A stretch of DNA of 64,000 nt, taken from contig DATKUL010000002.1 in assembly GCA_035530615.1 (NCBI GenBank), positions 310,001-374,000 of the forward strand, read 5' to 3'. Each line of letters opens with the position of its first letter. Position 1 is the stretch's first letter. Both the position numbers and the translations under genes were made by a program. The notes under the pieces were generated by a model that did not search any database, was not told where the DNA came from, and saw only the letters and a program-made list of their open reading frames with translations. Below are positions 1 through 64,000 of the stretch, in pieces. The DNA comes from Candidatus Paceibacterota bacterium (GTDB taxonomy: Bacteria; Actinomycetota; Actinomycetes; Nanopelagicales; Nanopelagicaceae).

Positions 1-1
1 G

Positions 2-133
2 GTTTTAGGTTCTCTATTTCCGATCATGACTGCAGTTCTCGCGTATAAGATTTTGCATGAAAGATTACATCGGATTCAGTACGCCGGGATTGTTCTGGCG
101 ATCGCTGGGGTGGCGATCATCTCAGCTTCCTGA
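2..133 (+). CDS. EamA/DMT-family transporter, C-terminal fragment (gene enters from left edge)
   Basis: Only the last 43 codons are in the window, read in the frame that ends at TGA 131-133. The fragment has the usual last two helices of drug/metabolite transporters: a hydrophobic segment beginning GSLFPIMTAVLAY, a short charged turn (LHERLHRIQY) and a final helix AGIVLAIAGVAIISAS. The E-x-L pattern in the loop before the last helix is typical of EamA domains. Substrate cannot be inferred. It converges on the reductase gene that ends at 164. Confidence 0.75.
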   Translation, partial: VLGSLFPIMTAVLAYKILHERLHRIQYAGIVLAIAGVAIISAS

Positions 134-163
134 TGGGAGCGGACGCCACTAGTTAAATAGCAG

Positions 164-661
164 TTAAATAGGTTGGGTGCAGGAATAGAAGATCGTGGCG
201 TCTTTTTCATGGTGCTCCACCACTTTGAAATACGAAAGAAGTTCGGTTAGGTCAGCCCGATTCTCGCCGCCCGACATCGGAGTCACGCTCAGATTTAATT
301 GTGATATCAATCCCACCGAAAGCAACTGGCCGATCATTGAAACGCCCGCTTCAACAAAGATAGCGGGGCCGAACTCCTTCTCCGCTTTTCTCACGGCCTC
401 GAGCGGGGAGAGATTCCACCAGTGCGCTTTGGGATTCTCTCCAATGACTGCAGGGTAAGAGTGAGAGAGGACGACAAGGGGCACAGGTGTGCGGCGATAT
501 CTTTCGTGACGCGCTGTGTTGCCACCGATCATGATGACGTCACTCTTGCGGCGACTAACCAAGAACTGGGCGCGATCCGCCGGGGTTGTTACCCCGTCCG
601 AATTGCCTAAGAAAGATGTCGAACCATCAGTACCCATCACTAGAGTTGCCTGGACACTCAT
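164..661 (-). CDS. RibD C-terminal-domain (pyrimidine/dihydrofolate reductase-like) protein
   Basis: The product resembles actinobacterial 'pyrimidine reductase family' proteins: a GSTSFLGNSDG stretch, a helix PADRAQFLVSRRKSDVIMIGG, then TARHERYRRTPVPLVVLS and a late IFVEAGVSMIGQLL strand, the NADPH-binding RibD_C fold. At 165 residues from ATG 661 it is shorter than the usual 220 or so. The family's first strand (here RVTVGAM) starts a few codons upstream, where I see no ATG, GTG or TTG in a useful place, so the protein either uses an unusual start or has a trimmed N-terminus. A longer open frame to 958 exists but would cover the divergent gene at 725-913, so I did not use it. The exact substrate is unknown. 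Confidence 0.6.
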   Translation of the reverse strand: MSVQATLVMGTDGSTSFLGNSDGVTTPADRAQFLVSRRKSDVIMIGGNTARHERYRRTPVPLVVLSHSYPAVIGENPKAHWWNLSPLEAVRKAEKEFGPAIFVEAGVSMIGQLLSVGLISQLNLSVTPMSGGENRADLTELLSYFKVVEHHEKDATIFYSCTQPI

Positions 662-724
662 GGCGCCAACAGTAACTCTCTGAGTCCCTGATGAGGTGTC
701 AGTGGTGTTTGCTACCTTTTCGGT

Positions 725-913
725 ATGTTGATTAATTGCGATACCTGCATCATGCGTGATATTGCCTGCTCTGATTGCGTGGTCTCCACCCTGCTTGCCA
801 TCCCTGGAATGGCCCCTCCTGAGGTCAGTGAGGCAACGGCGCAGGCCATCGAACTCCTTTCTTCCCGCGGAATTGTCCGTCCGATGCGTTTTCTGAGAGC
901 GGTTCAAGGCTAA
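725..913 (+). CDS. Small conserved actinobacterial four-cysteine protein
   Basis: A 62-residue protein with the pattern C-D-T-C at residues 5-8 and C-S-D-C at 16-19, followed by a V-V-STLL strand and a C-terminal helix (ATAQAIELLSSRGIV). I recognise this arrangement (CDxCVMR...CxDCVVTxL) from small uncharacterised proteins encoded beside NlpC/P60 genes in actinobacteria. The four cysteines probably bind zinc, which is inference. It lies 62 bases before the NlpC/P60 gene and is divergent from the reductase. No strong ribosome-binding site is visible before ATG 725. Function unknown. Confidence 0.6.
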   Translation: MLINCDTCIMRDIACSDCVVSTLLAIPGMAPPEVSEATAQAIELLSSRGIVRPMRFLRAVQG

Positions 914-975
914 TTCGCAGGTTCGGCGCCTCTTCTGAGGTTGAGTCGATTCCGACACCCCGTTAGCCTGACCAC

Positions 976-1989
976 GTGAGTTTTCTCAAGACCGCTCGGG
1001 TAGCTCTTGCTCTGACAGTTTTGCCCCTCTACCTGGGCCTCGAACCCGCCCAAGGGGCCCAATCTCTCTCATCAGTGCAGAGGCAAGTCACTTCCTTGCA
1101 GGAAGATGCGGCTGCTTCCGCCGAAGGCGCCCAGAGCGCCAAGGTTCAATTGGACCAACTCACGCGGACCTTATCTGGGATTAAGAAACAGGCAGCTCTC
1201 CAAGGTGAAACCGTCGGCCAGCTTCGCAAGAGCTTGGGGGTGATTGCGGTTGAGGAATATAAATCCGGTGGGTTGAGCCAGGGTCTCGAACTGCTCTTCT
1301 CCGCAAATCCGACGCTCTACCTTTCGGCAGCGGGGTCGCTCGATTCGATTACCAGGCGAAAATCTCTTCAACTTCATAAATTTGCCGCCGCCCAGCAACG
1401 TCTCAATGCCACAACAATTACCGTCAACGACAAATTGGCTCTTGTCCGTGCAACGCGAGCGCGTTTTGTTGCCCAGTCAGCCCTTGCCCAATCAAAATTA
1501 AAGGAAGTCGAGAAAATTCTCGCGAAATTGAAGAAGAGCGACCGGGCACGTCTGGCCAAACTTACTCAAAAGCGCAATGCTCGAGAACAGAAGTCTTCCC
1601 TGGCTTTCGCCAAAACCACCAAGCGCGTGTCGGGTCGCGCGGGGATCGCAATCAAGTTTGCTTTGAAGCAGATCGGAGATCGCTATGTCTTTGGCGCCGC
1701 CGGTCTGGTCTATTGGGATTGCTCAGGATTGACGATGCGCGCCTATCGGGCCGCCGGTGTCTCGCTTCCTCATTCTGCATCTGCGCAGACAGGTTACGGC
1801 AGGCGAGTTCCTCTCAATCAACTCCGACCCGGGGATCTCGTCTTCTTCGGCAGTCCAATTTCACATAACGGGATCTATATCGGCGGTGGAAGGATGGTTG
1901 ACGCACCCCACACTGGTGCGCGGGTGCGCGTTGAGGCTTTCGGATCCTATTTCGGCAGATTGCGTCTCGTTGCAGCGCGTCGTTTCTAA
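976..1989 (+). CDS. Secreted NlpC/P60 peptidoglycan endopeptidase with coiled-coil N-domain
   Basis: A 337-residue exported protein. Residues 1-28 form a signal peptide (positive start, hydrophobic core, APAQGA-type cleavage region). Residues 30-215 are a charged, Ala/Lys/Leu-rich coiled-coil region like the regulatory helix of RipA-type enzymes. Residues 220-337 are an NlpC/P60 domain with Cys249 in WDCSGLTMRAY, His297 in SHNGIYIGGG and His312 as the likely triad. Such enzymes cut the D-Glu/diaminopimelate bond of stem peptides during cell separation. The start is GTG 976. It abuts the mannosyltransferase gene (stop 1987-1989, next ATG 1990), and the same pair sits together near pimB' in mycobacteria. 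Confidence 0.85.
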   Translation: MSFLKTARVALALTVLPLYLGLEPAQGAQSLSSVQRQVTSLQEDAAASAEGAQSAKVQLDQLTRTLSGIKKQAALQGETVGQLRKSLGVIAVEEYKSGGLSQGLELLFSANPTLYLSAAGSLDSITRRKSLQLHKFAAAQQRLNATTITVNDKLALVRATRARFVAQSALAQSKLKEVEKILAKLKKSDRARLAKLTQKRNAREQKSSLAFAKTTKRVSGRAGIAIKFALKQIGDRYVFGAAGLVYWDCSGLTMRAYRAAGVSLPHSASAQTGYGRRVPLNQLRPGDLVFFGSPISHNGIYIGGGRMVDAPHTGARVRVEAFGSYFGRLRLVAARRF

Positions 1990-3132
1990 ATGAAAAAGAT
2001 TCTTTTCGTCACCAACGATTTCGGCCCACGCGCTGGAGGGATTGAATCATTCATCATGGGCATCATTGAGAATCTTCCAAAAGATTCGGTGCTTGTTTAC
2101 ACTTCAAGGCAATCCGACACCAGCGAATACGATCGATCTTGGTATGCGGATTATGGTGTTGAAGTTCTTCGCGATCGCACTAAAGTACTTCTTCCAACTC
2201 CGCGGGTATCTCGTACACTTCAAAAGATTGTCAACAGAGCAGGGGTCGATGTTGTCTGCTTTGGAGCAGCCGCGCCGCTCGGTCTGCTTGCCAATGGACT
2301 TCGCCGGAGGGGAGTAAGTCGAATTGTCGCAATTACTCACGGGCACGAAGTTTGGTGGGCAAAAGTCTTCCCGTTCTCACTTGCTCTGCGCAGGATTGGT
2401 GATTGCGTGGATGTTCTGACATATCTTGGTGAATTCACGAAACGTGAGATTTCTAAAGCTCTCTCGGATAGCGCGCGCTCATCCATGGTCCGATTGGCGC
2501 CCGGCATTGATATCGAACACTTCTCTCCCAGTACGGGGGAGAGCTCGCTTCGTTCAGAACTCAATTTGGAAGGAAAGAAAGTTGTGATCAGCGTGGGCCG
2601 GCTAGTAAAGCGCAAAGGTCAGGATCGCTTGATCGAAGCGTTACCATCGATCCGGAAAGCGATTCCAAACGCCCATCTTCTCTTTGTTGGAGAAGGTTCC
2701 TATGGAAGGCACTTAAGGAAACTAGTTCATCGAGAAGGCATATCAGATGCCGTCACTTTTGTGGGTCGAGTTCCCTTTACCGATCTTCCAAAGTATTTTC
2801 GGGTAGGGGATGTATTCGCCATGCCTAGTCGCTCGCGCTTTGGCGGACTCGAAGTGGAAGGGTTGGGGATCGTTTACTTAGAGGCAAGTTCATGTGGGTT
2901 ACCAGTGATTGCTGGAAGATCAGGTGGGGCACCAGATGCAGTTGTTGAAGGGGAAACGGGTCTCATTGTAGATGGGAAGAATGTTGAGGAAATTGCGCGC
3001 GTCATAAGCAGTTTGCTTTCAGATGAAGCAAAGGCCAAGGAAATGGGAAAATACGGACGCGAGTGGGTACTTGCTCAGTGGTCTTGGAAATCTTGGTCAA
3101 ATCGTTTTGCGGAGATATTGAAGTCTAGGTAA
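1990..3132 (+). CDS. pimB: GT4 glycosyltransferase, PimB'-type phosphatidylinositol mannoside mannosyltransferase
   Basis: A 380-residue GT-B enzyme. The N-terminal Rossmann half starts KKILFVTNDFGPRAGGIESF, the glycine-rich acceptor loop of PimB' and related enzymes. The C-terminal donor half has ISVGRLVKRKGQDRLIEALP and the E-x7-E-type segment GGLEVEGLGIVYLEASSCGLPV near residues 285-310. The internal phrase GDCVDVLTYLGEFTKREI is characteristic of the PimB' group, which transfers mannose from GDP-mannose to PI-monomannoside on the inner membrane face. Neighbours (NlpC/P60 upstream, fadD15-type gene downstream on the other strand, SRPBCC, plsC) match the mycobacterial pimB' locus. The 3' end overlaps the convergent response-regulator gene by 8 bases. 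The acceptor is inferred from family and context. Confidence 0.8.
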   Translation: MKKILFVTNDFGPRAGGIESFIMGIIENLPKDSVLVYTSRQSDTSEYDRSWYADYGVEVLRDRTKVLLPTPRVSRTLQKIVNRAGVDVVCFGAAAPLGLLANGLRRRGVSRIVAITHGHEVWWAKVFPFSLALRRIGDCVDVLTYLGEFTKREISKALSDSARSSMVRLAPGIDIEHFSPSTGESSLRSELNLEGKKVVISVGRLVKRKGQDRLIEALPSIRKAIPNAHLLFVGEGSYGRHLRKLVHREGISDAVTFVGRVPFTDLPKYFRVGDVFAMPSRSRFGGLEVEGLGIVYLEASSCGLPVIAGRSGGAPDAVVEGETGLIVDGKNVEEIARVISSLLSDEAKAKEMGKYGREWVLAQWSWKSWSNRFAEILKSR

Positions 3133-3748
3133 TTAATCCGTGCCGAATTGCCGTCACGACCGCCTTAGTTCGATTTGACGCGCTAAGTTTTCGGTAGATT
3201 GATGCGAGATGAGTTTTGACAGTTGCCTCACTCACGAATAGTTCGGCTGCAATCTGTGAAGTCTTTTGGCCTTTAGGCAAAAGCGCGAGAACTTCAATTT
3301 CCCTAGCGGTCAATCCGAAGTTCTCGTCTTTTCGGGCGATCGCCGAACTCAATCCCTTAGCAGAGAATATAAGGGGGCTTGAAAATGCATGTGCTACAGC
3401 ACTTATGACCTCCGTAAGTGGGGAGCTCTTGAGAACATACGCACTTGCCCCAGCCTGCAACGCGGCAAGGAGATGGTTGTCATCGTCGTTGAGCGTGAGC
3501 ACTACGATCCCAATGGTGTTAGATATTTGTCTAGCCCAAGAGATCACTTCGAGGCCACTACCATCGGGAAGATTCAAATCAATAACCACGACATCTGGAT
3601 TCTTATGTGCCATCTGTGCCATAGCTTCCTTTTTCGATGCCGCCTCTCCGACCACATTGAAGTCGGCGCCTTCAAGGCCTACACGTAACCCCTCTCGGAC
3701 GACTTGATGATCGTCTACAAGAAGGACTCTGGCGCGCTTACTCTCCAT
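3125..3748 (-). CDS. NarL/LuxR-type response regulator
   Basis: A 207-residue regulator: receiver domain at 1-120 (acidic pair VDDH at 11-14, phospho-acceptor Asp57 in VVVIDLNLPDGSG, Lys in YVLKSS), then a LuxR helix-turn-helix at about 143-205 (LTAREIEVLALLPKGQKTSQIAAELFVSEATVKTHL). It is the partner of the histidine kinase just upstream: the kinase stop and this ATG overlap by 11 bases. The pair follows the fadD gene with only 9 bases between, so all three are probably co-transcribed, linking the signal to acyl-CoA or envelope lipid metabolism by position only. Confidence 0.9.
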   Translation of the reverse strand: MESKRARVLLVDDHQVVREGLRVGLEGADFNVVGEAASKKEAMAQMAHKNPDVVVIDLNLPDGSGLEVISWARQISNTIGIVVLTLNDDDNHLLAALQAGASAYVLKSSPLTEVISAVAHAFSSPLIFSAKGLSSAIARKDENFGLTAREIEVLALLPKGQKTSQIAAELFVSEATVKTHLASIYRKLSASNRTKAVVTAIRHGLIT

Positions 3749-4352
3749 ATTGGGTCAGTGTTGGAACATAGGGGTAGGGAACTCGTAGGTGAATCTGGGT
3801 GCCTGAAGGGGAAGATTTAAAATCTAAGTCGCCTTCTAAATTTATTGCTCGTTCTCGAATCCCCGAAAATCCATAATGATTCTCACGCTCTTCCAACCCC
3901 CCGACACCGTCATCAGCAATGATGAGTTCGGCGAGACCGTTATTGCAAATGAGGCTAATCCACACTCTTTTTGCTTGCGCGTGCGCCGATATATTGCGAA
4001 GCGCTTCAGTAGCGATGCGCTCGATTTGCTCGGCTCGTTCTAAATTGGTGGGCGTCGGGAATTGATCTAGCGAATAGTAGATCTCGTGACTCGGGCATAT
4101 CTGTTCAGCTGCAGCTCGCAAACGGTCGTTAAGATCTAAATCGTTTCCTTCTCTCAACAGATAGATTTCTCTTCGAACTTTTTCGACGAGGTCTGTGACG
4201 GTAAATCGCAATGTGCGAATCGATATCCGGGCTTCTGCATTTGAATCCTCTTGAGCTAAGAGAAGGTCGAGCGCATACCCGATTCCGACGAGATCTTGAG
4301 CAATTCCATCATGCAACTCCAGGGCAATACGGTGCCGCTCGGTGATCGTCAT
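3738..4352 (-). CDS. Soluble NarX/DegS-type sensor histidine kinase without sensor domain
   Basis: A 204-residue kinase made of just the transmitter. A HisKA_3 dimerisation helix opens the protein (ERHRIALELHDGIAQDL, phospho-accepting His14), followed by an HATPase_c domain with an N-box EALRNISAHAQA, a G1 box DDGVGG and a closing GTQIHLRVPYP strand. There are no membrane segments and no PAS/GAF domain; the protein begins ten residues before the H-box. Family members of this kind need an external input, perhaps by protein contact. Overlaps the response regulator downstream; starts 9 bases after the fadD stop. An upstream sensor part split off into another gene is not seen here. Confidence 0.85.
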   Translation of the reverse strand: MTITERHRIALELHDGIAQDLVGIGYALDLLLAQEDSNAEARISIRTLRFTVTDLVEKVRREIYLLREGNDLDLNDRLRAAAEQICPSHEIYYSLDQFPTPTNLERAEQIERIATEALRNISAHAQAKRVWISLICNNGLAELIIADDGVGGLEERENHYGFSGIRERAINLEGDLDFKSSPSGTQIHLRVPYPYVPTLTQYGE

Positions 4353-4361
4353 AGAATGGTT

Positions 4362-6149
4362 TTATGCGTAGAGAGCTTCAATTTCGGCGGCAAACTCTTT
4401 TGCAATGACATGTCGCTTGATAGAGAGTTTCGCTGTGAGTTGACCCCCGGCAATGGTGAAATCCGTTGGCAGAATCGTAAACTTGCGGATGGACTCTGCC
4501 CGGCTTACCGCCTTGTTTGCCTCGTCCACGGCAGTTTGTATGACTGCGATCAGATCTGGATCTTTCGCCAATTCTGTAACGGTTGTCCATTCCTTCTTAT
4601 GAATCGCTACCCATGGCTTGAGTGCGTCAAGATCAAGCGTGACGAGGGCTGCGATATACGGCTTGTTATCACCAACAACTACGCACTGGCTTACCAACGG
4701 ATGGGCACGGAGGCGGTCTTCTAGTACGGCGGGGGCTACGTTTTTCCCGCCGGATGTAACAATTATTTCCTTCTTTCGGCCAACGATGAACAAGAAGCCC
4801 TCATCGTCTAGTCGTCCGAGGTCGCCAGACTTAAACCATCCGTCCTCAGTAAATACTTCCTTATTTGCTTCCTCATTCTGCCAATAACCTCGCATCACGA
4901 TAGGGCCCTTAAGCAGAACTTCGCCGTCCTCATCAATGCGTATTGAAGTTCCGGGGACTGGTCGTCCGACCGATCCAACTCGATGATGCGCTGTGAGGTT
5001 AAGTGTCGCACCAGCAGTTGTCTCGGTTAATCCGTAACCTTCGAGAATGCGAATGCCAGCACCGCGATAGAAGTGACCAAGCCGTTCGCCAAGCGGGGCG
5101 CCGCCGGATATTGCTGCCTCGACTCTTCCGCCCATTCCTGCTCTTATTTTTGAAAAGACGAGTTTGTCGAAGAGTTTATGTTTTAGCAGGAGGGGAAGTG
5201 GAATCTTTCCGGTATCCATCGCCCTGCTGTAGGCGATGGATACTCCCGCTGCTTTCCGGAAGATCGCACCCTTACCGCCGGCTTCAGCGTGGGCCTCTGA
5301 ACCGTTGTAAATTTTTTCGAAGATTCGTGGCACTGCCAGAATGAATGTTGGCTTGAAAGTGCCGAGGTCAATTGCCAATCGAGTGGCGGGATCTCCACAG
5401 TGTGCCATGTGCAAGCCTGCACTGACGGCGCCGATCTCGACCATTCTTCCAAAAACATGTGCGACCGGAAGAAAGAGCAACGTCGAACCGTTGGGATTGA
5501 GGAAGAGATCGGGGGCGGCTTGTACGACATTGCCGCACTCTGATAAAAAATTCGAATGTGTGAGTTGGACGCCCTTTGGCCGACCAGTTGTACCAGAGGT
5601 GTAGATAAGAGTTGCGAGAGTGTCGGGGACGAGCGCATTCCGACGACGGTCTATCTCGTCGTCGGAAATGCTCACTCCTGCCTCACCAAGAACGTGAAGT
5701 ACGTCATCGGTAATGGTCCATACATTTTTTGTATGTGTGGGGAGGACGGATTCGACCAACTCTCGGTGGGTCGGGGTCTCGACCACGATCGCTACGCAAC
5801 CAGAATCACTTAGAATCCATTGGATCTGTTCGGCGGAGGAGGTTTCAAAAATAGGCACCACGCATCCGCCAGCAAACCAGATGGCAAAGTCCAGAATCGT
5901 CCACTCATAACGAGTGCGCGCCATGATTGCGACTCGATCACCGATTTGTATGCCACTGGCGACTAAGCCTTTTGCGGTGGCTCTCACTTCAGATTCAAAC
6001 TCTCGGGCCGTGACGCTCTGCCACCCCTGTCCGAGTGGACGAGAGAGCATGATCCGTTCCGGTTCGAACCAAGCTCGCTCGGCGACGAGGTTGGTGAGGT
6101 TTCCAGCGGTAGCTGCAGGAACAAGGGCAGGTATGGTCACTTCATTCAT
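4362..6149 (-). CDS. fadD: Long-chain fatty-acid-CoA ligase, FadD15 type
   Basis: A 595-residue AMP-forming ligase. Motif A5-like LIYTSGTTGRPKGVQLTHSN, the GYGLTETTAG stretch, GWFKSGDLGRLDDEGFLFIVGRKKEIIVTSGGKNVAP and a late Lys in QLTAKLSIKRH are all present and in order, so the enzyme should be active in making acyl-AMP and then acyl-CoA. I chose ATG 6149 (MNEVTIPAL...) over an in-frame start at 6284 because the longer form would run into the divergent gene at 6205 and adds non-family sequence. It sits where FadD15 lies in the mycobacterial pimB' region. Two-component genes follow at 9 bases. Confidence 0.9.
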   Translation of the reverse strand: MNEVTIPALVPAATAGNLTNLVAERAWFEPERIMLSRPLGQGWQSVTAREFESEVRATAKGLVASGIQIGDRVAIMARTRYEWTILDFAIWFAGGCVVPIFETSSAEQIQWILSDSGCVAIVVETPTHRELVESVLPTHTKNVWTITDDVLHVLGEAGVSISDDEIDRRRNALVPDTLATLIYTSGTTGRPKGVQLTHSNFLSECGNVVQAAPDLFLNPNGSTLLFLPVAHVFGRMVEIGAVSAGLHMAHCGDPATRLAIDLGTFKPTFILAVPRIFEKIYNGSEAHAEAGGKGAIFRKAAGVSIAYSRAMDTGKIPLPLLLKHKLFDKLVFSKIRAGMGGRVEAAISGGAPLGERLGHFYRGAGIRILEGYGLTETTAGATLNLTAHHRVGSVGRPVPGTSIRIDEDGEVLLKGPIVMRGYWQNEEANKEVFTEDGWFKSGDLGRLDDEGFLFIVGRKKEIIVTSGGKNVAPAVLEDRLRAHPLVSQCVVVGDNKPYIAALVTLDLDALKPWVAIHKKEWTTVTELAKDPDLIAVIQTAVDEANKAVSRAESIRKFTILPTDFTIAGGQLTAKLSIKRHVIAKEFAAEIEALYA

Positions 6150-6204
6150 GGCGCCTACGCTAGCGTGAGTCGGAGCGGAAAGGGAGAGGGGGTAGCCTAA
6201 GGAC

Positions 6205-6642
6205 ATGGCTGACATAACAAGCGGAAATATCTTGATCGACGCTCCGTTGGCACGCGTGCAAGAACTCCTATTCGACATTGCCAACTACCCATCCTGGACC
6301 TCTGCAATTAAGTCCGTGGAAGTCTTGGGTAGAGATGAGACTGGACGAGTGAGTTCGGCTCTGCTCAAAATAGATGCTGGAATGCTCAAAGACCGAGTCA
6401 CCCTAGATTACGACTGGAGTGGAGCACCGAACAAGGTGAGTTTCATGCTCTCGGATGCAGATCTCTTGACCGCCATGGACGGGGCATACATTCTGAAGGC
6501 GCAGGATGAGGACTCCACTCAAGTGACGTATGAGTTGCATGTCGAACTCTCTATGCCCGTTCCTGCGATGATGCGACATAAGGCAGAGAAGGCAACAATC
6601 GACATGGCCTTGTCTCAACTAAAAGCATTTGCTGAGAAATAA
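6205..6642 (+). CDS. SRPBCC/START-like (polyketide cyclase/dehydrase family) lipid-binding protein
   Basis: A 145-residue single-domain protein with the SRPBCC signature: SGNILIDAPLARVQELLFDIANYPSWTSAIKSVEVLGRDETGR at the start, a central beta sheet, and a long C-terminal helix (AEKATIDMALSQLKAFAEK). These proteins bind hydrophobic ligands in a deep cavity. It is divergent from fadD (55 bases between the starts) and directly adjoins the glucokinase gene (stop 6640-6642, TTG 6643). The position corresponds to the Rv2185c-type gene next to fadD15/pimB' in mycobacteria. Ligand unknown. Confidence 0.8.
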   Translation: MADITSGNILIDAPLARVQELLFDIANYPSWTSAIKSVEVLGRDETGRVSSALLKIDAGMLKDRVTLDYDWSGAPNKVSFMLSDADLLTAMDGAYILKAQDEDSTQVTYELHVELSMPVPAMMRHKAEKATIDMALSQLKAFAEK

Positions 6643-7590
6643 TTGTCTTACTCGATAGGCGTCGACGTCGGCGGAACCAAGGTTCTGGGTGGGGTTGTTG
6701 ACGAGTCCGGAAATGTTCTGGCTCATGCTCGAAGGGATACCCCGCGGCAAGGTGGCGCAGAACTCACCCGGGCAATCGCCGATGTAGCCCTAGAACTTCT
6801 GCAAAAGTTCACAGAGGTTAAGTGTGTGGGGATCTCGGCCGCAGGTTTGATCTCATCTGATCGAAAGACCATGTTGGCCACACCAAATATCGCGGGTTGG
6901 AACGGTGTCGACCTTGATGCGCAATTGGGTTCGCTTATTGGGTTGCCTCTTGTCATAGAAAATGATGCAAATGCTGCGGCGTGGGGCGAGGCGCGATTCG
7001 GTGCGGGAGTTAATGAAGATCACATCATGATGCTCACAGTCGGCACGGGAATCGGCGGCGGCCTCGTTGTCAATGGAGAACTTTTTCGAGGTGCTTTTGG
7101 AATTGCTGCGGAATTTGGTCACGTTCGAGTAGTCCCGGAAGGTCACCTCTGCGGGTGCGGGGCGCGAGGGTGCTTCGAACAGTATGCATCGGGGAATGCA
7201 CTTCTCCGACACGCGCGCGAAGCGATTAATGCGTCTCCGGATGTGGCACGTAACTTGCTCTCCCTTGGCGATGGAACGGTGGCGGGTTTGACCGGAAAGC
7301 ACATCACCGATGCCGCGCGGGTTGGCGATGCGGTGGCGCTCGCGGCGTTCAATACAACGGCGCAATGGTTAGGCGCTGGCATCGCGTCGTTATCTGTAGC
7401 ACTCGATCCCGCATGTGTCATTATCGGCGGTGGCGTGATTGATGCTGGCGAAATTCTCTTGGAGCCTACGCGTGTGGCAGTGGAGAGGTACATGCCTTTT
7501 GCAGGTAGGCATCCCTTACCTCGCATCATCGCCGCACAATTGGGTAATGAAGCTGGCTTAGTTGGCGTTGCAGATTTAGCGAGGCTCTAG
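6643..7590 (+). CDS. glk: ROK-family glucokinase
   Basis: A 315-residue sugar kinase. The ATP loop DVGGTKVLGG is at residues 8-17, the sugar-binding ENDANAAAWGEARFGAG and GTGIGGGLVVNGELFRG motifs are central, and the ROK zinc motif HLCGCGARGCFEQYASG is complete. It uses a TTG start directly after the SRPBCC stop, so the two are probably one transcript. It should phosphorylate glucose with ATP; a polyphosphate preference cannot be excluded from sequence alone. Confidence 0.9.
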   Translation: MSYSIGVDVGGTKVLGGVVDESGNVLAHARRDTPRQGGAELTRAIADVALELLQKFTEVKCVGISAAGLISSDRKTMLATPNIAGWNGVDLDAQLGSLIGLPLVIENDANAAAWGEARFGAGVNEDHIMMLTVGTGIGGGLVVNGELFRGAFGIAAEFGHVRVVPEGHLCGCGARGCFEQYASGNALLRHAREAINASPDVARNLLSLGDGTVAGLTGKHITDAARVGDAVALAAFNTTAQWLGAGIASLSVALDPACVIIGGGVIDAGEILLEPTRVAVERYMPFAGRHPLPRIIAAQLGNEAGLVGVADLARL

Positions 7591-7593
7591 TAC

Positions 7594-8577
7594 CTAGAGT
7601 TTCGCCCCGTCATCATCGGAATTGTCTTGAAGACTATAAAAGAAATAGAGCAATCCGCCAATGAAAACGAGGATTCCAGGCCAGGGTTCAATCCCAAATG
7701 GGTTGAACCCAGTTAGGGCCGTCGCAAAGGCGTAGATGGGCCCAAGAATCATCGCGATGATTGCGTTTCTTCTTGCCGGATCTCTAATCGGTTCAAGAAC
7801 TGGATCTGGATTTTCAAAATGTTCTTCGTCTTCAACCGGGATCCGCCGATCGAGATCGTCGAGAAAGTTAGAGGGAGTTGATTCATCTAGAGAGAGACCA
7901 GCAACGATTGAAGCAAATTCTGCATCAATGAGATCAGAGTCATCATCGGTTGCAATATTGGTTAGCCAAAAACCATTTTTTACTTCGTTAATGAATAGTG
8001 AGGATTCTTCAACAATCATTGGGAAGTCATTTGCGGAATTTTCAAGTACAACCTCTCGAATGAATGGAGAGGAAATATTATTCGAAATTGTTATTGCATT
8101 TTCTGAGTAATCAAGTTCGGCTCGAGTCGAATACATCATGATAATTGGCTGGTCTATGAGAGGTAGACCCTGGTCCACCATTTTCCAAATTTTACGTAGG
8201 CGTAGATGGTTATCAGGAAGTGATGGCTCGACGAGAATGATTCCGTCGATTCCGTCTCCGTGGATTTGAGCGAGTCTGAGTGCGATGGTACTAGCGGCAT
8301 CCAAGCCCGCAATAAAAACGGTCCCGCATTTCTCTTTCAACTCTAAAAATGCTTTATTTGAGATCTCTAGCCATTCTTTCCAGAGTTTATAATTCAATTC
8401 ATTCCACTCGTGCGGGCTTTCGTTCAGCATTGGCAGTACCACATTGAGCCCTGAATCCTGCAGGGAATTTGCCAACGCAATTGCAATTACTCTGGATTGA
8501 GGGGTCCCATCCAGGATGAGAACCCCCACTTGGCGACCAACGAACTCCATATCCGCTTCTGGTGGGTTCATTGTCAC
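7594..8577 (-). CDS. Alpha/beta-hydrolase-like protein with degenerate active site and C-terminal membrane anchor
   Basis: A 327-residue protein. Residues 15-200 follow the core of a small carboxylesterase (VGVLILDGTPQSR... then a helix and the elbow strand GTVFIAGLDAASTIALRLAQ, then IDGIILVEPSLPD). At the nucleophile elbow the expected Ser of G-x-S-x-G is Asp93 (GLDAA), so hydrolase activity is doubtful. Residues 215-265 are acidic and low in complexity; two membrane segments (about 270-290 and 295-313) follow, then an acidic tail. It ends 4 bases from the convergent glucokinase gene. It could be a membrane-tethered binding or scaffolding relative of an esterase; function unknown. Confidence 0.6.
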   Translation of the reverse strand: MTMNPPEADMEFVGRQVGVLILDGTPQSRVIAIALANSLQDSGLNVVLPMLNESPHEWNELNYKLWKEWLEISNKAFLELKEKCGTVFIAGLDAASTIALRLAQIHGDGIDGIILVEPSLPDNHLRLRKIWKMVDQGLPLIDQPIIMMYSTRAELDYSENAITISNNISSPFIREVVLENSANDFPMIVEESSLFINEVKNGFWLTNIATDDDSDLIDAEFASIVAGLSLDESTPSNFLDDLDRRIPVEDEEHFENPDPVLEPIRDPARRNAIIAMILGPIYAFATALTGFNPFGIEPWPGILVFIGGLLYFFYSLQDNSDDDGAKL

Positions 8578-8689
8578 TTTCCCATAGTGTCATAGGGGGC
8601 TCAGACCCACTAAATTAGTGCCCTGGGGATTCACCCCAAGTAATGAGTGCCGGTGGATTTGGTACTGACGTGGTTTGAAAGGGGGCCAG

Positions 8690-9373
8690 GTGGTCAATCT
8701 GCCTTATGGGCTCTTGCGGGCTTTTCTTACGCCTTTTCTCATGCTCTTGTTCCGGCCCAAAGTCACCGGACTTCGTAATGTTCCTGTAAACGGACCAGTG
8801 ATAATGGCTTCGAATCATCTTTCCTTTAGCGATTCGATTTTCATGCCCCTCGTCGTTCCACGCAAAGTCACTTTCTTGGCAAAGAGCGAATACTTCACAT
8901 CGCCTGGTCCCAAGGGGCTGCTCAAAAAATTGACCTTTATCGCATTAGGTCAGGTGCCCGTCGATCGTTCGGGCGGAAGAAGGAGCGAAGCCGCTCTCAT
9001 TACGGGACTCGAACTCCTTTCTCAAGGCAAGTGTCTTGGGATCTATCCAGAAGGGACACGATCTCCCGACGGACGTCTCTACAAGGGACGTACTGGCATA
9101 GTCCGACTCGCTCTTGAATCTGGTGCACCAATTATTCCAGTGGCGATGTTTGATACCGAGAAGATTCAACCTACTGGCAAAGTCATTCCGAAAATCATGC
9201 GGGTAAAGATGATCTTTGGAGAACCTATCTTTTACACGGGAGATCCATCAGATCTTAGGTTGCTCCGCGACCTCACAGATGACCTCATGCGGAAAATTCA
9301 AGAATTATCGGGCCAAGAGTATGTTGATATATATGCCACCCGTCGGAAGGCGGAGATCAAAGAAGAGGATTAG
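8690..9373 (+). CDS. plsC: 1-acyl-sn-glycerol-3-phosphate acyltransferase (PlsC family)
   Basis: About 227 residues with the LPLAT blocks in order: NHLSFSDS (catalytic H-x4-D) near residue 42, KSEYF, VPVDRSGG, YPEGTRSPDG and GAPIIPVAMF. It transfers an acyl chain to lysophosphatidate at the inner membrane. I prefer GTG 8690, which has an AAAGGGGG Shine-Dalgarno-like run at 8678-8685; a TTG at 8675 in the same frame is the alternative. A PlsC-type gene is also part of the mycobacterial pimB' neighbourhood. Its stop overlaps the convergent nuclease gene by 4 bases. Confidence 0.9.
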   Translation: MVNLPYGLLRAFLTPFLMLLFRPKVTGLRNVPVNGPVIMASNHLSFSDSIFMPLVVPRKVTFLAKSEYFTSPGPKGLLKKLTFIALGQVPVDRSGGRRSEAALITGLELLSQGKCLGIYPEGTRSPDGRLYKGRTGIVRLALESGAPIIPVAMFDTEKIQPTGKVIPKIMRVKMIFGEPIFYTGDPSDLRLLRDLTDDLMRKIQELSGQEYVDIYATRRKAEIKEED

Positions 9374-10050
9374 TCCTCTAGGGCGAGCCGTTCGACAAGG
9401 TAGTTGCAAGTCGTGCAAGTCGGTCCTGAATCGGGAAGCGGCCCCTCAAGTACGTTTATAAAATCCGTGATGACTGATTCGAATTTCTGCTGATCACGGG
9501 GAACTGGCACATACTTTTGAGACACTCCGAACGCATACGATTGCGAATCGGCACCAATCACTTTATTGGGATTCCAAACCAATAGTCCCATTGTTGCAAC
9601 CGATTCACCCTTTCCGGCCGCGGGTCTTTCCATGGCATATGCGTATGCCTCTAGTTGGGGAGAGTAGAACTCGCCAGAATCCCGTGCACTGTCGGAAACC
9701 TTGCAATCAATAAGGGCTACCGTGCCATCTTCGTTTTCAGCAACAAGGTCGTACTTTCCAAGAATTCTCCAACGAGACTCTTCGCCGTTGACAAGTAATG
9801 GCTTACTTTTGACCCACTCAGCCAATTTGGTGATTCTTCCTGGTCGCAGCGATGCGTCAATATCGGTCATAGCCACTCCGCGAAATGCTCTCTCTTGGAG
9901 CGATGAGAAAGTCCCGACCAATGGAAAGGATCCTGGCATAGTCACCTTGTGCCAGTACTTGATCCAGAGACAACGCTTACAGGTTGAGAGACCAAAGGTA
10001 AGATCCGAAGGGGAAATGTTCTCGCGGGCAGGAATGGTGGGTTTTCTCAT
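9370..10050 (-). CDS. RecB-like PD-(D/E)XK nuclease with paired cysteines
   Basis: A 226-residue protein with a nuclease core: ILGKYDLVAENEDGTVALIDCKVS gives the Asp of strand 2 and the D-x-K of strand 3, and SPQLEAYAYAME the Q-x3-Y helix of RecB/Cas4-like enzymes. An N-terminal pair STCKRCLWIKYW and a C-terminal pair TCTTCNYL could together hold a [4Fe-4S] cluster or zinc, as in Cas4/AddB relatives; this is inference. There are no cas genes nearby, so a DNA repair or processing role is more likely. ATG 10050 was chosen because an in-frame start at 10167 would run into the upstream MFS gene. Its 3' end overlaps plsC. Confidence 0.75.
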   Translation of the reverse strand: MRKPTIPARENISPSDLTFGLSTCKRCLWIKYWHKVTMPGSFPLVGTFSSLQERAFRGVAMTDIDASLRPGRITKLAEWVKSKPLLVNGEESRWRILGKYDLVAENEDGTVALIDCKVSDSARDSGEFYSPQLEAYAYAMERPAAGKGESVATMGLLVWNPNKVIGADSQSYAFGVSQKYVPVPRDQQKFESVITDFINVLEGPLPDSGPTCTTCNYLVERLALED

Positions 10051-10097
10051 GTCGCTAATTGTGCCCAATTGTGCCCAATTACCCTGACAGACATCCT

Positions 10098-11315
10098 CTA
10101 TTTGCCGAGTCGATATGACCACGCGGCCAAGAGGAGAACCGGCAGTGAGGCCAGGGCGCAGAGCCATCCGTAGCTCAGAAGGGCGATGATGATGCCAGCC
10201 ATTACTCCGCCGAATGCCCCGGTTAGATTCATTATGAAATCCGATGCGCCTTGAGAAGCTGCGCGTTCCTCATCTCCGACAGATTCAGACAGAAGCGCCG
10301 AGCCTGCGATAAGCGTGCATGACCAACCCACTCCGAGAAGAAATAGTCCGATTCCAAGTGCAATCGTACTATTTCCCGCAGAGTTGCCCGCAATCATTGC
10401 GGCGAGTAGCAAGGTAGCCAATCCAATTTGAATCACTCGTTTTCTGCCAATTTTATCGCTGAGGTAACCAACGATTGGAGAGAGAACATACATGCCCGCA
10501 ATGTGTGTACTGATGACCATACCTATCACTGAGAGAGTCACATCAACATGTGCCATGTGGATCGGAGTCATCACCATGATGGTGACCATTGATAGATGCC
10601 CCACCGCAATTGAGACCACAGCGAAAAGCGCCGGGGAATTTTTCCTAATCCTCTTCAATGTGGAGCGTGTCGAAACTCGAGTGTCAGATTCGACACGCGC
10701 ACTTGCGATATGCCGCGACGTTAGGTATGGATCTGGACGGAGAAAATAGAAAATAATCAGTGCAGATAGAGCGAGAGTTACCACTGCGAGAAGATAGGGA
10801 CCAACTAGTTTCGGCAAGCCAAGTGCGTGCGCGAGCCTGCCGACAGGCTCCATGAGATTTGGACCCGAAACTGCGCCGACCGTGGACCCCCATACGACGA
10901 TGGAGAGTGAGCGCGAGCGAGTATCCGCTGAAGCGAGATCCACTGCTGCGAATCGGGCTTGGTAACCTGCTGCGGACGCTGCACCGAGCAAGAAGGTTCC
11001 TAGGAGAAGAATTGGCATCACGCGGGAGGTTCCACCAACTATCGCCAGCGAAGCACCTATAACTCCGATTACATACCCGATTGAGAGGGCTAATCTTCGA
11101 CCACCCCGCTCAGTCAACCTTGAAAGTGGAAGAGCCATCGCAGCCGCGCCGAGTACGGCACTTGTCTGCGCAAGTCCGGCGAGTGAATCTGAATGTGTAA
11201 TTGAGGAAACTAACAAGGAACCCGCGGCAACAGTTCCGGCAACTCCTATACCATTCAAAATTTGAGCAAATGTCAAGACTCTAACGACATGCTTTTCCAA
11301 GACGGTATGAATCAT
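10098..11315 (-). CDS. Major facilitator superfamily transporter
   Basis: A 405-residue protein with about 12 hydrophobic segments. The loop 2-3 motif appears as PLSRLTERGGRRLAL, and the second half repeats it as GYLSDKIGRKRVIQIG; the half-way loop is charged (SRHIASARVESDTR...). Family context suggests a drug or metabolite exporter; the substrate is not deducible. ATG 11315 lies 4 bases after the lysE-type stop, so the two form an operon; the start at 11372 would overlap the LysE gene. Confidence 0.85.
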   Translation of the reverse strand: MIHTVLEKHVVRVLTFAQILNGIGVAGTVAAGSLLVSSITHSDSLAGLAQTSAVLGAAAMALPLSRLTERGGRRLALSIGYVIGVIGASLAIVGGTSRVMPILLLGTFLLGAASAAGYQARFAAVDLASADTRSRSLSIVVWGSTVGAVSGPNLMEPVGRLAHALGLPKLVGPYLLAVVTLALSALIIFYFLRPDPYLTSRHIASARVESDTRVSTRSTLKRIRKNSPALFAVVSIAVGHLSMVTIMVMTPIHMAHVDVTLSVIGMVISTHIAGMYVLSPIVGYLSDKIGRKRVIQIGLATLLLAAMIAGNSAGNSTIALGIGLFLLGVGWSCTLIAGSALLSESVGDEERAASQGASDFIMNLTGAFGGVMAGIIIALLSYGWLCALASLPVLLLAAWSYRLGK

Positions 11316-11319
11316 TTGG

Positions 11320-11970
11320 TTACAACACTGAGTGACGAATAGCGGAAATAATGACCAATGTACCAAGTGCAATCATGACGACACCACCAGCGCTGCGCAG
11401 CTTAATGAGGCGGCTGGCATCCGTTGCTAACCACTGTCTTGCGGTTCCAGCAAGCAATCCCCATGATCCATCTGATATCAATGCTAGAGTCGCAAAGAGT
11501 GCTCCCAGGAGGAGTAATTGGGCGGTGATGTGGCCGCGTTCGCGATCGATGAACTGTGGCAAGACGGCGGCAAAGAAGACCAATGCCTTGGGGTTGAGTA
11601 CTCCTACCCAGAATCCATCACGCATAGACGCAAAAGGCGCTGGCTGCATGCCGGTCTTCTGTGTCATGTCGGTGGCATGTATTTTGCGGTGCCGAATTGC
11701 ATCCACGCCCAGATAAACCAGGTAAGCCCCGCCACCCCATTGGATGATTGAGTACGCGAGATTCGAACGCTGTAGAACTGGGCCAAGTCCTAACGCGACA
11801 AATATTGAAAGAACGTATGCCCCAGCAGCATTGCCCATTACGGTGAGTACCGCTGTCTTGCGCCCCCAGGCAATGGCTCTGGCAATAACAAAGAGGACGC
11901 TGGGGCCGGGAGCAATAATGATAAGTATGGACGCCAAAAGGTATTCCCAAATTCGCGTCGGCACGATCAT
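11320..11970 (-). CDS. LysE/RhtB-family amino-acid exporter
   Basis: A 216-residue membrane protein with six hydrophobic segments and the family signature APGPSVLFVIARAIAWGRKTAVLTVMGNAAGAY near the N-terminus, plus NPKALVFFAAVLPQFID in the middle. It likely exports an amino acid or related small metabolite. It leads the probable lysE-MFS operon; the nested hairpin array at 12001-12188 lies about 30 bases upstream of its ATG and could affect its expression. Confidence 0.88.
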   Translation of the reverse strand: MIVPTRIWEYLLASILIIIAPGPSVLFVIARAIAWGRKTAVLTVMGNAAGAYVLSIFVALGLGPVLQRSNLAYSIIQWGGGAYLVYLGVDAIRHRKIHATDMTQKTGMQPAPFASMRDGFWVGVLNPKALVFFAAVLPQFIDRERGHITAQLLLLGALFATLALISDGSWGLLAGTARQWLATDASRLIKLRSAGGVVMIALGTLVIISAIRHSVL

Positions 11971-12000
11971 GTCCGCATACTATCGAAGACGTGCGCTTCT

Positions 12001-12188
12001 GGCCGATCATAAACGGCGATTAAAAGAAAGAGCACAATCGCCTTTCTTATGATCGGCCGACAGCTTGAGCAGCCAGCATAAGAAACAGAAGACAAGTCAT
12101 AGAGTTGAGACGAGGCGATTGTGCTCTTTCTTTTAATCGCCGGTCTCAACTCTATGACTTGTCGAGCGCACTCTTTCTTTTAATCGCC
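12001..12188. repeat. Nested inverted-repeat array (two composite hairpins plus a third partial unit)
   Basis: Three copies of a unit containing TAAAAGAAAGAG flanked by GGCGATT/AATCGCC occur here. Copy A is 12015-12042 and copy A' is 12114-12141, a perfect 28-base reverse complement of A; the third is partial, sharing 18 bases at 12171-12188 with 12124-12141. Copy A is enclosed by a perfect 12-base inverted repeat (12001-12012 with 12047-12058). A' is enclosed by a different perfect 21-base inverted repeat (12091-12111 with 12143-12163). Each unit can also fold on itself with a 7-base stem. It fills the space between the permease stop and the LysE start. Confidence 0.9.
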
Positions 12189-12227
12189 GTTCTTGAGCCA
12201 CACGCTATGGAACCCTCAGGCGCGTGA

Positions 12228-13493
12228 TTACTCCGCTGATGTGCCGCGTGATTTTGCGATTGAATTGAGAACACGGTATCCAACGACGGCAACGAGAGTT
12301 GCATTGATGATGCCGTTGAAGGTGTAGTTGCCACGGGACCACGACATATCAGAAATTCCGATAATCAAGGCGGATGCAGCGATGATGAGATTGGTTGAAT
12401 CTGCAAAGTTAACTTTTCCCTCGATCCAGATCCTTGCACCGAGAACCCCGATCATTCCGAAGAGTGCCACGCCGACTCCACCGAGCGCGCCGACAGGGGT
12501 TGCACTCAAGACGGCACCGAATTTTGGTGAAAGGGAGAGCACGATGGCTCCCATGCCAGCGATCCAGTAAGCCGCAGTTGAGTAGACGCGAGTGGCGGCC
12601 ATGACTCCTATGTTTTCTGCGTAAGTTGTTGTACCAGAACCACCACCTGCACCAGCTAGCGTTGTTGCAACGCCGTCAGCGAAAAGAGCCATGCCCATCT
12701 GGTCGTCAAGATTCTTTCCAGTCATTGCTGCCACTGCCTTAACGTGGCCGACGTTCTCCGCGATGAGAACCAGGACAACAGGCAAGAAGAGGATTACCGC
12801 ACTGATATTGAAAGTCGGACTTGTGAAATGTGGGGCGGCAACCCATTTAGCAGCCTTAATACCGTCGGTGTTGACGTCGCCCATTAAGAAGGCAATGACA
12901 TAGCCAAGGACCAATCCGACGAAGATGCTAATTCGATTGAGGAACCCGCGCGAGAATGCAGAAACTAGGCCGATGGCGGCGAGAGTAATAATGCCAATTG
13001 CTGGTCCTTTGGTGAAGTTGCCTTTCGCGGCTCCTGCCAGATTCAGACCGATGACCATAACGATGGTGCCGGTCACGATTGGTGGCAACATCCAGTTGAT
13101 CCAGCCAATGCCAGCGGCTCTGACGATAAGACCAATCATTGCCAAAATGATTCCAGTGACGACTACGCCTCCAAGTGCATCAGACATCCCACCCTTGGAG
13201 ACTGCCGCTGCGATGGGAGCGAGGAACGCAAAGGAAGAGCCTAAGTAACTAGGGACTCTATTTTTCGTAATAACGAGGAAGAGCAATGTTCCGATTCCAG
13301 AGAAGAAAAGGGTGGTCGTAGGGGGCAATCCGGTAATTATCGGTACAAGAAATGTGGCTCCAAACATTGCAGCGATGTGTTGCAGTCCAACGCCGGTGGT
13401 CCTTGGCCAACTTAAACGTTCGTCGGTGGATACGACTTCGCCAGCGCCAATCGTTTTGCCAGATCCATGCAGTTTCCAAGAGAGTAGGGACAT
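12228..13493 (-). CDS. uraA: Uracil/xanthine permease, NCS2 family
   Basis: A 421-residue transporter with about 14 hydrophobic segments. Family marks include GLQHIAAMFGATFLVPIITGLPP, SYLGSSFAFLAPI, a transport-domain stretch LIAENVGHVKAVAAMTGKNLDDQMGMALFADGVATTLAGAGGGSGTTTYAENIGVMAATRVYS and the late GGVGVALFGMIGVLG. Such proteins import uracil or xanthine with protons. ATG 13493 was chosen: it is preceded by AAGGAAG at good spacing, and the longer in-frame start at 13562 adds non-family residues. Confidence 0.9.
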   Translation of the reverse strand: MSLLSWKLHGSGKTIGAGEVVSTDERLSWPRTTGVGLQHIAAMFGATFLVPIITGLPPTTTLFFSGIGTLLFLVITKNRVPSYLGSSFAFLAPIAAAVSKGGMSDALGGVVVTGIILAMIGLIVRAAGIGWINWMLPPIVTGTIVMVIGLNLAGAAKGNFTKGPAIGIITLAAIGLVSAFSRGFLNRISIFVGLVLGYVIAFLMGDVNTDGIKAAKWVAAPHFTSPTFNISAVILFLPVVLVLIAENVGHVKAVAAMTGKNLDDQMGMALFADGVATTLAGAGGGSGTTTYAENIGVMAATRVYSTAAYWIAGMGAIVLSLSPKFGAVLSATPVGALGGVGVALFGMIGVLGARIWIEGKVNFADSTNLIIAASALIIGISDMSWSRGNYTFNGIINATLVAVVGYRVLNSIAKSRGTSAE

Positions 13494-13640
13494 CTGTGCT
13501 TCCTTCCGCGGTGGTGGCGCAGATCGCGCCTGAGGAGAGATGGGTCGGGGAAGACGGTCCAAGGGTAAGGTGCACTTCTCGCTAGATTGAGCGTAAAGCC
13601 CGCGCCACGCCGCCGACCCGAGTCAGACTTGCATCCCTGC

Positions 13641-13686
13641 GATATATCCGATTGAATGTACGCGTTATATATCGAGTCGATATATC
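13641..13686. promoter_or_regulatory. Perfect dyad upstream of padR-ino1, candidate PadR operator
   Basis: Bases 13667-13685 form a perfect 9+1+9 dyad (ATATATCGA, G, TCGATATAT). A second self-complementary GATATATC lies at 13641-13648. Both are within 70 bases of the PadR start. PadR proteins bind such palindromes and usually repress their own operon; that this is the site is inference. Confidence 0.5.
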
Positions 13687-13707
13687 TTTTGAATATAAAG
13701 TAACTAT

Positions 13708-14262
13708 ATGGAAGTAGGGGAGTGCGTGCGATCGAGATCTGAGTCTCTGGAGTTTGCACTCCTTGGTCTCCTCTCACAGAACGAGCTCCATGGTTACGAA
13801 TTGCGCAAGCGCATGACCGCTATTTTTGGTCCTTTTCGCGCCCTTTCCTTCTCTGTTCTTTATCCGCAGTTGCGTCGCATGCTCGACGCCGGGCTCATCG
13901 AAGAGAGTTTCACAGAGGATGGGGGACTCTCGCGTCGCTCTCGGATTGTGTACCGCCTATCGGCAAAAGGTAAGGATCGTTTTTCGCAACTGACGGACAC
14001 TGTCAGTCCTGATACCTGGGAAGACGAAGGTTTCGAGGTTCGCTTTGCCTTCTTTAGCCCCACATCGGGGGCCAATCGGGTCCGCATACTTGAGGGACGT
14101 CATAGACGTTTAAAAGAACGCGCAGAGATCCTTCGCAACGAACTTGAGAAATCACCCATTGGTCTGGATAAGTACTTAGAAGAGTGGCGACGTCATTCTT
14201 TGGAATCCGCCGAACGAGAAATCGCTTGGTTGGAAGACATGATAAAAACCGAAAGGAAGTAG
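13708..14262 (+). CDS. PadR-family transcriptional regulator
   Basis: A 184-residue regulator. Residues 10-90 are the PadR winged helix ([23 protein letters not shown]... [21 protein letters not shown]... [14 protein letters not shown]), and residues 105-180 the C-terminal dimerisation helices with basic/acidic repeats ([18 protein letters not shown]). An in-frame GTG at 13726 preceded by AGGGGAG is an alternative start. It lies 1 base from inositol-3-phosphate synthase, as a PadR gene does beside mycobacterial ino1, so it probably controls inositol synthesis; the effector is unknown. Confidence 0.85.
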
Positions 14263-14263
14263 C

Positions 14264-15361
14264 GTGACCATCTCAACAGGTAAAGGCGACATCCGTGTTG
14301 CAATCATCGGCGTAGGAAACTGTGCCAACTCACTGATTCAGGGAGTCGTCTATTACAAGGACGCTCCCTTAGACCAAGAAATTCCTGGACTTATGCATGC
14401 GGTCATCGGTGGTTATCACATTAATAATGTGAAGTTTGTTGCCGCCTTTGATGTTGATGCGAAGAAGGTTGGACTAGACCTTGCTGACGCAATGTGGGCA
14501 AGTGAGAACAACACCATTAAATTCGCTGAGGTTGAGAAGACCGGAGTGATCGTCCAGCGTGGTGTGACACTAGATGGTTTAGGTCGGTACTACCGCGAGA
14601 CAATCACGGAGTCTGATGCTGCGCCAGTAGACATGGTTACCACACTTAAGGATGCAGCTGTTGACGTACTCATTTGCTACCTGCCTGTCGGTTCAGAGGA
14701 GGCCGCGAAATTCTACGCTCAGTGTGCAATTGATGCCGGGTGTGCATTCGTGAACGCTCTACCTGTCTTTATTGCTTCGGATCCAGTGTGGGCAGATAAA
14801 TTCACCAAGGCCGGTCTTCCCATCATTGGTGATGACATTAAGAGCCAGGTAGGTGCAACGATCACACACCGAATTATGGCTAAATTGTTTCAAGATCGTG
14901 GCGTCCACTTGGATCGTACCTACCAACTCAATGTTGGCGGGAACATGGACTTCAAAAACATGTTAGAACGAGATCGTCTTGAATCCAAGAAGATCTCAAA
15001 GACGAACTCCGTCACATCGCAATTGGAACACGATTTGGGAGCGCGGAATGTGCACATCGGTCCATCCGACTACATTCCGTGGCTGGATGATCGTAAGTGG
15101 GCTTATGTGCGACTAGAGGGTCGCGCCTTCGGAGATGTGCCACTTAACTTGGAATACAAGCTAGAAGTCTGGGATTCCCCTAACTCGGCGGGTGTCATCA
15201 TCGATGCTCTCCGTTGCGCAAAACTTGGACTTGATCGAGGCATCGGTGGGCCATTGCTCTCGCCCGCAAGTTATTTCATGAAAACCCCGCCCATTCAGTA
15301 CACAGATGACCAGGCGCAGGTCCGTACCGAAGAATTTATTTCCGGGACTGTTGAAAGGTAA
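14264..15361 (+). CDS. ino1: Inositol-3-phosphate synthase
   Basis: A 365-residue enzyme of the prokaryotic myo-inositol-1-phosphate synthase family: [16 protein letters not shown] (NAD loop, residues 12-27), the central [20 protein letters not shown] and [28 protein letters not shown] active-site segment, and [25 protein letters not shown]. It converts glucose-6-phosphate to inositol-3-phosphate, the precursor for phosphatidylinositol and PIMs and so for the pimB-like product upstream. GTG start at 14264 with AAGGAAG just before; co-transcribed with padR. Followed by a strong terminator. Confidence 0.95.
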
Positions 15362-15378
15362 AATAAATCCGCATTAAA

Positions 15379-15410
15379 AAACACCCCCCGAATTAATTCG
15401 GGGGGTGTTT
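15379..15410. terminator. Bidirectional rho-independent terminator after ino1
   Basis: A perfect 32-base palindrome (16-base arms, AAACACCCCCCGAATT and its complement) with A and T runs at its ends. It serves ino1 on the plus strand and the convergent membrane-protein gene on the minus strand. Confidence 0.92.
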
Positions 15411-15437
15411 CTCTTCACCCTCACGGAGAGTAGAGGG

Positions 15438-16019
15438 CTAGATCGTCGCCTCTGCGGGAGTGCGACGAAGGTGTACCCACCCTGCGATTGAGAGAACGAG
15501 TAGGAGGAAACCTCCTACAAGAGTTACCATTGCAGCAATCTTTGCAATCTGCCCCAACTCCCAGAATGCATATGCTGTCAGCAGCGTTCCACGAAGCATT
15601 GTGCCCTTGAATACTGTGTCAACTAATTCAGCTGCAGAATCTGCCTTTGCTTTGAGGTCAGCATTGGTTGGATCTGCTGAAAGTGCGCCTTGTGCCGTGC
15701 GGTTTGCAGTAGACACCGCAGCGTAGGTTCCCAAATTTGACAAGTGGAAGCCCAAGTAGTGATCCGCGTACATCTGAGCTTGCTTGCCGGTAGCCATTGG
15801 CTTGTCGCCATTTTCCGTGAAGAATGCGGTTACGTCTGCAGCCTCGTCGGGATTCTGTGTTGACGAAGGCATAATAATAGATTGAGACTGAAGTTGTCCC
15901 TTTACTTGGCTGTCGGCGAATGAGTATCCCCAGTTGAGGAGTCCAGCTGCGACGAATAGAAATACCGCAAGACCGACTCCAACCATCGTGACGATCTTGT
16001 CAAAAGTTTGACGTTTCAT
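15438..16019 (-). CDS. Membrane protein of unknown function with two anchor segments
   Basis: 193 residues: a membrane segment at about 9-30, an outside domain of some 110 residues rich in Ala, Thr and Asp (QAQMYADHYLGFHLSNLGTYAAVSTANRTAQGAL...), and two closely spaced hydrophobic stretches at about 140-157 and 160-180, ending in basic LRRTPAEATI. Similar-looking uncharacterised proteins occur in actinobacteria, but I can give no function. It is preceded by a clear Shine-Dalgarno (AGGAGAG) and is transcribed alone. Confidence 0.75.
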   Translation of the reverse strand: MKRQTFDKIVTMVGVGLAVFLFVAAGLLNWGYSFADSQVKGQLQSQSIIMPSSTQNPDEAADVTAFFTENGDKPMATGKQAQMYADHYLGFHLSNLGTYAAVSTANRTAQGALSADPTNADLKAKADSAAELVDTVFKGTMLRGTLLTAYAFWELGQIAKIAAMVTLVGGFLLLVLSIAGWVHLRRTPAEATI

Positions 16020-16235
16020 TATTTTCTCTCCTCTTATGTGTTCACATTTGTTTGGAACATGTAAAATAATACTCAGAAAGTGTGCGCTGAATAGAAGGTG
16101 CAGAGTGTTAGCCCTCGCCGAAATGTGATAAATGTTAATGAGTTAGATGAATCACGTTGAGTTACGCACGTCACAAATAACGCCATCGATTGAATTTTAA
16201 AATCAGAGGTGCCAACCCAAAAGCAGTAATCAAGA

Positions 16236-16556
16236 TTAATCGATATGTCGCGAGCACATCATCTGCCCGTCAGGTCCGATCTCTAGGTGCTGGCACGCAA
16301 TCCCTAATTGTTCAAAAGCTTTGTCACCGTAATGAGTCCGGTATGCCAAGGCAAGAAGGACACGCAAGTTGGTATCTCCGTCAGCTTTGATCCCAAAAGT
16401 TTTTGCGGTGCGGCTGACTGTATTTTCAACTACTTTTTCCGTGTGCGAAGTTTCATGCGCGATCGCGGCGTTGGATTTCCCTTCGCAAAGAAGATCCATC
16501 ACCAACCGCTCGAAAGGCGTCAAATCTCTCGATGAGAGCGTGATGTCGGCTGTCAT
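16236..16556 (-). CDS. Small LuxR-type DNA-binding protein without receiver domain
   Basis: 106 residues. A LuxR-like helix-turn-helix spans about 10-60 (LTPFERLVMDLLCEGKSNAAIAHETSHTEKVVENTVSRTAKTFGI), followed by a short tail with cysteines at GIACQH and MMCSRH that may bind metal. There is no receiver or sensor domain. It is divergent from the enoyl-CoA hydratase gene at 16636 and may regulate that catabolic set; this is positional inference. Confidence 0.75.
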   Translation of the reverse strand: MTADITLSSRDLTPFERLVMDLLCEGKSNAAIAHETSHTEKVVENTVSRTAKTFGIKADGDTNLRVLLALAYRTHYGDKAFEQLGIACQHLEIGPDGQMMCSRHID

Positions 16557-16635
16557 TGGATGTTACCCGCCTCTCCGAAGACTCGAGAAGGATTCTCCTA
16601 CAAAATATTGACTATTACCACCATAAGATTGCCAA

Positions 16636-17382
16636 ATGGATGAGATTCTAAGAAATCAGGCTGGCGGTGTGCTCACTCTCACTCTCAACCGACCCGCGAA
16701 AATGAATGCAATCACCACCGGCATGTATGTTCTTCTGCGTAAGCACCTCAAGGAGGCAGTGGAAGATTTTGGAATCCGATGCCTGGTCATCCAAGGCGAG
16801 GGGGCAAATTTCACTGCCGGCAACGACATAAATGACTTCATGTCCGATGAGATCGTGGTGGGGGATAGTGATGGTTTCAATTTTCTTCTAGAGCTCCATA
16901 ATTTTCCCAAGCCAATTATCGCGATTGTGCAGGGACGCGCCATCGGAATAGGGACAACCATGCTTTTGCATTGCGACGCGGTTGTTGCAGATCCAACCGC
17001 TACTTTCTCGATGCCCTTCGTTTCCCTGGGTTTAGTTCCAGAGGCGGGTTCGAGTTACCTCTTCCCTCAGTTAGTTGGATACCAGAGAGCATCTCGAATC
17101 TTTCTTACTGGCGATAGTTTTTCAGCAAGGGAGGCATTGGAAATGGGACTTGTCTCCATGGTCTCTGAAAACGCATCTGCGGAGGGACATGCTCTTGCGG
17201 CACGGATTGCCAAACAACCTCCAAACGCCGTCATCAACACGAAGGCGCTGTTGAAGAGTCGGGATCATGATGCCGTGACAATGGTGATGGGAGTAGAAGC
17301 CCAACTCTTTACCCTCGCCCTTCAATCCGAAGAGGCTGCACAAGCATTCATGGAATTCACGATCAGGAGAGAGAACAAATGA
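16636..17382 (+). CDS. Enoyl-CoA hydratase/isomerase family protein
   Basis: A 248-residue crotonase-fold enzyme. Oxyanion-hole loops are visible at ANFTAGNDINDF and GRAIGIGTTMLLHCD, and the catalytic Glu region is LVPEAGSSYLFPQL. The second catalytic Glu of hydratases is less clear, so an isomerase is possible. First gene of a four-gene set with short-chain and aldehyde dehydrogenases; its stop overlaps the next start by 4 bases (ATGA type). Confidence 0.88.
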   Translation: MDEILRNQAGGVLTLTLNRPAKMNAITTGMYVLLRKHLKEAVEDFGIRCLVIQGEGANFTAGNDINDFMSDEIVVGDSDGFNFLLELHNFPKPIIAIVQGRAIGIGTTMLLHCDAVVADPTATFSMPFVSLGLVPEAGSSYLFPQLVGYQRASRIFLTGDSFSAREALEMGLVSMVSENASAEGHALAARIAKQPPNAVINTKALLKSRDHDAVTMVMGVEAQLFTLALQSEEAAQAFMEFTIRRENK

Positions 17383-18209
17383 GCCTTGCTGGAAAAAGAA
17401 TATTCATAACTGGGGGATCAAGAGGTATTGGCCTAGCGATTGCACTCCGGGCTGCACAAGATGGGGCACGAATTGCCATTGCGGCGAAAACGACAGAGGT
17501 GAACCCAAAGTTGCCTGGAACTATCTATTCTGCGGCGGAGGAAATTCGAGCAGCCGGAGGAGAGGCTCTCGCAATTCAATGCGACATTCGTGATGAAAGC
17601 CAAATTGCCAGTGCGATAAATTTGACTCATGAAACTTTTGGCGGGATCGATATTCTCGTCAATAACGCCAGCGCGATAAATTTGACTCGGACTGAAGATA
17701 CCTCTGCGAAACGGTTTGATCTGATGTTTGATGTGAATGTCCGTGGCACGTTCTTGACTTCGCAGGCAGCAGTTCCCTTCCTACGTGATTCTGGAAAAGA
17801 CGGACGAAATCCCCACATTCTCAACCTGTCGCCCCCGTTGTCCATGAAACCAAAATGGTTTAAGAACAATCTTGCCTACACAATGGCTAAATATGGGATG
17901 AGCATGTGCGTTCTTGGGATGGCGGAAGAATTTCGGCGGGATGGTATCGCCGTGAATGCTCTCTGGCCGCGGACGGCGATTGACACCGCTGCTCTGGCAA
18001 TGATCCCAGGGGTTGAGACAGGCGCTTGTCGGAAGCCTGAGATTGTGGCTGATGCGGCATACGAGATCTTTAGTCGTGCATCTGAAGATTGCACGGGCAA
18101 CTTCTTTATCGATGATGAGGTCCTAGCATCCGCTGGGGTCTCAGATTTGGATAAGTACTCCGTGGTTTCAGGAACAAAGGAGTTTCTCACCGACTTCTTC
18201 ATAGATTAG
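17379..18209 (+). CDS. HSDL2-like short-chain dehydrogenase
   Basis: A 276-residue NAD(P)-dependent enzyme: TGGSRGIGLAIA (cofactor loop), DILVNNASAINLTRTEDTSAKRFDLMFDVNVRGTFLTSQA, LNLSPPLSMKPKWFKNNLAYTMAKYGMSM with catalytic Tyr and Lys, and ALWPRTAIDTAA. These long blocks match the hydroxysteroid-dehydrogenase-like 2/citronellol-type group. It is translationally coupled to the hydratase. An odd detail: the phrase coding ASAINLT occurs twice, 60 bases apart (17607-17628 and 17667-17688), the second being the family-conserved one. Confidence 0.88.
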   Translation: MSLAGKRIFITGGSRGIGLAIALRAAQDGARIAIAAKTTEVNPKLPGTIYSAAEEIRAAGGEALAIQCDIRDESQIASAINLTHETFGGIDILVNNASAINLTRTEDTSAKRFDLMFDVNVRGTFLTSQAAVPFLRDSGKDGRNPHILNLSPPLSMKPKWFKNNLAYTMAKYGMSMCVLGMAEEFRRDGIAVNALWPRTAIDTAALAMIPGVETGACRKPEIVADAAYEIFSRASEDCTGNFFIDDEVLASAGVSDLDKYSVVSGTKEFLTDFFID

Positions 18210-18254
18210 GATTATGTCTCCTGGATTTCCAGGGTAAATTACAAAGAGGAAAAT

Positions 18255-19709
18255 ATGTCGATCCGATCGGTAAATCCACGAACTGGTGAAGAGTTCGGCC
18301 CTACTTTTGAGGCAACGAGTTCGCGCGAAATTGATTCGATTATTGATGGCGCAGTTGCAAGTTTTAGCGTCTGGAGTCAGACTGCACCGAAAGAACGTGC
18401 TCGAGTGCTAAACCACCTTGCCGAAAGTATTGATTCCAATCTTGATGCGCTGGTTGCTATTGCTGACCTTGAAACAGGTTTGGGAGTTGGTCGCCTTACT
18501 GGGGAAGTTGCCAGAACAACCTTTCAGATTCGTACCTTTGCAAATGCGTTGGCCGCCAATGAATTTGTTGGACCCACGCTAGATGCCGCCGTTGAGGCGC
18601 CCTTGCCACAAGGTCATCCAAAATTTTTGCGTACTATGCGTGCAATTGGTCCGGTTGCAATCTTTGGTGCAAGTAATTTTCCCTTTGCGTTTAGCGTCCT
18701 GGGGGGAGACACGGCATCTGCGCTTGCAGCAGGATGCTCAGTTGTAATTAAAGCGCATCCTTCGCATCCGCAGACTTCTCAACTTACCTTCGATATTGCC
18801 GCTAAGTCGCTGATCGCTGCAGGAGCGCCAGTAAATCTGATAGGTCTTGGTCATGGTTTTGAGTTCGGGAAGGCGGTTATAGCTGACCCACGTATCAACG
18901 CCGGTGCCTTCACTGGCTCTCGAGCCGGTGGACGGGCCCTATTTGACATGGCTCAAGCACGTAACATGCCGATTCCCTTCTATGGCGAATTAGGAAGCGT
19001 CAATCCGGTCGTTGCCACAGCCGCGGGAATTTCCGATCGGTCAATTTTCGTAGGAGGGTACTTAGATTCTCTGCTTCTCGGAAATGGGCAATTCTGCACA
19101 AATCCAAGTCTCCTTTTTGTTCCGGAAGACGAACATTTCCTCGCCGAACTTCAATCTCAATTGAGCCACCGAGAAGCGCAACCTTTCCTTAGCGAGGCGA
19201 CAAAGAATTTGCATGATGCTAATCGTGAAAAATTGGCTGAATCACTGGGTTCTACTGATTACTTTGGAAAGAATGCGCAGAGTTCAGGCTTCTATTCCAG
19301 AGCGGAAGTATTCGTTCTTCCTGCTTCACAGGCGAGGGTGAATTCAAAGAAACTACATATCGAATGTTTCGGTCCGACCGGGATTATCGTCACTTATTCC
19401 TCTATTGGAGAAGTTAAGGAGATACTCTCCAAACTCGAAGGCGCCCTCGTTGGATGTTTATTTAGTTCGAGTGATGATGCATCAAATGTTGAAATTGCAT
19501 CGGTACTTGCTTCCATGTGCGGGCGAGTTGCGTTTAATGCCTGGCCAACTGGCGTTGCGGTTACGAGTGGACAACATCACGGTGGACCGTATCCAGCATC
19601 TACCTCTCCACTTCACACTTCAGTTGGCATAAATGCCATCTCACGCTTTCTGCGTCCAGTGACTTTCCAAGGCTTGCCGGATGAGTTGGCGAGCAATCTC
19701 GGCCTCTAA
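18255..19709 (+). CDS. NAD(P)-dependent aldehyde dehydrogenase, 2-oxoglutarate-semialdehyde dehydrogenase type
   Basis: A 484-residue ALDH. VAIFGASNFPFAFSVLGGDTASALAAGCSVVIKAHPSHP, NAGAFTGSRAGGRALFD, PFYGELGSVNPV (general base Glu) and LLLGNGQFCTNPSLLFV (catalytic Cys) are in place; the AFTGS and SVNPV wording is typical of the alpha-ketoglutaric semialdehyde dehydrogenase branch. It oxidises a semialdehyde to the acid in sugar-acid or related breakdown. A 45-base gap with an AAAGAGGAAA ribosome site precedes it; probably same transcript as the hydratase and SDR. Confidence 0.88.
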   Translation: MSIRSVNPRTGEEFGPTFEATSSREIDSIIDGAVASFSVWSQTAPKERARVLNHLAESIDSNLDALVAIADLETGLGVGRLTGEVARTTFQIRTFANALAANEFVGPTLDAAVEAPLPQGHPKFLRTMRAIGPVAIFGASNFPFAFSVLGGDTASALAAGCSVVIKAHPSHPQTSQLTFDIAAKSLIAAGAPVNLIGLGHGFEFGKAVIADPRINAGAFTGSRAGGRALFDMAQARNMPIPFYGELGSVNPVVATAAGISDRSIFVGGYLDSLLLGNGQFCTNPSLLFVPEDEHFLAELQSQLSHREAQPFLSEATKNLHDANREKLAESLGSTDYFGKNAQSSGFYSRAEVFVLPASQARVNSKKLHIECFGPTGIIVTYSSIGEVKEILSKLEGALVGCLFSSSDDASNVEIASVLASMCGRVAFNAWPTGVAVTSGQHHGGPYPASTSPLHTSVGINAISRFLRPVTFQGLPDELASNLGL

Positions 19710-19870
19710 GAATTGAGAGAGAAAGTCTCCACGAACTGAACGCTGACGCATTCATGGTGCGGGTTGCTTGCGTTCTGCTACGGCGAACGTTCTGACACTA
19801 ATTTAAAGAGTAGATTAGACTCTCAGCGAGAATTGCGACAACGGACAGATTGGTAAAGGACACAAGCCCC

Positions 19871-20626
19871 ATGGAGAATAAGACAGATTTTAGTGGTCAG
19901 GTAGTGCTCGTGGTTGGTGCCGCCAGTGGCATCGGCGCTGCGGCGGCGGCACTTTTGAAGTCTCGAGGCGCCCGTGTGATTGCGCTCGATTTCAATCTCC
20001 AAGCACTCAAGAAAGTTCAAGCGGACTTGTCTTTGCAAGATGACCAAATAGTCGAACTTGATATTTCAAATCAAGAAAGAGTTCAGGCCGTGGTAGCCAA
20101 AATTTTTGCCTCCGAAAAGAGAATTGACGCGTTGGTAAATACGGCGGGAATGACGGGTCCCACAAATGTAAAAGTTGAAGATATCTCTTGGGCAGATTAC
20201 GAGCAGACGATAAAGGTGAACCTCTTCGGTGCCATCTGGCTCACTCAGCAAGTCATACCAATTATGAAAGCTCAAAAGTACGGTCGTATCGTTCACGTTA
20301 CATCCATCGCCGGAAAAGAGGGCAACCCTGGAATGGCGCCTTACAACACATCCAAAGCCGGGATGATCGGTTTTGTGAAGGGCGTCGGCAAAGAGGTTGC
20401 GCCCGATGGAATCACAGTCAACGCAATCGCTCCTGCAGTTATCAGAACCCCCATGAACTCATCCACCAGCGAGGAGACTCTCAAGTACATGCTTGCTCGT
20501 ATCCCAATGGGCCGAGTCGGCGAAGCAGAAGAAGTGGCAGAGCTGATTGGGTTTATCGCATCCAAGGCCTGTTCATTTACAACGGGATTTACCTTCGACG
20601 CTTCCGGTGGACGTGCCACGTACTAA
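19871..20626 (+). CDS. Short-chain dehydrogenase/reductase, FabG-like
   Basis: A 251-residue SDR: VVLVVGAASGIGAAAAALL (cofactor loop), VNTAGMTGP, IVHVTSIAGKEGNPGMAPYNTSKAGMIGFVKG (Ser, Tyr, Lys triad) and a C-terminal FTTGFTFDASGGRATY. ATG 19871 follows GTAAAGGACA; an in-frame TTG at 19850 is less likely. Asp52-like acidic residue after strand 2 (VIALDFNLQ) points to NAD(H). Last gene of the catabolic set, 160 bases after the aldehyde dehydrogenase. Confidence 0.88.
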   Translation: MENKTDFSGQVVLVVGAASGIGAAAAALLKSRGARVIALDFNLQALKKVQADLSLQDDQIVELDISNQERVQAVVAKIFASEKRIDALVNTAGMTGPTNVKVEDISWADYEQTIKVNLFGAIWLTQQVIPIMKAQKYGRIVHVTSIAGKEGNPGMAPYNTSKAGMIGFVKGVGKEVAPDGITVNAIAPAVIRTPMNSSTSEETLKYMLARIPMGRVGEAEEVAELIGFIASKACSFTTGFTFDASGGRATY

Positions 20627-20705
20627 GTTTTGACTATTGGTAGATATAATGCCTGGAGAGATGAATTTTCCTGAACACTAGAGGGGAAATTCACACCAGC
20701 GTCTG

Positions 20706-22760
20706 TTGGTGATTGAGGTAAGGACACGATTAGAGACAATGCTGGACGGGTTACCGCTCAACTGGGTTCTCTGGGTGATTGCCGTATGGATTGGCATCGG
20801 ATTTCTCGGAATTGTCGCGCTACGACGATTTGGAGTAGTTGCCAAGGTGTTCTTCCCCTTGGGAGGAATCGCCGGACTCGCATTGGTTTGGGCGTCGGCT
20901 CACGCCCTCATCTCTGGAGCCGTTGAGACTACGACGCTGCCTATCGGGTTACCTCAACTTCAGTTTCATCTACGACTAGATCAGCTCTCCTCTTTTTTTC
21001 TCCTCGTCCTTGGCATCACCAGCGTAGGAATTTCCCTTTTCTCGGCAGGATATTTCCGAAACGGCTCGGGTACCGCGCCGGGACTGCTCTGCATGGAGTT
21101 CCACTTCTTCCTTGCCAGTATGGCCCTGGTTCTGATTGCTGATGATGCGTACGCTTTCATGGTGGCTTGGGAGAGCATGGCGCTCTCCTCCTATTTCCTG
21201 GTAACTGCTAATCATAGAATGCCGAAGATAAGAGCTGCCGGATTTTTGTACCTAGTTATTGCTCACGTAGGAGCAATTGCGGTCCTGCTTTCTTTCGGAA
21301 TTTTGCAGGCAAATACTGGCGATTACACGTTTGCAAATATGCGTCTTCAGGAGATTTCACCTTTTTGGGCATCTGTTGCGTTCCTCCTAGCCGTTTTTGG
21401 TTTCGGTGCGAAGGCAGGCATCCTTCCGCTTCATGTCTGGTTGCCAGAAGCGCATCCAGCAGCGCCTTCGCCGGTTTCTGCTCTCATGAGCGGCGTCATG
21501 ATCAAGATGGCAATCTATGGACTTCTACGTGTTTGTTTTGATCTTCTACACATCCAGATTTGGTGGTGGGGTGTCTTACTTCTTGCCCTGGGCCTGGTGA
21601 CCGCGCTCTTTGGTGTCATTTTTGCAACTGTTCAGACCGATATGAAACGTCTTTTGGCCTATTCGTCGATTGAAAACGTGGGCCTTCTCTTTGCTGCAAT
21701 GGGCTTGGCGCTCATCTTCCGCTCTTATGGAATGAACACCCTTGCGGCTTTGGCGCTTACTGCGTGTTTGTACCATGTAGGTGCGCACGCTTTCTTTAAA
21801 AGCCTTCTCTTTCTCACTACGGGTTCGGTGCTACATGCAACAGGGGAGAGAAACCTCGGCAAACTTGGCGGTCTTATCCGATTCATGCCATGGGTTGCCT
21901 GGCTCGCGCTCATTGGCGTTTTAGCGAGTTCGGGATTACCGCCCTTCTCTGGTTTTGTTTCCGAATGGCTGTTGCTCCAGAGTTTCTTATTTACCCCTGG
22001 TTTGCCACAGTCCTTTCTAAATATGCTCATTCCAGTTGCTGCCGCATCGATTGCTCTGACGGCTGCGCTTGCGGGTTATGCCATGGTGAAATTCTTCGGT
22101 GTGGTATTTCTCGGGCAACCTCGTGAAGAGAAATTGAGCCAGGCCCACGACGCAGGGTTCTTGGAGAAAATCGGCATGCTCTGGCTTGCTCTGGCGTGTT
22201 TAGTACTCGGATTGGCGCCCACCTTTGTTCTTCACTTTATTGACCCCGTCACGCAAACCTTGGTCGGCAAAGGTCTAGCCCACAGTGGCAGTGCAAATGG
22301 GTGGTGGTTGCTCACCCCGACCTCTCTCGAGCGCGCGAGTTATAGCCCGATCTATTTCCTAGTTGGAGTTGTAATTACGTGCGCTCTCATTTTTACAGTG
22401 GTTCGAATCTTCTACCACGGTCGAATGCGCAGATCTGTGCCATGGGGTGGCGGGCATACTTGGCAGAACGCCCGCATGCAAGACACGGCTGAAGGCTATG
22501 GGCAACCGATCCGTCAGATATTTGAGTCTTTTTTCGATATGGAAAGACATCTTCCTAAACCTGAAGAGAGCGAACCTGAATACAAGGTTGTGGTCAATGA
22601 CAAATTCTGGAAAGGGGTTTATCTTCCGATTGCGCGCGCAACTGAATTTGTCTCTGCCCAGGTTGGCCGATTGCAACAAGGACGAATATCCATCTACCTT
22701 CTCTATAGTTTCCTAACGCTGCTCATCACTTTGTTATTAGTCCCAGAGGTGAGCCGATGA
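20706..22760 (+). CDS. hyfB: HyfB-like proton-pumping membrane subunit of an Ehr/group-4-hydrogenase-related complex
   Basis: A 684-residue NuoL/MrpA-family protein with about 16 membrane segments. The antiporter-like core has MVAWESMALSSYFLV (TM5 Glu), FGFGAKAGILPLHVWLPEAHPAAPSPVSALMSGVMIKMAIYG (TM7/8 Lys and His) and TDMKRLLAYSSIENVG. The C-terminal VPWGGGHTWQ...MQDTAEGYGQPIRQIFESFF is typical of HyfB/HycC. The start is uncertain: TTG 20706 gives the full length; GTG 20709 and ATG 20739 are alternatives. First gene of a tight six-gene operon, overlapping hyfC by 4 bases. Confidence 0.9.
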   Translation: MVIEVRTRLETMLDGLPLNWVLWVIAVWIGIGFLGIVALRRFGVVAKVFFPLGGIAGLALVWASAHALISGAVETTTLPIGLPQLQFHLRLDQLSSFFLLVLGITSVGISLFSAGYFRNGSGTAPGLLCMEFHFFLASMALVLIADDAYAFMVAWESMALSSYFLVTANHRMPKIRAAGFLYLVIAHVGAIAVLLSFGILQANTGDYTFANMRLQEISPFWASVAFLLAVFGFGAKAGILPLHVWLPEAHPAAPSPVSALMSGVMIKMAIYGLLRVCFDLLHIQIWWWGVLLLALGLVTALFGVIFATVQTDMKRLLAYSSIENVGLLFAAMGLALIFRSYGMNTLAALALTACLYHVGAHAFFKSLLFLTTGSVLHATGERNLGKLGGLIRFMPWVAWLALIGVLASSGLPPFSGFVSEWLLLQSFLFTPGLPQSFLNMLIPVAAASIALTAALAGYAMVKFFGVVFLGQPREEKLSQAHDAGFLEKIGMLWLALACLVLGLAPTFVLHFIDPVTQTLVGKGLAHSGSANGWWLLTPTSLERASYSPIYFLVGVVITCALIFTVVRIFYHGRMRRSVPWGGGHTWQNARMQDTAEGYGQPIRQIFESFFDMERHLPKPEESEPEYKVVVNDKFWKGVYLPIARATEFVSAQVGRLQQGRISIYLLYSFLTLLITLLLVPEVSR

Positions 22761-23704
22761 ATATTTCGCAACTTCTTTCGCAAATATTTGCCACACTTTC
22801 CGCAGTACTTTTGGCACCTCTTCTACTCGGTTGGGTTAATCAGTCACGGGCATGGTTAGCGAATCGTTCAGGTCCTGGAGTACTCCAGCCATATAGAGCG
22901 CTACACAAGTTGTTCAATAAAGAGTCAGTAATGGCGGATACAGCTTCTCCTTTGTTCCGATTCGTCCCATATTTGATATTCGGGTGCATGCTTTTAGCGA
23001 GTGCAATCATTCCGACACTGTCCACTGACTTGCCTCTGGCCCGTGCTGCCGATGCGATTGCGCTGGTTGGCCTTTTCGCACTTGCGAGAGTCTTTCTAGC
23101 TCTCGCAGCTATGGATATTGGAACCGCTTTCGGAACGCTCGGCGCCCGCCGGGAAATGCTGATTGGTTTTCTTGCAGAACCTGCGCTACTTACGGTTCTT
23201 TTCTCGTCCTCACTCATTGCAAGTTCTACGGCTCTTAAAACCATTGTCAACAAAGTAAGTCAGAACGAATTCACAATCTATCCCAGTTTGGTTTTCGCCT
23301 CGATGGCCTTTGTTCTTGTCTTCTTGGCGGAAAATGCGAGAGTGCCCGTCGATAATCCTGCCACGCACTTGGAATTGACCATGATCCATGAAGCGCTGAT
23401 CCTTGAATATTCAGGTCGACATTTAGCATTGCTTGAATGGGCCGCTTCAATGAAGTTGTTCGCCTATTCAACTATTGGCATTGCCCTCTTTCTTCCTTGG
23501 GGGATAACGGATGGTACGGATCCATCGCGGATACTTCTGGCGCTTGTGTTTCTCTTTCTCAAACTTGCGATCCTGGGGGTCATTCTTGCCCTGGTTGAAA
23601 CTCTTTCAGCCAAGTTGCGCATCTTCAGGGTTCCAGAGTTTCTCGCAACGGCTTTCTTGCTAGGAGTCATTGGCATGCTTACGCACATTCTGTTGGGAGC
23701 ATAG
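22757..23704 (+). CDS. hyfC: HyfC/HycD-like (NuoH-type) membrane subunit
   Basis: A 315-residue protein with eight hydrophobic segments. The start APLLLGWVNQSRAWLANRSGPGVLQPYRALHKLFNKE and the conserved loop FLAENARVPVDNPATHLELTMIHEALILEYSG define the NuoH/HycD/EchB family, which joins the hydrophilic module to the pumping arm and forms the entrance used by quinone in complex I. Overlaps hyfB (ATGA) and directly abuts hyfE. Confidence 0.92.
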   Translation: MNISQLLSQIFATLSAVLLAPLLLGWVNQSRAWLANRSGPGVLQPYRALHKLFNKESVMADTASPLFRFVPYLIFGCMLLASAIIPTLSTDLPLARAADAIALVGLFALARVFLALAAMDIGTAFGTLGARREMLIGFLAEPALLTVLFSSSLIASSTALKTIVNKVSQNEFTIYPSLVFASMAFVLVFLAENARVPVDNPATHLELTMIHEALILEYSGRHLALLEWAASMKLFAYSTIGIALFLPWGITDGTDPSRILLALVFLFLKLAILGVILALVETLSAKLRIFRVPEFLATAFLLGVIGMLTHILLGA

Positions 23705-24367
23705 ATGATGTCAAACATCAGCATCCAACTTATAAATCTCTTTGCGGCATTTCTCCTCATGTTGGCATTCGCCATGCTTGCACAGCGCCGCGTATTGAAT
23801 CTCGTACACATCTATGCACTTCAGGGTTTCACAGTCGTTGCTGCTACGAGTGTGGTGGCGTATGTGACTCATCAGGACCATCTCTATTTCTCCGCAGCGA
23901 TGACGCTTGTTTTGAAGGTATTTTTCATTCCGTGGGTGCTGCATCGATTGATCAAGCGGCTGAATGTGCGGTGGGACGTCGAAACGCTCATTAATATTCC
24001 GAGCACAATGCTCGTAGGAATAGTCCTTGTCGTGTTTGCTTTCAATCTTGCTCTGCCAGTGTCAAAACTCTCATCCTCCGTGAGTCCAGGAACACTCGGC
24101 ATCGCTTTAGCCTGCGTACTTTTATCGTTCATGATGATGATTACTCGATCGAAAGCAATTCCACAGGTGATCGGCTTCCTTTCGATGGAAAATGCCCTGG
24201 TATTTGCTGCGACTTCTGCGACATATGGAATGCCGATGGTCGTTGAATTGGGAATTGCTCTGGACGTCCTGGTGGGAGTCTTCATCCTTGGGCTGTTCAT
24301 GTTTCAGATCCGTGAACAATTTGAAAGTCTAGATATTTCCCACCTTGAGAATTTAAAGGAGGGGTAA
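23705..24367 (+). CDS. hyfE: HyfE-like (NuoK-type) membrane subunit
   Basis: A 220-residue protein with seven hydrophobic stretches. LAQRRVLNLVHIYALQGFTVV at the N-terminus and IGFLSMENALVFAATSATYGMPMVVELGIALDVLVGVFILGLFMFQI near the end carry the Glu residues typical of HyfE/HycE-type NuoK homologues. It starts immediately after the hyfC stop and shares its last base with the hyfF start. Confidence 0.9.
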   Translation: MMSNISIQLINLFAAFLLMLAFAMLAQRRVLNLVHIYALQGFTVVAATSVVAYVTHQDHLYFSAAMTLVLKVFFIPWVLHRLIKRLNVRWDVETLINIPSTMLVGIVLVVFAFNLALPVSKLSSSVSPGTLGIALACVLLSFMMMITRSKAIPQVIGFLSMENALVFAATSATYGMPMVVELGIALDVLVGVFILGLFMFQIREQFESLDISHLENLKEG

Positions 24368-25821
24368 TGAGTCCACTTATCCCGGTTCTTGTGACCCCTC
24401 TACTTGGATTTGTAGTCCTTGCGGTAATGGGCCATCGAGTACAAGGTCGAAATGTCAATGTTGTTTTTAGTTTCGGGACATTTCTCGCGGCATCGATATT
24501 GACTGCCCGGATCGTGTCAGATGGACCAATATTTGCATTAGACAGTCAATTCTTCATTGACTCGCTCAATATTTTTCTAGTCACCCTTACTGCCTTCATT
24601 GGATTCACAACTTCCCTCTTCTCTCGACCGTACATGCGTATTGAAGAAGAGCGCGGCAAGATGACCCCTAATCGCATGCGTCTCTATTTCAGCATGTATC
24701 AACTCTTCAGTTTCTGCATGTTGTTAGCCCTCACTACGAATAACATGGGAATTCTTTGGGTTTCCATGGAGGCAGCGACACTGACGACAGTTCTCCTCGT
24801 TTCGGTCTACCGCACACCATCGAGTCTTGAAGCGGCGTGGAAGTACTTTATTCTGTGCGGAGTTGGTATTGCGCAAGCTCTGCTCGGCACAATCCTTCTC
24901 TATATGGCTGCACAGCGAGTTATTCTGGAAGGCGAGAATCCACTCCTGTGGACCAACCTCAACGAAGTCAAGTTCTTACTAAACCCGGTCATCATGTCGC
25001 TGGCCTTCGTTTTCCTTTTTGTTGGCTACGGAACTAAAGTCGGGCTCGCTCCACTCCACAACTGGTTACCTGATGCGCATGCGGAAGGTCCGACTCCGAT
25101 TTCTGCGGTCCTTTCAGGATTGCTCCTTAATGTTGCTCTTTATGCAGTCATTCGCTGCAAAGTTCTCACAGACGGGGCTCTTGGCAACAATTTTGCGGGA
25201 CACCTCATGGTGGGTTTTGGTCTGCTCTCAGTCCTCGTCGGAGCATTCTCGCTGCTTCGGCAAAGGGATATTAAACGGATGTTCTCTTACTCATCAATCG
25301 AACACATGGGGTTGATGACTTTTGCTTTCGGAATCGGTGGACCCATTGCCAATTTCGCGGGTTTGTTACACATGACAGTCCATGCACTCACAAAATCTGC
25401 AATTTTCTATGCAGTGGGTCATGCCGCGCAAAAGGCCGGCTCGCAGATCATGGAGAACATACGCGGGCTCATTAAAGTCAGCCCCACAGTTGGCTGGGGA
25501 CTGATGATGGGCACTCTGGCAATTCTGGGTATGCCACCATTTGGAATATTTGCCAGTGAATTCCTCATTTTGACCAGCGCCATGCGACAGATGCCATGGG
25601 CCACACCGATTCTCCTACTCGGACTTGGCGTCGCTTTTGCGGCGATATTTAGTCGAGTCCAACCCATGGTCTTTGGCGAAACAACGATGAAGCGATTGCC
25701 CCACTCGCCAGCTTTGTTACCAGTTTTTCTTCACCTCGGAATTGCCTTAATGCTTGGGTTGTACATTCCGGGATACCTTGAAACATGGTTCCTCCAAGCC
25801 GCGAAAATTATTGGGGGATGA
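24367..25821 (+). CDS. hyfF: HyfF-like (NuoN/NuoM-type) proton-pumping subunit
   Basis: A 484-residue antiporter-like subunit with about 14 membrane segments. Marks: LWVSMEAATLTTVLLVSVYR (TM5 Glu), FLFVGYGTKVGLAPLHNWLPDAHAEGPTPISAVLSGLLLN (TM7 Lys, His) and RDIKRMFSYSSIEHMGLM, GLLHMTVHALTKSAIFY. With HyfB this gives the complex two potential ion-translocating subunits; the HyfD homologue of E. coli is absent. A GGGGGA ribosome site at its 3' end serves hyfG. Confidence 0.92.
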   Translation: MSPLIPVLVTPLLGFVVLAVMGHRVQGRNVNVVFSFGTFLAASILTARIVSDGPIFALDSQFFIDSLNIFLVTLTAFIGFTTSLFSRPYMRIEEERGKMTPNRMRLYFSMYQLFSFCMLLALTTNNMGILWVSMEAATLTTVLLVSVYRTPSSLEAAWKYFILCGVGIAQALLGTILLYMAAQRVILEGENPLLWTNLNEVKFLLNPVIMSLAFVFLFVGYGTKVGLAPLHNWLPDAHAEGPTPISAVLSGLLLNVALYAVIRCKVLTDGALGNNFAGHLMVGFGLLSVLVGAFSLLRQRDIKRMFSYSSIEHMGLMTFAFGIGGPIANFAGLLHMTVHALTKSAIFYAVGHAAQKAGSQIMENIRGLIKVSPTVGWGLMMGTLAILGMPPFGIFASEFLILTSAMRQMPWATPILLLGLGVAFAAIFSRVQPMVFGETTMKRLPHSPALLPVFLHLGIALMLGLYIPGYLETWFLQAAKIIGG

Positions 25822-25825
25822 ATTA

Positions 25826-27373
25826 ATGAAATTCGATGAGCTTGAGTTGAAAATGGAGGAGATGCGTTCGCCATTTCGCATTCGCCGCACGATGGTGAAT
25901 GAAGTGGTGTGGGAAGAGTGCGCACTGGCCATCGCACAAAATCATGGGCAGTTGGTAACACTATGGGCCAGCCAGAAAAGTTCTAAGAAATTCGCCGTGA
26001 CTGCGATCTATTCGTTGCAGGGGGAAGGTCTTCTCTGGCTCGAGCTACTTTTGCGCGAGAACGAAGTTTCATTCCCAGATATTTCCGGACTTTTCCCAAG
26101 CGCAATTAGAATGCAGAGAGCAATACGTGATCTCATTGGAATTGTGGCTAACGGAAGTGGAGATGATCGACCTTGGCTCAATCATGGGTTCTGGCCAGAT
26201 GATTACTATCCACTTCGCAAAGATCTCTCGGGATTGGAAGTGCACGATGAAGGGACTGCGCAGGACTACCACTTTGTTGAAGTAGCAGGTGATGGTGTTC
26301 ACGAAATTGCGGTTGGTCCTGTACACGCAGGAATTATCGAACCCGGGCATTTCAGATTTTCGGTCGTAGGAGAGAAGACACTTCGCCTGGAGGAGAGACT
26401 GGGTTACGCGCACAAAGGAGTAGACAAGGTTTTTGAGCGGATGGAGCCCATCGAGGGATCTCGTCTGGCAGGTCGAATATCTGGGGATTCAACCGTCGCA
26501 TATTCTTGGGCGTATTGCATGGCTCTCGAATCTGCGTGGAATTGGAATGTCCCCGACAGGGCTCTCTGGATCCGGGCCATCATGCTGGAACGAGAGCGGA
26601 TTGCAAACCATCTGGGTGACGTGGGAGCGATTGCAAACGATGCGGGATTTGCCTTTGGACTCACTCAATTTATGCGATTGAAGGAATTGTGGCTAAGGGC
26701 GAATAAAGAGATATTTGGGCACCGATTCATGATGGATTGCGTTCTACCTGGTGGTGTGAAAGCCGACATTTCTCTCGAATCTATTGCAAAGATTCGCGAG
26801 CAAATAAGAGCGTTTCGATCTGGAGTGGAGCGCTTACGTGCTATTTATGACGATCATTCAGGTCTCCAGGATCGATTCATGCACACCGGAATAGTCGATA
26901 ACGAATTGGCACTGCGACTAGGTTTGACCGGTTTGGCTGGCAGGGCCAGCGGAGTTTCTCACGATGTGCGGGTCGATTCGAAGTCATTTCCCTACACTCA
27001 GCTTGATGTAAATGTGGCTTTTCATGAAGATGGCGATGTAGCCGCCCGTGTGAGCGTGCGATTTGATGAGATCGCTGACTCCTTACGTTTGCTAGAACAA
27101 ATACTCGAAAGATTGCCTGCGGGTGAAATGTATTCCCCGTGGACGAAAGCCCAGCCATCTGGATCGGGAGCTGGGTGGGTGGAAGGATGGCGCGGAGGGG
27201 TGTTTGTTGCTCTCTCGATTGGGAAAGGTGGCAAAGTGGAGAGATGTCATGTTCATGATCCTTCTTGGCAGAATTGGCCGGTCCTTGAATACGCCGTCAT
27301 TGGTGACATCGTGCCCGACTTTCCTCTGATTAATAAATCATTCAATCTCACTTACTCGGGGCATGACCGATGA
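25826..27373 (+). CDS. hyfG: HyfG/HycE-like large subunit lacking all NiFe-binding cysteines (Ehr type)
   Basis: A 515-residue fusion of a NuoC-like part (1-150) and a NuoD/hydrogenase-large-subunit part. The block RLEERLGYAHKGVDKVFERMEPIEGSRLAGRISGDSTVAYS aligns with the hydrogenase L1 motif R-x-C-G-x-C, but both ligands are serines here (Ser219, Ser222). The C-terminal L2 motif D-P-C-x-x-C is replaced by VPDFPLINKSFNLTYSG. No NiFe centre can form, and no C-terminal processing peptide is expected. ATG 25826 follows TTGGGGGAT at proper spacing; an in-frame start at 25754 lies inside hyfF and was rejected. Overlaps hyfI by 4 bases. Confidence 0.92.
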   Translation: MKFDELELKMEEMRSPFRIRRTMVNEVVWEECALAIAQNHGQLVTLWASQKSSKKFAVTAIYSLQGEGLLWLELLLRENEVSFPDISGLFPSAIRMQRAIRDLIGIVANGSGDDRPWLNHGFWPDDYYPLRKDLSGLEVHDEGTAQDYHFVEVAGDGVHEIAVGPVHAGIIEPGHFRFSVVGEKTLRLEERLGYAHKGVDKVFERMEPIEGSRLAGRISGDSTVAYSWAYCMALESAWNWNVPDRALWIRAIMLERERIANHLGDVGAIANDAGFAFGLTQFMRLKELWLRANKEIFGHRFMMDCVLPGGVKADISLESIAKIREQIRAFRSGVERLRAIYDDHSGLQDRFMHTGIVDNELALRLGLTGLAGRASGVSHDVRVDSKSFPYTQLDVNVAFHEDGDVAARVSVRFDEIADSLRLLEQILERLPAGEMYSPWTKAQPSGSGAGWVEGWRGGVFVALSIGKGGKVERCHVHDPSWQNWPVLEYAVIGDIVPDFPLINKSFNLTYSGHDR

Positions 27374-27891
27374 TGTGGGAAGTACTCAAGCAGATTGCTA
27401 AGACTGGAATCGCAACTGAGACACCACCTGTAGCAATGGAAGTTGAAGCGAGCCACATTCATGATGAGATTCTTAAGATTCTTGGACGGGCATTGACTAT
27501 CCGCGAAATCGATGCGGGAAGTTGTAATGGGTGTGAACTTGAATTAAATGCACTGGGTAATCTCTATTACAACCTAGAAGGACTCGGGATAAAATTTGTT
27601 GCGAGTCCTCGTCATGCGGACATGCTTTTAATTACTGGACCGATTTCCAGGAATATGTCCACTGCCCTATCTATGACGTATGAAGCAACTCCTTCACCCA
27701 AGCTGGTGGTTGCAGTAGGGGATTGTGCTATCAATGGAGGAATATTCGGTGAAAGTTATGCGACTATCGGCGGGGCATCTAAAGTCTTGAACGTCGATTA
27801 TGAAATACCGGGGTGCCCGCCAGAACCGATCGTTATTCTGCAAGGAATTCTCACTGCCGTCCGCTACAAATTAGAAAATCGTACTAACTAG
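27370..27891 (+). CDS. hyfI: HyfI/HycG-like (NuoB-type) [4Fe-4S] small subunit
   Basis: A 173-residue NuoB-family protein. All four proximal-cluster ligands are visible: Cys52 and Cys55 (DAGSCNGCELELNALGN), Cys119 (VAVGDCAINGG) and Cys149 (EIPGCPPEP). So an N2-type cluster should face the altered large subunit. The N-terminus (LKQIAKTGIATETPP) is the normal HycG one. It is the last gene of the operon; no ferredoxin-type subunit (HyfA/HyfH) and no maturation genes are present. It meets the convergent ABC exporter gene with an 8-base overlap. Confidence 0.93.
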   Translation: MMWEVLKQIAKTGIATETPPVAMEVEASHIHDEILKILGRALTIREIDAGSCNGCELELNALGNLYYNLEGLGIKFVASPRHADMLLITGPISRNMSTALSMTYEATPSPKLVVAVGDCAINGGIFGESYATIGGASKVLNVDYEIPGCPPEPIVILQGILTAVRYKLENRTN

Positions 27892-29728
27892 CTTCATCCC
27901 GCCAAGATTTCCAAAGACTGGCGTAGGGACCATTCGCAATCATTAAGGCGTCATGCGAGCCCCACTCTGAAATCTTTCCATCCTCGATAACAACAATAAT
28001 GTCGGCATCGTGCGCGGTTTGAAGTCGATGCGCGATCGCAATCACGGTTCGTCCATGTAGGACCGCACTGAGGGATGCTTCTAGATGTCTGGCGGATTGT
28101 TGGTCAAGGAGCGAAGTCGCTTCATCGAGGATAAGAGTGTGTGGATCGGCAAGGACCAATCGAGCTAGTGCAATTTGTTGGGCTTGGGGTGGGAGTAGTC
28201 GGGCACCGCCCACTCCCACTTGAGTGTCGACCCCATCCAATAATTCTTCGACCCACCCCTTTGCATCTACGGCGCCGAGTGCATCCCACACTTCCTCATC
28301 GCTGGCTTGAGGGTTGGCAAGACATATGTTCTCCCGCAATGTCCCGACAAAGATGTGGTGTTCTTGGGTTACCAATGCGACATGAGTTCTCGCCTGTTCT
28401 ACTGGAAGATAACCAACTTCCGAGCCGCCGATGGTGACCGTTCCAGTTCGTGGTGGCGAGATGCCAGCGAGCAATTTGCCAAGTGTGGATTTACCCGCAC
28501 CGGAGGGGCCAACGATGGCTACTCGAGTTCCGGGCTGAACAAGGAAGGAGATTCCGTTGAGGACATCGCGTTCTTTTTTGTAACCATATCGGATCTCATC
28601 TGCACGAACTTCATAACCGTCAGGCTCTGATTCGCGAATTTCACGTGCTTGTATTTCGTGAATCCCCAATAGCCGGGAAAGAGAAGCCTTTCCGCCTTGT
28701 AGTTCGTCAATCCACCAGAGGATGCCCTCTAGGGGATCGATGGCCATCTGAGCGTAGAGGAGGCAAGTCGTCACTTGCGCAATTGTCATGATCCCTTGAT
28801 TGTAAAAGTGATCACCAACGAGAAGGACTACGCCCAACGGGAAGACGTAGCTAGCTTCGACGAAAGGAAACCAGGCGGTCCGAAGACGCAATGTGTAACG
28901 CTCCCATTCGATCCAACGACCAAGAGCTGAGTCACTTCGCTCTATTCGATCCTCACCCAGGCGCAACGCATCAATTGTTCGTCCTGATTCAGCTGACTCG
29001 ACCAGCACTGAGTTCATTAAGGCGTAAGAAGATGACTCGACACGGTAAGCCTGTGGTGATTTACGCAAGTATCGTCTAGTCACCGCGTAGATGACAGGGA
29101 AGCCAATCATCACCACTGCTACGAAAATTGGCGCTGTAAATCCAATCGCGAGAAAGATGCTTGCGATCTCTACCAAACAGATCGTGATAATCGGGAAAGC
29201 ATCGCGAACCGCCCACGTAATATGATCAATATCGGTGGTAGTTCTGCTGAGGAGTTCTCCACTTCCTGCTCGCTCCACAACATTTGGCGGAAGTTCAACC
29301 ACTCGTTCAAGAAACCGCTCCCTCAGAGAAGAGAGTACGAATTCACCCAAGACTGAAGCTTTTACCTTTGTCCAGTACGAGAAGACTGTCTGGACCACAA
29401 GTGCGGCTCCGGCGACGATTACCGTCATGGATATGTTTGCATGGCGCGGATCTTTTCCCAATTGGCCAAGTAGACTTCCGAAGGCGCGAGGAATTACCAA
29501 GGCTGCGGCGACCGTCACTAATTGAAGACCCGCGACAAGCATGAATCCACGTTTGTGTTTTGCAATGAGTGCAATCATCTCTTTATTTACGGTTTCGACA
29601 CTTGCTATAGGAAGACGAGATGAGGACTTTTCGAAGCCGAAATTAGTGTTGATGCGCTCAGTATTTGGAGGCGGAGAGCGAAACGCACTTGGCGGCAGAT
29701 GAGCCTCGCTTACCGGTTTGCCTCTCAT
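27884..29728 (-). CDS. ABC exporter half-transporter A (intact Walker A, altered signature)
   Basis: A 614-residue protein: basic N-terminal tail, six-helix membrane domain (about 50-340) and nucleotide-binding domain (about 370-600). Walker A (GPSGAGKST), Walker B with catalytic Glu (TLILDEATS) and the switch His (AIAHRL) are intact, but the signature LSGGQ reads LLPPQAQQIALARL. This wording is common in one partner of an actinobacterial heterodimeric exporter family. It overlaps its partner gene by 4 bases (ATGA). Substrate unknown; multidrug or lipid export is typical. Confidence 0.9.
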   Translation of the reverse strand: MRGKPVSEAHLPPSAFRSPPPNTERINTNFGFEKSSSRLPIASVETVNKEMIALIAKHKRGFMLVAGLQLVTVAAALVIPRAFGSLLGQLGKDPRHANISMTVIVAGAALVVQTVFSYWTKVKASVLGEFVLSSLRERFLERVVELPPNVVERAGSGELLSRTTTDIDHITWAVRDAFPIITICLVEIASIFLAIGFTAPIFVAVVMIGFPVIYAVTRRYLRKSPQAYRVESSSYALMNSVLVESAESGRTIDALRLGEDRIERSDSALGRWIEWERYTLRLRTAWFPFVEASYVFPLGVVLLVGDHFYNQGIMTIAQVTTCLLYAQMAIDPLEGILWWIDELQGGKASLSRLLGIHEIQAREIRESEPDGYEVRADEIRYGYKKERDVLNGISFLVQPGTRVAIVGPSGAGKSTLGKLLAGISPPRTGTVTIGGSEVGYLPVEQARTHVALVTQEHHIFVGTLRENICLANPQASDEEVWDALGAVDAKGWVEELLDGVDTQVGVGGARLLPPQAQQIALARLVLADPHTLILDEATSLLDQQSARHLEASLSAVLHGRTVIAIAHRLQTAHDADIIVVIEDGKISEWGSHDALMIANGPYASLWKSWRDEAS

Positions 29729-31467
29729 GCACCCCTCATAACCAGATCGCGGTATTTCTGCGATCTTTCCAGCAATTCATTGTGAGTTCCTTGCTCTTGC
29801 TTTTCGCCGTTAAGAATGAGTTCAACCCGATCGGCACGATCAAGAATGAGTGGTGAATTGGAGAAGACAACAGTGGTGCGACCATTTCGTATTTCGGAGA
29901 GCCGCTGAGCAATTCTCGTCTCAGTATGAGCATCCACAGCGCTGGTCGGATCATCAAGGATGACAATGGGGGCATCAACGAAAAGAGTTCTGGCGAGAGA
30001 AAGGCGCTGACGTTCCCCACCGCTGAGGGTTCGACCACGCTCCACTACTTCAGCCTCGAGGCCCTCTCCTTCTAGTGAATCGAGGATATTGCGAGCTGAG
30101 GCTGCATCAATCGCTTGGTCAATCGATAATCGTCCAGAGTGGGGGACGGCAAAAATCGAACCAATCGTGCCGGACAAGATCGCAGGCTCCTTCTCTTGCG
30201 AATAGATTGTTCGTCTTATGGCAGTCCTTGTGAAGGCGGTAAGTGGGCGATCATCGATAGTAACTCGGTCTGCATCAATGTACCCACCGAGGCGGTCGCA
30301 AAGTTCATCGGATATTAAGGGATTCTCGCTCACTATTACCAGAAACTCGCCCGATCTGATTTCAATTCCGGAGATTAGGTCTCGTACTACGCCCAGAGAG
30401 TTTGGTGATTCGTCCACGCCCCAGGTATTTACAGGGGCAACCGAAAGAAGACTTATGACTCGACGTGCGGAGACGATCGCGGAGGTCATGCGCTGCGCTG
30501 TTTCAGTCATCACCCTCAATGGAAGGACAAGGAAAGCGCTGTAACCATAGAACGATAGAAGTTCGCCAATTCTCATTTTTCCATCAGCTACCAGGCTTCC
30601 TCCAGCAAATATGACGATAAGTATGAAGAAGCCCGGCAGAACAATTTGGAGTGCTTGGAGGAGGGAGCGAGTCTTGGCCGTCCTTACGGCGGCTGCTCGT
30701 ACATCTTGCGAAGCTAATCTAAACCGCTCGATGAAGGTGTCTTCGCCACCGATGCCTCTTAAGACTCGAAGGCCGGCGACTGTATCTGCGGCCAAATTTG
30801 TCGAGTGGCTTAATTTTTTTCGCTGTTCGGCTTCGCGCTCTTGTAGTGGACCGATGATGGGTGCGATGACTAGAGCCATGATTGGAACACCAGCGATCAC
30901 GATCATTCCGATCGACGGCGATGAGCGGATGAGCATGATTGAAACAAATATGAAGGAGATTATGGAGCCAATGAGGCGGGGAATATTGTCAAAACCTCTG
31001 GCCATTCGCTCTACGTCATTGTTATTGACGGAGACGACTTCGCCAGTCGAAATGAGTCGCGGTAGATCGGCGCCAAGTTCCGAGGCTTTGCGGGCGATGA
31101 TCTGTTTCATCCGTGTGGCAGTGATGATCCAACTGGCTACGGCCCAGCGGTGGCGAATGACGCTTGCGATGGATTGCGTGAAGCCTAAAGCGAAAACAAT
31201 GGATACCCATTTCCTAAGAGCAAACTCATCATGATCAGAAATTGCTTGCACGGCTTTGCCCAGGAACCCAGGCATGACCGCCAGGGTGAGAGTGCTCAGG
31301 ACTCCAAAAACCGCGCCAAAAAGAATCACTCTCACTTGATTGCGGGCGAGCCAGAACAGCAGCGCAGCAGGGGAGGATATCGCTGGATTTCCGGGGTCGT
31401 GAAATGGCACAGCATCCATCGGAGATCTCCGACGCAGTTGTGAGACATACGTAGTCAACATTGACAT
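29725..31467 (-). CDS. ABC exporter half-transporter B (intact signature, lost Walker A)
   Basis: A 580-residue half-transporter with six membrane segments (about 45-330). In its ATPase domain the signature LSGGERQRLSLART is perfect, but the Walker A loop is replaced by VSENPLISDELCDRLGG (no G-x4-GK-S/T), the base after Walker B is Asp (VILDDPTSAVD) and the switch-His position is Ser (VVFSNSP). With the partner gene the two make one complete ATP site (Walker A of A, signature of B) and one dead one, more extreme than in most asymmetric exporters. The upstream gene of the pair. Confidence 0.9.
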   Translation of the reverse strand: MSMLTTYVSQLRRRSPMDAVPFHDPGNPAISSPAALLFWLARNQVRVILFGAVFGVLSTLTLAVMPGFLGKAVQAISDHDEFALRKWVSIVFALGFTQSIASVIRHRWAVASWIITATRMKQIIARKASELGADLPRLISTGEVVSVNNNDVERMARGFDNIPRLIGSIISFIFVSIMLIRSSPSIGMIVIAGVPIMALVIAPIIGPLQEREAEQRKKLSHSTNLAADTVAGLRVLRGIGGEDTFIERFRLASQDVRAAAVRTAKTRSLLQALQIVLPGFFILIVIFAGGSLVADGKMRIGELLSFYGYSAFLVLPLRVMTETAQRMTSAIVSARRVISLLSVAPVNTWGVDESPNSLGVVRDLISGIEIRSGEFLVIVSENPLISDELCDRLGGYIDADRVTIDDRPLTAFTRTAIRRTIYSQEKEPAILSGTIGSIFAVPHSGRLSIDQAIDAASARNILDSLEGEGLEAEVVERGRTLSGGERQRLSLARTLFVDAPIVILDDPTSAVDAHTETRIAQRLSEIRNGRTTVVFSNSPLILDRADRVELILNGEKQEQGTHNELLERSQKYRDLVMRGA

Positions 31468-31545
31468 AACCTCGGAAGAATACTCTTTCGCGTGGAATCG
31501 GCGCGCACTATTAGTAGGATAGCCCCCACCTTCAAAGGAGAATTT

Positions 31546-32997
31546 GTGCCGCTATTTGACCTCAACCTCGAACTCAATGGGACCAATTTCATTAAGGAAG
31601 ACGAGAGAACTGGAAAGCCAAGTAATCTTTTCTGGCCTTGGTGTGGCGCAAATATTTCTCTTCTTGCACTTTCTTTCGGAGCCTTTTTTCTTGGATTTGG
31701 GATTTCGGTGGCCCAGGCATCTTTAGCGGCTCTTTTTGGAGTTGTTCTCTCATTTCTCCTCGTCGGAGTGAGTTCACTTGCCGGCAAGAAGTCGAACGCT
31801 CCGACTATGACGCTGTCACGGGCTGCTTTCGGAGTCCGCGGCAATTTCGTACCGGGCATACTTTCCTATCTGATCTTTGTTGGCTGGGAAACAATTCTCG
31901 TTTCATTAGCTACCTTGGCAACGGAAACCGTATTGGCTCGACTAGGGCATATTGATCATAATGTGGCTCGGATTATTGGTTTTTCGATAGCGGCCGGACT
32001 AACCGTATTTGGCGGAGTACTTGGGTTCCACGTAATTATGAAACTCCAGAAGTGGTTAACGATTGTTACTGGGTTGATGACTCTCGGATATATCGCTCTG
32101 ACTTTCAAGCACATTGATTGGACAATGGTTTCGTCAATCCCCAGCGGAAATCCGCAAGCATTCATTGGGGCGATGATTTTTGGTATCACGGGTATTGGAC
32201 TGGGATGGGTGAATTCGGCCGCTGATTATTCACGCTATCTTCCGCGGACTGTTTCCAGTCGGGCAGTTGTAGGTTGGACCGTTTTTGGCTCGTCCCTCGT
32301 ACCAGTAATTTTGGTTATTTACGGGTCACTTTTAGCCGGTAGTAGTAAAGATCTCAGTGAGAAGATCGCAATGGATCCAATCGGAGCACTCACTACCCTT
32401 CTTCCTACCTGGTATCTGATTCCCTTTGCGATTGTGGCGGTATTGGGTCTTATTGGTGGCGCCATTCTCGATCTGTACTCATCCGGACTTGCCTTGGTTT
32501 CCATTGGACTTCCTGTCCGTCGGCATGTGGCAGCATCCATAGATGCGTTGATTATGCTCTTGGGGACGATTTATATTGTTTGGCACGCGAGCGATTTCAT
32601 TGGCCCATTCCAAGGTTTTCTCATCACCTTGGGTGTGCCGATTGCAGTTTGGTCTGCGATTTTTGTGGCAGATGTAGTGATGCGCAAACGAAATTATGCG
32701 GAATCTGAACTATTTCTCCCATCTGGAAGATATGGGTCATGGAATCTTCGTTCCATCTTTCTTGTACTAATCGGATCGATAATTGGGTGGGGTTTTGTGA
32801 CAAATCCTTTTGCATCGTGGCTCTCATGGCAGGGTTACTTCATGGACGCGATCGGCGGGAAAGAAGGCCCATGGGCCTACGCCAATCTCGGTGTAATTTT
32901 CTCACTCATTGTCGGATTTTTCGGCCACGTCATCCTCGCTCGAAAGGCTATTCAGAGGCAAGAAAGTACCCCGTACCTTGAATCAGATCGTCAGTAG
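31546..32997 (+). CDS. Purine/cytosine permease, NCS1 family
   Basis: A 483-residue transporter with about 12 hydrophobic segments and the NCS1 marks: PSNLFWPWCGANISLLALSFGAFFLGFGIS near the N-terminus, APTMTLSRAAFGVRGNFVPGILSYLIFVGWETILVSL, GIGLGWVNSAADYSRYLPR and GGAILDLYSSGLALVSIGL. It imports a nucleobase or related compound such as cytosine or allantoin. GTG 31546 follows AAAGGAG at good spacing and is preferred to the in-frame GTG at 31492. Confidence 0.9.
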   Translation: MPLFDLNLELNGTNFIKEDERTGKPSNLFWPWCGANISLLALSFGAFFLGFGISVAQASLAALFGVVLSFLLVGVSSLAGKKSNAPTMTLSRAAFGVRGNFVPGILSYLIFVGWETILVSLATLATETVLARLGHIDHNVARIIGFSIAAGLTVFGGVLGFHVIMKLQKWLTIVTGLMTLGYIALTFKHIDWTMVSSIPSGNPQAFIGAMIFGITGIGLGWVNSAADYSRYLPRTVSSRAVVGWTVFGSSLVPVILVIYGSLLAGSSKDLSEKIAMDPIGALTTLLPTWYLIPFAIVAVLGLIGGAILDLYSSGLALVSIGLPVRRHVAASIDALIMLLGTIYIVWHASDFIGPFQGFLITLGVPIAVWSAIFVADVVMRKRNYAESELFLPSGRYGSWNLRSIFLVLIGSIIGWGFVTNPFASWLSWQGYFMDAIGGKEGPWAYANLGVIFSLIVGFFGHVILARKAIQRQESTPYLESDRQ

Positions 32998-33007
32998 GAG
33001 AAGGTTC

Positions 33008-34012
33008 CTATTCTGGCTTTATTGAGGTTGCCTTTCGTAAAATTCCCAGTCCAATAAATGCTGAGAGTATGGCGGAGATAATCAACCCTGTTTTCACTTG
33101 AGAGAGTTGAGTAGGGTCCTTCATCGCCAAATCGGCGATAAATAGGGAGACGGTAAGTCCCATGCCACCAAGAGCCGCAACTCCGGCAATTTCTTTCATT
33201 GAAACAGCGCCGGGCATTCTCGCAATTCCTATTCTCACGGCGAGCCAGACAAAGAGGGTTATGCCAATGAATTTACCGACTACTCGCCCGATGATAATTC
33301 CCAAGGAAATTGGGGACGTAATCAAGGTTTGAAGAGATGAGAAATCTATTGTGACTCCGATATTTGCCAGAGCGAAGACTGGGATTACCAAGTAGCTGCT
33401 CCAGGGGTGTATCCAATCAATCAAACTATTCAGAGGAAGCTTGGTTCGAGTTGGAATGATCCATGCAAAAAGAACCGCGCCGATAGTTGAGGCAATTTTA
33501 AGTGGGCTAAGACCATCAGAGTAGAAAACACCTAAGACCAAAATAGAGCCGAGATCATCGGCAATCGCCAACGAGAGTAAGAAGATTTTTAGAGAAGGAT
33601 TGATTCGCGAACCAAGAAGTGTCAGTGCTCCCACCGCCAGCGCAATATCAGTTGGCATAGGTACTGCCCACCCAGCAGAGCCGTCGCCTCCCTGGTTTAC
33701 CAACGCATATATGAGCGCAGGAAGGATCATTCCGCCAATTGCGCCGAGAACGGGAAGCGCGGCCTTTTTGGGGTCGCGAAGTTCTCCGTGGATAAACTCT
33801 CTCTTGATTTCCAAACCCACCAGAAAGAAGAAGATACTCATGAGGCCTTCGTTGATGAAGGCCTCTCCGGGTCGCCAGAATTCTTCATACCCGATCTTGA
33901 AGGGGGAGTTGGCGCATATAAGGGCGATGACCGCAGCCAGGACCAATACAATTCCGCCGGAACTTTCTATTGCGATAAATCTGCGAAATGTCTGAGGGAT
34001 TCTTCGAGGCAC
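33008..34012 (-). CDS. nhaA: Na+/H+ antiporter NhaA
   Basis: A 334-residue protein with the NhaA pattern: SIFFFLVGLEIKREFIHGELRDPKKAALPVLGAIGGMILPALIY, PMPTDIALAVGAL (Thr121-Asp122, unwound helix IV) and LLSLAIADDLGSILVL, where Asp152-Asp153 correspond to the sodium-binding pair of E. coli NhaA. It is shorter than the E. coli enzyme (388 residues), mostly in the loops. Exports sodium in exchange for protons. It is convergent with the NCS1 permease gene. Confidence 0.93.
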   Translation of the reverse strand: MPRRIPQTFRRFIAIESSGGIVLVLAAVIALICANSPFKIGYEEFWRPGEAFINEGLMSIFFFLVGLEIKREFIHGELRDPKKAALPVLGAIGGMILPALIYALVNQGGDGSAGWAVPMPTDIALAVGALTLLGSRINPSLKIFLLSLAIADDLGSILVLGVFYSDGLSPLKIASTIGAVLFAWIIPTRTKLPLNSLIDWIHPWSSYLVIPVFALANIGVTIDFSSLQTLITSPISLGIIIGRVVGKFIGITLFVWLAVRIGIARMPGAVSMKEIAGVAALGGMGLTVSLFIADLAMKDPTQLSQVKTGLIISAILSAFIGLGILRKATSIKPE

Positions 34013-34075
34013 GCCTAAGGGTATCTGTATTTAATGTCGTGGCGTCTCCATGACTCGACACGTTAAGGTTTCCCA

Positions 34076-35305
34076 ATGCCTGAAAGTGAACAATCGCGAT
34101 TTTCTAGATTGAAGAATGCTGCGATACCCAAAGAAGGCGCAATTCGGGTCTTAAGTTTGGCTACACTCATCAATACTTTTGGCAACGGCCTTTTTGTGAC
34201 TATTGAGGTTATCTATTTCACCTTTCACGTGGGTCTCACTCCGACGCAAGTTGCCCTCGGACTCTCCATTGGTGGAGGGATTTCACTTCTCTTTGGTGTT
34301 CCTGCTGGCCACATTGCCGATCGATTCGGTCCCCGTGACATCACGGTTTTCGCCTATATTTCCGAGGGCCTCGTCTTAATAACTTTTATCTTCGTGCATT
34401 CATTTTGGCCCTTTGTATTTGTCTCCTTACTTGCAGGTGCTACGGGAGCAGTAAGTGGAGCCTTGCGGATGGCAATGATTGCGCAGTTCGGTACTGGTGA
34501 GGAGAGAGTCAGGATCCGGGCCTATACGAGGGCGGTTACCAACTTGGGAATTGCACTCGGAACGGTATTCGCGGGTGTCTCACTTGCCATCAATACCAAT
34601 GCTGGTTACGTCGCCATGCTCGTTCTTGACGCGATTACCTACTTTGCCGCGGGATATGTGTGGCACAAGTTGCCATATGTAGCGCCAACGGTGGCAAGAG
34701 GTGAACCGATTACCTTTAATGCGTTTCGGGACCGTAAATTTCTCACCGCTACGGCTTTCAACGGCATCATGTCTCTCCATTTTATTCTTCAGAATGTTGC
34801 GATACCTCTCTGGGTTGTTCAGGAGACTTCAGCTCCTCGTTGGTGGGTTGCCGTGATCATGTTGGTTAATACAATTGCAGTTATACTCTTTCAAGTTCGT
34901 GCAAGTAGAGGTGCAGGAGATATCAACACGGGTGCACGTCTCTATGCAAGGGCCGGCGCGTTGATCGCGATATCGTGTTTGATTTATGCGCTTTCTGCTG
35001 GTGTTTCAAAATATCTGGCATGTGCACTCTTGCTACTTGCAATGCTCGTTCACGTGGCGGGGGAGTTACTTGGATCGGTCGGATCTTGGAGCATAGGTTT
35101 TGGGTTAGCCGATCAGAATCACCAAGGTCAGTATCAGGCAGTGTATTCGCTCGGTTCGGGAGTTGGAGGGGCTTTCGGTCCGTCCATTGTCACTGCGTTG
35201 GTAATCGGGTTAGGAAAACCCGGTTGGGTTGTTCTTGCAATTATCTTTTTCTTCACGAGTCTGGCTATGAGAAGACTAGTTACCGGCTCTTGGATGAGGA
35301 ACTAG
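34076..35305 (+). CDS. Major facilitator superfamily transporter
   Basis: A 409-residue protein with about 12 membrane segments. The loop 2-3 motif appears as GVPAGHIADRFGPRDITVF, and the first half ends with a RVRIRAYTRAVTNLGIALGTVFAG stretch like that of MFS drug exporters (motif C-like). The middle loop is short. Divergent from nhaA with 63 bases between the starts. Substrate not deducible. Confidence 0.85.
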   Translation: MPESEQSRFSRLKNAAIPKEGAIRVLSLATLINTFGNGLFVTIEVIYFTFHVGLTPTQVALGLSIGGGISLLFGVPAGHIADRFGPRDITVFAYISEGLVLITFIFVHSFWPFVFVSLLAGATGAVSGALRMAMIAQFGTGEERVRIRAYTRAVTNLGIALGTVFAGVSLAINTNAGYVAMLVLDAITYFAAGYVWHKLPYVAPTVARGEPITFNAFRDRKFLTATAFNGIMSLHFILQNVAIPLWVVQETSAPRWWVAVIMLVNTIAVILFQVRASRGAGDINTGARLYARAGALIAISCLIYALSAGVSKYLACALLLLAMLVHVAGELLGSVGSWSIGFGLADQNHQGQYQAVYSLGSGVGGAFGPSIVTALVIGLGKPGWVVLAIIFFFTSLAMRRLVTGSWMRN

Positions 35306-35414
35306 AAATAATGAAGAACCTTCCTAAGGGAAATGTCATGGTTGATAGGCAGATAAGCAATTGTTAGGAAATTCTTCGCTTGAATAGTCAGGCATCGCGA
35401 CCTACTCTTTAGTT

Positions 35415-35723
35415 ATGAACATTGCCTTAGTCATCATTGCAATCCTTACAGTTTTAACTCTTGGGCGGGTAGTCTTCCTCGACGCCGAAATTAGGACGCT
35501 TGATTCAGCAGGTTTGAGGTTTGGCAGACTAGTCAAGGGATGGCAGGCCGGGCACATAGCCGATACTCCACCGCCGCCGAACATTGTTGAGGCAGAAATA
35601 GAGTACGACTGGCTGGTGAATGCAAGAGATTCCAAGAAGGAGAGTCGCACCATATGGCTAGGGACATCGGCGCTGCTCGTAGTGCTCCTCGTTAGCGCGA
35701 TTATTCAGATCGCGCGAAACTAG
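35415..35723 (+). CDS. Small membrane protein of unknown function
   Basis: 102 residues with a hydrophobic segment at each end (about 3-20 and 80-98). The middle is a soluble stretch containing WQAGHIADTPPPPNIVEAEIEYDWLVNARDSKKESR. The even codon use and the clean two-segment layout argue for a real gene. I do not recognise the family. The 109 bases before it hold no other gene that I can support. Confidence 0.55.
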   Translation: MNIALVIIAILTVLTLGRVVFLDAEIRTLDSAGLRFGRLVKGWQAGHIADTPPPPNIVEAEIEYDWLVNARDSKKESRTIWLGTSALLVVLLVSAIIQIARN

Positions 35724-35786
35724 TTGAGCATCGCTTCATTTTACTCATCAGACGAAACCTAAGGAGAGATCGAAACCTGGAGAAAG

Positions 35787-37292
35787 TTATTGCGGTATCT
35801 GGGTCGGGGCGTGCTCGGCCGCACGAGCGATATTTCGCTGCATTCCACCGAAGACCAGTCCATGGAAGGGTTTGATCATCACCCAATAAAGTCCACCAGC
35901 AGGGCCGTGTGGATGGAATAGGGCGCGTTGGCGAAAAAGAGTTTGACCCTGGTCATCCTTTTCAATGATGAGTTCTAGCCAAGCTAATCCCGGTAGGCGC
36001 ATTTCCGCTCTCAAGCGGAGCAAATGATTCTCTTCGAGATCTTCAACCCGCCACCAGTCAAGAGCGTCACCAATGACAAGATCAAAGGCATCCCTGCGAC
36101 CTCGACGAAGTCCTGGTCCACCAACAAATCGATCGAGCACTCCACGGGTCCACCAACCAAGCCTCCATGAATACCATCCGTGTTCGCCGCCAATGCCTTC
36201 AATAATGTGCCACAGTTGCGCTGGCGCGCACTTGACCATTCGCACTCGTTCATCAACGTAGAGGCCTCCACCCGCCCAATCTGGATCGGTCGGCAGAGGG
36301 TCACTCGGCGCGCCAATGTGCGAAGCCGACGCCCACCGAGTGGTGACGCGGCCATCTTGAATTCGTTGGAGTGCCAGATCTACTGCTGTACAAAAGTCAA
36401 TGAGTCCCCCCTCCGGGTCTGGGATGTATTGAGAAATATCATGTTCTTTACAAATAACTTCGTTCACAAGGCTCTCCATGAGCGCTTGAGCGATCTTCTT
36501 AGGAACCGGAGTCACTAAGCCCACCCATTGACTTGACAGCGATGGCGTCATGAACGGGAGCGAAATGATCCGGCGTGGCTTATAACCCGATGCTTTTGCA
36601 TAGAGGACCATCATCTCTCGGTAAGTAAGTACATCTGGTCCTCCGATGTCAAAACCGCGGTTGATCTCCGGCGGCATTTTCGCGGATTTGACAAGGTAAT
36701 GGAGGACATCTCTGACTGCAATTGGCTGTATCCGGCTATCCACCCAGTTGGGAGTAATCATGATCGGCAAACGCTCCGTGAGGTAGCGGAGCATTTCAAA
36801 GGAGAGCGAACCAGAACCGATAATCACCGCAGCGCGCAGTACGGTGGTGGGCACACTGCTAGACAGCAAAATATCGCCCACTTCTTTCCTCGACTTCAGA
36901 TGAGGACTCAACTTCGCTTCTTTGGGGTAGAGACCACCTAGATAGATGACTCGCTCTACTTCAGATGCCGATGCCGCTTCCGCGAAATTGTGCGCATTAA
37001 TGCGATCGAGAGATTCAAAAGTTGCTCCGGCTCCAAGCGAATGAATCAAATAGTAGGCCACGGTCACCATGGAAAGCGCAGGGGGAAGAGTCTCCAGATC
37101 AGAAGGATCGCCATAGACAATCTCAACACGATCGAACCATTCTCGGTCGGCAAGGTGCCGTGGTTGTCGTGCCATAACCCGAACTCGATATCCAGCCGCC
37201 AAGAGTTCTGGAACCAAGCGACCACCGATATATCCCGTGGCACCCGTAACAAGTACGAGTTCACCCTTTGGGTTGGAAAATCCACTCTTCAT
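35787..37292 (-). CDS. NAD(P)-binding SDR with C-terminal DUF2867/SRPBCC-like domain
   Basis: A 501-residue two-domain protein. Residues 10-270 are an atypical SDR (LVLVTGATGYIGGRLVPELLAAGYRVRVMARQP, VERVIYLGGLYP, PTTVLRAAVIIGSGSLSFEMLRYL), like YbjT/NmrA proteins. Residues 330-490 (PAQLWHIIEGIGGEHGWYSWRLGWWTRGVLDRFVGGPGLRRGRRD... AGGLYWVMIKPFHGLVFGGM) match DUF2867. Such fusions are widespread in actinobacteria, without known function. Transcribed alone. Confidence 0.87.
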   Translation of the reverse strand: MKSGFSNPKGELVLVTGATGYIGGRLVPELLAAGYRVRVMARQPRHLADREWFDRVEIVYGDPSDLETLPPALSMVTVAYYLIHSLGAGATFESLDRINAHNFAEAASASEVERVIYLGGLYPKEAKLSPHLKSRKEVGDILLSSSVPTTVLRAAVIIGSGSLSFEMLRYLTERLPIMITPNWVDSRIQPIAVRDVLHYLVKSAKMPPEINRGFDIGGPDVLTYREMMVLYAKASGYKPRRIISLPFMTPSLSSQWVGLVTPVPKKIAQALMESLVNEVICKEHDISQYIPDPEGGLIDFCTAVDLALQRIQDGRVTTRWASASHIGAPSDPLPTDPDWAGGGLYVDERVRMVKCAPAQLWHIIEGIGGEHGWYSWRLGWWTRGVLDRFVGGPGLRRGRRDAFDLVIGDALDWWRVEDLEENHLLRLRAEMRLPGLAWLELIIEKDDQGQTLFRQRALFHPHGPAGGLYWVMIKPFHGLVFGGMQRNIARAAEHAPTQIPQ

Positions 37293-37421
37293 AAAAATTC
37301 CTCAGAGGAACCATCGATCGTGACGTTTCATCTTCCTCTGGAAAGTCCTCAAAGAGAAGAGGGCTAGCGTCACTCATGCTAAAAATGGCGAGAAGTGGTG
37401 CGAGTCCTTCTCGTACCACTT

Positions 37422-38462
37422 CTAGAAGGTTTCATCAAAAGCGATCGCTCCGCTCACTCCCACCTGGTAGGCGGATACTCGCCGTTCAAAGAAGTTTGAA
37501 AGTTCTTGGACATCCTGTAACTCCATAAATGCGAAAGGATTCGAGCTTCCAAAAATCGGCTTCAGACCAAGTTGGACGACGCGCTGATCGGCAACGAATT
37601 CTAGATAGTGTCGCATTTCTTCAGGAGCCATTCCTGCTATTCCTCCGCTCAGAAGATCTTCCGCAAATGCATATTCGGCGTCAACTGCTTCGATCATCAT
37701 TGATCTGATGTTCGCATTTAGGTCTTCATCGAATAAAGATGGTTCTTCACGTCTCACGGTGTCTATTACGTCGAAAGCAAAGGCCATGTGCATGGATTCA
37801 TCTCTAAAAACCCAATTGGTTCCGGATGCAAGGCCATTAAGAAGTCCTCGTGATCGCAAGAAATATACATAGGCAAATGCCCCGTAGAAAAAGAGTCCTT
37901 CGACGCAGGCAGCAAAGCAAATCAAATTGAGAAGAAATGTCTTTCGATCATCTGCCGTTATAAGCGGCCCCATTTTCTCCAAGGCCCCAATCCATTTGTA
38001 GCAGAACCGTGCTTTGGCGCGAATGGATGGGATATTTTCGACGGCCGCGAACGCCTGATGTCGGTCGTCGGGATCAGGGAGGTAGGTATCGAGCAGAGTT
38101 AAATAGAATTGAACATGCACGGCCTCTTCGAAAAGTTGGCGGGATAGGTAGAGTCTGGCTTCCGGCGCATTGATGTGCTCATACAGATTCAGTACGAGAT
38201 TATTGGCGACTATTGTGTCGCCCGTGGCAAAAAATGCGACTAATCGTTCGATGAGGTGTCGTTCAGCAGGGGTTAAGTTTTCCAGATCACTAAGGTCAGA
38301 GTGAAGATCGACTTCCTCGACGGTCCAGGTGTTTTTAATAGCATTTCGGAACTGCTCGTAGAACTGCGGATACCTCATTGGTCGAAGAGTCAAGTCGAGT
38401 CCGGGGTCTAGCAAAGACCCGCGCGAAGAAGAGGAAACTGTTACGAATTCGTTGGTGTTCAT
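37422..38462 (-). CDS. nrdB: Ribonucleoside-diphosphate reductase class Ia, beta subunit
   Basis: A 346-residue ferritin-like R2 protein. Metal ligands and the radical site can be placed: Asp82 (GDTIVANN), Glu113 and His116 with radical Tyr120 (EEAVHVQFY), Glu and the second cluster in FAACVEGLFFYGAF and RDESMHMAFAF. Together with NrdA it reduces ribonucleotides to deoxyribonucleotides using oxygen to make the radical. Its ATG overlaps the nrdA stop (TAATG), a sign of coupled translation; an in-frame TTG 9 bases upstream is less likely. Confidence 0.93.
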   Translation of the reverse strand: MNTNEFVTVSSSSRGSLLDPGLDLTLRPMRYPQFYEQFRNAIKNTWTVEEVDLHSDLSDLENLTPAERHLIERLVAFFATGDTIVANNLVLNLYEHINAPEARLYLSRQLFEEAVHVQFYLTLLDTYLPDPDDRHQAFAAVENIPSIRAKARFCYKWIGALEKMGPLITADDRKTFLLNLICFAACVEGLFFYGAFAYVYFLRSRGLLNGLASGTNWVFRDESMHMAFAFDVIDTVRREEPSLFDEDLNANIRSMMIEAVDAEYAFAEDLLSGGIAGMAPEEMRHYLEFVADQRVVQLGLKPIFGSSNPFAFMELQDVQELSNFFERRVSAYQVGVSGAIAFDETF

Positions 38463-40837
38463 TATTGGCAAACCTCACAACTTTCTGGATTCTCAAGGGA
38501 GCAAGCGAGAGCTTCTGCTGCGCTTGTACTAAGTGCTTTTGTTGATTGCTGAATTGTCGTTTGTCTAATACGCGTCGCTGGGCGAGAGCGTAAATAGTAA
38601 GTAGTTTTAAGCCCTGATTTCCAGGCATAGATATACATGGATGACAATTTTCCGATACTTGGATCTGAGAGGAATAGATTGAGTGATTGACTTTGATCGA
38701 TAAATGGGGCTCTCGATGAGGCAAGGTCGATGAGTACTTTTTGGGGGAGTTCCCAGGCGGTGCGAAACAAATCTCTCACTTGAATCGGAATTTGATCGAT
38801 TCCTTGGATTGATCCTTCTGATCTCTTAATCTCATCTCTAATTTCAGGAGTCCATAAACCTCTCTCCTTCAACTCCTTCACTAGAAAGCCGTTTATTTGC
38901 AGAAATTCACCGCTGAGAGTCTCCCGCTTGAAAAGGTTAGACACCTGAGGTTCAATGCATTCATAGGCACCAGCAATCGACGCAATCGTTGCAGTGGGTG
39001 CAATTGCGATTAGGAGGGAGTTCCTGACTCCATGCTTCGAGATGTCTTCTCTGAGTTGATCCCAGCGCTCTCCGCTTCCAAGGGAGGCGGCCCATCCGTC
39101 AAAGTGGAGCGTGCCTTTTGAAATTCTTGTCGAAAGATATTCCGGGTGCGGACCATGAATTTTCGCTAAAGAGCAAGATTCGCGCAGAGCATTGAAATAT
39201 ATCTCTGCGGAAATCTTCGTTGAGAGCTCGAGTGCTTTATCGGAATCGAATGGAATACGCAGCTCAAAGAAGAGGTCTTGCAGACCCATTAATCCCAAAC
39301 CCACTGGTCGCCATTTTGGATTGCTTGCGGCCGCTTCTTGACTGGGGTAGAAATTTATATCTATTACGCGGTCGAGGAATCGCACGGCAGTTCTGACTGT
39401 CTCTGCAAGTGACTCCCAATCGACTTCCCCGTCTTTCACAAATTTTGCCAAGTTGACTGACCCAAGATTGCAGACGGCCGTCTCGGAATTATTAGTCACC
39501 TCAACTATTTCCGTGCAGAGATTTGATAGATGAACGACATTTTCTCTCTTCTCCGTCTGATTGGAGTGACGATTTGATGCATCCTTAAATGTCATCCATC
39601 CATTGCCCGTTTCGGCCAAAGTGCGAAGCATCCGGGTATAGAGCTCTCGGGCCTTAATACTTCGGACCGCTAATCCTTGTTCTTCCGCTTCGCGGTAGGC
39701 ATTTTCGAAATCTTCTCCCCACAGATCGGGAAAGTGAGGGACCTTTGATGGATCAAAGAGAGACCACATCGCGTCTTCTTCAACGCGACGAAGAAATAGA
39801 TCTGGGATCCAATGCGCCAGATTGAGGTTATGAGTTCGACGCGATTCGTCTCCAGTATTGTCTCTCAACTCAAGAAATTCCTCGATATCCGCATGCCAGG
39901 TCTCAAGATAGATACATGCGGCGCCTTTACGACGACCCCCTTGGTTGACAGCAGATACCGAGGAGTCAAGTGTTTTCAACCAAGGAACTATCCCGTTTGA
40001 GTGACCATTTGTTCCACGTATCAATGAGCCACGCGATCGCACTCGGGACCACGAAATTCCTATACCGCCGGCGAATTTAGAAAGCTGAGCAATTTGTGAA
40101 TACCTCGAGTAAATGGACTCGAGAGTATCTTCCGGGCTGTCAATGAGGTAGCAAGAGGACATTTGCGAGTGCCGTGTACCGGAGTTGAAGAGAGTTGGAG
40201 AGCTTGGAAGGTACTTCAGTTGGCTTAGTAACGCATACAATTCGATTGCCTCTGACGGATGAGTAGATAATCCGCACGCGACACGAAGCATGAAATATTG
40301 GGGAGTCTCGATCACTTGACGAGATTCTGGGTGGCGTAGAAGGTAGCGGTCATAGATGGTTCGCATTCCAAAGTACTCGAATCGTTGATCCCCTTTCGAG
40401 TCAATCGCATCATTCAATTTTCGTTCGTTTAGTTGAACGAATTGGTAAGTAGTTTCAGATATGAGCCCAAGTTCGTAACCGAGTTTTAATGATTGTGAAA
40501 AAGAGTGCAGCCCTTGGTTTCGCACTTCCTTGTGAATTAAATTGGACAGGAGCCTTGCTGCTAGTAGTGAATAACTAGGCTCTTCGCCAATAAGTTCGGA
40601 GGCGGTGCGGATGGATAGTTTGTCGAGTTCTTCGGTTGTTGCTCCGTCGTACAGTCCACTGATGGTTTTTGTGGCAACCCGCAGTGGATCCACCTCTAGG
40701 AGTTCATGACATGAGAGTTCGACTGCCCTCACAATTTTATTGACGTCCACTGGCTCTCTTGCGCCATTTCGCTTGGTTACCTGCATCGTCGATCTAATGG
40801 ATGCACCGTTCGCAGGCTTACTCTTCGTTATTGTCAC
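38462..40837 (-). CDS. nrdA: Ribonucleoside-diphosphate reductase class Ia, alpha subunit
   Basis: A 791-residue R1 protein: N-terminal ATP-cone (MQVTKRNGAREPVDVNKIVRAVELSC, residues 17-100) for allosteric control, a ten-stranded barrel with PSSPTLFNSGTRHSQMSSCYLI, the finger-loop NLCTEIVEVT (active-site Cys) and IAIAPTATIASIAGAYECIEPQ, the radical-path YIYAWKSGLKTTYYLRSR, and a C-terminal CEVC redox pair (Cys787, Cys790). GTG 40837 is preceded by GAGGAGAG at good spacing; the in-frame extension to 40966 falls in the riboswitch expression region and was rejected. Controlled by the cobalamin riboswitch upstream. Confidence 0.94.
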   Translation of the reverse strand: MTITKSKPANGASIRSTMQVTKRNGAREPVDVNKIVRAVELSCHELLEVDPLRVATKTISGLYDGATTEELDKLSIRTASELIGEEPSYSLLAARLLSNLIHKEVRNQGLHSFSQSLKLGYELGLISETTYQFVQLNERKLNDAIDSKGDQRFEYFGMRTIYDRYLLRHPESRQVIETPQYFMLRVACGLSTHPSEAIELYALLSQLKYLPSSPTLFNSGTRHSQMSSCYLIDSPEDTLESIYSRYSQIAQLSKFAGGIGISWSRVRSRGSLIRGTNGHSNGIVPWLKTLDSSVSAVNQGGRRKGAACIYLETWHADIEEFLELRDNTGDESRRTHNLNLAHWIPDLFLRRVEEDAMWSLFDPSKVPHFPDLWGEDFENAYREAEEQGLAVRSIKARELYTRMLRTLAETGNGWMTFKDASNRHSNQTEKRENVVHLSNLCTEIVEVTNNSETAVCNLGSVNLAKFVKDGEVDWESLAETVRTAVRFLDRVIDINFYPSQEAAASNPKWRPVGLGLMGLQDLFFELRIPFDSDKALELSTKISAEIYFNALRESCSLAKIHGPHPEYLSTRISKGTLHFDGWAASLGSGERWDQLREDISKHGVRNSLLIAIAPTATIASIAGAYECIEPQVSNLFKRETLSGEFLQINGFLVKELKERGLWTPEIRDEIKRSEGSIQGIDQIPIQVRDLFRTAWELPQKVLIDLASSRAPFIDQSQSLNLFLSDPSIGKLSSMYIYAWKSGLKTTYYLRSRPATRIRQTTIQQSTKALSTSAAEALACSLENPESCEVCQ

Positions 40838-40985
40838 TGTTCTCTCCTCGCGAGTATGAGCGATGAGCCCGGAGTCACTAGGAAGAGTCGGAACGGCAGA
40901 TAGGGGAGGGCAAGCCTGTCCTCGCGGAGCCACCGTCGGCGAACCCTCCCTCGAGGTCACAGACACACCGAATGAGTGATTCGGT

Positions 40986-41160
40986 CAGGTGGCAGGTCTT
41001 CGGACTTTCGGGCATGTACTCGAAAAACTTCGAGCATTTTCTACTAGCCGTCGCTTCCCAGAATTGAATTTCCAGTGCTATAGACGGACTTCGTTCCCAA
41101 TTACCGCTGCGGGGCAGTCCCAGATTCTCACCGGGTTCCCTCTTACGACGACACCACTGT
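40986..41160 (-). ncRNA. Cobalamin (AdoCbl) riboswitch upstream of nrdAB
   Basis: Read on the minus strand, the region has the conserved cobalamin-aptamer blocks in order: GAGGGAACCCGGTGAGAAT then CTGGGACTGCCCCGCAGCGG (41103-41141), and near the 3' end AGTCCGAAGACCTGCC, the B12-box partner (around 40990-41007). A 7-base-stem hairpin (ACCGAAT/ATTCGGT, 40967-40985) follows directly and may belong to the expression platform. About 130 bases separate it from the nrdA ribosome site. In Streptomyces such a switch shuts off class Ia reductase when B12 is present, so that the B12-dependent class II enzyme is used instead. Confidence 0.9.
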
Positions 41161-41305
41161 TGTAATGTCGAACCATCTGTGTGCAGAGACTAGCCACGAA
41201 ATTTCAATTATCTCAGGAGGCATTAGCAAAACGGCGTGTCGTTAAGTTGTAGGGCTGTTATTTGAATAGTGAGAGGTTGAAGTAGAGAGACAACCGCGGA
41301 AAAAA

Positions 41306-41334
41306 TTGCATATGGAATCCAATCGGCCTATGAT
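41306..41334 (+). promoter_or_regulatory. Probable sigma70-type promoter of livK
   Basis: TTGCAT (41306-41311) and TATGAT (41329-41334) are separated by exactly 17 bases. Transcription would start near 41341, giving a leader of about 40 bases with a GGGAG ribosome site before ATG 41381. Confidence 0.55.
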
Positions 41335-41380
41335 GACCACCCCATTCCAGCCCCAGGGCCTTATCTTTAGGGAGTAATTT

Positions 41381-42523
41381 ATGAAGGTTTCGTTCCGTTC
41401 GACGGCCAGTGTTCTGGCCACTTTGGCTCTGGCTATGGGTGGCCTGGTTGCCGTTGGCACTCCTGCTCAGGCTGCGTTGCCTAAAGGTTGTAAGACTTTA
41501 TCGCTTGGTTTTTTTGGCGCGCTTACGGGTGATGCCGGAAACCTTGGCAAGAATATTTCTCAGGGTGCCGAACTCGCGGTTGCTCAATACGCTCTTACCG
41601 CATCAAAGGTCAAAGTTGATTTCGTCAGTTTTGACAGCCAAGGTGATCCAGCCCAGGCTCCCGGCCTGGCGCAGAGCGCAATTAAAAACAAGTGTCTGGT
41701 TGGCATAGTTGGACCTGCCTTCTCTGGTGAATCCATGGCCGCCAACCCAATTTTCCAACGTGGTGGACTCTCAATCATCACTCCGTCGGCCACCAACCCA
41801 GCGCTCTCACAGCAGGGCTGGAAGATTTTTCACCGCGCACTCGGTACTGATGCAATTCAGGGCTCCATGGGGGCTAAGTACATCAAGACCGTCCTAAAGC
41901 CATCCAAGGTCGCTGTCATTGATGACGCCTCGGAGTACGGCAAGGGCTTGGCAACTGTGGTGGCGACGAGCCTTGGTTCGCTAGTCGTAACCCGCACCTC
42001 CCTTGACCCAAAGTCGCCAGACTTCAGTAGCACCATCAGCCAGATCAAATCGGGCGGAGCGGATGTTGTTTATTACGGTGGTTACTACGCAGAGGCTGGT
42101 CGTCTGGCCAAGCAGCTCAAGGACGCCGGCGTTACAGCCACACTTATGTCTGGTGATGGAACGTTAGATCCAGGCTTCGTAACTGCTGGTGGTTCGGCAA
42201 CTGATGGCGCTGTCGTTACATGTGCTTGCGCACCAATCGACACGACCAAGGTTGGTCGGGCGTTTAAGGCTGCCTACAAGGCCCGTTTTGGAGTGAAGGA
42301 CGGTACCTATTCTCCTGAGGCGTATGACGCTGTGAACTTCTTCCTCGCGGCGATCAAATCAGGCAAGACCACACGTGCATCAATCAATGCGTATGTTTCG
42401 ACAAAGTCTTGGGTAGGAATCACCAAGACCTTGAAGTTCAGCAAGACCGGTGAAGTTTCCGGTGGTGCGATCTTCGCTTACGTATACAAGGGTGGTCAGA
42501 ACACGGCTTCCTTAATTAAATAG
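41381..42523 (+). CDS. livK: Branched-chain amino-acid ABC transporter substrate-binding protein
   Basis: A 380-residue exported protein. Signal peptide at 1-31 (MKVSFRSTASVLATLALAMGGLVAVGTPAQA). The mature part is a type-I periplasmic-binding fold: LGFFGALTGDAGNLGKNISQGAELAV, VGIVGPAFSGESMAANPIFQRGGLSIITPSATNPALSQ (ligand-binding serines/threonines), VAVIDDASEYGKGLA and TYSPEAYDAVNFFLAAI. It captures leucine-type amino acids or related compounds outside the membrane. No lipobox Cys at the cleavage site, so it may be free or anchored otherwise. A strong terminator follows, so livHMGF are read through or from their own promoter. Confidence 0.93.
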   Translation: MKVSFRSTASVLATLALAMGGLVAVGTPAQAALPKGCKTLSLGFFGALTGDAGNLGKNISQGAELAVAQYALTASKVKVDFVSFDSQGDPAQAPGLAQSAIKNKCLVGIVGPAFSGESMAANPIFQRGGLSIITPSATNPALSQQGWKIFHRALGTDAIQGSMGAKYIKTVLKPSKVAVIDDASEYGKGLATVVATSLGSLVVTRTSLDPKSPDFSSTISQIKSGGADVVYYGGYYAEAGRLAKQLKDAGVTATLMSGDGTLDPGFVTAGGSATDGAVVTCACAPIDTTKVGRAFKAAYKARFGVKDGTYSPEAYDAVNFFLAAIKSGKTTRASINAYVSTKSWVGITKTLKFSKTGEVSGGAIFAYVYKGGQNTASLIK

Positions 42524-42539
42524 TTGTAAATCTGGTTCG

Positions 42540-42575
42540 TTAGAGAGGGGGTGCCTTCGGGTACCCCCTCTCTAA
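42540..42575 (+). terminator. Terminator or attenuator between livK and livH
   Basis: Stem TTAGAGAGGGGGT with ACCCCCTCTCTAA around a TTCGG-containing loop. There is no long T run after it, so partial read-through is likely. This would make far more substrate-binding protein than permease, as is common in such operons. Confidence 0.8.
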
Positions 42576-42647
42576 CAATAAGTTTGGTTTCACTGGGTCA
42601 ATACTGACCAATAGTGGCTTGGTCCTTACGTTGTCCAAGGAGGGTCT

Positions 42648-43598
42648 ATGAATTTCTCAACCCTAACGAGCCAATTTGGTGCGTTGACTTTTGATGGACT
42701 CGTTCTTGGGGCAATTTATGCACTCGTAGCCTTGGGCTACACTCTCGTTTATGGCGTATTGCGTCTGATCAATTTTGCACACTCCGAAATCTTTATGCTC
42801 GGAACTTTTGGCGCTCTCCTTTCTGCGCAAGCCATTGGTTTAAATGCGGAGAGCGCACCGCGTAGTGGATTGGCACTCATCGGCACTTTTCTCTTAGTCA
42901 CGATTGTGGCGATGGCTATCTCTGGAGTCGCCGCGGTCTTGTTGGAGAGAATTGCCTATCGCGGATTGCGACGTCGCGGTGCTGGCCGACTCACCGTGCT
43001 AATTAGTGCGATTGGCGCTTCACTCTTCCTTCAGGAAGCAGTCGCGCTCTGGAGGGGTCGTAATTACGAAACCTTTCCGCGCTTTCTGGAGAAGGATGTC
43101 TGGTTTACAGTTTTTGGGGCTGACATTAGATCAGACAAAGTTTTGATTTTGGTCTCTGCGATACTCATGATGATTGCACTTGAACGCTTCGTTTCGCTAA
43201 CGCGTCTGGGTCGTGGTATTCGCGCTGTTGCACAGAATCAAGACACTTCAGTCTTGATGGGAGTCAATATTGATCGAGTAGTTACCTTGACCTTTTTAAT
43301 CGGTGGCTTGATGGCTGGCTTTGCCGGATCGTTGAACCAGGTCTATTTCGAGCAGACGCGCTTTAGTATAGGAATCGTGCTCGGAGTTAAGGCCTTTACG
43401 GCCGCAGTACTTGGCGGCATTGGTAATTTGCGCGGTGCCTTACTTGGCGGCCTAGTCCTTGGCGTAGTTGAGTCTTATGGCGCTGCAATATTTGGCGGAT
43501 CATGGAAAGACGTTGTGGCATTTGTCATCCTCGTCCTTGTTCTCATGTTCAGGCCTTCGGGCCTATTGGGCGAGACGCTCCAGAAGGCGAGAGCGTGA
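42648..43598 (+). CDS. livH: Branched-chain amino-acid ABC transporter permease LivH
   Basis: A 316-residue membrane protein with eight or more hydrophobic segments. The opening DGLVLGAIYALVALGYTLVYGVLRLINFAHSEIFMLG is the LivH hallmark. The coupling-helix loop is GRGIRAVAQNQDTSVLMGVNIDRVVTLTF, and the C-terminal GIVLGVKAFTAAVLGGIGNLRGALLGGLVLG is also typical. A GGAGG ribosome site precedes ATG 42648. LivM begins 3 bases after its stop. Confidence 0.94.
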   Translation: MNFSTLTSQFGALTFDGLVLGAIYALVALGYTLVYGVLRLINFAHSEIFMLGTFGALLSAQAIGLNAESAPRSGLALIGTFLLVTIVAMAISGVAAVLLERIAYRGLRRRGAGRLTVLISAIGASLFLQEAVALWRGRNYETFPRFLEKDVWFTVFGADIRSDKVLILVSAILMMIALERFVSLTRLGRGIRAVAQNQDTSVLMGVNIDRVVTLTFLIGGLMAGFAGSLNQVYFEQTRFSIGIVLGVKAFTAAVLGGIGNLRGALLGGLVLGVVESYGAAIFGGSWKDVVAFVILVLVLMFRPSGLLGETLQKARA

Positions 43599-43600
43599 TC

Positions 43601-44614
43601 ATGAAATATCTATCATCGGCTACTGATGCCGTCGGAGATCGCTGGAGGGGATTACCTAAGGCAACGCAGCGGTTGCTGACGGTGATTTTCATTGCAGGTA
43701 TAGCGGTACTGCCGATGGTCCAGATTCCATTGCTGAATACTCCGCAGACAGATTTTCCTTCACTCCTTTTCGACAAAATTGGGCTCTACGTCCTCATGGG
43801 AATCGGCCTCAATGTGGTGGTTGGGAAAGCTGGTCTGCTCGACCTTGGCTATGTCGCCTTCTTTGCCATTGGTGGCTACACGATGGCTCAGATTGGAACC
43901 TTGCTCCATTGGAGTTTCTGGCTCATTCTGCCGCTCGGTGTAGTTATTGCGATGAGCGCAGGAGCGATTCTCGGTCTGCCGACTTTGCGACTTCGGGGTG
44001 ATTACCTGGCGATTGTGACATTGGGCTTTGGTGAAATAATTCGAATCACTGCGGTCAATGTTGATTGGCTCGGCGCTAACCGCGGTGTTCCAAATATTCC
44101 TTGGCCAGCGGCGATCGGTCCGCTGAATTTTGAAGACATTCTCAACCCCAAGCCGTTTTACTGGGTATTGCTGGCCTTGATTATTTTGGTTATCTGGCTC
44201 CTTAAACGAATTGATCGTTCGCGAGTCGGTCGTGCCTGGGAAGCAATTAGAGAAGATGAAGACGCCGCCGAATTGATGGGCGTGCAGACACTTAAATTTA
44301 AGCTCTGGGCCTTTAGCATCGGAGCTGGCATTGGCGGCATGGGGGGAGTTCTCTTCGCGAGCAAGGTTGGATTTATCTCGCCCGATAACTTCCCGCTCAC
44401 TCTTTCGGTCATGTTCCTGGCGATCGTGGTACTTGGTGGCAGCGGCAATATTCCAGGTGTCATTTTGGGCGCACTAGCGATTTCATATATTCCAGAACGA
44501 CTCCGCGGATTTAGTGAGTACCGAGTGCTCTTATTTGGCGCGGCTCTCGTCATTATGATGAATCTGCGTCCGCAAGGTCTGCTTCCTCGCCGCGTTCGTG
44601 GAAAGGTTGGCTGA
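43601..44614 (+). CDS. livM: Branched-chain amino-acid ABC transporter permease LivM
   Basis: A 337-residue permease. LMGIGLNVVVGKAGLLDLGYVAFFAIGGYTMA, PTLRLRGDYLAIVTLGFGEIIRI and the coupling loop SRVGRAWEAIREDEDAAELMGVQTLKFKLWAFSIGAGIGGMGGVLFA are the LivM marks. ATG 43601 is preferred; an in-frame GTG at 43595 overlaps the livH stop. Shares a base with the livG start. Confidence 0.94.
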   Translation: MKYLSSATDAVGDRWRGLPKATQRLLTVIFIAGIAVLPMVQIPLLNTPQTDFPSLLFDKIGLYVLMGIGLNVVVGKAGLLDLGYVAFFAIGGYTMAQIGTLLHWSFWLILPLGVVIAMSAGAILGLPTLRLRGDYLAIVTLGFGEIIRITAVNVDWLGANRGVPNIPWPAAIGPLNFEDILNPKPFYWVLLALIILVIWLLKRIDRSRVGRAWEAIREDEDAAELMGVQTLKFKLWAFSIGAGIGGMGGVLFASKVGFISPDNFPLTLSVMFLAIVVLGGSGNIPGVILGALAISYIPERLRGFSEYRVLLFGAALVIMMNLRPQGLLPRRVRGKVG

Positions 44615-45396
44615 TGTCTAACGCGCCAGTTCTCCTTGAATTCAAAAATGTATCGATGCGCTTTGGTGGCGTGACTGCGCTTAGCCATGTTGATATCTCG
44701 GTTGGTAAAGGCGAGATTGCCGCGCTGATTGGACCAAATGGTGCAGGGAAAACCACGGTCTTTAATATCGTTACCGGCGTCTATCAACCAACTCAAGGAG
44801 AGGTCCGCTTCAAAGGGGAGAGCATCGTCGGCAGGAAGCGATCTGAGATTACCCGAATGGGACTTGCACGGACTTTTCAGAATATCCGGCTCTTTGCTGA
44901 GATGACGGCACTCGAGAATGTTCTGGTTGGGGCCGATGCACATTCTAAATCCTCTGTGCCCGGAGCAATCTTTACGCTGCCACGCAAACGTCGCGAAGAG
45001 CGCGAAGCACATGAACGCGCCAACGAACTCATGTCATTTATGGGAATCTCAAAGCAGGCACACCTATTGGCTAAGGGATTGCCTTACGGGGATCAACGTC
45101 GCCTTGAGATCTGTCGTGCGCTGGCTACCAACCCGGAAATTCTCTTACTTGATGAACCAGCAGCTGGATTCAATCCCGTTGAGAAGGAAATCTTGGGAGA
45201 GCAGATACGAGCAATCCGAGATCGCGGTTTCACCATCTTGTTAATCGAGCACGATATGAGTCTGGTCATGGGTATCTCTGATCGAGTTATGGTCCTCGAC
45301 TTCGGTACGAAGATCGCGGACCAAATCCCGAGTGAAATACAACGCGACCCGCGAGTTATCGCGGCCTACCTAGGGGTGCCAGTTGATGCTTCTTGA
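44614..45396 (+). CDS. livG: Branched-chain amino-acid ABC transporter ATPase LivG
   Basis: A 260-residue ATPase: Walker A GPNGAGKTT, Q-loop FQNIRLF, Walker B ILLLDEPAAG, switch His in LLIEHDMSLVM. The signature region is YGDQRRLEICRAL, i.e. G-D-Q in place of S-G-G-Q, which is usual in LivG proteins. The long insertion with PRKRREEREAHERANEL is also LivG-like. Overlaps livF by 11 bases. Confidence 0.94.
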   Translation: MSNAPVLLEFKNVSMRFGGVTALSHVDISVGKGEIAALIGPNGAGKTTVFNIVTGVYQPTQGEVRFKGESIVGRKRSEITRMGLARTFQNIRLFAEMTALENVLVGADAHSKSSVPGAIFTLPRKRREEREAHERANELMSFMGISKQAHLLAKGLPYGDQRRLEICRALATNPEILLLDEPAAGFNPVEKEILGEQIRAIRDRGFTILLIEHDMSLVMGISDRVMVLDFGTKIADQIPSEIQRDPRVIAAYLGVPVDAS

Positions 45397-46102
45397 GGTA
45401 AAAGATTTACACGTCCACTACGGGAAGATTGAGGCGCTGGCCGGCATTTCATTCCACGTTCATCAGGGTGAGATAATTTCGATCATTGGCGCTAACGGCG
45501 CAGGTAAAACAACAACACTGAAGACAATTAGCGGTCTGCTAAAACCCACCTCTGGGACTATTCATTTCAATGGTGTGGATGTGGCAACCGTGGCGCCCTA
45601 CGCTCGAGTTGATCTGGGAATATCTCAAATCCCGGAAGGGCGGGGCATTTTTCCCGGCATGACCGTTCTAGAAAATCTTGAGATGGGCAAGTATCACCGC
45701 AAGCATGGTCGGGCAGAGATGGATCAAGATTTAGAAAAAGTCTACGACTTGTTCCCGCGAGTGAAAGAGCGTGCTGGGCAATCAGCCGGCACACTCTCAG
45801 GTGGCGAACAGCAGATGGTTGCTATCGGACGCGCCTTGATGTCTAGGCCAACGCTATTACTTTTAGACGAGCCCTCAATGGGATTGGCGCCGATGATCGT
45901 CACCCAAATTTTTGAAATCATCACGAAAATTAATCAGGATGGAATGACGATCGTGCTGGTTGAACAGAACGCCCAGCAAGCACTTTTGCGTTCCGAACGG
46001 GCTTACGTGATGGAAACCGGAATCGTGGTGAAGACCGCTCCATCCAAAGAACTGTTGACCGACGAGGCTGTCAAACGTGCTTATCTAGGTATCGGGGCCT
46101 GA
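45386..46102 (+). CDS. livF: Branched-chain amino-acid ABC transporter ATPase LivF
   Basis: A 238-residue ATPase: Walker A GANGAGKTT, signature LSGGEQQMVAIGRAL, Walker B LLLLDEPSMGLAP, and QNAQQALLRSERAYVMETG, which is LivF-like. ATG 45386 is used; a TTG at 45383 is in frame. It closes the liv operon, and its last 18 bases overlap the convergent gene at 46085. Confidence 0.94.
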   Translation: MLLEVKDLHVHYGKIEALAGISFHVHQGEIISIIGANGAGKTTTLKTISGLLKPTSGTIHFNGVDVATVAPYARVDLGISQIPEGRGIFPGMTVLENLEMGKYHRKHGRAEMDQDLEKVYDLFPRVKERAGQSAGTLSGGEQQMVAIGRALMSRPTLLLLDEPSMGLAPMIVTQIFEIITKINQDGMTIVLVEQNAQQALLRSERAYVMETGIVVKTAPSKELLTDEAVKRAYLGIGA

Positions 46103-46714
46103 CCAAATTAATTTAAGGCTATCCGCATCCTTCATCATGGCCTGTGCAGTTTGCCGTGTTGGATAATTAATTACGACAATTTCGGGCCTGTCTTTGAAAG
46201 TTACAATTTCACGATTCATTGAGACCTTATCAAATTCCACGGTAGCACCTTTGGCGGTTACAAGTCTCTCGCTAATTGCCCCTGTCAGGGGACGCATGTG
46301 CGCCATGTAACTGGCAAGATTATTATATGTTTCAACCGTCAAGCTGAGATTATTTTCTTTAGACGGAACCAAACACGCGGGCAGATAGGTAATAAGGCGG
46401 GTATCAGGTTGGGTGTTATTGATTGTGTATGTATTCCCTGGCATAGGTCCAAGCCAATAGACGGGCTTATTTTCGTCTTTGACATAGTTTGTTAATTCTG
46501 CAACAGATAAGGGCGTTACCCCACAAGTTTTCAATAAACTTGACGTTGATGGCGAAGATGCAGCGAATTGAAGCCCACCAAACACCAACAATACGGAAAG
46601 AACGGCGTCAAGGCCTAAGAACCACTTAAAATGGGGATGCGATTTATCATAGCGAGACAGGACCAAATGTTCTTTCCTAATGTATTTCGCGAGGAAACGA
46701 ATGATCACCAACAT
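46085..46714 (-). CDS. Membrane-anchored protein of unknown function, paralogue 1
   Basis: About 209 residues with one strong membrane segment (about 30-50) after a basic start (MLVIIRFLAKYIRKEHLVLSRYDKSHPHFKWFLGLDAVLSVLLVFGG), then an outside or soluble beta-rich domain (YWLGPMPGNTYTINNTQPDTRLITYLP... FKDRPEIVVINYPTRQTAQAMMKDADSLK). It is clearly a paralogue of the gene at 47548-48171, with matching start, length and end. ATG 46714 was chosen to match the paralogue; the frame stays open to 46957. I do not recognise the family. First gene of the accessory region. Confidence 0.65.
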   Translation of the reverse strand: MLVIIRFLAKYIRKEHLVLSRYDKSHPHFKWFLGLDAVLSVLLVFGGLQFAASSPSTSSLLKTCGVTPLSVAELTNYVKDENKPVYWLGPMPGNTYTINNTQPDTRLITYLPACLVPSKENNLSLTVETYNNLASYMAHMRPLTGAISERLVTAKGATVEFDKVSMNREIVTFKDRPEIVVINYPTRQTAQAMMKDADSLKLIWSGPDT

Positions 46715-47055
46715 CAGATTAGGAGCCACACTTCTAAAAGACAAGGTTTTGATGGCATATCTTGTCACCAAAATATAACGACCTAAGCGTACCATTCCAA
46801 AATTCCATTTCCGGATGTGGCTAGATATATTATTGTGATATTTCTCTTGTTCCGTGCCGACAAGGCATTGGGTGAATGTTTTTATCAGAGAGAAACCAAA
46901 GAGCATGCCCCCGGAAACTCTTACCATGCGTATCGAACACGAGAAGAGGACGACCAACTATGTGGTCGGAGGTGAAACCGATGTTGGTACCAGCCACTTT
47001 CAACGTAGCAACGATTTAAGTCTCGTGCTACTTTCATCGTGTCTCATCCAAAACG
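46715..47055. other. Intergenic stretch without a supportable gene
   Basis: 341 bases between the paralogue-1 start and the esterase remnant. Frames are open on both strands, but none resembles a known protein. A 6-base inverted repeat with a 12-base loop (CATCGT 47035-47040, ACGATG 47053-47058) is the only structure I noted. Confidence 0.5.
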
Positions 47056-47464
47056 ATGTGTTGGATTTTATCGGCTAGTTTCACGCACAATGATGACCTG
47101 TCGGATAGTGCGATTAAGACGGGGTTTTATGGTTTGGATTTATATAGCCTACACACCTCAATCAATGCGGTTCTGAGTTACCTCCAAAAGATCGATCCAG
47201 AGGGAGCAGAACGTGCCCGTCGCGACGGGCGCGTGGCAGCGCTACGGGCATGAGGCAATCTTGATCGGATTTACAACTCATAGCGGCACAGTAACCGCCG
47301 CTGTCGAATGGGGTGGTGCCGCAGAACGCAAACAGGTCCGTCCGGCACTTGCCGGTAGTTATGAAAAAGTGTTTCACGACACCGGTCTGGATCGCTTTCT
47401 GCTACTTATGCCTAAAGGCAGTCATGCCAGCAAAGTTATGGAGACATTTCCATCGGGTATTTGA
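47056..47464 (+). pseudogene. Erythromycin-esterase-family remnant with central deletion and frameshift
   Basis: Two pieces in different frames. The first (47056-47253) contains [35 protein letters not shown], the domain just before the catalytic core in EreA-type esterases. The second (47213-47464) contains [48 protein letters not shown], near the end of the family. The active-site middle with its His residues is missing, and the join is out of frame, so the gene is dead. Intact relatives hydrolyse the macrolide ring; many family members have no known substrate. Confidence 0.75.
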
Positions 47465-47547
47465 GCAGCGAGATCCCTGTATAAAACAAATATGTTGCGC
47501 GTGATTTCTAGTTCAGCGGGATAAGACTTGGGCGAGAGGAGGATGTG

Positions 47548-48171
47548 TCATCGAACCGGCTGGAGACTCTCCGCGTTTTTTATCATGGCCTGTTGTGATT
47601 GGGGTGCTGGGTAAGCGATTGCAACAATTTCAGGCCGGTCACTGAAGGTTACGACTTCGCCCTTCATTGAGGCCGGGTTAATCTTTATTGAGAGACCTTG
47701 GGCAGTCGTAATAGTAGTGGTACCTGAAGTCGCTAAAAGGGGATGGGTGCGTGCCTCCCAGACTTCCTTATTCTTGTAGGTTTTAACTTCATATAGGAAT
47801 AGTTTCGTGTCGCTTTGACCTGAAGCTTTGGGCAGATAGAAAATATCGGCGATACCCGGTGCTTGATGATTAATAGTGTATTTGTATTCCGAGACAGGCC
47901 CTAGCCAATATGCATCCAGATTGTCTTCTTTGACATGGTCTATAAATTCGCTAGCAGACATCGTTACCAGTCCAGAGTGCCCCATGATGGCGTCAAGACG
48001 GATCAATGAATGAGATGTAGCGATCTGAAATACGCCGAATGCCAACACTACGGAAAGAACGGCATCAAGGCCTAAGTACCACATGAAATGAGGATGGGAT
48101 TTTTCATAGCGAGACAGGACTAACTGTTCTTTCTTAATGAGTTTCGCTAAGAAACGAATGATTGCCAACAT
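47548..48171 (-). CDS. Membrane-anchored protein of unknown function, paralogue 2
   Basis: 207 residues: basic start MLAIIRFLAKLIKKEQLVLSRYEKSHPHFMWYLGLDAVLSVVLAFG with one membrane segment (about 28-48), then a soluble domain (YWLGPVSEYKYTINHQAPGIADIFYLPKA... FSDRPEIVAIAYPAPQSQQAMIKNAESL). The whole length matches the gene at 46085-46714, so the two arose by duplication and were then separated by, or flank, the esterase remnant. No known domain recognised. Confidence 0.7.
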   Translation of the reverse strand: MLAIIRFLAKLIKKEQLVLSRYEKSHPHFMWYLGLDAVLSVVLAFGVFQIATSHSLIRLDAIMGHSGLVTMSASEFIDHVKEDNLDAYWLGPVSEYKYTINHQAPGIADIFYLPKASGQSDTKLFLYEVKTYKNKEVWEARTHPLLATSGTTTITTAQGLSIKINPASMKGEVVTFSDRPEIVAIAYPAPQSQQAMIKNAESLQPVR

Positions 48172-48430
48172 GGGTAAGAATCACACCTCTTGGGGAAGGT
48201 ACTGGTAGCAAACTTTGCCGCCAAGGTCTAGAGTCACGTCAGACTAACACTCTCTAGTGCTGTGCCTCCAGGTATATTTGGTAAGTATTGTCACTTAACT
48301 CCTGACCGGACATGAATGGTCAATTTCCTTGCCATTGAACGCCTATTTGAATTCATCTCGATCTCCCAACGCTCATTAGTCTTTCCCTCAAAACTAACTA
48401 GTTTTAACTCAAATGTCAGTACCAGACTCG

Positions 48431-49417
48431 CTAGGCGATGACGCATTGTATGGAAGCCGAATCGCCTGGCGCTGGGAGATCGGCAACCTTGCAGGTGGCC
48501 CCACCAGGATCAATAAAGGAGATCGCGAATTTCCCCTTCGGATCCCCCGACAAGGCACTGGGGACAATGAAATAGCCAAAAGTTATGGGTGCCTTAAGCG
48601 TAACGCCGTTGGAAGTTATTGTGGCGAAGTTCGCCTTTGTCATTCTTACAAAACCAATAACAACGAACCCCTGCCTTTCCAAGATCACTTCCGACTTAGG
48701 AACGATGCATGAATTTTCAGTCAAACCTGAAGACCCACCTTTTCTTCGCTCCTCTACATAAAAACAGTTTGATCGAATTCCTAACGGTGAGGGCTTTGGA
48801 ACCCACAACGATACTTTTGAACCATCAAGAGTAGAGACGGTGCCCGCGTGCACGGGAGTGAGCCACGGAGCGGGCACCCCCTCTTTTTTAATGACGACCA
48901 CAGACATTTCGTTGAACGCATTTTGAATTCTCCCAGATTCAGTTGCGATCGGAGGAATGGACGCCGGAGTGGCAATCAATCTCGTAAAAATCACACTGAC
49001 AACGAGAGTCAACGTCCAAAGCCCTGTACTGCGCGACGACATTGTTGAACCTGAACGGAGGCGCACAAACAGCAGCATGCCAAGTAGAACCAATATGGTT
49101 CCAATAATTAGTAAGGGCCAGGGACTGAACTCCTGCGCACATTGCTGTCCGCCATCTGCGTACAGGCGACACACAATGTCAGCAGGACCGTGGCGGTTTA
49201 AGAAAGCAATGTATAGAAAAGGCAATCCGGCACCGGAAATCAATCCGACGCTACTCTTCCGATTGCCACCCCACCTAAGGAGTGCGAACAGAGCGGCAAT
49301 TGCGAGAGGTAATACATAGAGACCAATTGTCATAGCGCCTAGAACGCTCACTGCAAGAGTTGCTCCAACAACGGGCCAGGCAAGAAAACTCATCCAACTG
49401 GATTTAGTTTCGTTCAT
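48431..49417 (-). CDS. Multi-pass membrane protein of unknown function
   Basis: 328 residues. The N-terminal half has about four or five membrane segments (WPVVGATLAVSVLGAMTIGLYVLPLAIAALFALLRWG; GAGLPFLYIAF; WPLLIIGTILVLLGMLLFV; GLWTLTLVVSVIF). The C-terminal 160 residues form a soluble domain with several cysteines (CFYVEERRKGGSSGLTENSCIVPK; GGATCKVADLPAPGDSASIQCVIA). ATG 49417 follows AGGAAGGAAG, which decides the start over an in-frame codon at 49447. Not recognised; in the accessory region. Confidence 0.7.
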   Translation of the reverse strand: MNETKSSWMSFLAWPVVGATLAVSVLGAMTIGLYVLPLAIAALFALLRWGGNRKSSVGLISGAGLPFLYIAFLNRHGPADIVCRLYADGGQQCAQEFSPWPLLIIGTILVLLGMLLFVRLRSGSTMSSRSTGLWTLTLVVSVIFTRLIATPASIPPIATESGRIQNAFNEMSVVVIKKEGVPAPWLTPVHAGTVSTLDGSKVSLWVPKPSPLGIRSNCFYVEERRKGGSSGLTENSCIVPKSEVILERQGFVVIGFVRMTKANFATITSNGVTLKAPITFGYFIVPSALSGDPKGKFAISFIDPGGATCKVADLPAPGDSASIQCVIA

Positions 49418-49544
49418 GGCTTCCTTCCTAACCACCATTCCCACCATCGTTTTCCACGACCGTGTTGCTCACATACGACTGGTTGCGTAGAGGGCGGTGT
49501 CGTTGAATCTTTTTGAAGACGCAAAGCGGTCACGGGCGAGTGTC

Positions 49545-49737
49545 TCACTTACATCTGTGAAAAATGCTTTCAGTTGAAGCGCCGATCAGTGAGAGCTGGT
49601 GTTCAAAAATGACTTCAGGGCTTTCGTAAACCTGGCCGCTTGCACCAAAGACCAAATTCCGAGTAAATCCTTGAGCAAACCAACGATCGTGAGTGACTGA
49701 AACCTTGGCTGCTGCCCACCGGTTCTCCGCGTGATTG
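49545..49737 (-). pseudogene. C-terminal remnant of an ABC-F family protein
   Basis: Reading the minus strand in one frame to the stop at 49545-49547 gives about 60 residues including VTHDRWFAQGFTRNLVFGASGQVYESPEVIFE. That is the switch-His region and closing strands of the second ATPase domain of ABC-F ribosome-protection or EttA-type proteins. No start or upstream domains remain; further upstream the DNA belongs to the Fic promoter. It looks like the stump left by a deletion or insertion. Confidence 0.55.
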
Positions 49738-49742
49738 ACCCT

Positions 49743-49820
49743 ATTCTCCGCAGATACTGCGGTAATTAAATGGACGTTGCGGAGGATACGAGGTATATTC
49801 TCCGCATGAATCGCGGAGAT
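49743..49820. promoter_or_regulatory. Repeated TTCTCCGCA-type inverted sites over the fic start
   Basis: Four related sites alternate in direction: TTCTCCGCA (49744-49752), TTGCGGAGGA (49777-49786), TTCTCCGCAT (49798-49807) and TCGCGGAGAT (49811-49820). The second and third form an inverted pair, and the third overlaps the fic ATG at 49806. They look like an operator, perhaps bound by the C-terminal winged helix of the Fic protein itself. Confidence 0.55.
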
Positions 49821-50927
49821 AAGGCCTATATATGGCAGCAGCCAGACTGGCCGCTCTGGCGTTATAACGCACAGCGTCTTGCTTCCCTCTTAACCCAGGT
49901 GCACCATGCTCAAGGTCTCCTCTTGGGCCGCATGCGCAATCTTGGGCTGGGACAAAGTGACCAAGCCACATTGTCCATGCTGACCAGCGAAGTGCTGAAA
50001 ACCAGCGAAATAGAAGGCGAACTGCTTGACCCCGACACCGTACGTTCTTCCATAGCGCGTCGACTAGGCCTGGAAGTGGGGGCGGTGGCTCTGCAAGATC
50101 GACGCGTCGACGGCGTAGTCGACATGGTCTTGGACGCAACGCAAAACTTCAAGAAGCCATTAACCAGAGAGAGATTATTTGGCTGGCACGCGGGGTTGTT
50201 TCCGACGGGCTACAGCGGCGATACCAAAATACGAGTCGGTGATTGGCGCGATGACGCCGCAGGACCGATGCAGGTTGTCTCAGGGCCAATGGGGCGAGAG
50301 AAAGCGCATTACGAAGCACCACCGGCAGAACTCGTGCCAAAGGAAATGTCTAATTTCTTGAATTGGTTCAACGAAGACCAAGATCTAGATCTGTTTGTGA
50401 AGTCTGGGTTGGCGCATCTCTGGTTTGTGACCATACATCCGTTTGAAGACGGCAACGGTCGTGTCGGGCGTGCGGTTTGCGACATGATTCTTGCGCGGAG
50501 TGAACAATCGGCGCAACGGTTCTACAGCCTCTCGGCGCAAATAGGAAAGGAGCGAAAGAATTATTACAACTTGCTCGTGCGCACTCAAAAAGATTCCCTT
50601 GACGTCACCGAATGGCTGGAATGGTTTCTAAAGGCGCTCCTGCGTGCAATGCAGGGCGCAGAAGAGTTGCTTAATGTGGTACTTACCAAAGCACGATTCT
50701 GGCAACACTGGGCGGGAACATCTTTTAACCCTCGTCAAATCAATCTATTAAACGGACTACTTGATGGATTCGACGGAAACCTAACCAGCAAGAAATGGGC
50801 AGTTATCGCAAAGTGTTCGCCAGATACCGCGTTGCGGGACATCACGGATCTCATAACCAAAGGTGTGTTAATGAGAACTCCGGCTGGTGGTCGAAGCACC
50901 CATTACAAATTGAAACCATTGGACTAG
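49806..50927 (+). CDS. fic: Fic-domain protein with inhibitory helix and C-terminal winged helix
   Basis: A 373-residue protein. Residues 6-90 are the DUF4172-like N-domain with the class II inhibitory motif TSEIEG (66-71), whose Glu70 blocks the ATP site. The Fic core has HPFEDGNGRVGRA with catalytic His211 and Arg219/Arg222. The C-terminus (about 300-373) is a winged helix (INLLNGLLDGFDGNLTSKKWAVIAKCSPDTALRDITDLITKGVL). Such proteins transfer AMP to target proteins, and the inhibitory helix keeps them off. ATG 49806 is chosen because the family begins with xxIWQQPDWP; an in-frame ATG at 49770 is possible. Stands alone, possibly self-regulated. Confidence 0.85.
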   Translation: MNRGDKAYIWQQPDWPLWRYNAQRLASLLTQVHHAQGLLLGRMRNLGLGQSDQATLSMLTSEVLKTSEIEGELLDPDTVRSSIARRLGLEVGAVALQDRRVDGVVDMVLDATQNFKKPLTRERLFGWHAGLFPTGYSGDTKIRVGDWRDDAAGPMQVVSGPMGREKAHYEAPPAELVPKEMSNFLNWFNEDQDLDLFVKSGLAHLWFVTIHPFEDGNGRVGRAVCDMILARSEQSAQRFYSLSAQIGKERKNYYNLLVRTQKDSLDVTEWLEWFLKALLRAMQGAEELLNVVLTKARFWQHWAGTSFNPRQINLLNGLLDGFDGNLTSKKWAVIAKCSPDTALRDITDLITKGVLMRTPAGGRSTHYKLKPLD

Positions 50928-51044
50928 CCATTTAAGCGTGTCCGCCAGTCATATTTTCCGCTGCTCATTAAAGACGAAAAGTGCTCCTTCAAAACCAATA
51001 TTTATTCATTCGTGGGCGGTACTTTATCGAACCTTTAAAGCACC

Positions 51045-51073
51045 AAAGCCCCGAGATATTCTCTCGAGGCTTT
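51045..51073. terminator. Terminator-like hairpin left of the degenerate tRNA
   Basis: Stem AAAGCCCCGAGA with TCTCGAGGCTTT (one G-T-type mismatch) around a 5-base loop. It resembles the hairpin at 55760-55791 that lies beside one of the glnA-end repeats, and may be a leftover of a further module boundary. Confidence 0.6.
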
Positions 51074-51145
51074 AGGCAGTAACTCAACTTATAGAGCACC
51101 ACTGTAACGAAGCCGGAGATACCGGTTCGAGTCCCGTCAGGGGCA
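51073..51145 (+). pseudogene. Degenerate tRNA
   Basis: The spacing of a full cloverleaf is kept: D-arm CTC/GAG, a 17-base anticodon arm, a 5-base variable loop GAGAT, T-arm with TTCGAGT in its loop (51126-51132) and a 3' acceptor CAGGGGC plus A (51138-51145). But only two of seven acceptor pairs and three of five anticodon-stem pairs remain, so it is not functional. The 3' half is the better preserved part. Original identity unknown. Confidence 0.45.
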
Positions 51146-51185
51146 CAACGGGAGCACACTAGGGCGAGGCTCGAACTATCAAGAT

Positions 51186-51387
51186 TTTCGACTGAACATG
51201 TGAAGTAATCTATTTGGTTGCCACACTTTTGACATTTCTCTTTTGCTAATTTCGCCATTTCAAGAGAGGAATCTACGTAGGTCACGTGATGACCAGCTCC
51301 AGCCAATAACTCAGTAATGCTTCCCGTGCCACCACCCATATCGATTATCTTTAACGGCGCGTAGGAATCCCATTCATTCTCACTCAT
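51186..51387 (-). pseudogene. Broken copy of the SAM methyltransferase gene at 55900-56487
   Basis: The frame from ATG 51387 reads MSENEWDSYAP then jumps to LKIIDMGGGTGSITELLAGAGHHVTYVDSSLEMAKLAKEKCQ...NQIDYFTCSVENLD, nearly the same as the intact copy. About 34 codons before the GGGTGS loop and the whole C-terminal half (about 275 bases) are deleted. The frame then runs on into unrelated sequence across the degenerate tRNA to 50989. Not expected to work. Confidence 0.85.
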
Positions 51388-51460
51388 TCTGGGAGCGTAT
51401 CGCCACGTCCAGCCCGGCTAGCTCCTATATGAAGAGTTAAGTCGGAGAAGCATAAACGAT

Positions 51461-51506
51461 AGGCAGTGCGGGTCGCTTGATGGCGCCCATCACCTCCCGC
51501 TATTTT
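51461..51506. terminator. Hairpin with T run at the module boundary of the left duplicate
   Basis: GCGGG and CCCGC enclose an inner TGATGG/CCCATCA stem and are followed by TATTTT. It corresponds to the hairpin at 56565-56606 in the right duplicate. In this copy the glnA-end repeat that should follow has been deleted. Confidence 0.5.
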
Positions 51507-51529
51507 GACAAGTCAAATAATTAGTGGCC

Positions 51530-51769
51530 ATGACCAGAAGCACTGATATCCGAGAATACATCCTCGGAAGGTTTGAATATTTTCGAGAGCGAGGAGAGGA
51601 TTCTTCCACTTTAGTTTCGGGAGATATTGCAGGTGAATTGAACCTTCGCAATCGGATGCCTATGGTTTGCAGTGTCATGTACTCGCTCATGAAGTCGGGA
51701 GAGGTGATATTGCATAAGACAACGAGCGGACAAAGTTCAACTATAAAGATCAGATACCAAATCGCTTAA
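51530..51769 (+). CDS. 79-residue winged-helix-like protein, left copy (probably silent)
   Basis: Encodes MTRSTDIREYILGRFEYFRERGEDSSTLVSG..., almost identical to the protein at 56883-57122. The region DIAGELNLRNRMPMVCSVMYSLMKSGEVILHKTTSGQSSTIKIRYQI looks like a small winged helix. The DNA before its ATG is joined by a deletion to the end of the methyltransferase module (AATAATTAGTGGCC), so the AAGGAG ribosome site and upstream region present in the other copy are missing. The frame is still intact, so loss is recent. Confidence 0.6.
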   Translation: MTRSTDIREYILGRFEYFRERGEDSSTLVSGDIAGELNLRNRMPMVCSVMYSLMKSGEVILHKTTSGQSSTIKIRYQIA

Positions 51770-51846
51770 GGCCAAAGGTATTTATCAGGCGTTCGGAATG
51801 CTTCGCAAGTTGGAGATGGCCTGCTGCGGCAAGTTAACAGAATCAG

Positions 51847-51900
51847 AAATGGCGGCAAGTGTGGCTAGTCTTTTGGATTCACCCACACTTCCCGCCATTT
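51847..51900. terminator. Long terminator hairpin beside glnA-end repeat 1
   Basis: An 18-base stem with one unpaired base (arms starting AAATGGCGG and ending CCGCCATTT, inner AAGTGTGG/CCACACTT). It ends the left 79-residue gene on the plus strand and follows the glnA-end repeat at 51924 on the minus strand. Confidence 0.8.
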
Positions 51901-51923
51901 TCATTGGCTGGAGAAGTAAGGAC

Positions 51924-51944
51924 CTAGAGCTCGAAGTAATGAGT
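51924..51944 (-). repeat. glnA-3'-end repeat 1 (attachment-site-like)
   Basis: TAGAGCTCGAAGTAA differs by one base from the matching part of repeat 2. On the minus strand it reads Tyr-Phe-Glu-Leu-stop, the end of glutamine synthetase with one change. After it come CACGCTCAAA (shared with the DNA after repeat 3) and GAGCACCACCTGGGCAC. Confidence 0.6.
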
Positions 51945-52232
51945 GAAGTTTGAAATACACGCTCAAAGCCGTGGATGAAATCGCTTCAGAGCACCACCTG
52001 GGCACACGGCCTTGAAGTCAATAGCAGTTCCGCTTCGCTTGTGTGGTCGGTGCCGTCCGGGACACGGACGACCATGTGTTGCAGATAGATTGAATCGTCA
52101 TATCGATAAGCATTGTATGCATTAAAAGTTCATAAATGCAGATGGGTCGTCACAAATGCATCCCTATGTTTATTCAGCGTTAGTTGGTTGCTTTAATGTA
52201 TTTATTGATTTTTGCTCGTGTAGTCTCATCTT

Positions 52233-52922
52233 GTGAAAACAATTGGCTTGCTTGGTGGTATGAGTTGGGAAAGCTCAGTTTTGTACTACCGGCTGATTAA
52301 CGAGTTGGTCCGTGAGCAGTTGGGTGGCTTGCATTCCGCTGCATGCGTGATGGCTTCGGTTGATTTTTCCGAGATTGAACATCTGCAATCGGTCGGGGAC
52401 TGGGTCACGGCAGGGCAAGTACTTGCCGAACAGTCCCGTCGCCTCGAAGCCGCCGGCGCGGACTTTATTGTGCTGTGTACAAACACCATGCACAAAGTTG
52501 CTCCCGACATCGAGAGGGCTGTGTCAATTCCATTGCTTCACCTGGCCGACGCGACAGCGCAAGCCGTGCTCGAGGCCGGTGTGACCACCGTCGAGCTACT
52601 GGGGACCGCGTTCACCATGGAACAGGACTTCTATAGAGACCGAGTGTCCTCACACGGACTCACGGTCATCGTGCCGGATGCTGCCCGAAGGGCGATCGTC
52701 CATCGAATCATCTACGAAGAACTCGTGCTGGGCATAGTTAGCGACGCTTCTCGCCAGGAATACGTCGCGATAATTTCCTCACTTCACGACCGTGGAGCTC
52801 AGGGAGTCATCCTCGGTTGTACCGAAATCGAATTGCTCGTTGACGAGAGCGACAGCCCTTTGCCCGTATTTCCAACTACCCGTATCCATGCCGAAGCGGC
52901 TGTCCGGATGGCCTTGGCCTAA
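52233..52922 (+). CDS. Aspartate/glutamate racemase family protein
   Basis: A 229-residue two-domain racemase: GLLGGMSWESSVLYYRLINE, the first catalytic Cys in FIVLCTNTMHK (about residue 82) and the second in GVILGCTEIELLV (about 194). This is the RacX/YgeA-type broad-specificity group, which converts L- to D-amino acids without a cofactor. Its GC content looks higher than that of its surroundings, suggesting separate origin. Single gene between glnA-end repeats 1 and 2; GTG start at 52233. The 290 bases before it hold repeat 1, an imperfect hairpin (52041-52078) and AT-rich DNA. Confidence 0.9.
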   Translation: MKTIGLLGGMSWESSVLYYRLINELVREQLGGLHSAACVMASVDFSEIEHLQSVGDWVTAGQVLAEQSRRLEAAGADFIVLCTNTMHKVAPDIERAVSIPLLHLADATAQAVLEAGVTTVELLGTAFTMEQDFYRDRVSSHGLTVIVPDAARRAIVHRIIYEELVLGIVSDASRQEYVAIISSLHDRGAQGVILGCTEIELLVDESDSPLPVFPTTRIHAEAAVRMALA

Positions 52923-52980
52923 GCGAGCACTCCACGTCGCCTCGCAATTAAGTGGGTCGTGCGCCGAAAACAAACGAATA

Positions 52981-53035
52981 ATGGCGACAAGTGATGAGAG
53001 CCATTTACGCTTGATTCACGCTCACCCCTCGCCAT
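52981..53035. terminator. Hairpin beside glnA-end repeat 2
   Basis: ATGGCGA (52981-52987) pairs with TCGCCAT (53029-53035), with further inner pairing. The outer arms and the following CAAGTG are shared with the hairpin at 51847, so the two belong to one terminator family. Confidence 0.6.
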
Positions 53036-53060
53036 CTTCCCAGGCCAGAGAACTTACTTT

Positions 53061-53080
53061 TTAGAGGTCGAAGTAAAAGT
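53061..53080 (-). repeat. glnA-3'-end repeat 2 (attachment-site-like)
   Basis: TTAGAGGTCGAAGTAAAAGT. Read on the minus strand it encodes Tyr-Phe-Asp-Leu-stop, as does the real glnA end. 19 of 20 bases match repeat 3. Confidence 0.75.
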
Positions 53081-53133
53081 TTGGGGAGAGCTTTCCTTCT
53101 TCCACCTGCAGTTTTGTTTGATCTTTCCAAAGT

Positions 53134-53152
53134 GGGAGCACGACGGGAGCAC
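53134..53152. repeat. Tandem GGGAGCAC motif, arm-site-like
   Basis: GGGAGCAC at 53134-53141 and again at 53145-53152, one helical turn apart, about 70 bases from repeat 2. Related motifs lie at 51150-51157 (GGGAGCAC) and 55874-55881 (GGGGGCAC). Short repeats of this kind beside an attachment core resemble arm-type sites of tyrosine integrases. Confidence 0.5.
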
Positions 53153-53172
53153 GCGCGGTGTTTGTCTCTGAT

Positions 53173-53874
53173 TTATGACGGTCGGTCACCAAGTATCTTT
53201 AGTACTTCGCTATTTTGAGTCAAGTGAGCAAATGCATCCTTGGGTAGCAATCGTGAAGCGACGGAAATAATCTTTCTGCGTTCGAATTCTGAGCCAACGA
53301 GCAGCGGCTCATGGTGTGCTACCCGGTTTCTGAACTCCCTCAATTCATAAAGAGTTTGGTGGATTTTCCTTCGATCAGTTTTACTGGGATAAGCCGTATG
53401 AAGATAGGGAACCCATATGGTTTTTTCATGGGCATTCGATGTTAAATAAGTCCAAAATCCAAACATGACTTCGGCGACTACTTTTCCAGGAACCGGTGTG
53501 GTGTTCCCAGACCTAGAAGCGTCTATGCGGGCACGTTGAATTTGACTTCTAGGAATTTCATTTGCATCAACCAGTCGCTGTTGGGCTGGTTCGTTTTTCA
53601 TTACAACTGGGAATAGTTTTAGCATTGTGGGAATTTCTGTCCAATGTGAATCTTCACTAACAGTGGCCGCCGAAAGAGCCCGATCGTAAGCATTGCGAAG
53701 TCCAACTTCGAAGTGCCCCAAGTCGTGAAGAAAGGCTGCTCCCAGGCGGGCATTCCATTCATAGAGTGCGAGGGCAAGAGATCGCGACCCTTGAGCCGCC
53801 GAAAGATAAGTTCCAAATCGTCCGGTGCTCAGCCAAGTTTCTATCCACGGATCGGATGGTCGCTGAGTTGGCAC
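53173..53874 (-). CDS. Abi-family protein with HEPN-type R-x4-H motif
   Basis: 233 residues matching the Abi_2/AbiD-type layout: an N-terminal helical region (LALALYEWNARLGAAFLHDLGHFEVGLRNAYDRAL), VMFGFWTYL in the middle, and LYELREFRNRVAHHEPLL, where Arg182 and His187 form the HEPN R-x4-H ribonuclease motif. Related proteins cause abortive infection by cutting RNA after phage attack. First gene (reading right to left, last) of the module between repeats 2 and 3. No antitoxin-like partner is evident. Phage defence is inference from family. Confidence 0.8.
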   Translation of the reverse strand: MPTQRPSDPWIETWLSTGRFGTYLSAAQGSRSLALALYEWNARLGAAFLHDLGHFEVGLRNAYDRALSAATVSEDSHWTEIPTMLKLFPVVMKNEPAQQRLVDANEIPRSQIQRARIDASRSGNTTPVPGKVVAEVMFGFWTYLTSNAHEKTIWVPYLHTAYPSKTDRRKIHQTLYELREFRNRVAHHEPLLVGSEFERRKIISVASRLLPKDAFAHLTQNSEVLKILGDRPS

Positions 53875-54165
53875 GTTCTTCCTTCAAGGGTATAGTTCGG
53901 CACGAAAGCCTTTGAGGACCGCTGACTTTCGAGTTAAGTTACTTAGGCACTGCATTGGAAACTCCGGTATTTCGCTCACGCGGACCCGGAGTTTTTTATT
54001 GCTCGGAGAATTATTCCAAGTACTGCGATACGAATGGCGAGAATGTCCACAAATCACTCAGAGTGATCACCTTCGATTTCCCGCCAGCTCAACGGCATGG
54101 GACGACTTATGGCTTATAAGTCGAATTGGAATCTAATCACCTCTAAGCAATTGTCCGACCTGCAC

Positions 54166-54990
54166 TTATGGCACAGTCGAAGGAGTTGGGGACACAATCG
54201 GAGCACCAGGGGTAATCCTGCTGTCTTTCTTGGTTAGTTTCTTGCAAGCGACTTCGGAATTCGTGGGATCAACTTGACGATCCTCTATTTCATCGGATTT
54301 CAACACAAGGGGGTGACGTCCTGGAAGATCCATCAAGTATGTGTTTCGGACATCAATAGAAAGGACGAATGCGGAGATTCTATTTCCGTTTGTGAGGGTG
54401 ACACACTCGCTAGGAAGCCAGGAATTTCCGGAAGAATAGAGGGCAACCATTGCAATTATTGCAACATAAGATCCTGGACTCCAAGCTATGTCATCCCTAT
54501 AAAAAACGTGCTTTTCTTCTGGTGGTTTAAGTCGCCACCCTGCTCGACCCTTTCGCGTAAAGAGCCAAGCTGGAAAATGGATATCCAGAATGAAGTAAGA
54601 AAGCCCGGATACAAGTAGCCAAGTTTGCCAATTGCCCATCTCAACAGCAAGGAAGGCACTTATGATAGCCAGAAAGAAGATAACCTGATCGTGAAGTTTT
54701 CGTCCTTTAAAATTGGCTACAAAGTAAATCCGAAAGAACACCCACGTCGTGAACATGAAGAGGGGTGCCAAAAGGGGAAGCATAATACCTACTAGAAGGG
54801 GAATTTTTTCCGAATGGGCGAGCAGAAAAAGAGTTGTTGGGTAATCTTTTTCAGAAATCATAAAAAGTTGAAGCACTATGAACGCGAAAGAGAGGAGGGT
54901 TGCGATGACTCCAAAATTCGCCTTGATAAAATCTCGCGAATACGAACCCTCATTATTCTTTCCCTCAGGAGTCATGCTGGAGTCTCCCAT
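54166..54990 (-). CDS. Membrane protein of unknown function
   Basis: About 274 residues with five or so hydrophobic segments: FGVIATLLSFAFIVLQLFMI, LLVGIMLPLLAPLFMFTTWVFFRIYFV, VIFFLAIISAFLAVEM, TWLLVSGLSYFILDI and GSYVAIIAMVALYSS. A soluble C-terminus follows, with CVTLTNGNRISAFVLSIDVRNTYLMDLPGRHPLVLKSDEI and a Pro/Thr/Ser tail. ATG 54990 follows AGGAACC; ATG 54975 is an alternative. Possibly a membrane effector accompanying the Abi protein, but I recognise no domain. The 290 bases between it and the Abi gene hold no gene I can support. Confidence 0.65.
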   Translation of the reverse strand: MGDSSMTPEGKNNEGSYSRDFIKANFGVIATLLSFAFIVLQLFMISEKDYPTTLFLLAHSEKIPLLVGIMLPLLAPLFMFTTWVFFRIYFVANFKGRKLHDQVIFFLAIISAFLAVEMGNWQTWLLVSGLSYFILDIHFPAWLFTRKGRAGWRLKPPEEKHVFYRDDIAWSPGSYVAIIAMVALYSSGNSWLPSECVTLTNGNRISAFVLSIDVRNTYLMDLPGRHPLVLKSDEIEDRQVDPTNSEVACKKLTKKDSRITPGAPIVSPTPSTVP

Positions 54991-55186
54991 GGAGGTTCCT
55001 GAGAATTTCGGGAAGCGAAGAATGACCAATCGGGCGTTTTGCTTCCCGGAGTGTTGAACCAAACGCGTAGAGGTGCGTTCCCTGTAACAAAGCACCTGCA
55101 AAATACATGATGTCCGAATTGTGTGCATTTTCATCATATGCATTTTCAAGTTTCTTGGAGCACTTGAGGGGCACGAGAGAGTTCAA

Positions 55187-55732
55187 TTAGTGAGGGATTC
55201 GCTTCCTGTAGAGAACACACTGTCGCAGGGGATCTCCGGGCTTCAGATTCGGATGTAAGAAATCGTCGGTATCGCTCCTATGCATTTCTAGCTTTTCCAT
55301 GACCCGACGGGAACTCAGGTTCGAGGCGGAAGAGAATGAAACGATTTCATCTATTTCGCAGTTCGCAAATGCCCAACTCATCACTGCATCGGCGCCTTCG
55401 GTGGCATACCCAAAACCCCAATGCTTTTGAGCAAGTCGCCAACCGATTTCAACTGCCGGGGTGAAGTGAGACTCAAATTTGCATTGTGCCAGCCCGATGA
55501 AGCCGATCAATTCTGAAGTTTCGGAAATTTCCACTGCGAAGCGTCCGTAGCCAAGTTCTTGCCAACTCCCTCTCGCCCTCTCAATCATGGCTCGACTTTC
55601 TGATTCGCTGATTATGGGCCCAATGAACTCCATAACCTTTGGGTCTAGATTCATCTCTGCCAGTGATAGCAAATCGGTATCACCCCTCTGACGCAACAAG
55701 AGTCGCGGCGTCTTGATTGAGATCTCATTCAT
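55187..55732 (-). CDS. GNAT N-acetyltransferase, RimJ/RimL type
   Basis: A 181-residue acetyltransferase: KTPRLLLRQRGDTDLLSLAEMNLDPKVMEFIG at the start, VEIGWRLAQKHWGFGYATEGADAVMSWAF containing the acetyl-CoA loop (Q-x2-W-G-x-G-x-A in place of Q/R-x2-G-x-G/A), and IVSFSSASNLSSRRVMEKLEM. Such enzymes acetylate protein N-termini, amino acids or drugs. Last gene of the module between repeats 2 and 3; a clear terminator lies between its start and repeat 3. Confidence 0.88.
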   Translation of the reverse strand: MNEISIKTPRLLLRQRGDTDLLSLAEMNLDPKVMEFIGPIISESESRAMIERARGSWQELGYGRFAVEISETSELIGFIGLAQCKFESHFTPAVEIGWRLAQKHWGFGYATEGADAVMSWAFANCEIDEIVSFSSASNLSSRRVMEKLEMHRSDTDDFLHPNLKPGDPLRQCVLYRKRIPH

Positions 55733-55759
55733 GGTTCGGGAATTCTAGCGACCAAAGTG

Positions 55760-55791
55760 AAAGAGCCTCCCGATTTCTCGAGAGGCTCTTT
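55760..55791. terminator. Terminator beside glnA-end repeat 3
   Basis: Perfect 10-base arms AAAGAGCCTC and GAGGCTCTTT around a 12-base loop. On the minus strand it comes just after repeat 3, in the place of a glnA terminator. Confidence 0.85.
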
Positions 55792-55800
55792 GGGCAAGTT

Positions 55801-55820
55801 TTACAGGTCGAAGTAAAAGT
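55801..55820 (-). repeat. glnA-3'-end repeat 3 (attachment-site-like)
   Basis: TTACAGGTCGAAGTAAAAGT; the minus strand reads Tyr-Phe-Asp-Leu-stop. One base differs from repeat 2. The GGGGGCAC motif lies 54 bases to the right. Confidence 0.75.
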
Positions 55821-55899
55821 GACCGTTAGTAAATCACGCTCAAATTGAATTGTTTTAGTCTTCGGCGCACAACGGGGGCACACCAGGGCGAGGCGTGAA

Positions 55900-56487
55900 C
55901 TATTTTGAGACTATTAAGTATCTTTCGTCATCTATCTGCTTCCCCCAATAAATCGGATCATTCAAAGGGAAAGTGGAGGCGGAACCCATCTCCGTCTTAA
56001 CGGCATTCTCAAGCACTCCTGAAGTAATTCCTGCTCCAGTAGACCAAAAGCCTTCAACCAAAACGAAATAGCCATGTTCACTCAAAAGGGAGTGCCATGC
56101 CTGGAGAGTGCTGACGAGATTCTCCGTTGCCCACAAAATATGTCTGCCGAACACGACGTCGAACCTTGAATTCAAAATTGCTTTATCCAGATTTTTGACT
56201 GAACAGGTGAAATAATCTATTTGGTTACCAAACCTTTGACATTTCTCTTTTGCTAATTTCGCCATTTCAGGAGAGGAATCAACGTAGGTGACGTGATGAC
56301 CAGCGTCGGCCAGTAACTCAGTAATGCTTCCTGTGCCACCACCCATATCAATAATTCTTATTGGCTTGCCTGGCAACTGACTGACAATTAATTCGGTCCA
56401 TTTTTGCTTTATGAGCGGGTCTGACAAGCCGTGATCAGGTTCATTGTCGTACGTTGGGGCGTAGGAATCCCACTCATTCTCACTCAT
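55900..56487 (-). CDS. SAM-dependent class I methyltransferase
   Basis: A 195-residue methyltransferase: SENEWDSYAPTYDNEPDHGL at the start, the SAM loop IRIIDMGGGTGSITELLADAGHHVTYVDSSPEMAKLAKEKC (motif I and acidic motif II), FDVVFGRHILWATENLVSTLQAWHSLLSEHGYFVLVEGFW (motifs III-IV). The wording is like UbiE/Coq5-type small-molecule methyltransferases; substrate unknown. ATG 56487 is preferred to a TTG at 56505. Single gene of the module between repeats 3 and 4; a decayed duplicate lies at 51186-51387. Confidence 0.85.
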   Translation of the reverse strand: MSENEWDSYAPTYDNEPDHGLSDPLIKQKWTELIVSQLPGKPIRIIDMGGGTGSITELLADAGHHVTYVDSSPEMAKLAKEKCQRFGNQIDYFTCSVKNLDKAILNSRFDVVFGRHILWATENLVSTLQAWHSLLSEHGYFVLVEGFWSTGAGITSGVLENAVKTEMGSASTFPLNDPIYWGKQIDDERYLIVSK

Positions 56488-56564
56488 TCCGGGAGCGTAT
56501 CGCAACGTCCAGACAGACTAGCTCCACTACGAAGAGACAAGCCGAACAATCGTAAATGACGGGA

Positions 56565-56606
56565 AGTGCGAGGAAGCCTGATAGAAACCATCACGTCTCG
56601 CCATTT
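56565..56606. terminator. Hairpin beside glnA-end repeat 4
   Basis: GCGAG and CTCGC enclose an inner TGAT/ATCA stem and are followed by CATTTT. It corresponds to the hairpin at 51461-51506 of the left duplicate. Confidence 0.55.
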
Positions 56607-56628
56607 TGGCAAGTCAGATAATTAGTGG

Positions 56629-56643
56629 CCTATAGGTCGAAGT
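56629..56643 (-). repeat. glnA-3'-end repeat 4 (attachment-site-like)
   Basis: CCTATAGGTCGAAGT, identical over 15 bases to the true end of glnA at 57231-57245. On the minus strand it reads His-Phe-Asp-Leu-stop. The 240 bases between this repeat and the 79-residue gene hold no gene I can support. Confidence 0.75.
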
Positions 56644-56882
56644 GAAATTTGGATCAATCTGAAGTTTGCTCTGACTTGCTGCTTCTCCTTTAAGGTCGCC
56701 CGAGAGGCATGGCGGCGCGCAAGATCATTAAGTTTAGAAAGTTTTTTTAGGCGGCTTCGATTCTGGACATCTTGTGACCTATCTAGTGACACAGATTTAG
56801 TAACACAAAAAAGGCTATACAAATGAAAAGATTGCGGACTACTCTTTCAATAAATGAATCGCAACTACGATAAGGAGTGGCC

Positions 56883-57122
56883 ATGACCAGAAGCGCTGAT
56901 ATCCGAGAATACATTCTTGGAAGATTTGAAGATTCACGAGGACGAGGTGAGGATTCTTCCATCTTAGTTTCGGGAGATATTGCACGTGAATTGAACCTTC
57001 GCAATCGAATGCCTATGGTGTGCGGTGTCATGTACTCACTCATGAAGTCGGGAGACGAGATATTGCACAAAACGCCGAGCGGACAAAGTTCAACTATAAA
57101 AATCAGATATCAAATCGCTTAA
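56883..57122 (+). CDS. 79-residue winged-helix-like protein, intact copy
   Basis: MTRSADIREYILGRFEDSRGRGEDSSILVSGDIARELNLRNRMPMVCGVMYSLMKSGDEILHKTPSGQSSTIKIRYQIA. The order helix, turn, helix (SGDIARELNLRNRMPMVCGVMYSLM) and then a beta hairpin (DEILHKTPSGQSSTIKIRY) looks like a compact DNA-binding winged helix. AAGGAG lies 7 bases before ATG 56883. I know similar small uncharacterised proteins but no function. Only gene between repeat 4 and glnA; it may act on the repeats or regulate the cassettes, which is speculation. Confidence 0.7.
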   Translation: MTRSADIREYILGRFEDSRGRGEDSSILVSGDIARELNLRNRMPMVCGVMYSLMKSGDEILHKTPSGQSSTIKIRYQIA

Positions 57123-57189
57123 AGCCAAAGGTAATTTTCGGGCGCTCGGAATCCTTCCGGATCAACAGGATGAGATCGAACCGAAATAC

Positions 57190-57219
57190 AAAACCCCCAC
57201 CATTTCTGATGGGGGTTTT
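57190..57219. terminator. Terminator of glnA and the 79-residue gene
   Basis: AAAACCCCCA and TGGGGGTTTT around a 10-base loop, flanked by A and T runs; works in both directions. It lies 12 bases past the glnA stop. Confidence 0.9.
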
Positions 57220-57230
57220 TAGTACAGATT

Positions 57231-57245
57231 CCTATAGGTCGAAGT
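57231..57245 (-). repeat. glnA-3'-end repeat 5: the present end of glnA
   Basis: CCTATAGGTCGAAGT, the stop and last four codons of the intact glnA gene, identical to repeat 4. The likely site where elements insert while restoring the reading frame end. Confidence 0.75.
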
Positions 57246-58662
57246 ACAACTCGAACTCTGCTGGATGTGGTCGCAATTGCACGTAGTCAACTTCCTGAGT
57301 TCGCTTGAAGTGGATCCAAGTGTCGATGAGATCTTGCGTGAAGACTCCACCACGGGTTAGGAACTCATTGTCTCTCTCGAGATTGTTAAGAACCGCTTCC
57401 AAGGAACCCGGAACTTGCGGGATAGCTGCGGCCTCTTCGCCTGTTAGCTCGTAGAGATCCTTGTCAACTGGAAGTGGTGGCTCGATTTTGTTGATGATTC
57501 CATCCAGGCCTGCCATCAGCATTGCTGCGAAAGCTAGGTATGGATTCGATGATGGGTCTGGGCATCGGAATTCAATGCGCTTGGCTTTTGGATTCGATCC
57601 TGTGATTGGGATACGGATACAAGCAGAGCGGTTCCGTGCGGAATACACGAGGTTTACCGGCGCTTCATATCCTGGAACCAGTCGTCGATATGAGTTGACG
57701 GTTGGGTTGGTGAAGGCGAGAAGAGATGGTGCGTGCTTCAACAGACCTCCGACATACCAACGTGCGATATCTGAAAGATCCCCATATCCATCACCGAAGA
57801 AGAGTGGCACGCCGTTTTTCCAGAGTGATTGGTGCACGTGCATGCCGGATCCGTTGTCACCGAAGAGTGGTTTAGGCATGAAGGTTGCGGTCTTGCCACC
57901 TGCCCAGGCGGTGTTCTTGATGACGTACTTGAACTTCATTAAGTCATCGCCGGCATGCAAGATATCGCTGAAGCGGTAGTTGATTTCCATTTGACCGGCC
58001 GTACCGACTTCGTGGTGGGCGCGTTCAACGAGCAAACCAACTTCACCGAGCTTCATGACCATTTCATCGCGAAGATCTGCGTACTGATCTGTTGGAGAGA
58101 CTGGGAAGTATCCACCCTTAACACGAGTGCGATATCCGCGGTTAGGTGTGCCATCGGCATCCTTTTCGATGCCGGTGTTCCAGGCGCCTTCGTATGAATC
58201 AATGTGGTGGAATGATTCGTTGATTCCGGTTGAGAAACGAACCGCATCAAAGACATAGAACTCTGCTTCAGGTGCGAAGAACGCGGTGTCAGCGATACCG
58301 GTGCTGCGCATGAAATCAACCGCTTTGGCAACAATGCCGCGCGGATCACGACTGTATGGCGAATCATCGGCTGGATTATGAACAGAGAAGTTAATAATCA
58401 GAGTCTTCTCTTTGCGGTATGGATCAAGGAATGCTGATTCAGGAACTGGAAGGAGTTTCATATCTGACTCGTGGATTGCTTGGAATCCACGGATGGATGA
58501 ACCATCAAACATCAAACCGTCGGTGAAGACAGCTTCGTCAAATGATTCAACTGGAACATTGAAGTGGTGCTGGATACCTGGCAAGTCGATGAAACGAACA
58601 TCAACGAGTTTGACATCCTCTTTTTTAATGAAAGCAAATACTTCTGCCGAATTCTTAAACAT
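57232..58662 (-). CDS. glnA: Glutamine synthetase type I
   Basis: A 476-residue GSI-beta enzyme: [34 protein letters not shown], the latch [72 protein letters not shown], and the adenylylation loop KDLYEL with its target Tyr. It makes glutamine from glutamate and ammonia and is controlled by adenylylation. ATG 58662 follows GGGAGAAG and starts at the family-conserved MFKNSAEVF; the longer frame to 58719 is not needed. Its 3' end appears to be a repeated integration target. Confidence 0.96.
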
Positions 58663-58839
58663 GCTTCTCCCATACAGACCGATATCCGCGTTCGCGGGGG
58701 TACCTGATTGGCTCCACATTGAGCTCCAACTCTTGGCGTTAGGGTAGAACTAGGGCGTGAAATGGTCGTGACCCGTGTGTTACGGATATGTTACAGAATC
58801 CGAGGACTACAACTGGGTTTGGAGGGTTACTCTTCTCTG

Positions 58840-59202
58840 ATGCATTTCAAAAGGGTTGGCCTCTGGCGTCGAATTTTTGCCCTGCTGATTGATTGGCTGA
58901 TGTGCTTGGCGATTGCCAGCGCGTTCGTTCCTCGAACTCCGGGGTGGAGCCAATTTGCACCCCTTGGGATCTTCTTCATTGAAGTCTGGGTTCTGACTTC
59001 CCTGCAGGGAGCGTCGGCTGGTCAGAGAATTCTGCGGATGAAAGTCGTCCGATTTTCCGATGGCGGTGCGGTCACGCCAACCCAGGCTCTTATCCGTACT
59101 TTTTTACTCTGCCTGGTTGTTACCGCTGTGACATTTGATGAAAATGGTCGCGGAATTCATGAGCGAGCGAGTGGAACCGTACTTACCGCTTTGGAACCTT
59201 GA
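58840..59202 (+). CDS. RDD-family membrane protein
   Basis: 120 residues: an opening RVGLWRRIFALLIDWLMCLAIASAF with the R-x3-D pattern that names the family, three hydrophobic segments, and SAGQRILRMKVVRFSDG, the conserved loop. The short actinobacterial form next to glnA and a DUF4191 gene is a common arrangement. Function unknown. ATG 58840 is used; an in-frame start at 58762 lies in the glnA promoter region. Overlaps the convergent DUF4191 gene by 20 bases. Confidence 0.85.
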   Translation: MHFKRVGLWRRIFALLIDWLMCLAIASAFVPRTPGWSQFAPLGIFFIEVWVLTSLQGASAGQRILRMKVVRFSDGGAVTPTQALIRTFLLCLVVTAVTFDENGRGIHERASGTVLTALEP

Positions 59203-59869
59203 GATTCTTAGGCATAGGTCCTTTGGGAATTGGCATCGCCAAGCCACCCACTGCTTTGAGGCGATTACGCACTTCACGTAGTTGAGCCGGGCTCAATTTC
59301 TTGGGCATCTTCTTCAGGTGCTTCTGAATCTTGGATAATTTCACTTGTCCTGCGTTATCGCCGACAATTAGTTCGGAGATCGGAACCCCGGGTGCGAATC
59401 GTTCGGTCTTCTTCCGCTCATCGCTAAGAAGTTGACGCACAGATGGCCCGCCTTCTCCTACGAGCACGATTCCGGGCCGGCCGACACTGCGGTGAATCAT
59501 GTCCTGGTTTCGATTTACAGCCACGGCCGGAGTTGTGGTCCAACCTTTTCGGATGGCCATGAGCACGCTGGCAGCCGCTCCGACTTGGCCTTCAATAGAT
59601 TTGTATGCGGCGGTGCTGGCTTGGCGCGTGAAGAAGAAGAGTGCGCCGAGAATCGCCAAGGGAAGTGAGACAAAGCCCGCGTAGACCGGATGGCCCCAGA
59701 TATAGCCGAGGAGAATACCGATGACCCAGATGACTAAGAAGATGGCGAGGAGTGCCATTCCTATCCAGGGTTTAACGCTCTTGGTTACGACGTAGGCCTC
59801 TCGAACCGCTTTGAGACGAGGTTCTTTGGCGGTCTTTGGGGTTTTCGCTGACTTCTTCCGATTGAACAT
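59183..59869 (-). CDS. DUF4191 membrane protein
   Basis: 228 residues: basic N-terminus (MFNRKKSAKTPKTAKEPRLKAVREAYVVTKSVKPWIG), two membrane segments (about 37-58 and 62-80), then TRQASTAAYKSIEGQVGAAASVLMAIRKGWTTTPAVAVNRNQDMIHRSVGRPGIVLVGEG and a basic tail. This matches the DUF4191 family found beside lipA and glnA in most actinobacteria. Function unknown. ATG 59869 sits 3 bases after the plsC stop. Confidence 0.9.
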   Translation of the reverse strand: MFNRKKSAKTPKTAKEPRLKAVREAYVVTKSVKPWIGMALLAIFLVIWVIGILLGYIWGHPVYAGFVSLPLAILGALFFFTRQASTAAYKSIEGQVGAAASVLMAIRKGWTTTPAVAVNRNQDMIHRSVGRPGIVLVGEGGPSVRQLLSDERKKTERFAPGVPISELIVGDNAGQVKLSKIQKHLKKMPKKLSPAQLREVRNRLKAVGGLAMPIPKGPMPKNLKVPKR

Positions 59870-59871
59870 GG

Positions 59872-60573
59872 TCAGGAGTTTAGTGGGGCAGGTGCGGTAC
59901 CACCAAGGCGAAGCGGGGCCCACCACTGTCCAGTGTGCCCATCTGGATATTCTTCCTGGACTTCGTGAAGCATCGCGATCATTGTGGACCGCAGGGCGAT
60001 TTCCGCAGCCGCCACGTCGTCATCCTTCGTGAAATGGATTGGCGTACCAATAGAGATACTGATTGGAACGCGTTTTCGTTTCAAATTTCGCGGGACACCT
60101 TTGGTCCAAATTCTCTGACTACCCCAAATAATGACGGGGATTATCGGCACACTCGCACCCATGGCAAGGCGCACAACGCCGGTTTTCATCTCTTTGATCT
60201 CAAAACTTTTAGAAATGGTCCCTTCCGGAAAAATTCCGACGAACTCTCCGGCTCGAAGTGCTCGCAAAGCTGCAACAAAGGATGCCGATCCACTACTGCG
60301 GTCAACATTGATGTGATGCATTCCGCGCATCAAAGGGCCAGCAAATTTGTTATCGAAGATTTCCTTTTTTGCCATGAATCGCACGTAGCGCTTTGCAGGA
60401 AGCAATGCAGTGCCGGCGAGGGCAAAGTCAAGGTAACCGACGTGGTTGATGGCGATAATCGCCCCACCCTCTTTAGGAATATTTTCCTCACCAGTTACCG
60501 TCAGCTTCAAACCCAGATAGCGCCAAAATAATTTGGCGATCGTGATGACAGGAGGGTAAACCAACTCAGCCAT
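59872..60573 (-). CDS. 1-acylglycerol-3-phosphate acyltransferase (PlsC family), second copy
   Basis: 233 residues with the LPLAT blocks [13 protein letters not shown] (catalytic H-x4-D), [47 protein letters not shown] and [18 protein letters not shown] different branch from the plsC at 8690. It overlaps the end of lipA by 8 bases, so the order lipB-lipA-plsC-DUF4191 is one operon. Confidence 0.88.
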
Positions 60574-61498
60574 TTGAGACTCGCGCCTCCATGGCTTGTT
60601 TGTAGAGGCGTCCTGCGCGGTAACTTGAGCGCACCAGCGGACCGCTCATAACTCCCAGGAACCCAATTTCTTTCGCTTCATCAGCGAGCTCCACGAACTC
60701 TTCTGGTTTGACCCATCGTTCTACCGGGTGATGGCGATTAGTTGGTCGAAGATACTGTGTAATAGTGATCAGATCGCACCCTGAATCATGTAAATCACGG
60801 AGTGCCTGGCTCACTTCTTCACGAGTTTCACCCAAACCGAGGATGAGATTTGACTTGGTAATAAGACCGAATTCACGAGCCATCGTAATTACTTTTAATG
60901 ACCGCTCATAAGTAAAAGCAGGCCGGATCCTTTTGAAAATACGGGGGACCGTTTCCACATTATGAGCAAAAACTTCCGGGCGGGTTTCGAAGACTTGATT
61001 GAGAAGGTGTGCGTGTCCGCTGAAATCTGGAGCAAGCATTTCAACTCCACAATCCGGATTGACTTCATGTACGAGGCGAATTGTCTCCGCGTAGAGCCAG
61101 GCACCTTCATCGTCCAGGTCATCGCGGGCGACTCCAGTAATCGTCGCATATGCCAAATTCATTCTTTGCACTGACTCTGCTACTCGACGGGGCTCATCAC
61201 GATCGAGTGGTTGCGGTTTGCCGGTATCAATATTGCAGAAATCACACCGTCGGGTGCACTGCTCGCCGCCAATGAGAAAAGTTGCCTCGCGATCTTCCCA
61301 ACATTCAAAAATGTTCGGACAAGCTGCCTCTTGGCAGACGGTATGAAGCCCTTCGCCCTTAACCAGGGAACGAAGACGTGTGTACTCAGGTCCCATATTG
61401 GCCCGTGTCTTGATCCATTCAGGCTTTCGTTCAATCGGCGTTGCGGCGTTGCGAGCTTCAATCCGAAGTAATTTTCTTCCATCTGGTGCCAATGTCAT
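60566..61498 (-). CDS. lipA: Lipoyl synthase
   Basis: A 310-residue radical-SAM enzyme. The auxiliary cluster ligands Cys55, Cys60 and Cys66 ([12 protein letters not shown]) and the SAM-cluster ligands Cys81, Cys85 and Cys88 (CTRRCDFC) are present, as is the closing RSSYRAG Ser ligand. It inserts two sulfurs into octanoyl groups on lipoyl domains. Its start overlaps lipB by 4 bases. Confidence 0.96.
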
Positions 61499-62157
61499 GC
61501 GCTCACCCTTAACAATGCCTCATAGATGTGTCGTTCGACCACGGGTACCACTTCCTCAACGGTTACTTCTCGTGCCAATTCTTTGGAGATCGATGTCACG
61601 TCCGCATCTGGGAGACCGCATGGCACGATCCGGTCGAACCAGGATAGGTCCGGATTTACATTGAGCGCAAAACCGTGCATGGTGACACCTTTAGCGAAGC
61701 GGATGCCGATCGCTGCAATCTTCCGGTCACCCTTCTCGTCCCGTAGCCATACCCCGGAACGTTCGCAATATCTCTGCGCTGGTATGCCGAACTCTAGGCA
61801 GACATCAATGAGCGCGGTCTCGATCTCACGGACGAAGCCCACCACATCATGTCGTTTTGCCAACCGGACAATGGGATAACCGACTATTTGTCCAGGTCCG
61901 TGCCAAGTGATTTTGCCGCCGCGGTCGACGTCGATCACGGGGGTTCCGTCAGTTGGTCTTTCAACATCGAGAGTGCGCCGTCCGGCGGTAAAGACCGACG
62001 GGTGCTCCAGCAACATCAAGGTGTTGGGGCGTTTTCCTTCTGCGACTTCCGCGTGAACGGTTCGCTGAATTTGCCACGCTTTTTCGTAGTCGATTATTCC
62101 GCTCCGAGAAAGCGCGATTGGCGATTTAGTGAGGATTGCTTCAACTGGCACCCACAT
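61495..62157 (-). CDS. lipB: Octanoyl-(acyl carrier protein):protein N-octanoyltransferase
   Basis: A 220-residue enzyme with [30 protein letters not shown], the catalytic Lys146 in RKIAAIGIR and Cys180 in [13 protein letters not shown]. It moves octanoate from ACP to lipoyl domains, giving the substrate of LipA. First gene of the lipB-lipA-plsC-DUF4191 operon, divergent from the MMPL gene. Confidence 0.95.
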
Positions 62158-62246
62158 AGCCTAAAGGTAGGCTGGCACTCTCATCTCCTTGAAATTCTAA
62201 GCAGATGGCAGAATGGCCCCACCAGCGAAGGAAAGGTCTCATATTC

Positions 62247-64000
62247 GTGTCCCAGACCACATCCGTCCATCCGGCGAAATCTCCAAGAAAGGCATTTCGC
62301 CGCCCCTTCTGGAGTGCAGTCTTGGTCATCTTCATCTGGTTTGGAGCCAGCGGTGTCTTTGGCCCGCTTTTTAGCAAGTTGAGCACGGTGCAAGAGAATA
62401 ACAACTCATCCTTTTTACCGGATAACGCTGAGTCAACTAAGGCATCCCAAGTGATCGCCCGATTCTCCGTCGCGGACAATTCCAAACTTCCAACCCTGGT
62501 TCTGTTGGAAGGAAATGTTGATGCCAGCAAATTGGCAGCCATTAATGCGCACCTTGTTACTCTGCCGAATAAGCACATTAATTATTTAGAGAAGTACCAA
62601 GGCACGGTTGACTCGGGAATCAAACTTTCGCAGTATTTTGCCGGGGGCGCTTCTCCGCAAGCTTTCCCTGCCCCGGATGGAAAGGCAATCCTTCTTAGTC
62701 TGCCCGTATCTATGACGGTGGCGACTGCAACCCTCCCAGACGGTCAACCTGTGATCACAGCAATGATCAAAACGATTCGCGATGATATGAACAAGTGGGC
62801 CGCCGAGAACGGGTTCGTCAGTCATGTGACGGGAATAGGCGCGCTGCTCAGTGATCTTTTTGGTGCCTTCGGCGGCATTGATTCAAGTTTGCTTTTCACG
62901 ACACTTGGAGTCGTTTCTTTCATTCTTATTATTGTCTATCGATCACCCGTACTTTGGATCCTTCCGGTGGCATCAGCGATACTTGCACTTTCCACTGGTG
63001 GGGGAATCGTTTATCTTTTAGCGAAGAACCAAATCATCGATTTGAATGGGCAAGCGCAAGGGATTCTCACGATTCTGGTTCTTGGTGCGGCGACTGATTA
63101 TGCGCTGCTGCTGATTGCTCGTTACCGCGAAGAGTTGCACCACCATGAATCAAGATTTGTTGCGATGCGCGCTGCCTATCGAGGAATCTTTGAGCCAATT
63201 CTCGCCTCTGGAACAACAGTGGCGATCAGTCTGCTGGTTCTGCTCTTGAGCGAACTTTCCAGCAACCGCGGCTTGGGACCAGTGGGTGCGATAGGAGTCG
63301 TCGCGGCCATGTTGACGATATTGACCCTACTGCCGGCGCTATTGGTGATTTTTGGGCGGTGGATTTTTTGGCCACGCATTCCACGCTTTGATGATGTGGA
63401 TGCCAATCTTTCGGGAGTGTGGGCGAAAGTGGGCGCGCAGGTAAGCAAGCAACCGCGTCGTCTTTGGATCAGCACTGCAGTACTTCTTCTCGTTCTTGCT
63501 GGATTTGCCACAACCTTGCAAGCAGATGGTCTGTCGACATCGCAATCATTCACCACCCGGCCTGAATCTGTTGTTGGACAGGATCTATTGCTCAAGCACT
63601 TCCCCGGCGGGGAAGGGCAGCCAACTGAAGTCATTGTTAAAGAATCGCTCATGCAGGAAACGACGAAAGTTCTCTTATCTGTAAATGGCGTCGCCAGCGT
63701 CGAGCCTATGCGCACTTCAATTCCGATTCCGGGCCAGCCGCTACCTGATATTAAGATTGTCGGCGGACTCGTAGTACTCAATGCGACTTTGACCCAAGCT
63801 CCTGATTCTGTGAAGGCAAGGGAATCGGTACCAGTAATACGAGCTGCTGTTCATAAGATTGATCCGACAATCCTTGTGGGAGGATCCAGCGCAGTTTCTT
63901 ATGACATTGATCAAGCTTCACGCCACGATAATCGCTTGATTATCCCGGTGGTTTTGATATTGATTGGAATCATCCTTACATTCCTCCTGCGGAGCTTTGT
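62247..64000 (+). CDS. MMPL/RND-family membrane transporter, N-terminal part (runs off right edge)
   Basis: About 584 residues are visible. GTG 62247 follows GAAGGAAAGG. After a first membrane helix (SAVLVIFIWFGASGVFGPLF) comes a large outside domain, then a helix bundle with FTTLGVVSFILIIVYRSPVLWILPVASAILALS, and the MMPL hallmark GAATDYALLLIARYREELHHHESR. A second outside domain follows, with a repeat of the fold beginning at the right edge. Relatives export lipids or drugs using the proton gradient. No stop is seen in the window. Confidence 0.9.
   Translation, partial: MSQTTSVHPAKSPRKAFRRPFWSAVLVIFIWFGASGVFGPLFSKLSTVQENNNSSFLPDNAESTKASQVIARFSVADNSKLPTLVLLEGNVDASKLAAINAHLVTLPNKHINYLEKYQGTVDSGIKLSQYFAGGASPQAFPAPDGKAILLSLPVSMTVATATLPDGQPVITAMIKTIRDDMNKWAAENGFVSHVTGIGALLSDLFGAFGGIDSSLLFTTLGVVSFILIIVYRSPVLWILPVASAILALSTGGGIVYLLAKNQIIDLNGQAQGILTILVLGAATDYALLLIARYREELHHHESRFVAMRAAYRGIFEPILASGTTVAISLLVLLLSELSSNRGLGPVGAIGVVAAMLTILTLLPALLVIFGRWIFWPRIPRFDDVDANLSGVWAKVGAQVSKQPRRLWISTAVLLLVLAGFATTLQADGLSTSQSFTTRPESVVGQDLLLKHFPGGEGQPTEVIVKESLMQETTKVLLSVNGVASVEPMRTSIPIPGQPLPDIKIVGGLVVLNATLTQAPDSVKARESVPVIRAAVHKIDPTILVGGSSAVSYDIDQASRHDNRLIIPVVLILIGIILTFLLRSF

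Follow-up and report, generated by a model that had tools for sequence, protein, structure and literature searches.

REPs usually occur in more than 100 copies per genome and are accompanied by a RAYT transposase, and they have been proposed to act in transcription termination (PMC2817692). For the upkeep of palindromes, template switching predicts that whole arms change with pairing retained and without G-T intermediates (PMC8794818). Repeated bacterial hairpins usually keep the sequence of their stems, whereas the hairpins described here keep their loop and rewrite their stems. They were encountered in a stretch of 64,000 nucleotides (GCA_035530615.1, contig DATKUL010000002.1, positions 310,001-374,000), which is referred to below as the window.

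RESULTS

Nested hairpins at the window site

A repeat search delineated, at positions 12001-12196, two perfect nested hairpins holding an identical 30-bp unit in opposite directions (Table 1). The unit is itself a hairpin, composed of a 7-bp inner stem (GGCGATT/AATCGCC) and a 14-nt loop, AAAAGAAAGAGCAC. The segment GGCGATTAAAAGAAAGAG is present three times in the window with 0 mismatches, compared with 0.07 in shuffles even when 3 mismatches were allowed, and the folding z-scores of the site relative to shuffles are about -12 on either strand, as DNA or as RNA. The third unit is a decayed or truncated copy, and a half-unit remnant resembling it is present at the same boundary of a relative (G005). 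What a sequence-only reading had described at this site was confirmed: the two composite hairpins have perfect outer stems of 12 and 21 bases with arms at 100% identity, a partial third unit follows, and the region lies on the 5' side of the exporter gene. The shared unit in opposite directions was confirmed as an inverted copy of 100% identity, its length being 30 rather than 28 bases. Since both flanking genes are located on the minus strand, the hairpin region corresponds to the 3' side of the permease gene and the 5' side of the exporter gene. The names of these two genes and of the genes at the other loci are presumptive. The permease neighbor is likewise present in G005 and G017, and an orthologue of the LysE-type gene was found in 21 of 21 genus genomes.

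Elsewhere in the window, positions 51847-51900 form a nested palindrome of approximately 18 pairs with an 18-nt loop containing TCTTTT, to which the models gave no match, and a cobalamin riboswitch is located at positions 40974-41192 on the minus strand (Rfam RF00174, 102.5 bits).

Table 1. Features of the window site and gene boundaries carrying units (window positions unless a contig is named; gene names are presumptive)
Feature	Position	Strand	Description
Nested hairpin 1	12001..12058	+	Outer arms 12001-12012/12047-12058 (12 nt, 100%); covariance model R1, 68.8 bits
Hairpin 1 inner stem	12015-12021/12036-12042	+	Loop AAAAGAAAGAGCAC at 12022-12035
Nested hairpin 2, opposite direction	12091..12163	-	Outer arms 12091-12111/12143-12163 (21 bp, perfect); covariance model R1, 65 bits
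Hairpin 2 inner stem	12114-12120/12135-12141	-	Same 14-nt loop AAAAGAAAGAGCAC at 12121-12134 on the minus strand
30-nt unit common to both hairpins	12014-12043/12113-12142	inverted	100% identity; repeat search
Third, partial unit	12171..12196	-	Left half GGCGATTAAAAGAAAGAG only
Uracil/xanthine-type permease gene	12228..13562	-	Upstream neighbor; hairpins come after its stop codon
LysE-type exporter gene	11320..11970	-	Downstream neighbor
Locus A			Permease to exporter; window; the same inverted pair also in G017; single unit plus half-unit remnant in G005
Locus B			3' of groEL and a DUF3027-type gene, 5' of a cold-shock gene; class 1
Locus C			Between divergent DedA and H+-PPase genes; class 1
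Locus D			Between divergent panB and nadE; class 1
Locus E			Before tadA, own genome; class 1
Locus F	G000:C3:381473-381821 (own genome)		Directly after the pntB stop codon; class 2/3 and variants

Recurrence within the genus

A pattern search followed by covariance model R1 was applied to 21 genus genomes and to 130 genomes from elsewhere in the family, a set comprising one genome per species and many drafts; the models that retrieved further copies included the outer stems. Class-1 units turned up in 8 of the 21 genus genomes, distributed over five loci, and in none of the 130 other family genomes. With all loop classes considered, six loci, i.e., five gene boundaries besides that of the window, carried units in 12 of the 21 genus genomes, and one related locus was found in a second genus. 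The unit thus recurs both in its own genome and in relatives, which excludes the refuting outcome named beforehand, namely, that it occurs nowhere else. Copy number was low everywhere, with 1 to 4 loci bearing units detected in a genome. The genome containing the window (G000 in the comparison) gave 3 class-1 and 4 class-2/3 covariance model hits at three loci, and a two-model scan of 400 kb of it revealed no further units. On the gene tree, one half of the genus bears units throughout and the other half bears them in a single species pair (G009 and G019), which entails several losses or gains.

Several candidates were discarded. A pattern match in G017 (G017:C80) was dropped because it falls within a coding gene. 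Exact 18-mer matches from unrelated phyla were set aside; among those listed, the right half of the inner stem is absent. Plasmid homologues were rejected; viral homologues were limited to two matches in one search, without flanking stems, with none in the other searches. Long complementary targets of class 1 outside the units, at no more than 2 mismatches in 18, were not found in the own genome.

The own genome features other palindromes as well. At L201:1779-1844 (contig C2), a 24-bp perfect palindrome encloses the loop CGGCGACTCTCCTTGCTA, the start of which resembles half the unit. On contig C3, near an acetyltransferase-like gene, two hairpins approximately 650 bp apart (L148:2497-2562 and L148:3146-3209) have the common outer stem TTAGGGTTGGGCTC/GAGCCCAACCCTRA around differing inner sequences, i.e., they display the reverse pattern, with the inner part varied and the outer part kept.

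Architecture and loop classes

All copies follow a common plan. The outer stem varies, a small and asymmetric internal loop frequently places one C opposite TC or TT, the inner stem differs in sequence yet remains paired, and a loop of approximately 14 nt contains (G)AAAAG. At locus A of three species (G013, G015, and G018), the nested hairpin is of class 2, its loop reading CTGAAAAGATTACG on the opposite strand. This loop, unchanged or almost so, recurs in an array or a single unit at locus F of the own genome, G005, G013, and G018. Class 3, GGCGACTG-AAAAGATAACTACA-CAGTCGCC, occurs in tandem close to the same pntB/pirin genes in the second genus (G109); the locus F arrays of G000 and G005 contain it as well. 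Further variants were found at locus F of G002, G003, G004, G006, G017 (weakly paired), and G019 (degenerate), a few of the loop variants at this locus having been spotted by eye in downstream sequences and then parsed rather than retrieved by a blind search. Locus F together with its flank is conserved across a deep split (G000 versus G013/G018). Directly downstream of pntB (L148, 6847-8253, minus strand), the conserved 3' segment CCCCCGCGRYCGCAAGGTCGCTA forms a GCAA-loop hairpin with changing G-T pairs; it precedes the unit in G000, G013, and G018.

Evolution of stems and loop

The letters of the loop are conserved, with the stems altered on both sides. Specifically, 36 units contain 21 distinct inner 5' arms and 36 distinct outer arms, and the loop AAAAGAAAGAGCAC is identical between species with unrelated outer stems and LysE proteins of about 70% identity. 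Unit and outer stems evolve differently across relatives, which supports the differing histories that the sequence-only reading had suspected. Covariation scores reached 0.422 for alignment A1 (0.191 when shuffled) and 0.519 for alignment A2 (0.179 when shuffled), values attained by 0 of 500 shuffles in either case. In the slid controls, A2 scored no higher than 0.12, but A1 shifted by -1 nearly equaled its unshifted score (0.413), owing to a bulge whose place in the stems varies.

The parsed stem pairs comprised 577 Watson-Crick, 3 G-T, and 1 A-C pairs, compared with 10% G-T in tRNAs of the same genome, the G-T count being a lower bound since the parse stops a stem at long mismatches, with the contrast to tRNAs still large. 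Ordinary selection for RNA pairing, taken alone, is difficult to reconcile with so few G-T pairs. At locus A of G013, G015, and G018, the core is retained and the distal arms differ yet pair, and at locus F of G002 and G004, a related loop is located inside unrelated outer arms. The near absence of G-T pairs, combined with the replacement of whole arms, fits an upkeep of the stems by template switching; as this process leaves the loop untouched, loop conservation needs selection or frequent exchange between copies. The right arm retained in G010 at locus B was rejected as proof of arm copying, since it could equally result from G010 having lost the unit.

Transcription polarity

At co-directional loci, 15 of 16 lineages had outer stems in which T outnumbers A on the 3' side of the transcript; the pooled counts over 29 units were T 229 and A 111 (baseline, 408 and 353), the significance of which is overstated by the relatedness of the species. 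Of the inner units, 18 pointed along the gene and 11 in the opposite direction, without significant bias. The outer stem, T-rich on its 3' side, is thus oriented by transcription, whereas the inner unit faces either way, which would be unexpected if the loop were read in RNA of a single polarity. A terminator role does not suit loci C and D, which separate divergent genes and at which no such signal would be expected. At the window site, no classical terminator was called by the scan, so that the description of the site as not being a plain terminator held in this respect; it requires amendment inasmuch as the outer stems display terminator polarity at gene ends and several relatives lacking units show plain terminator-like palindromes at locus A, as does G010 at locus F.

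DISCUSSION

The common architecture at six loci of the genus and at the locus of the second genus, the covariation, the invariant loop, and the T-rich polarity support a terminator-type family. Judging from sequence, we tentatively favor, at slightly less than even confidence, the view that the hairpins form an undescribed family of terminator-type gene-boundary hairpins with a conserved, presumably partner-bound inner loop. The outer stem, by its position and T-rich polarity, would mainly serve as the 3'-end hairpin of the preceding gene, and the conserved inner hairpin would be seated in its loop. The (G)AAAAG-containing loop of about 14 nt would be under selection, presumably being bound by a protein or another putative partner, whereas the stems would change rapidly with pairing retained, most likely via template switching in the palindrome together with selection for pairing. 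Copies do arise occasionally, both at other boundaries and as tandem or inverted duplicates, and the mechanism involves no Y1 transposase, none being present in the genus genomes. A bolder version, which we consider doubtful, is that a putative nucleic-acid-binding factor reads (G)AAAAG loops in either orientation, that the loop classes form a small network linking the pntAB, uracil permease, groEL/csp, H+-PPase, and nadE boundaries, and that units move between terminator loops.

A small, non-autonomous mobile hairpin of about 35 nt, which a putative enzyme would insert in either direction into loops of terminators or palindromes already present, is conceivable but rather unlikely. It would suit the patchy presence of the units, their occurrence in either orientation and as tandem, inverted, or half copies, the identical loops at different loci of one genome, and the difference at one site between the sisters G002, with a plain terminator, and G004, in which a related terminator encloses a unit. 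Simple copying, however, does not give locus-specific inner stems that keep their pairing around identical loops, and the unit is constant while outer stems differ between sister species. Because the latter retain the unit and replace the outer stem (G013, G015, and G018 at locus A; G002 and G004 at locus F), insertion into ready-made palindromes becomes less likely, and the simple insertion into two such palindromes offered by the sequence-only reading was not upheld. Moreover, no target duplication was seen, unit-bearing loci are few, and a Y1 transposase/RAYT (PF01797) was detected in 0 of 21 genus genomes, with 5 of 14 control genomes positive; a REP- or IS200-type origin, for which the sequence-only reading had advised a search for a transposase, is not supported, given the same low copy number and absent transposase.

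The conservation of loop and internal loop, the covarying stems, and the conserved 3' untranslated segment at pntB would be in accordance with a structured regulatory RNA in 5' or 3' untranslated regions, bound at these loops by a protein or small molecule. This we regard as unlikely, since orientation is mixed, the sole unit being antisense at locus A of G013, G015, and G018 and at locus F of G002 and G006, G-U pairs are almost absent, and Rfam gave no match. Still less probable, indeed quite improbable, is a functionless neutral quasi-palindrome kept perfect by template switching only: the Watson-Crick-only stems and the whole arms by which close relatives differ, with pairing intact, agree with this known mechanism (PMC8794818), but the constancy of the loop letters over long divergence and the T-rich polarity of the outer stems are left unexplained.

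A kept loop within rewritten stems separates what is read from what merely holds shape, offers a natural test of template switching as palindrome upkeep, and suggests a putative loop-binding partner in little-studied small-genome actinomycetes.

Comparison with known systems

A CRISPR, already discounted from the sequence, was rejected given the inverted pair, the unequal spacing, and a sole direct-repeat family of 2 copies. The variable outer arms display by eye no constant boxes, whereas an integron attC site would have R boxes (GTTRRRY) at the base of its hairpin and go with an integrase gene. Rfam 15 gave no match at the hairpins above the gathering score, with only sub-threshold miRNA-type hits. 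In their place after stop codons and their T-rich 3' arm, the hairpins resemble intrinsic terminators; unlike them, they contain a conserved inner hairpin and loop, have long loops, and occur also between divergent genes. With REP/BIME elements they share palindromic units in alternating orientation between genes; they are, however, low-copy and without a RAYT transposase, and membership was rejected as both copy number and transposase speak against it. Template-switch maintained hairpins (Monttinen and Loytynoja 2022, PMC8794818) account for perfect stems and simultaneous changes of both arms, although they represent a mutation mechanism rather than an element family and leave the conserved loop unexplained. 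Mitochondrial repetitive hairpin-forming elements (PMC2800124) are likewise scattered in intergenic DNA and divergent between close relatives, whereas the present ones are bacterial, with one nested hairpin of fixed loop and no recent copy burst seen. Repeated stem-loop (SLS) families (Cozzuto et al. 2008, PMC2267715) are similarly short, mostly intergenic, dispersed, and defined by structure; in the hairpins described here, by contrast, conservation lies in the loop instead of the stems, the copy number is small, and the outer stem is unique to each copy.
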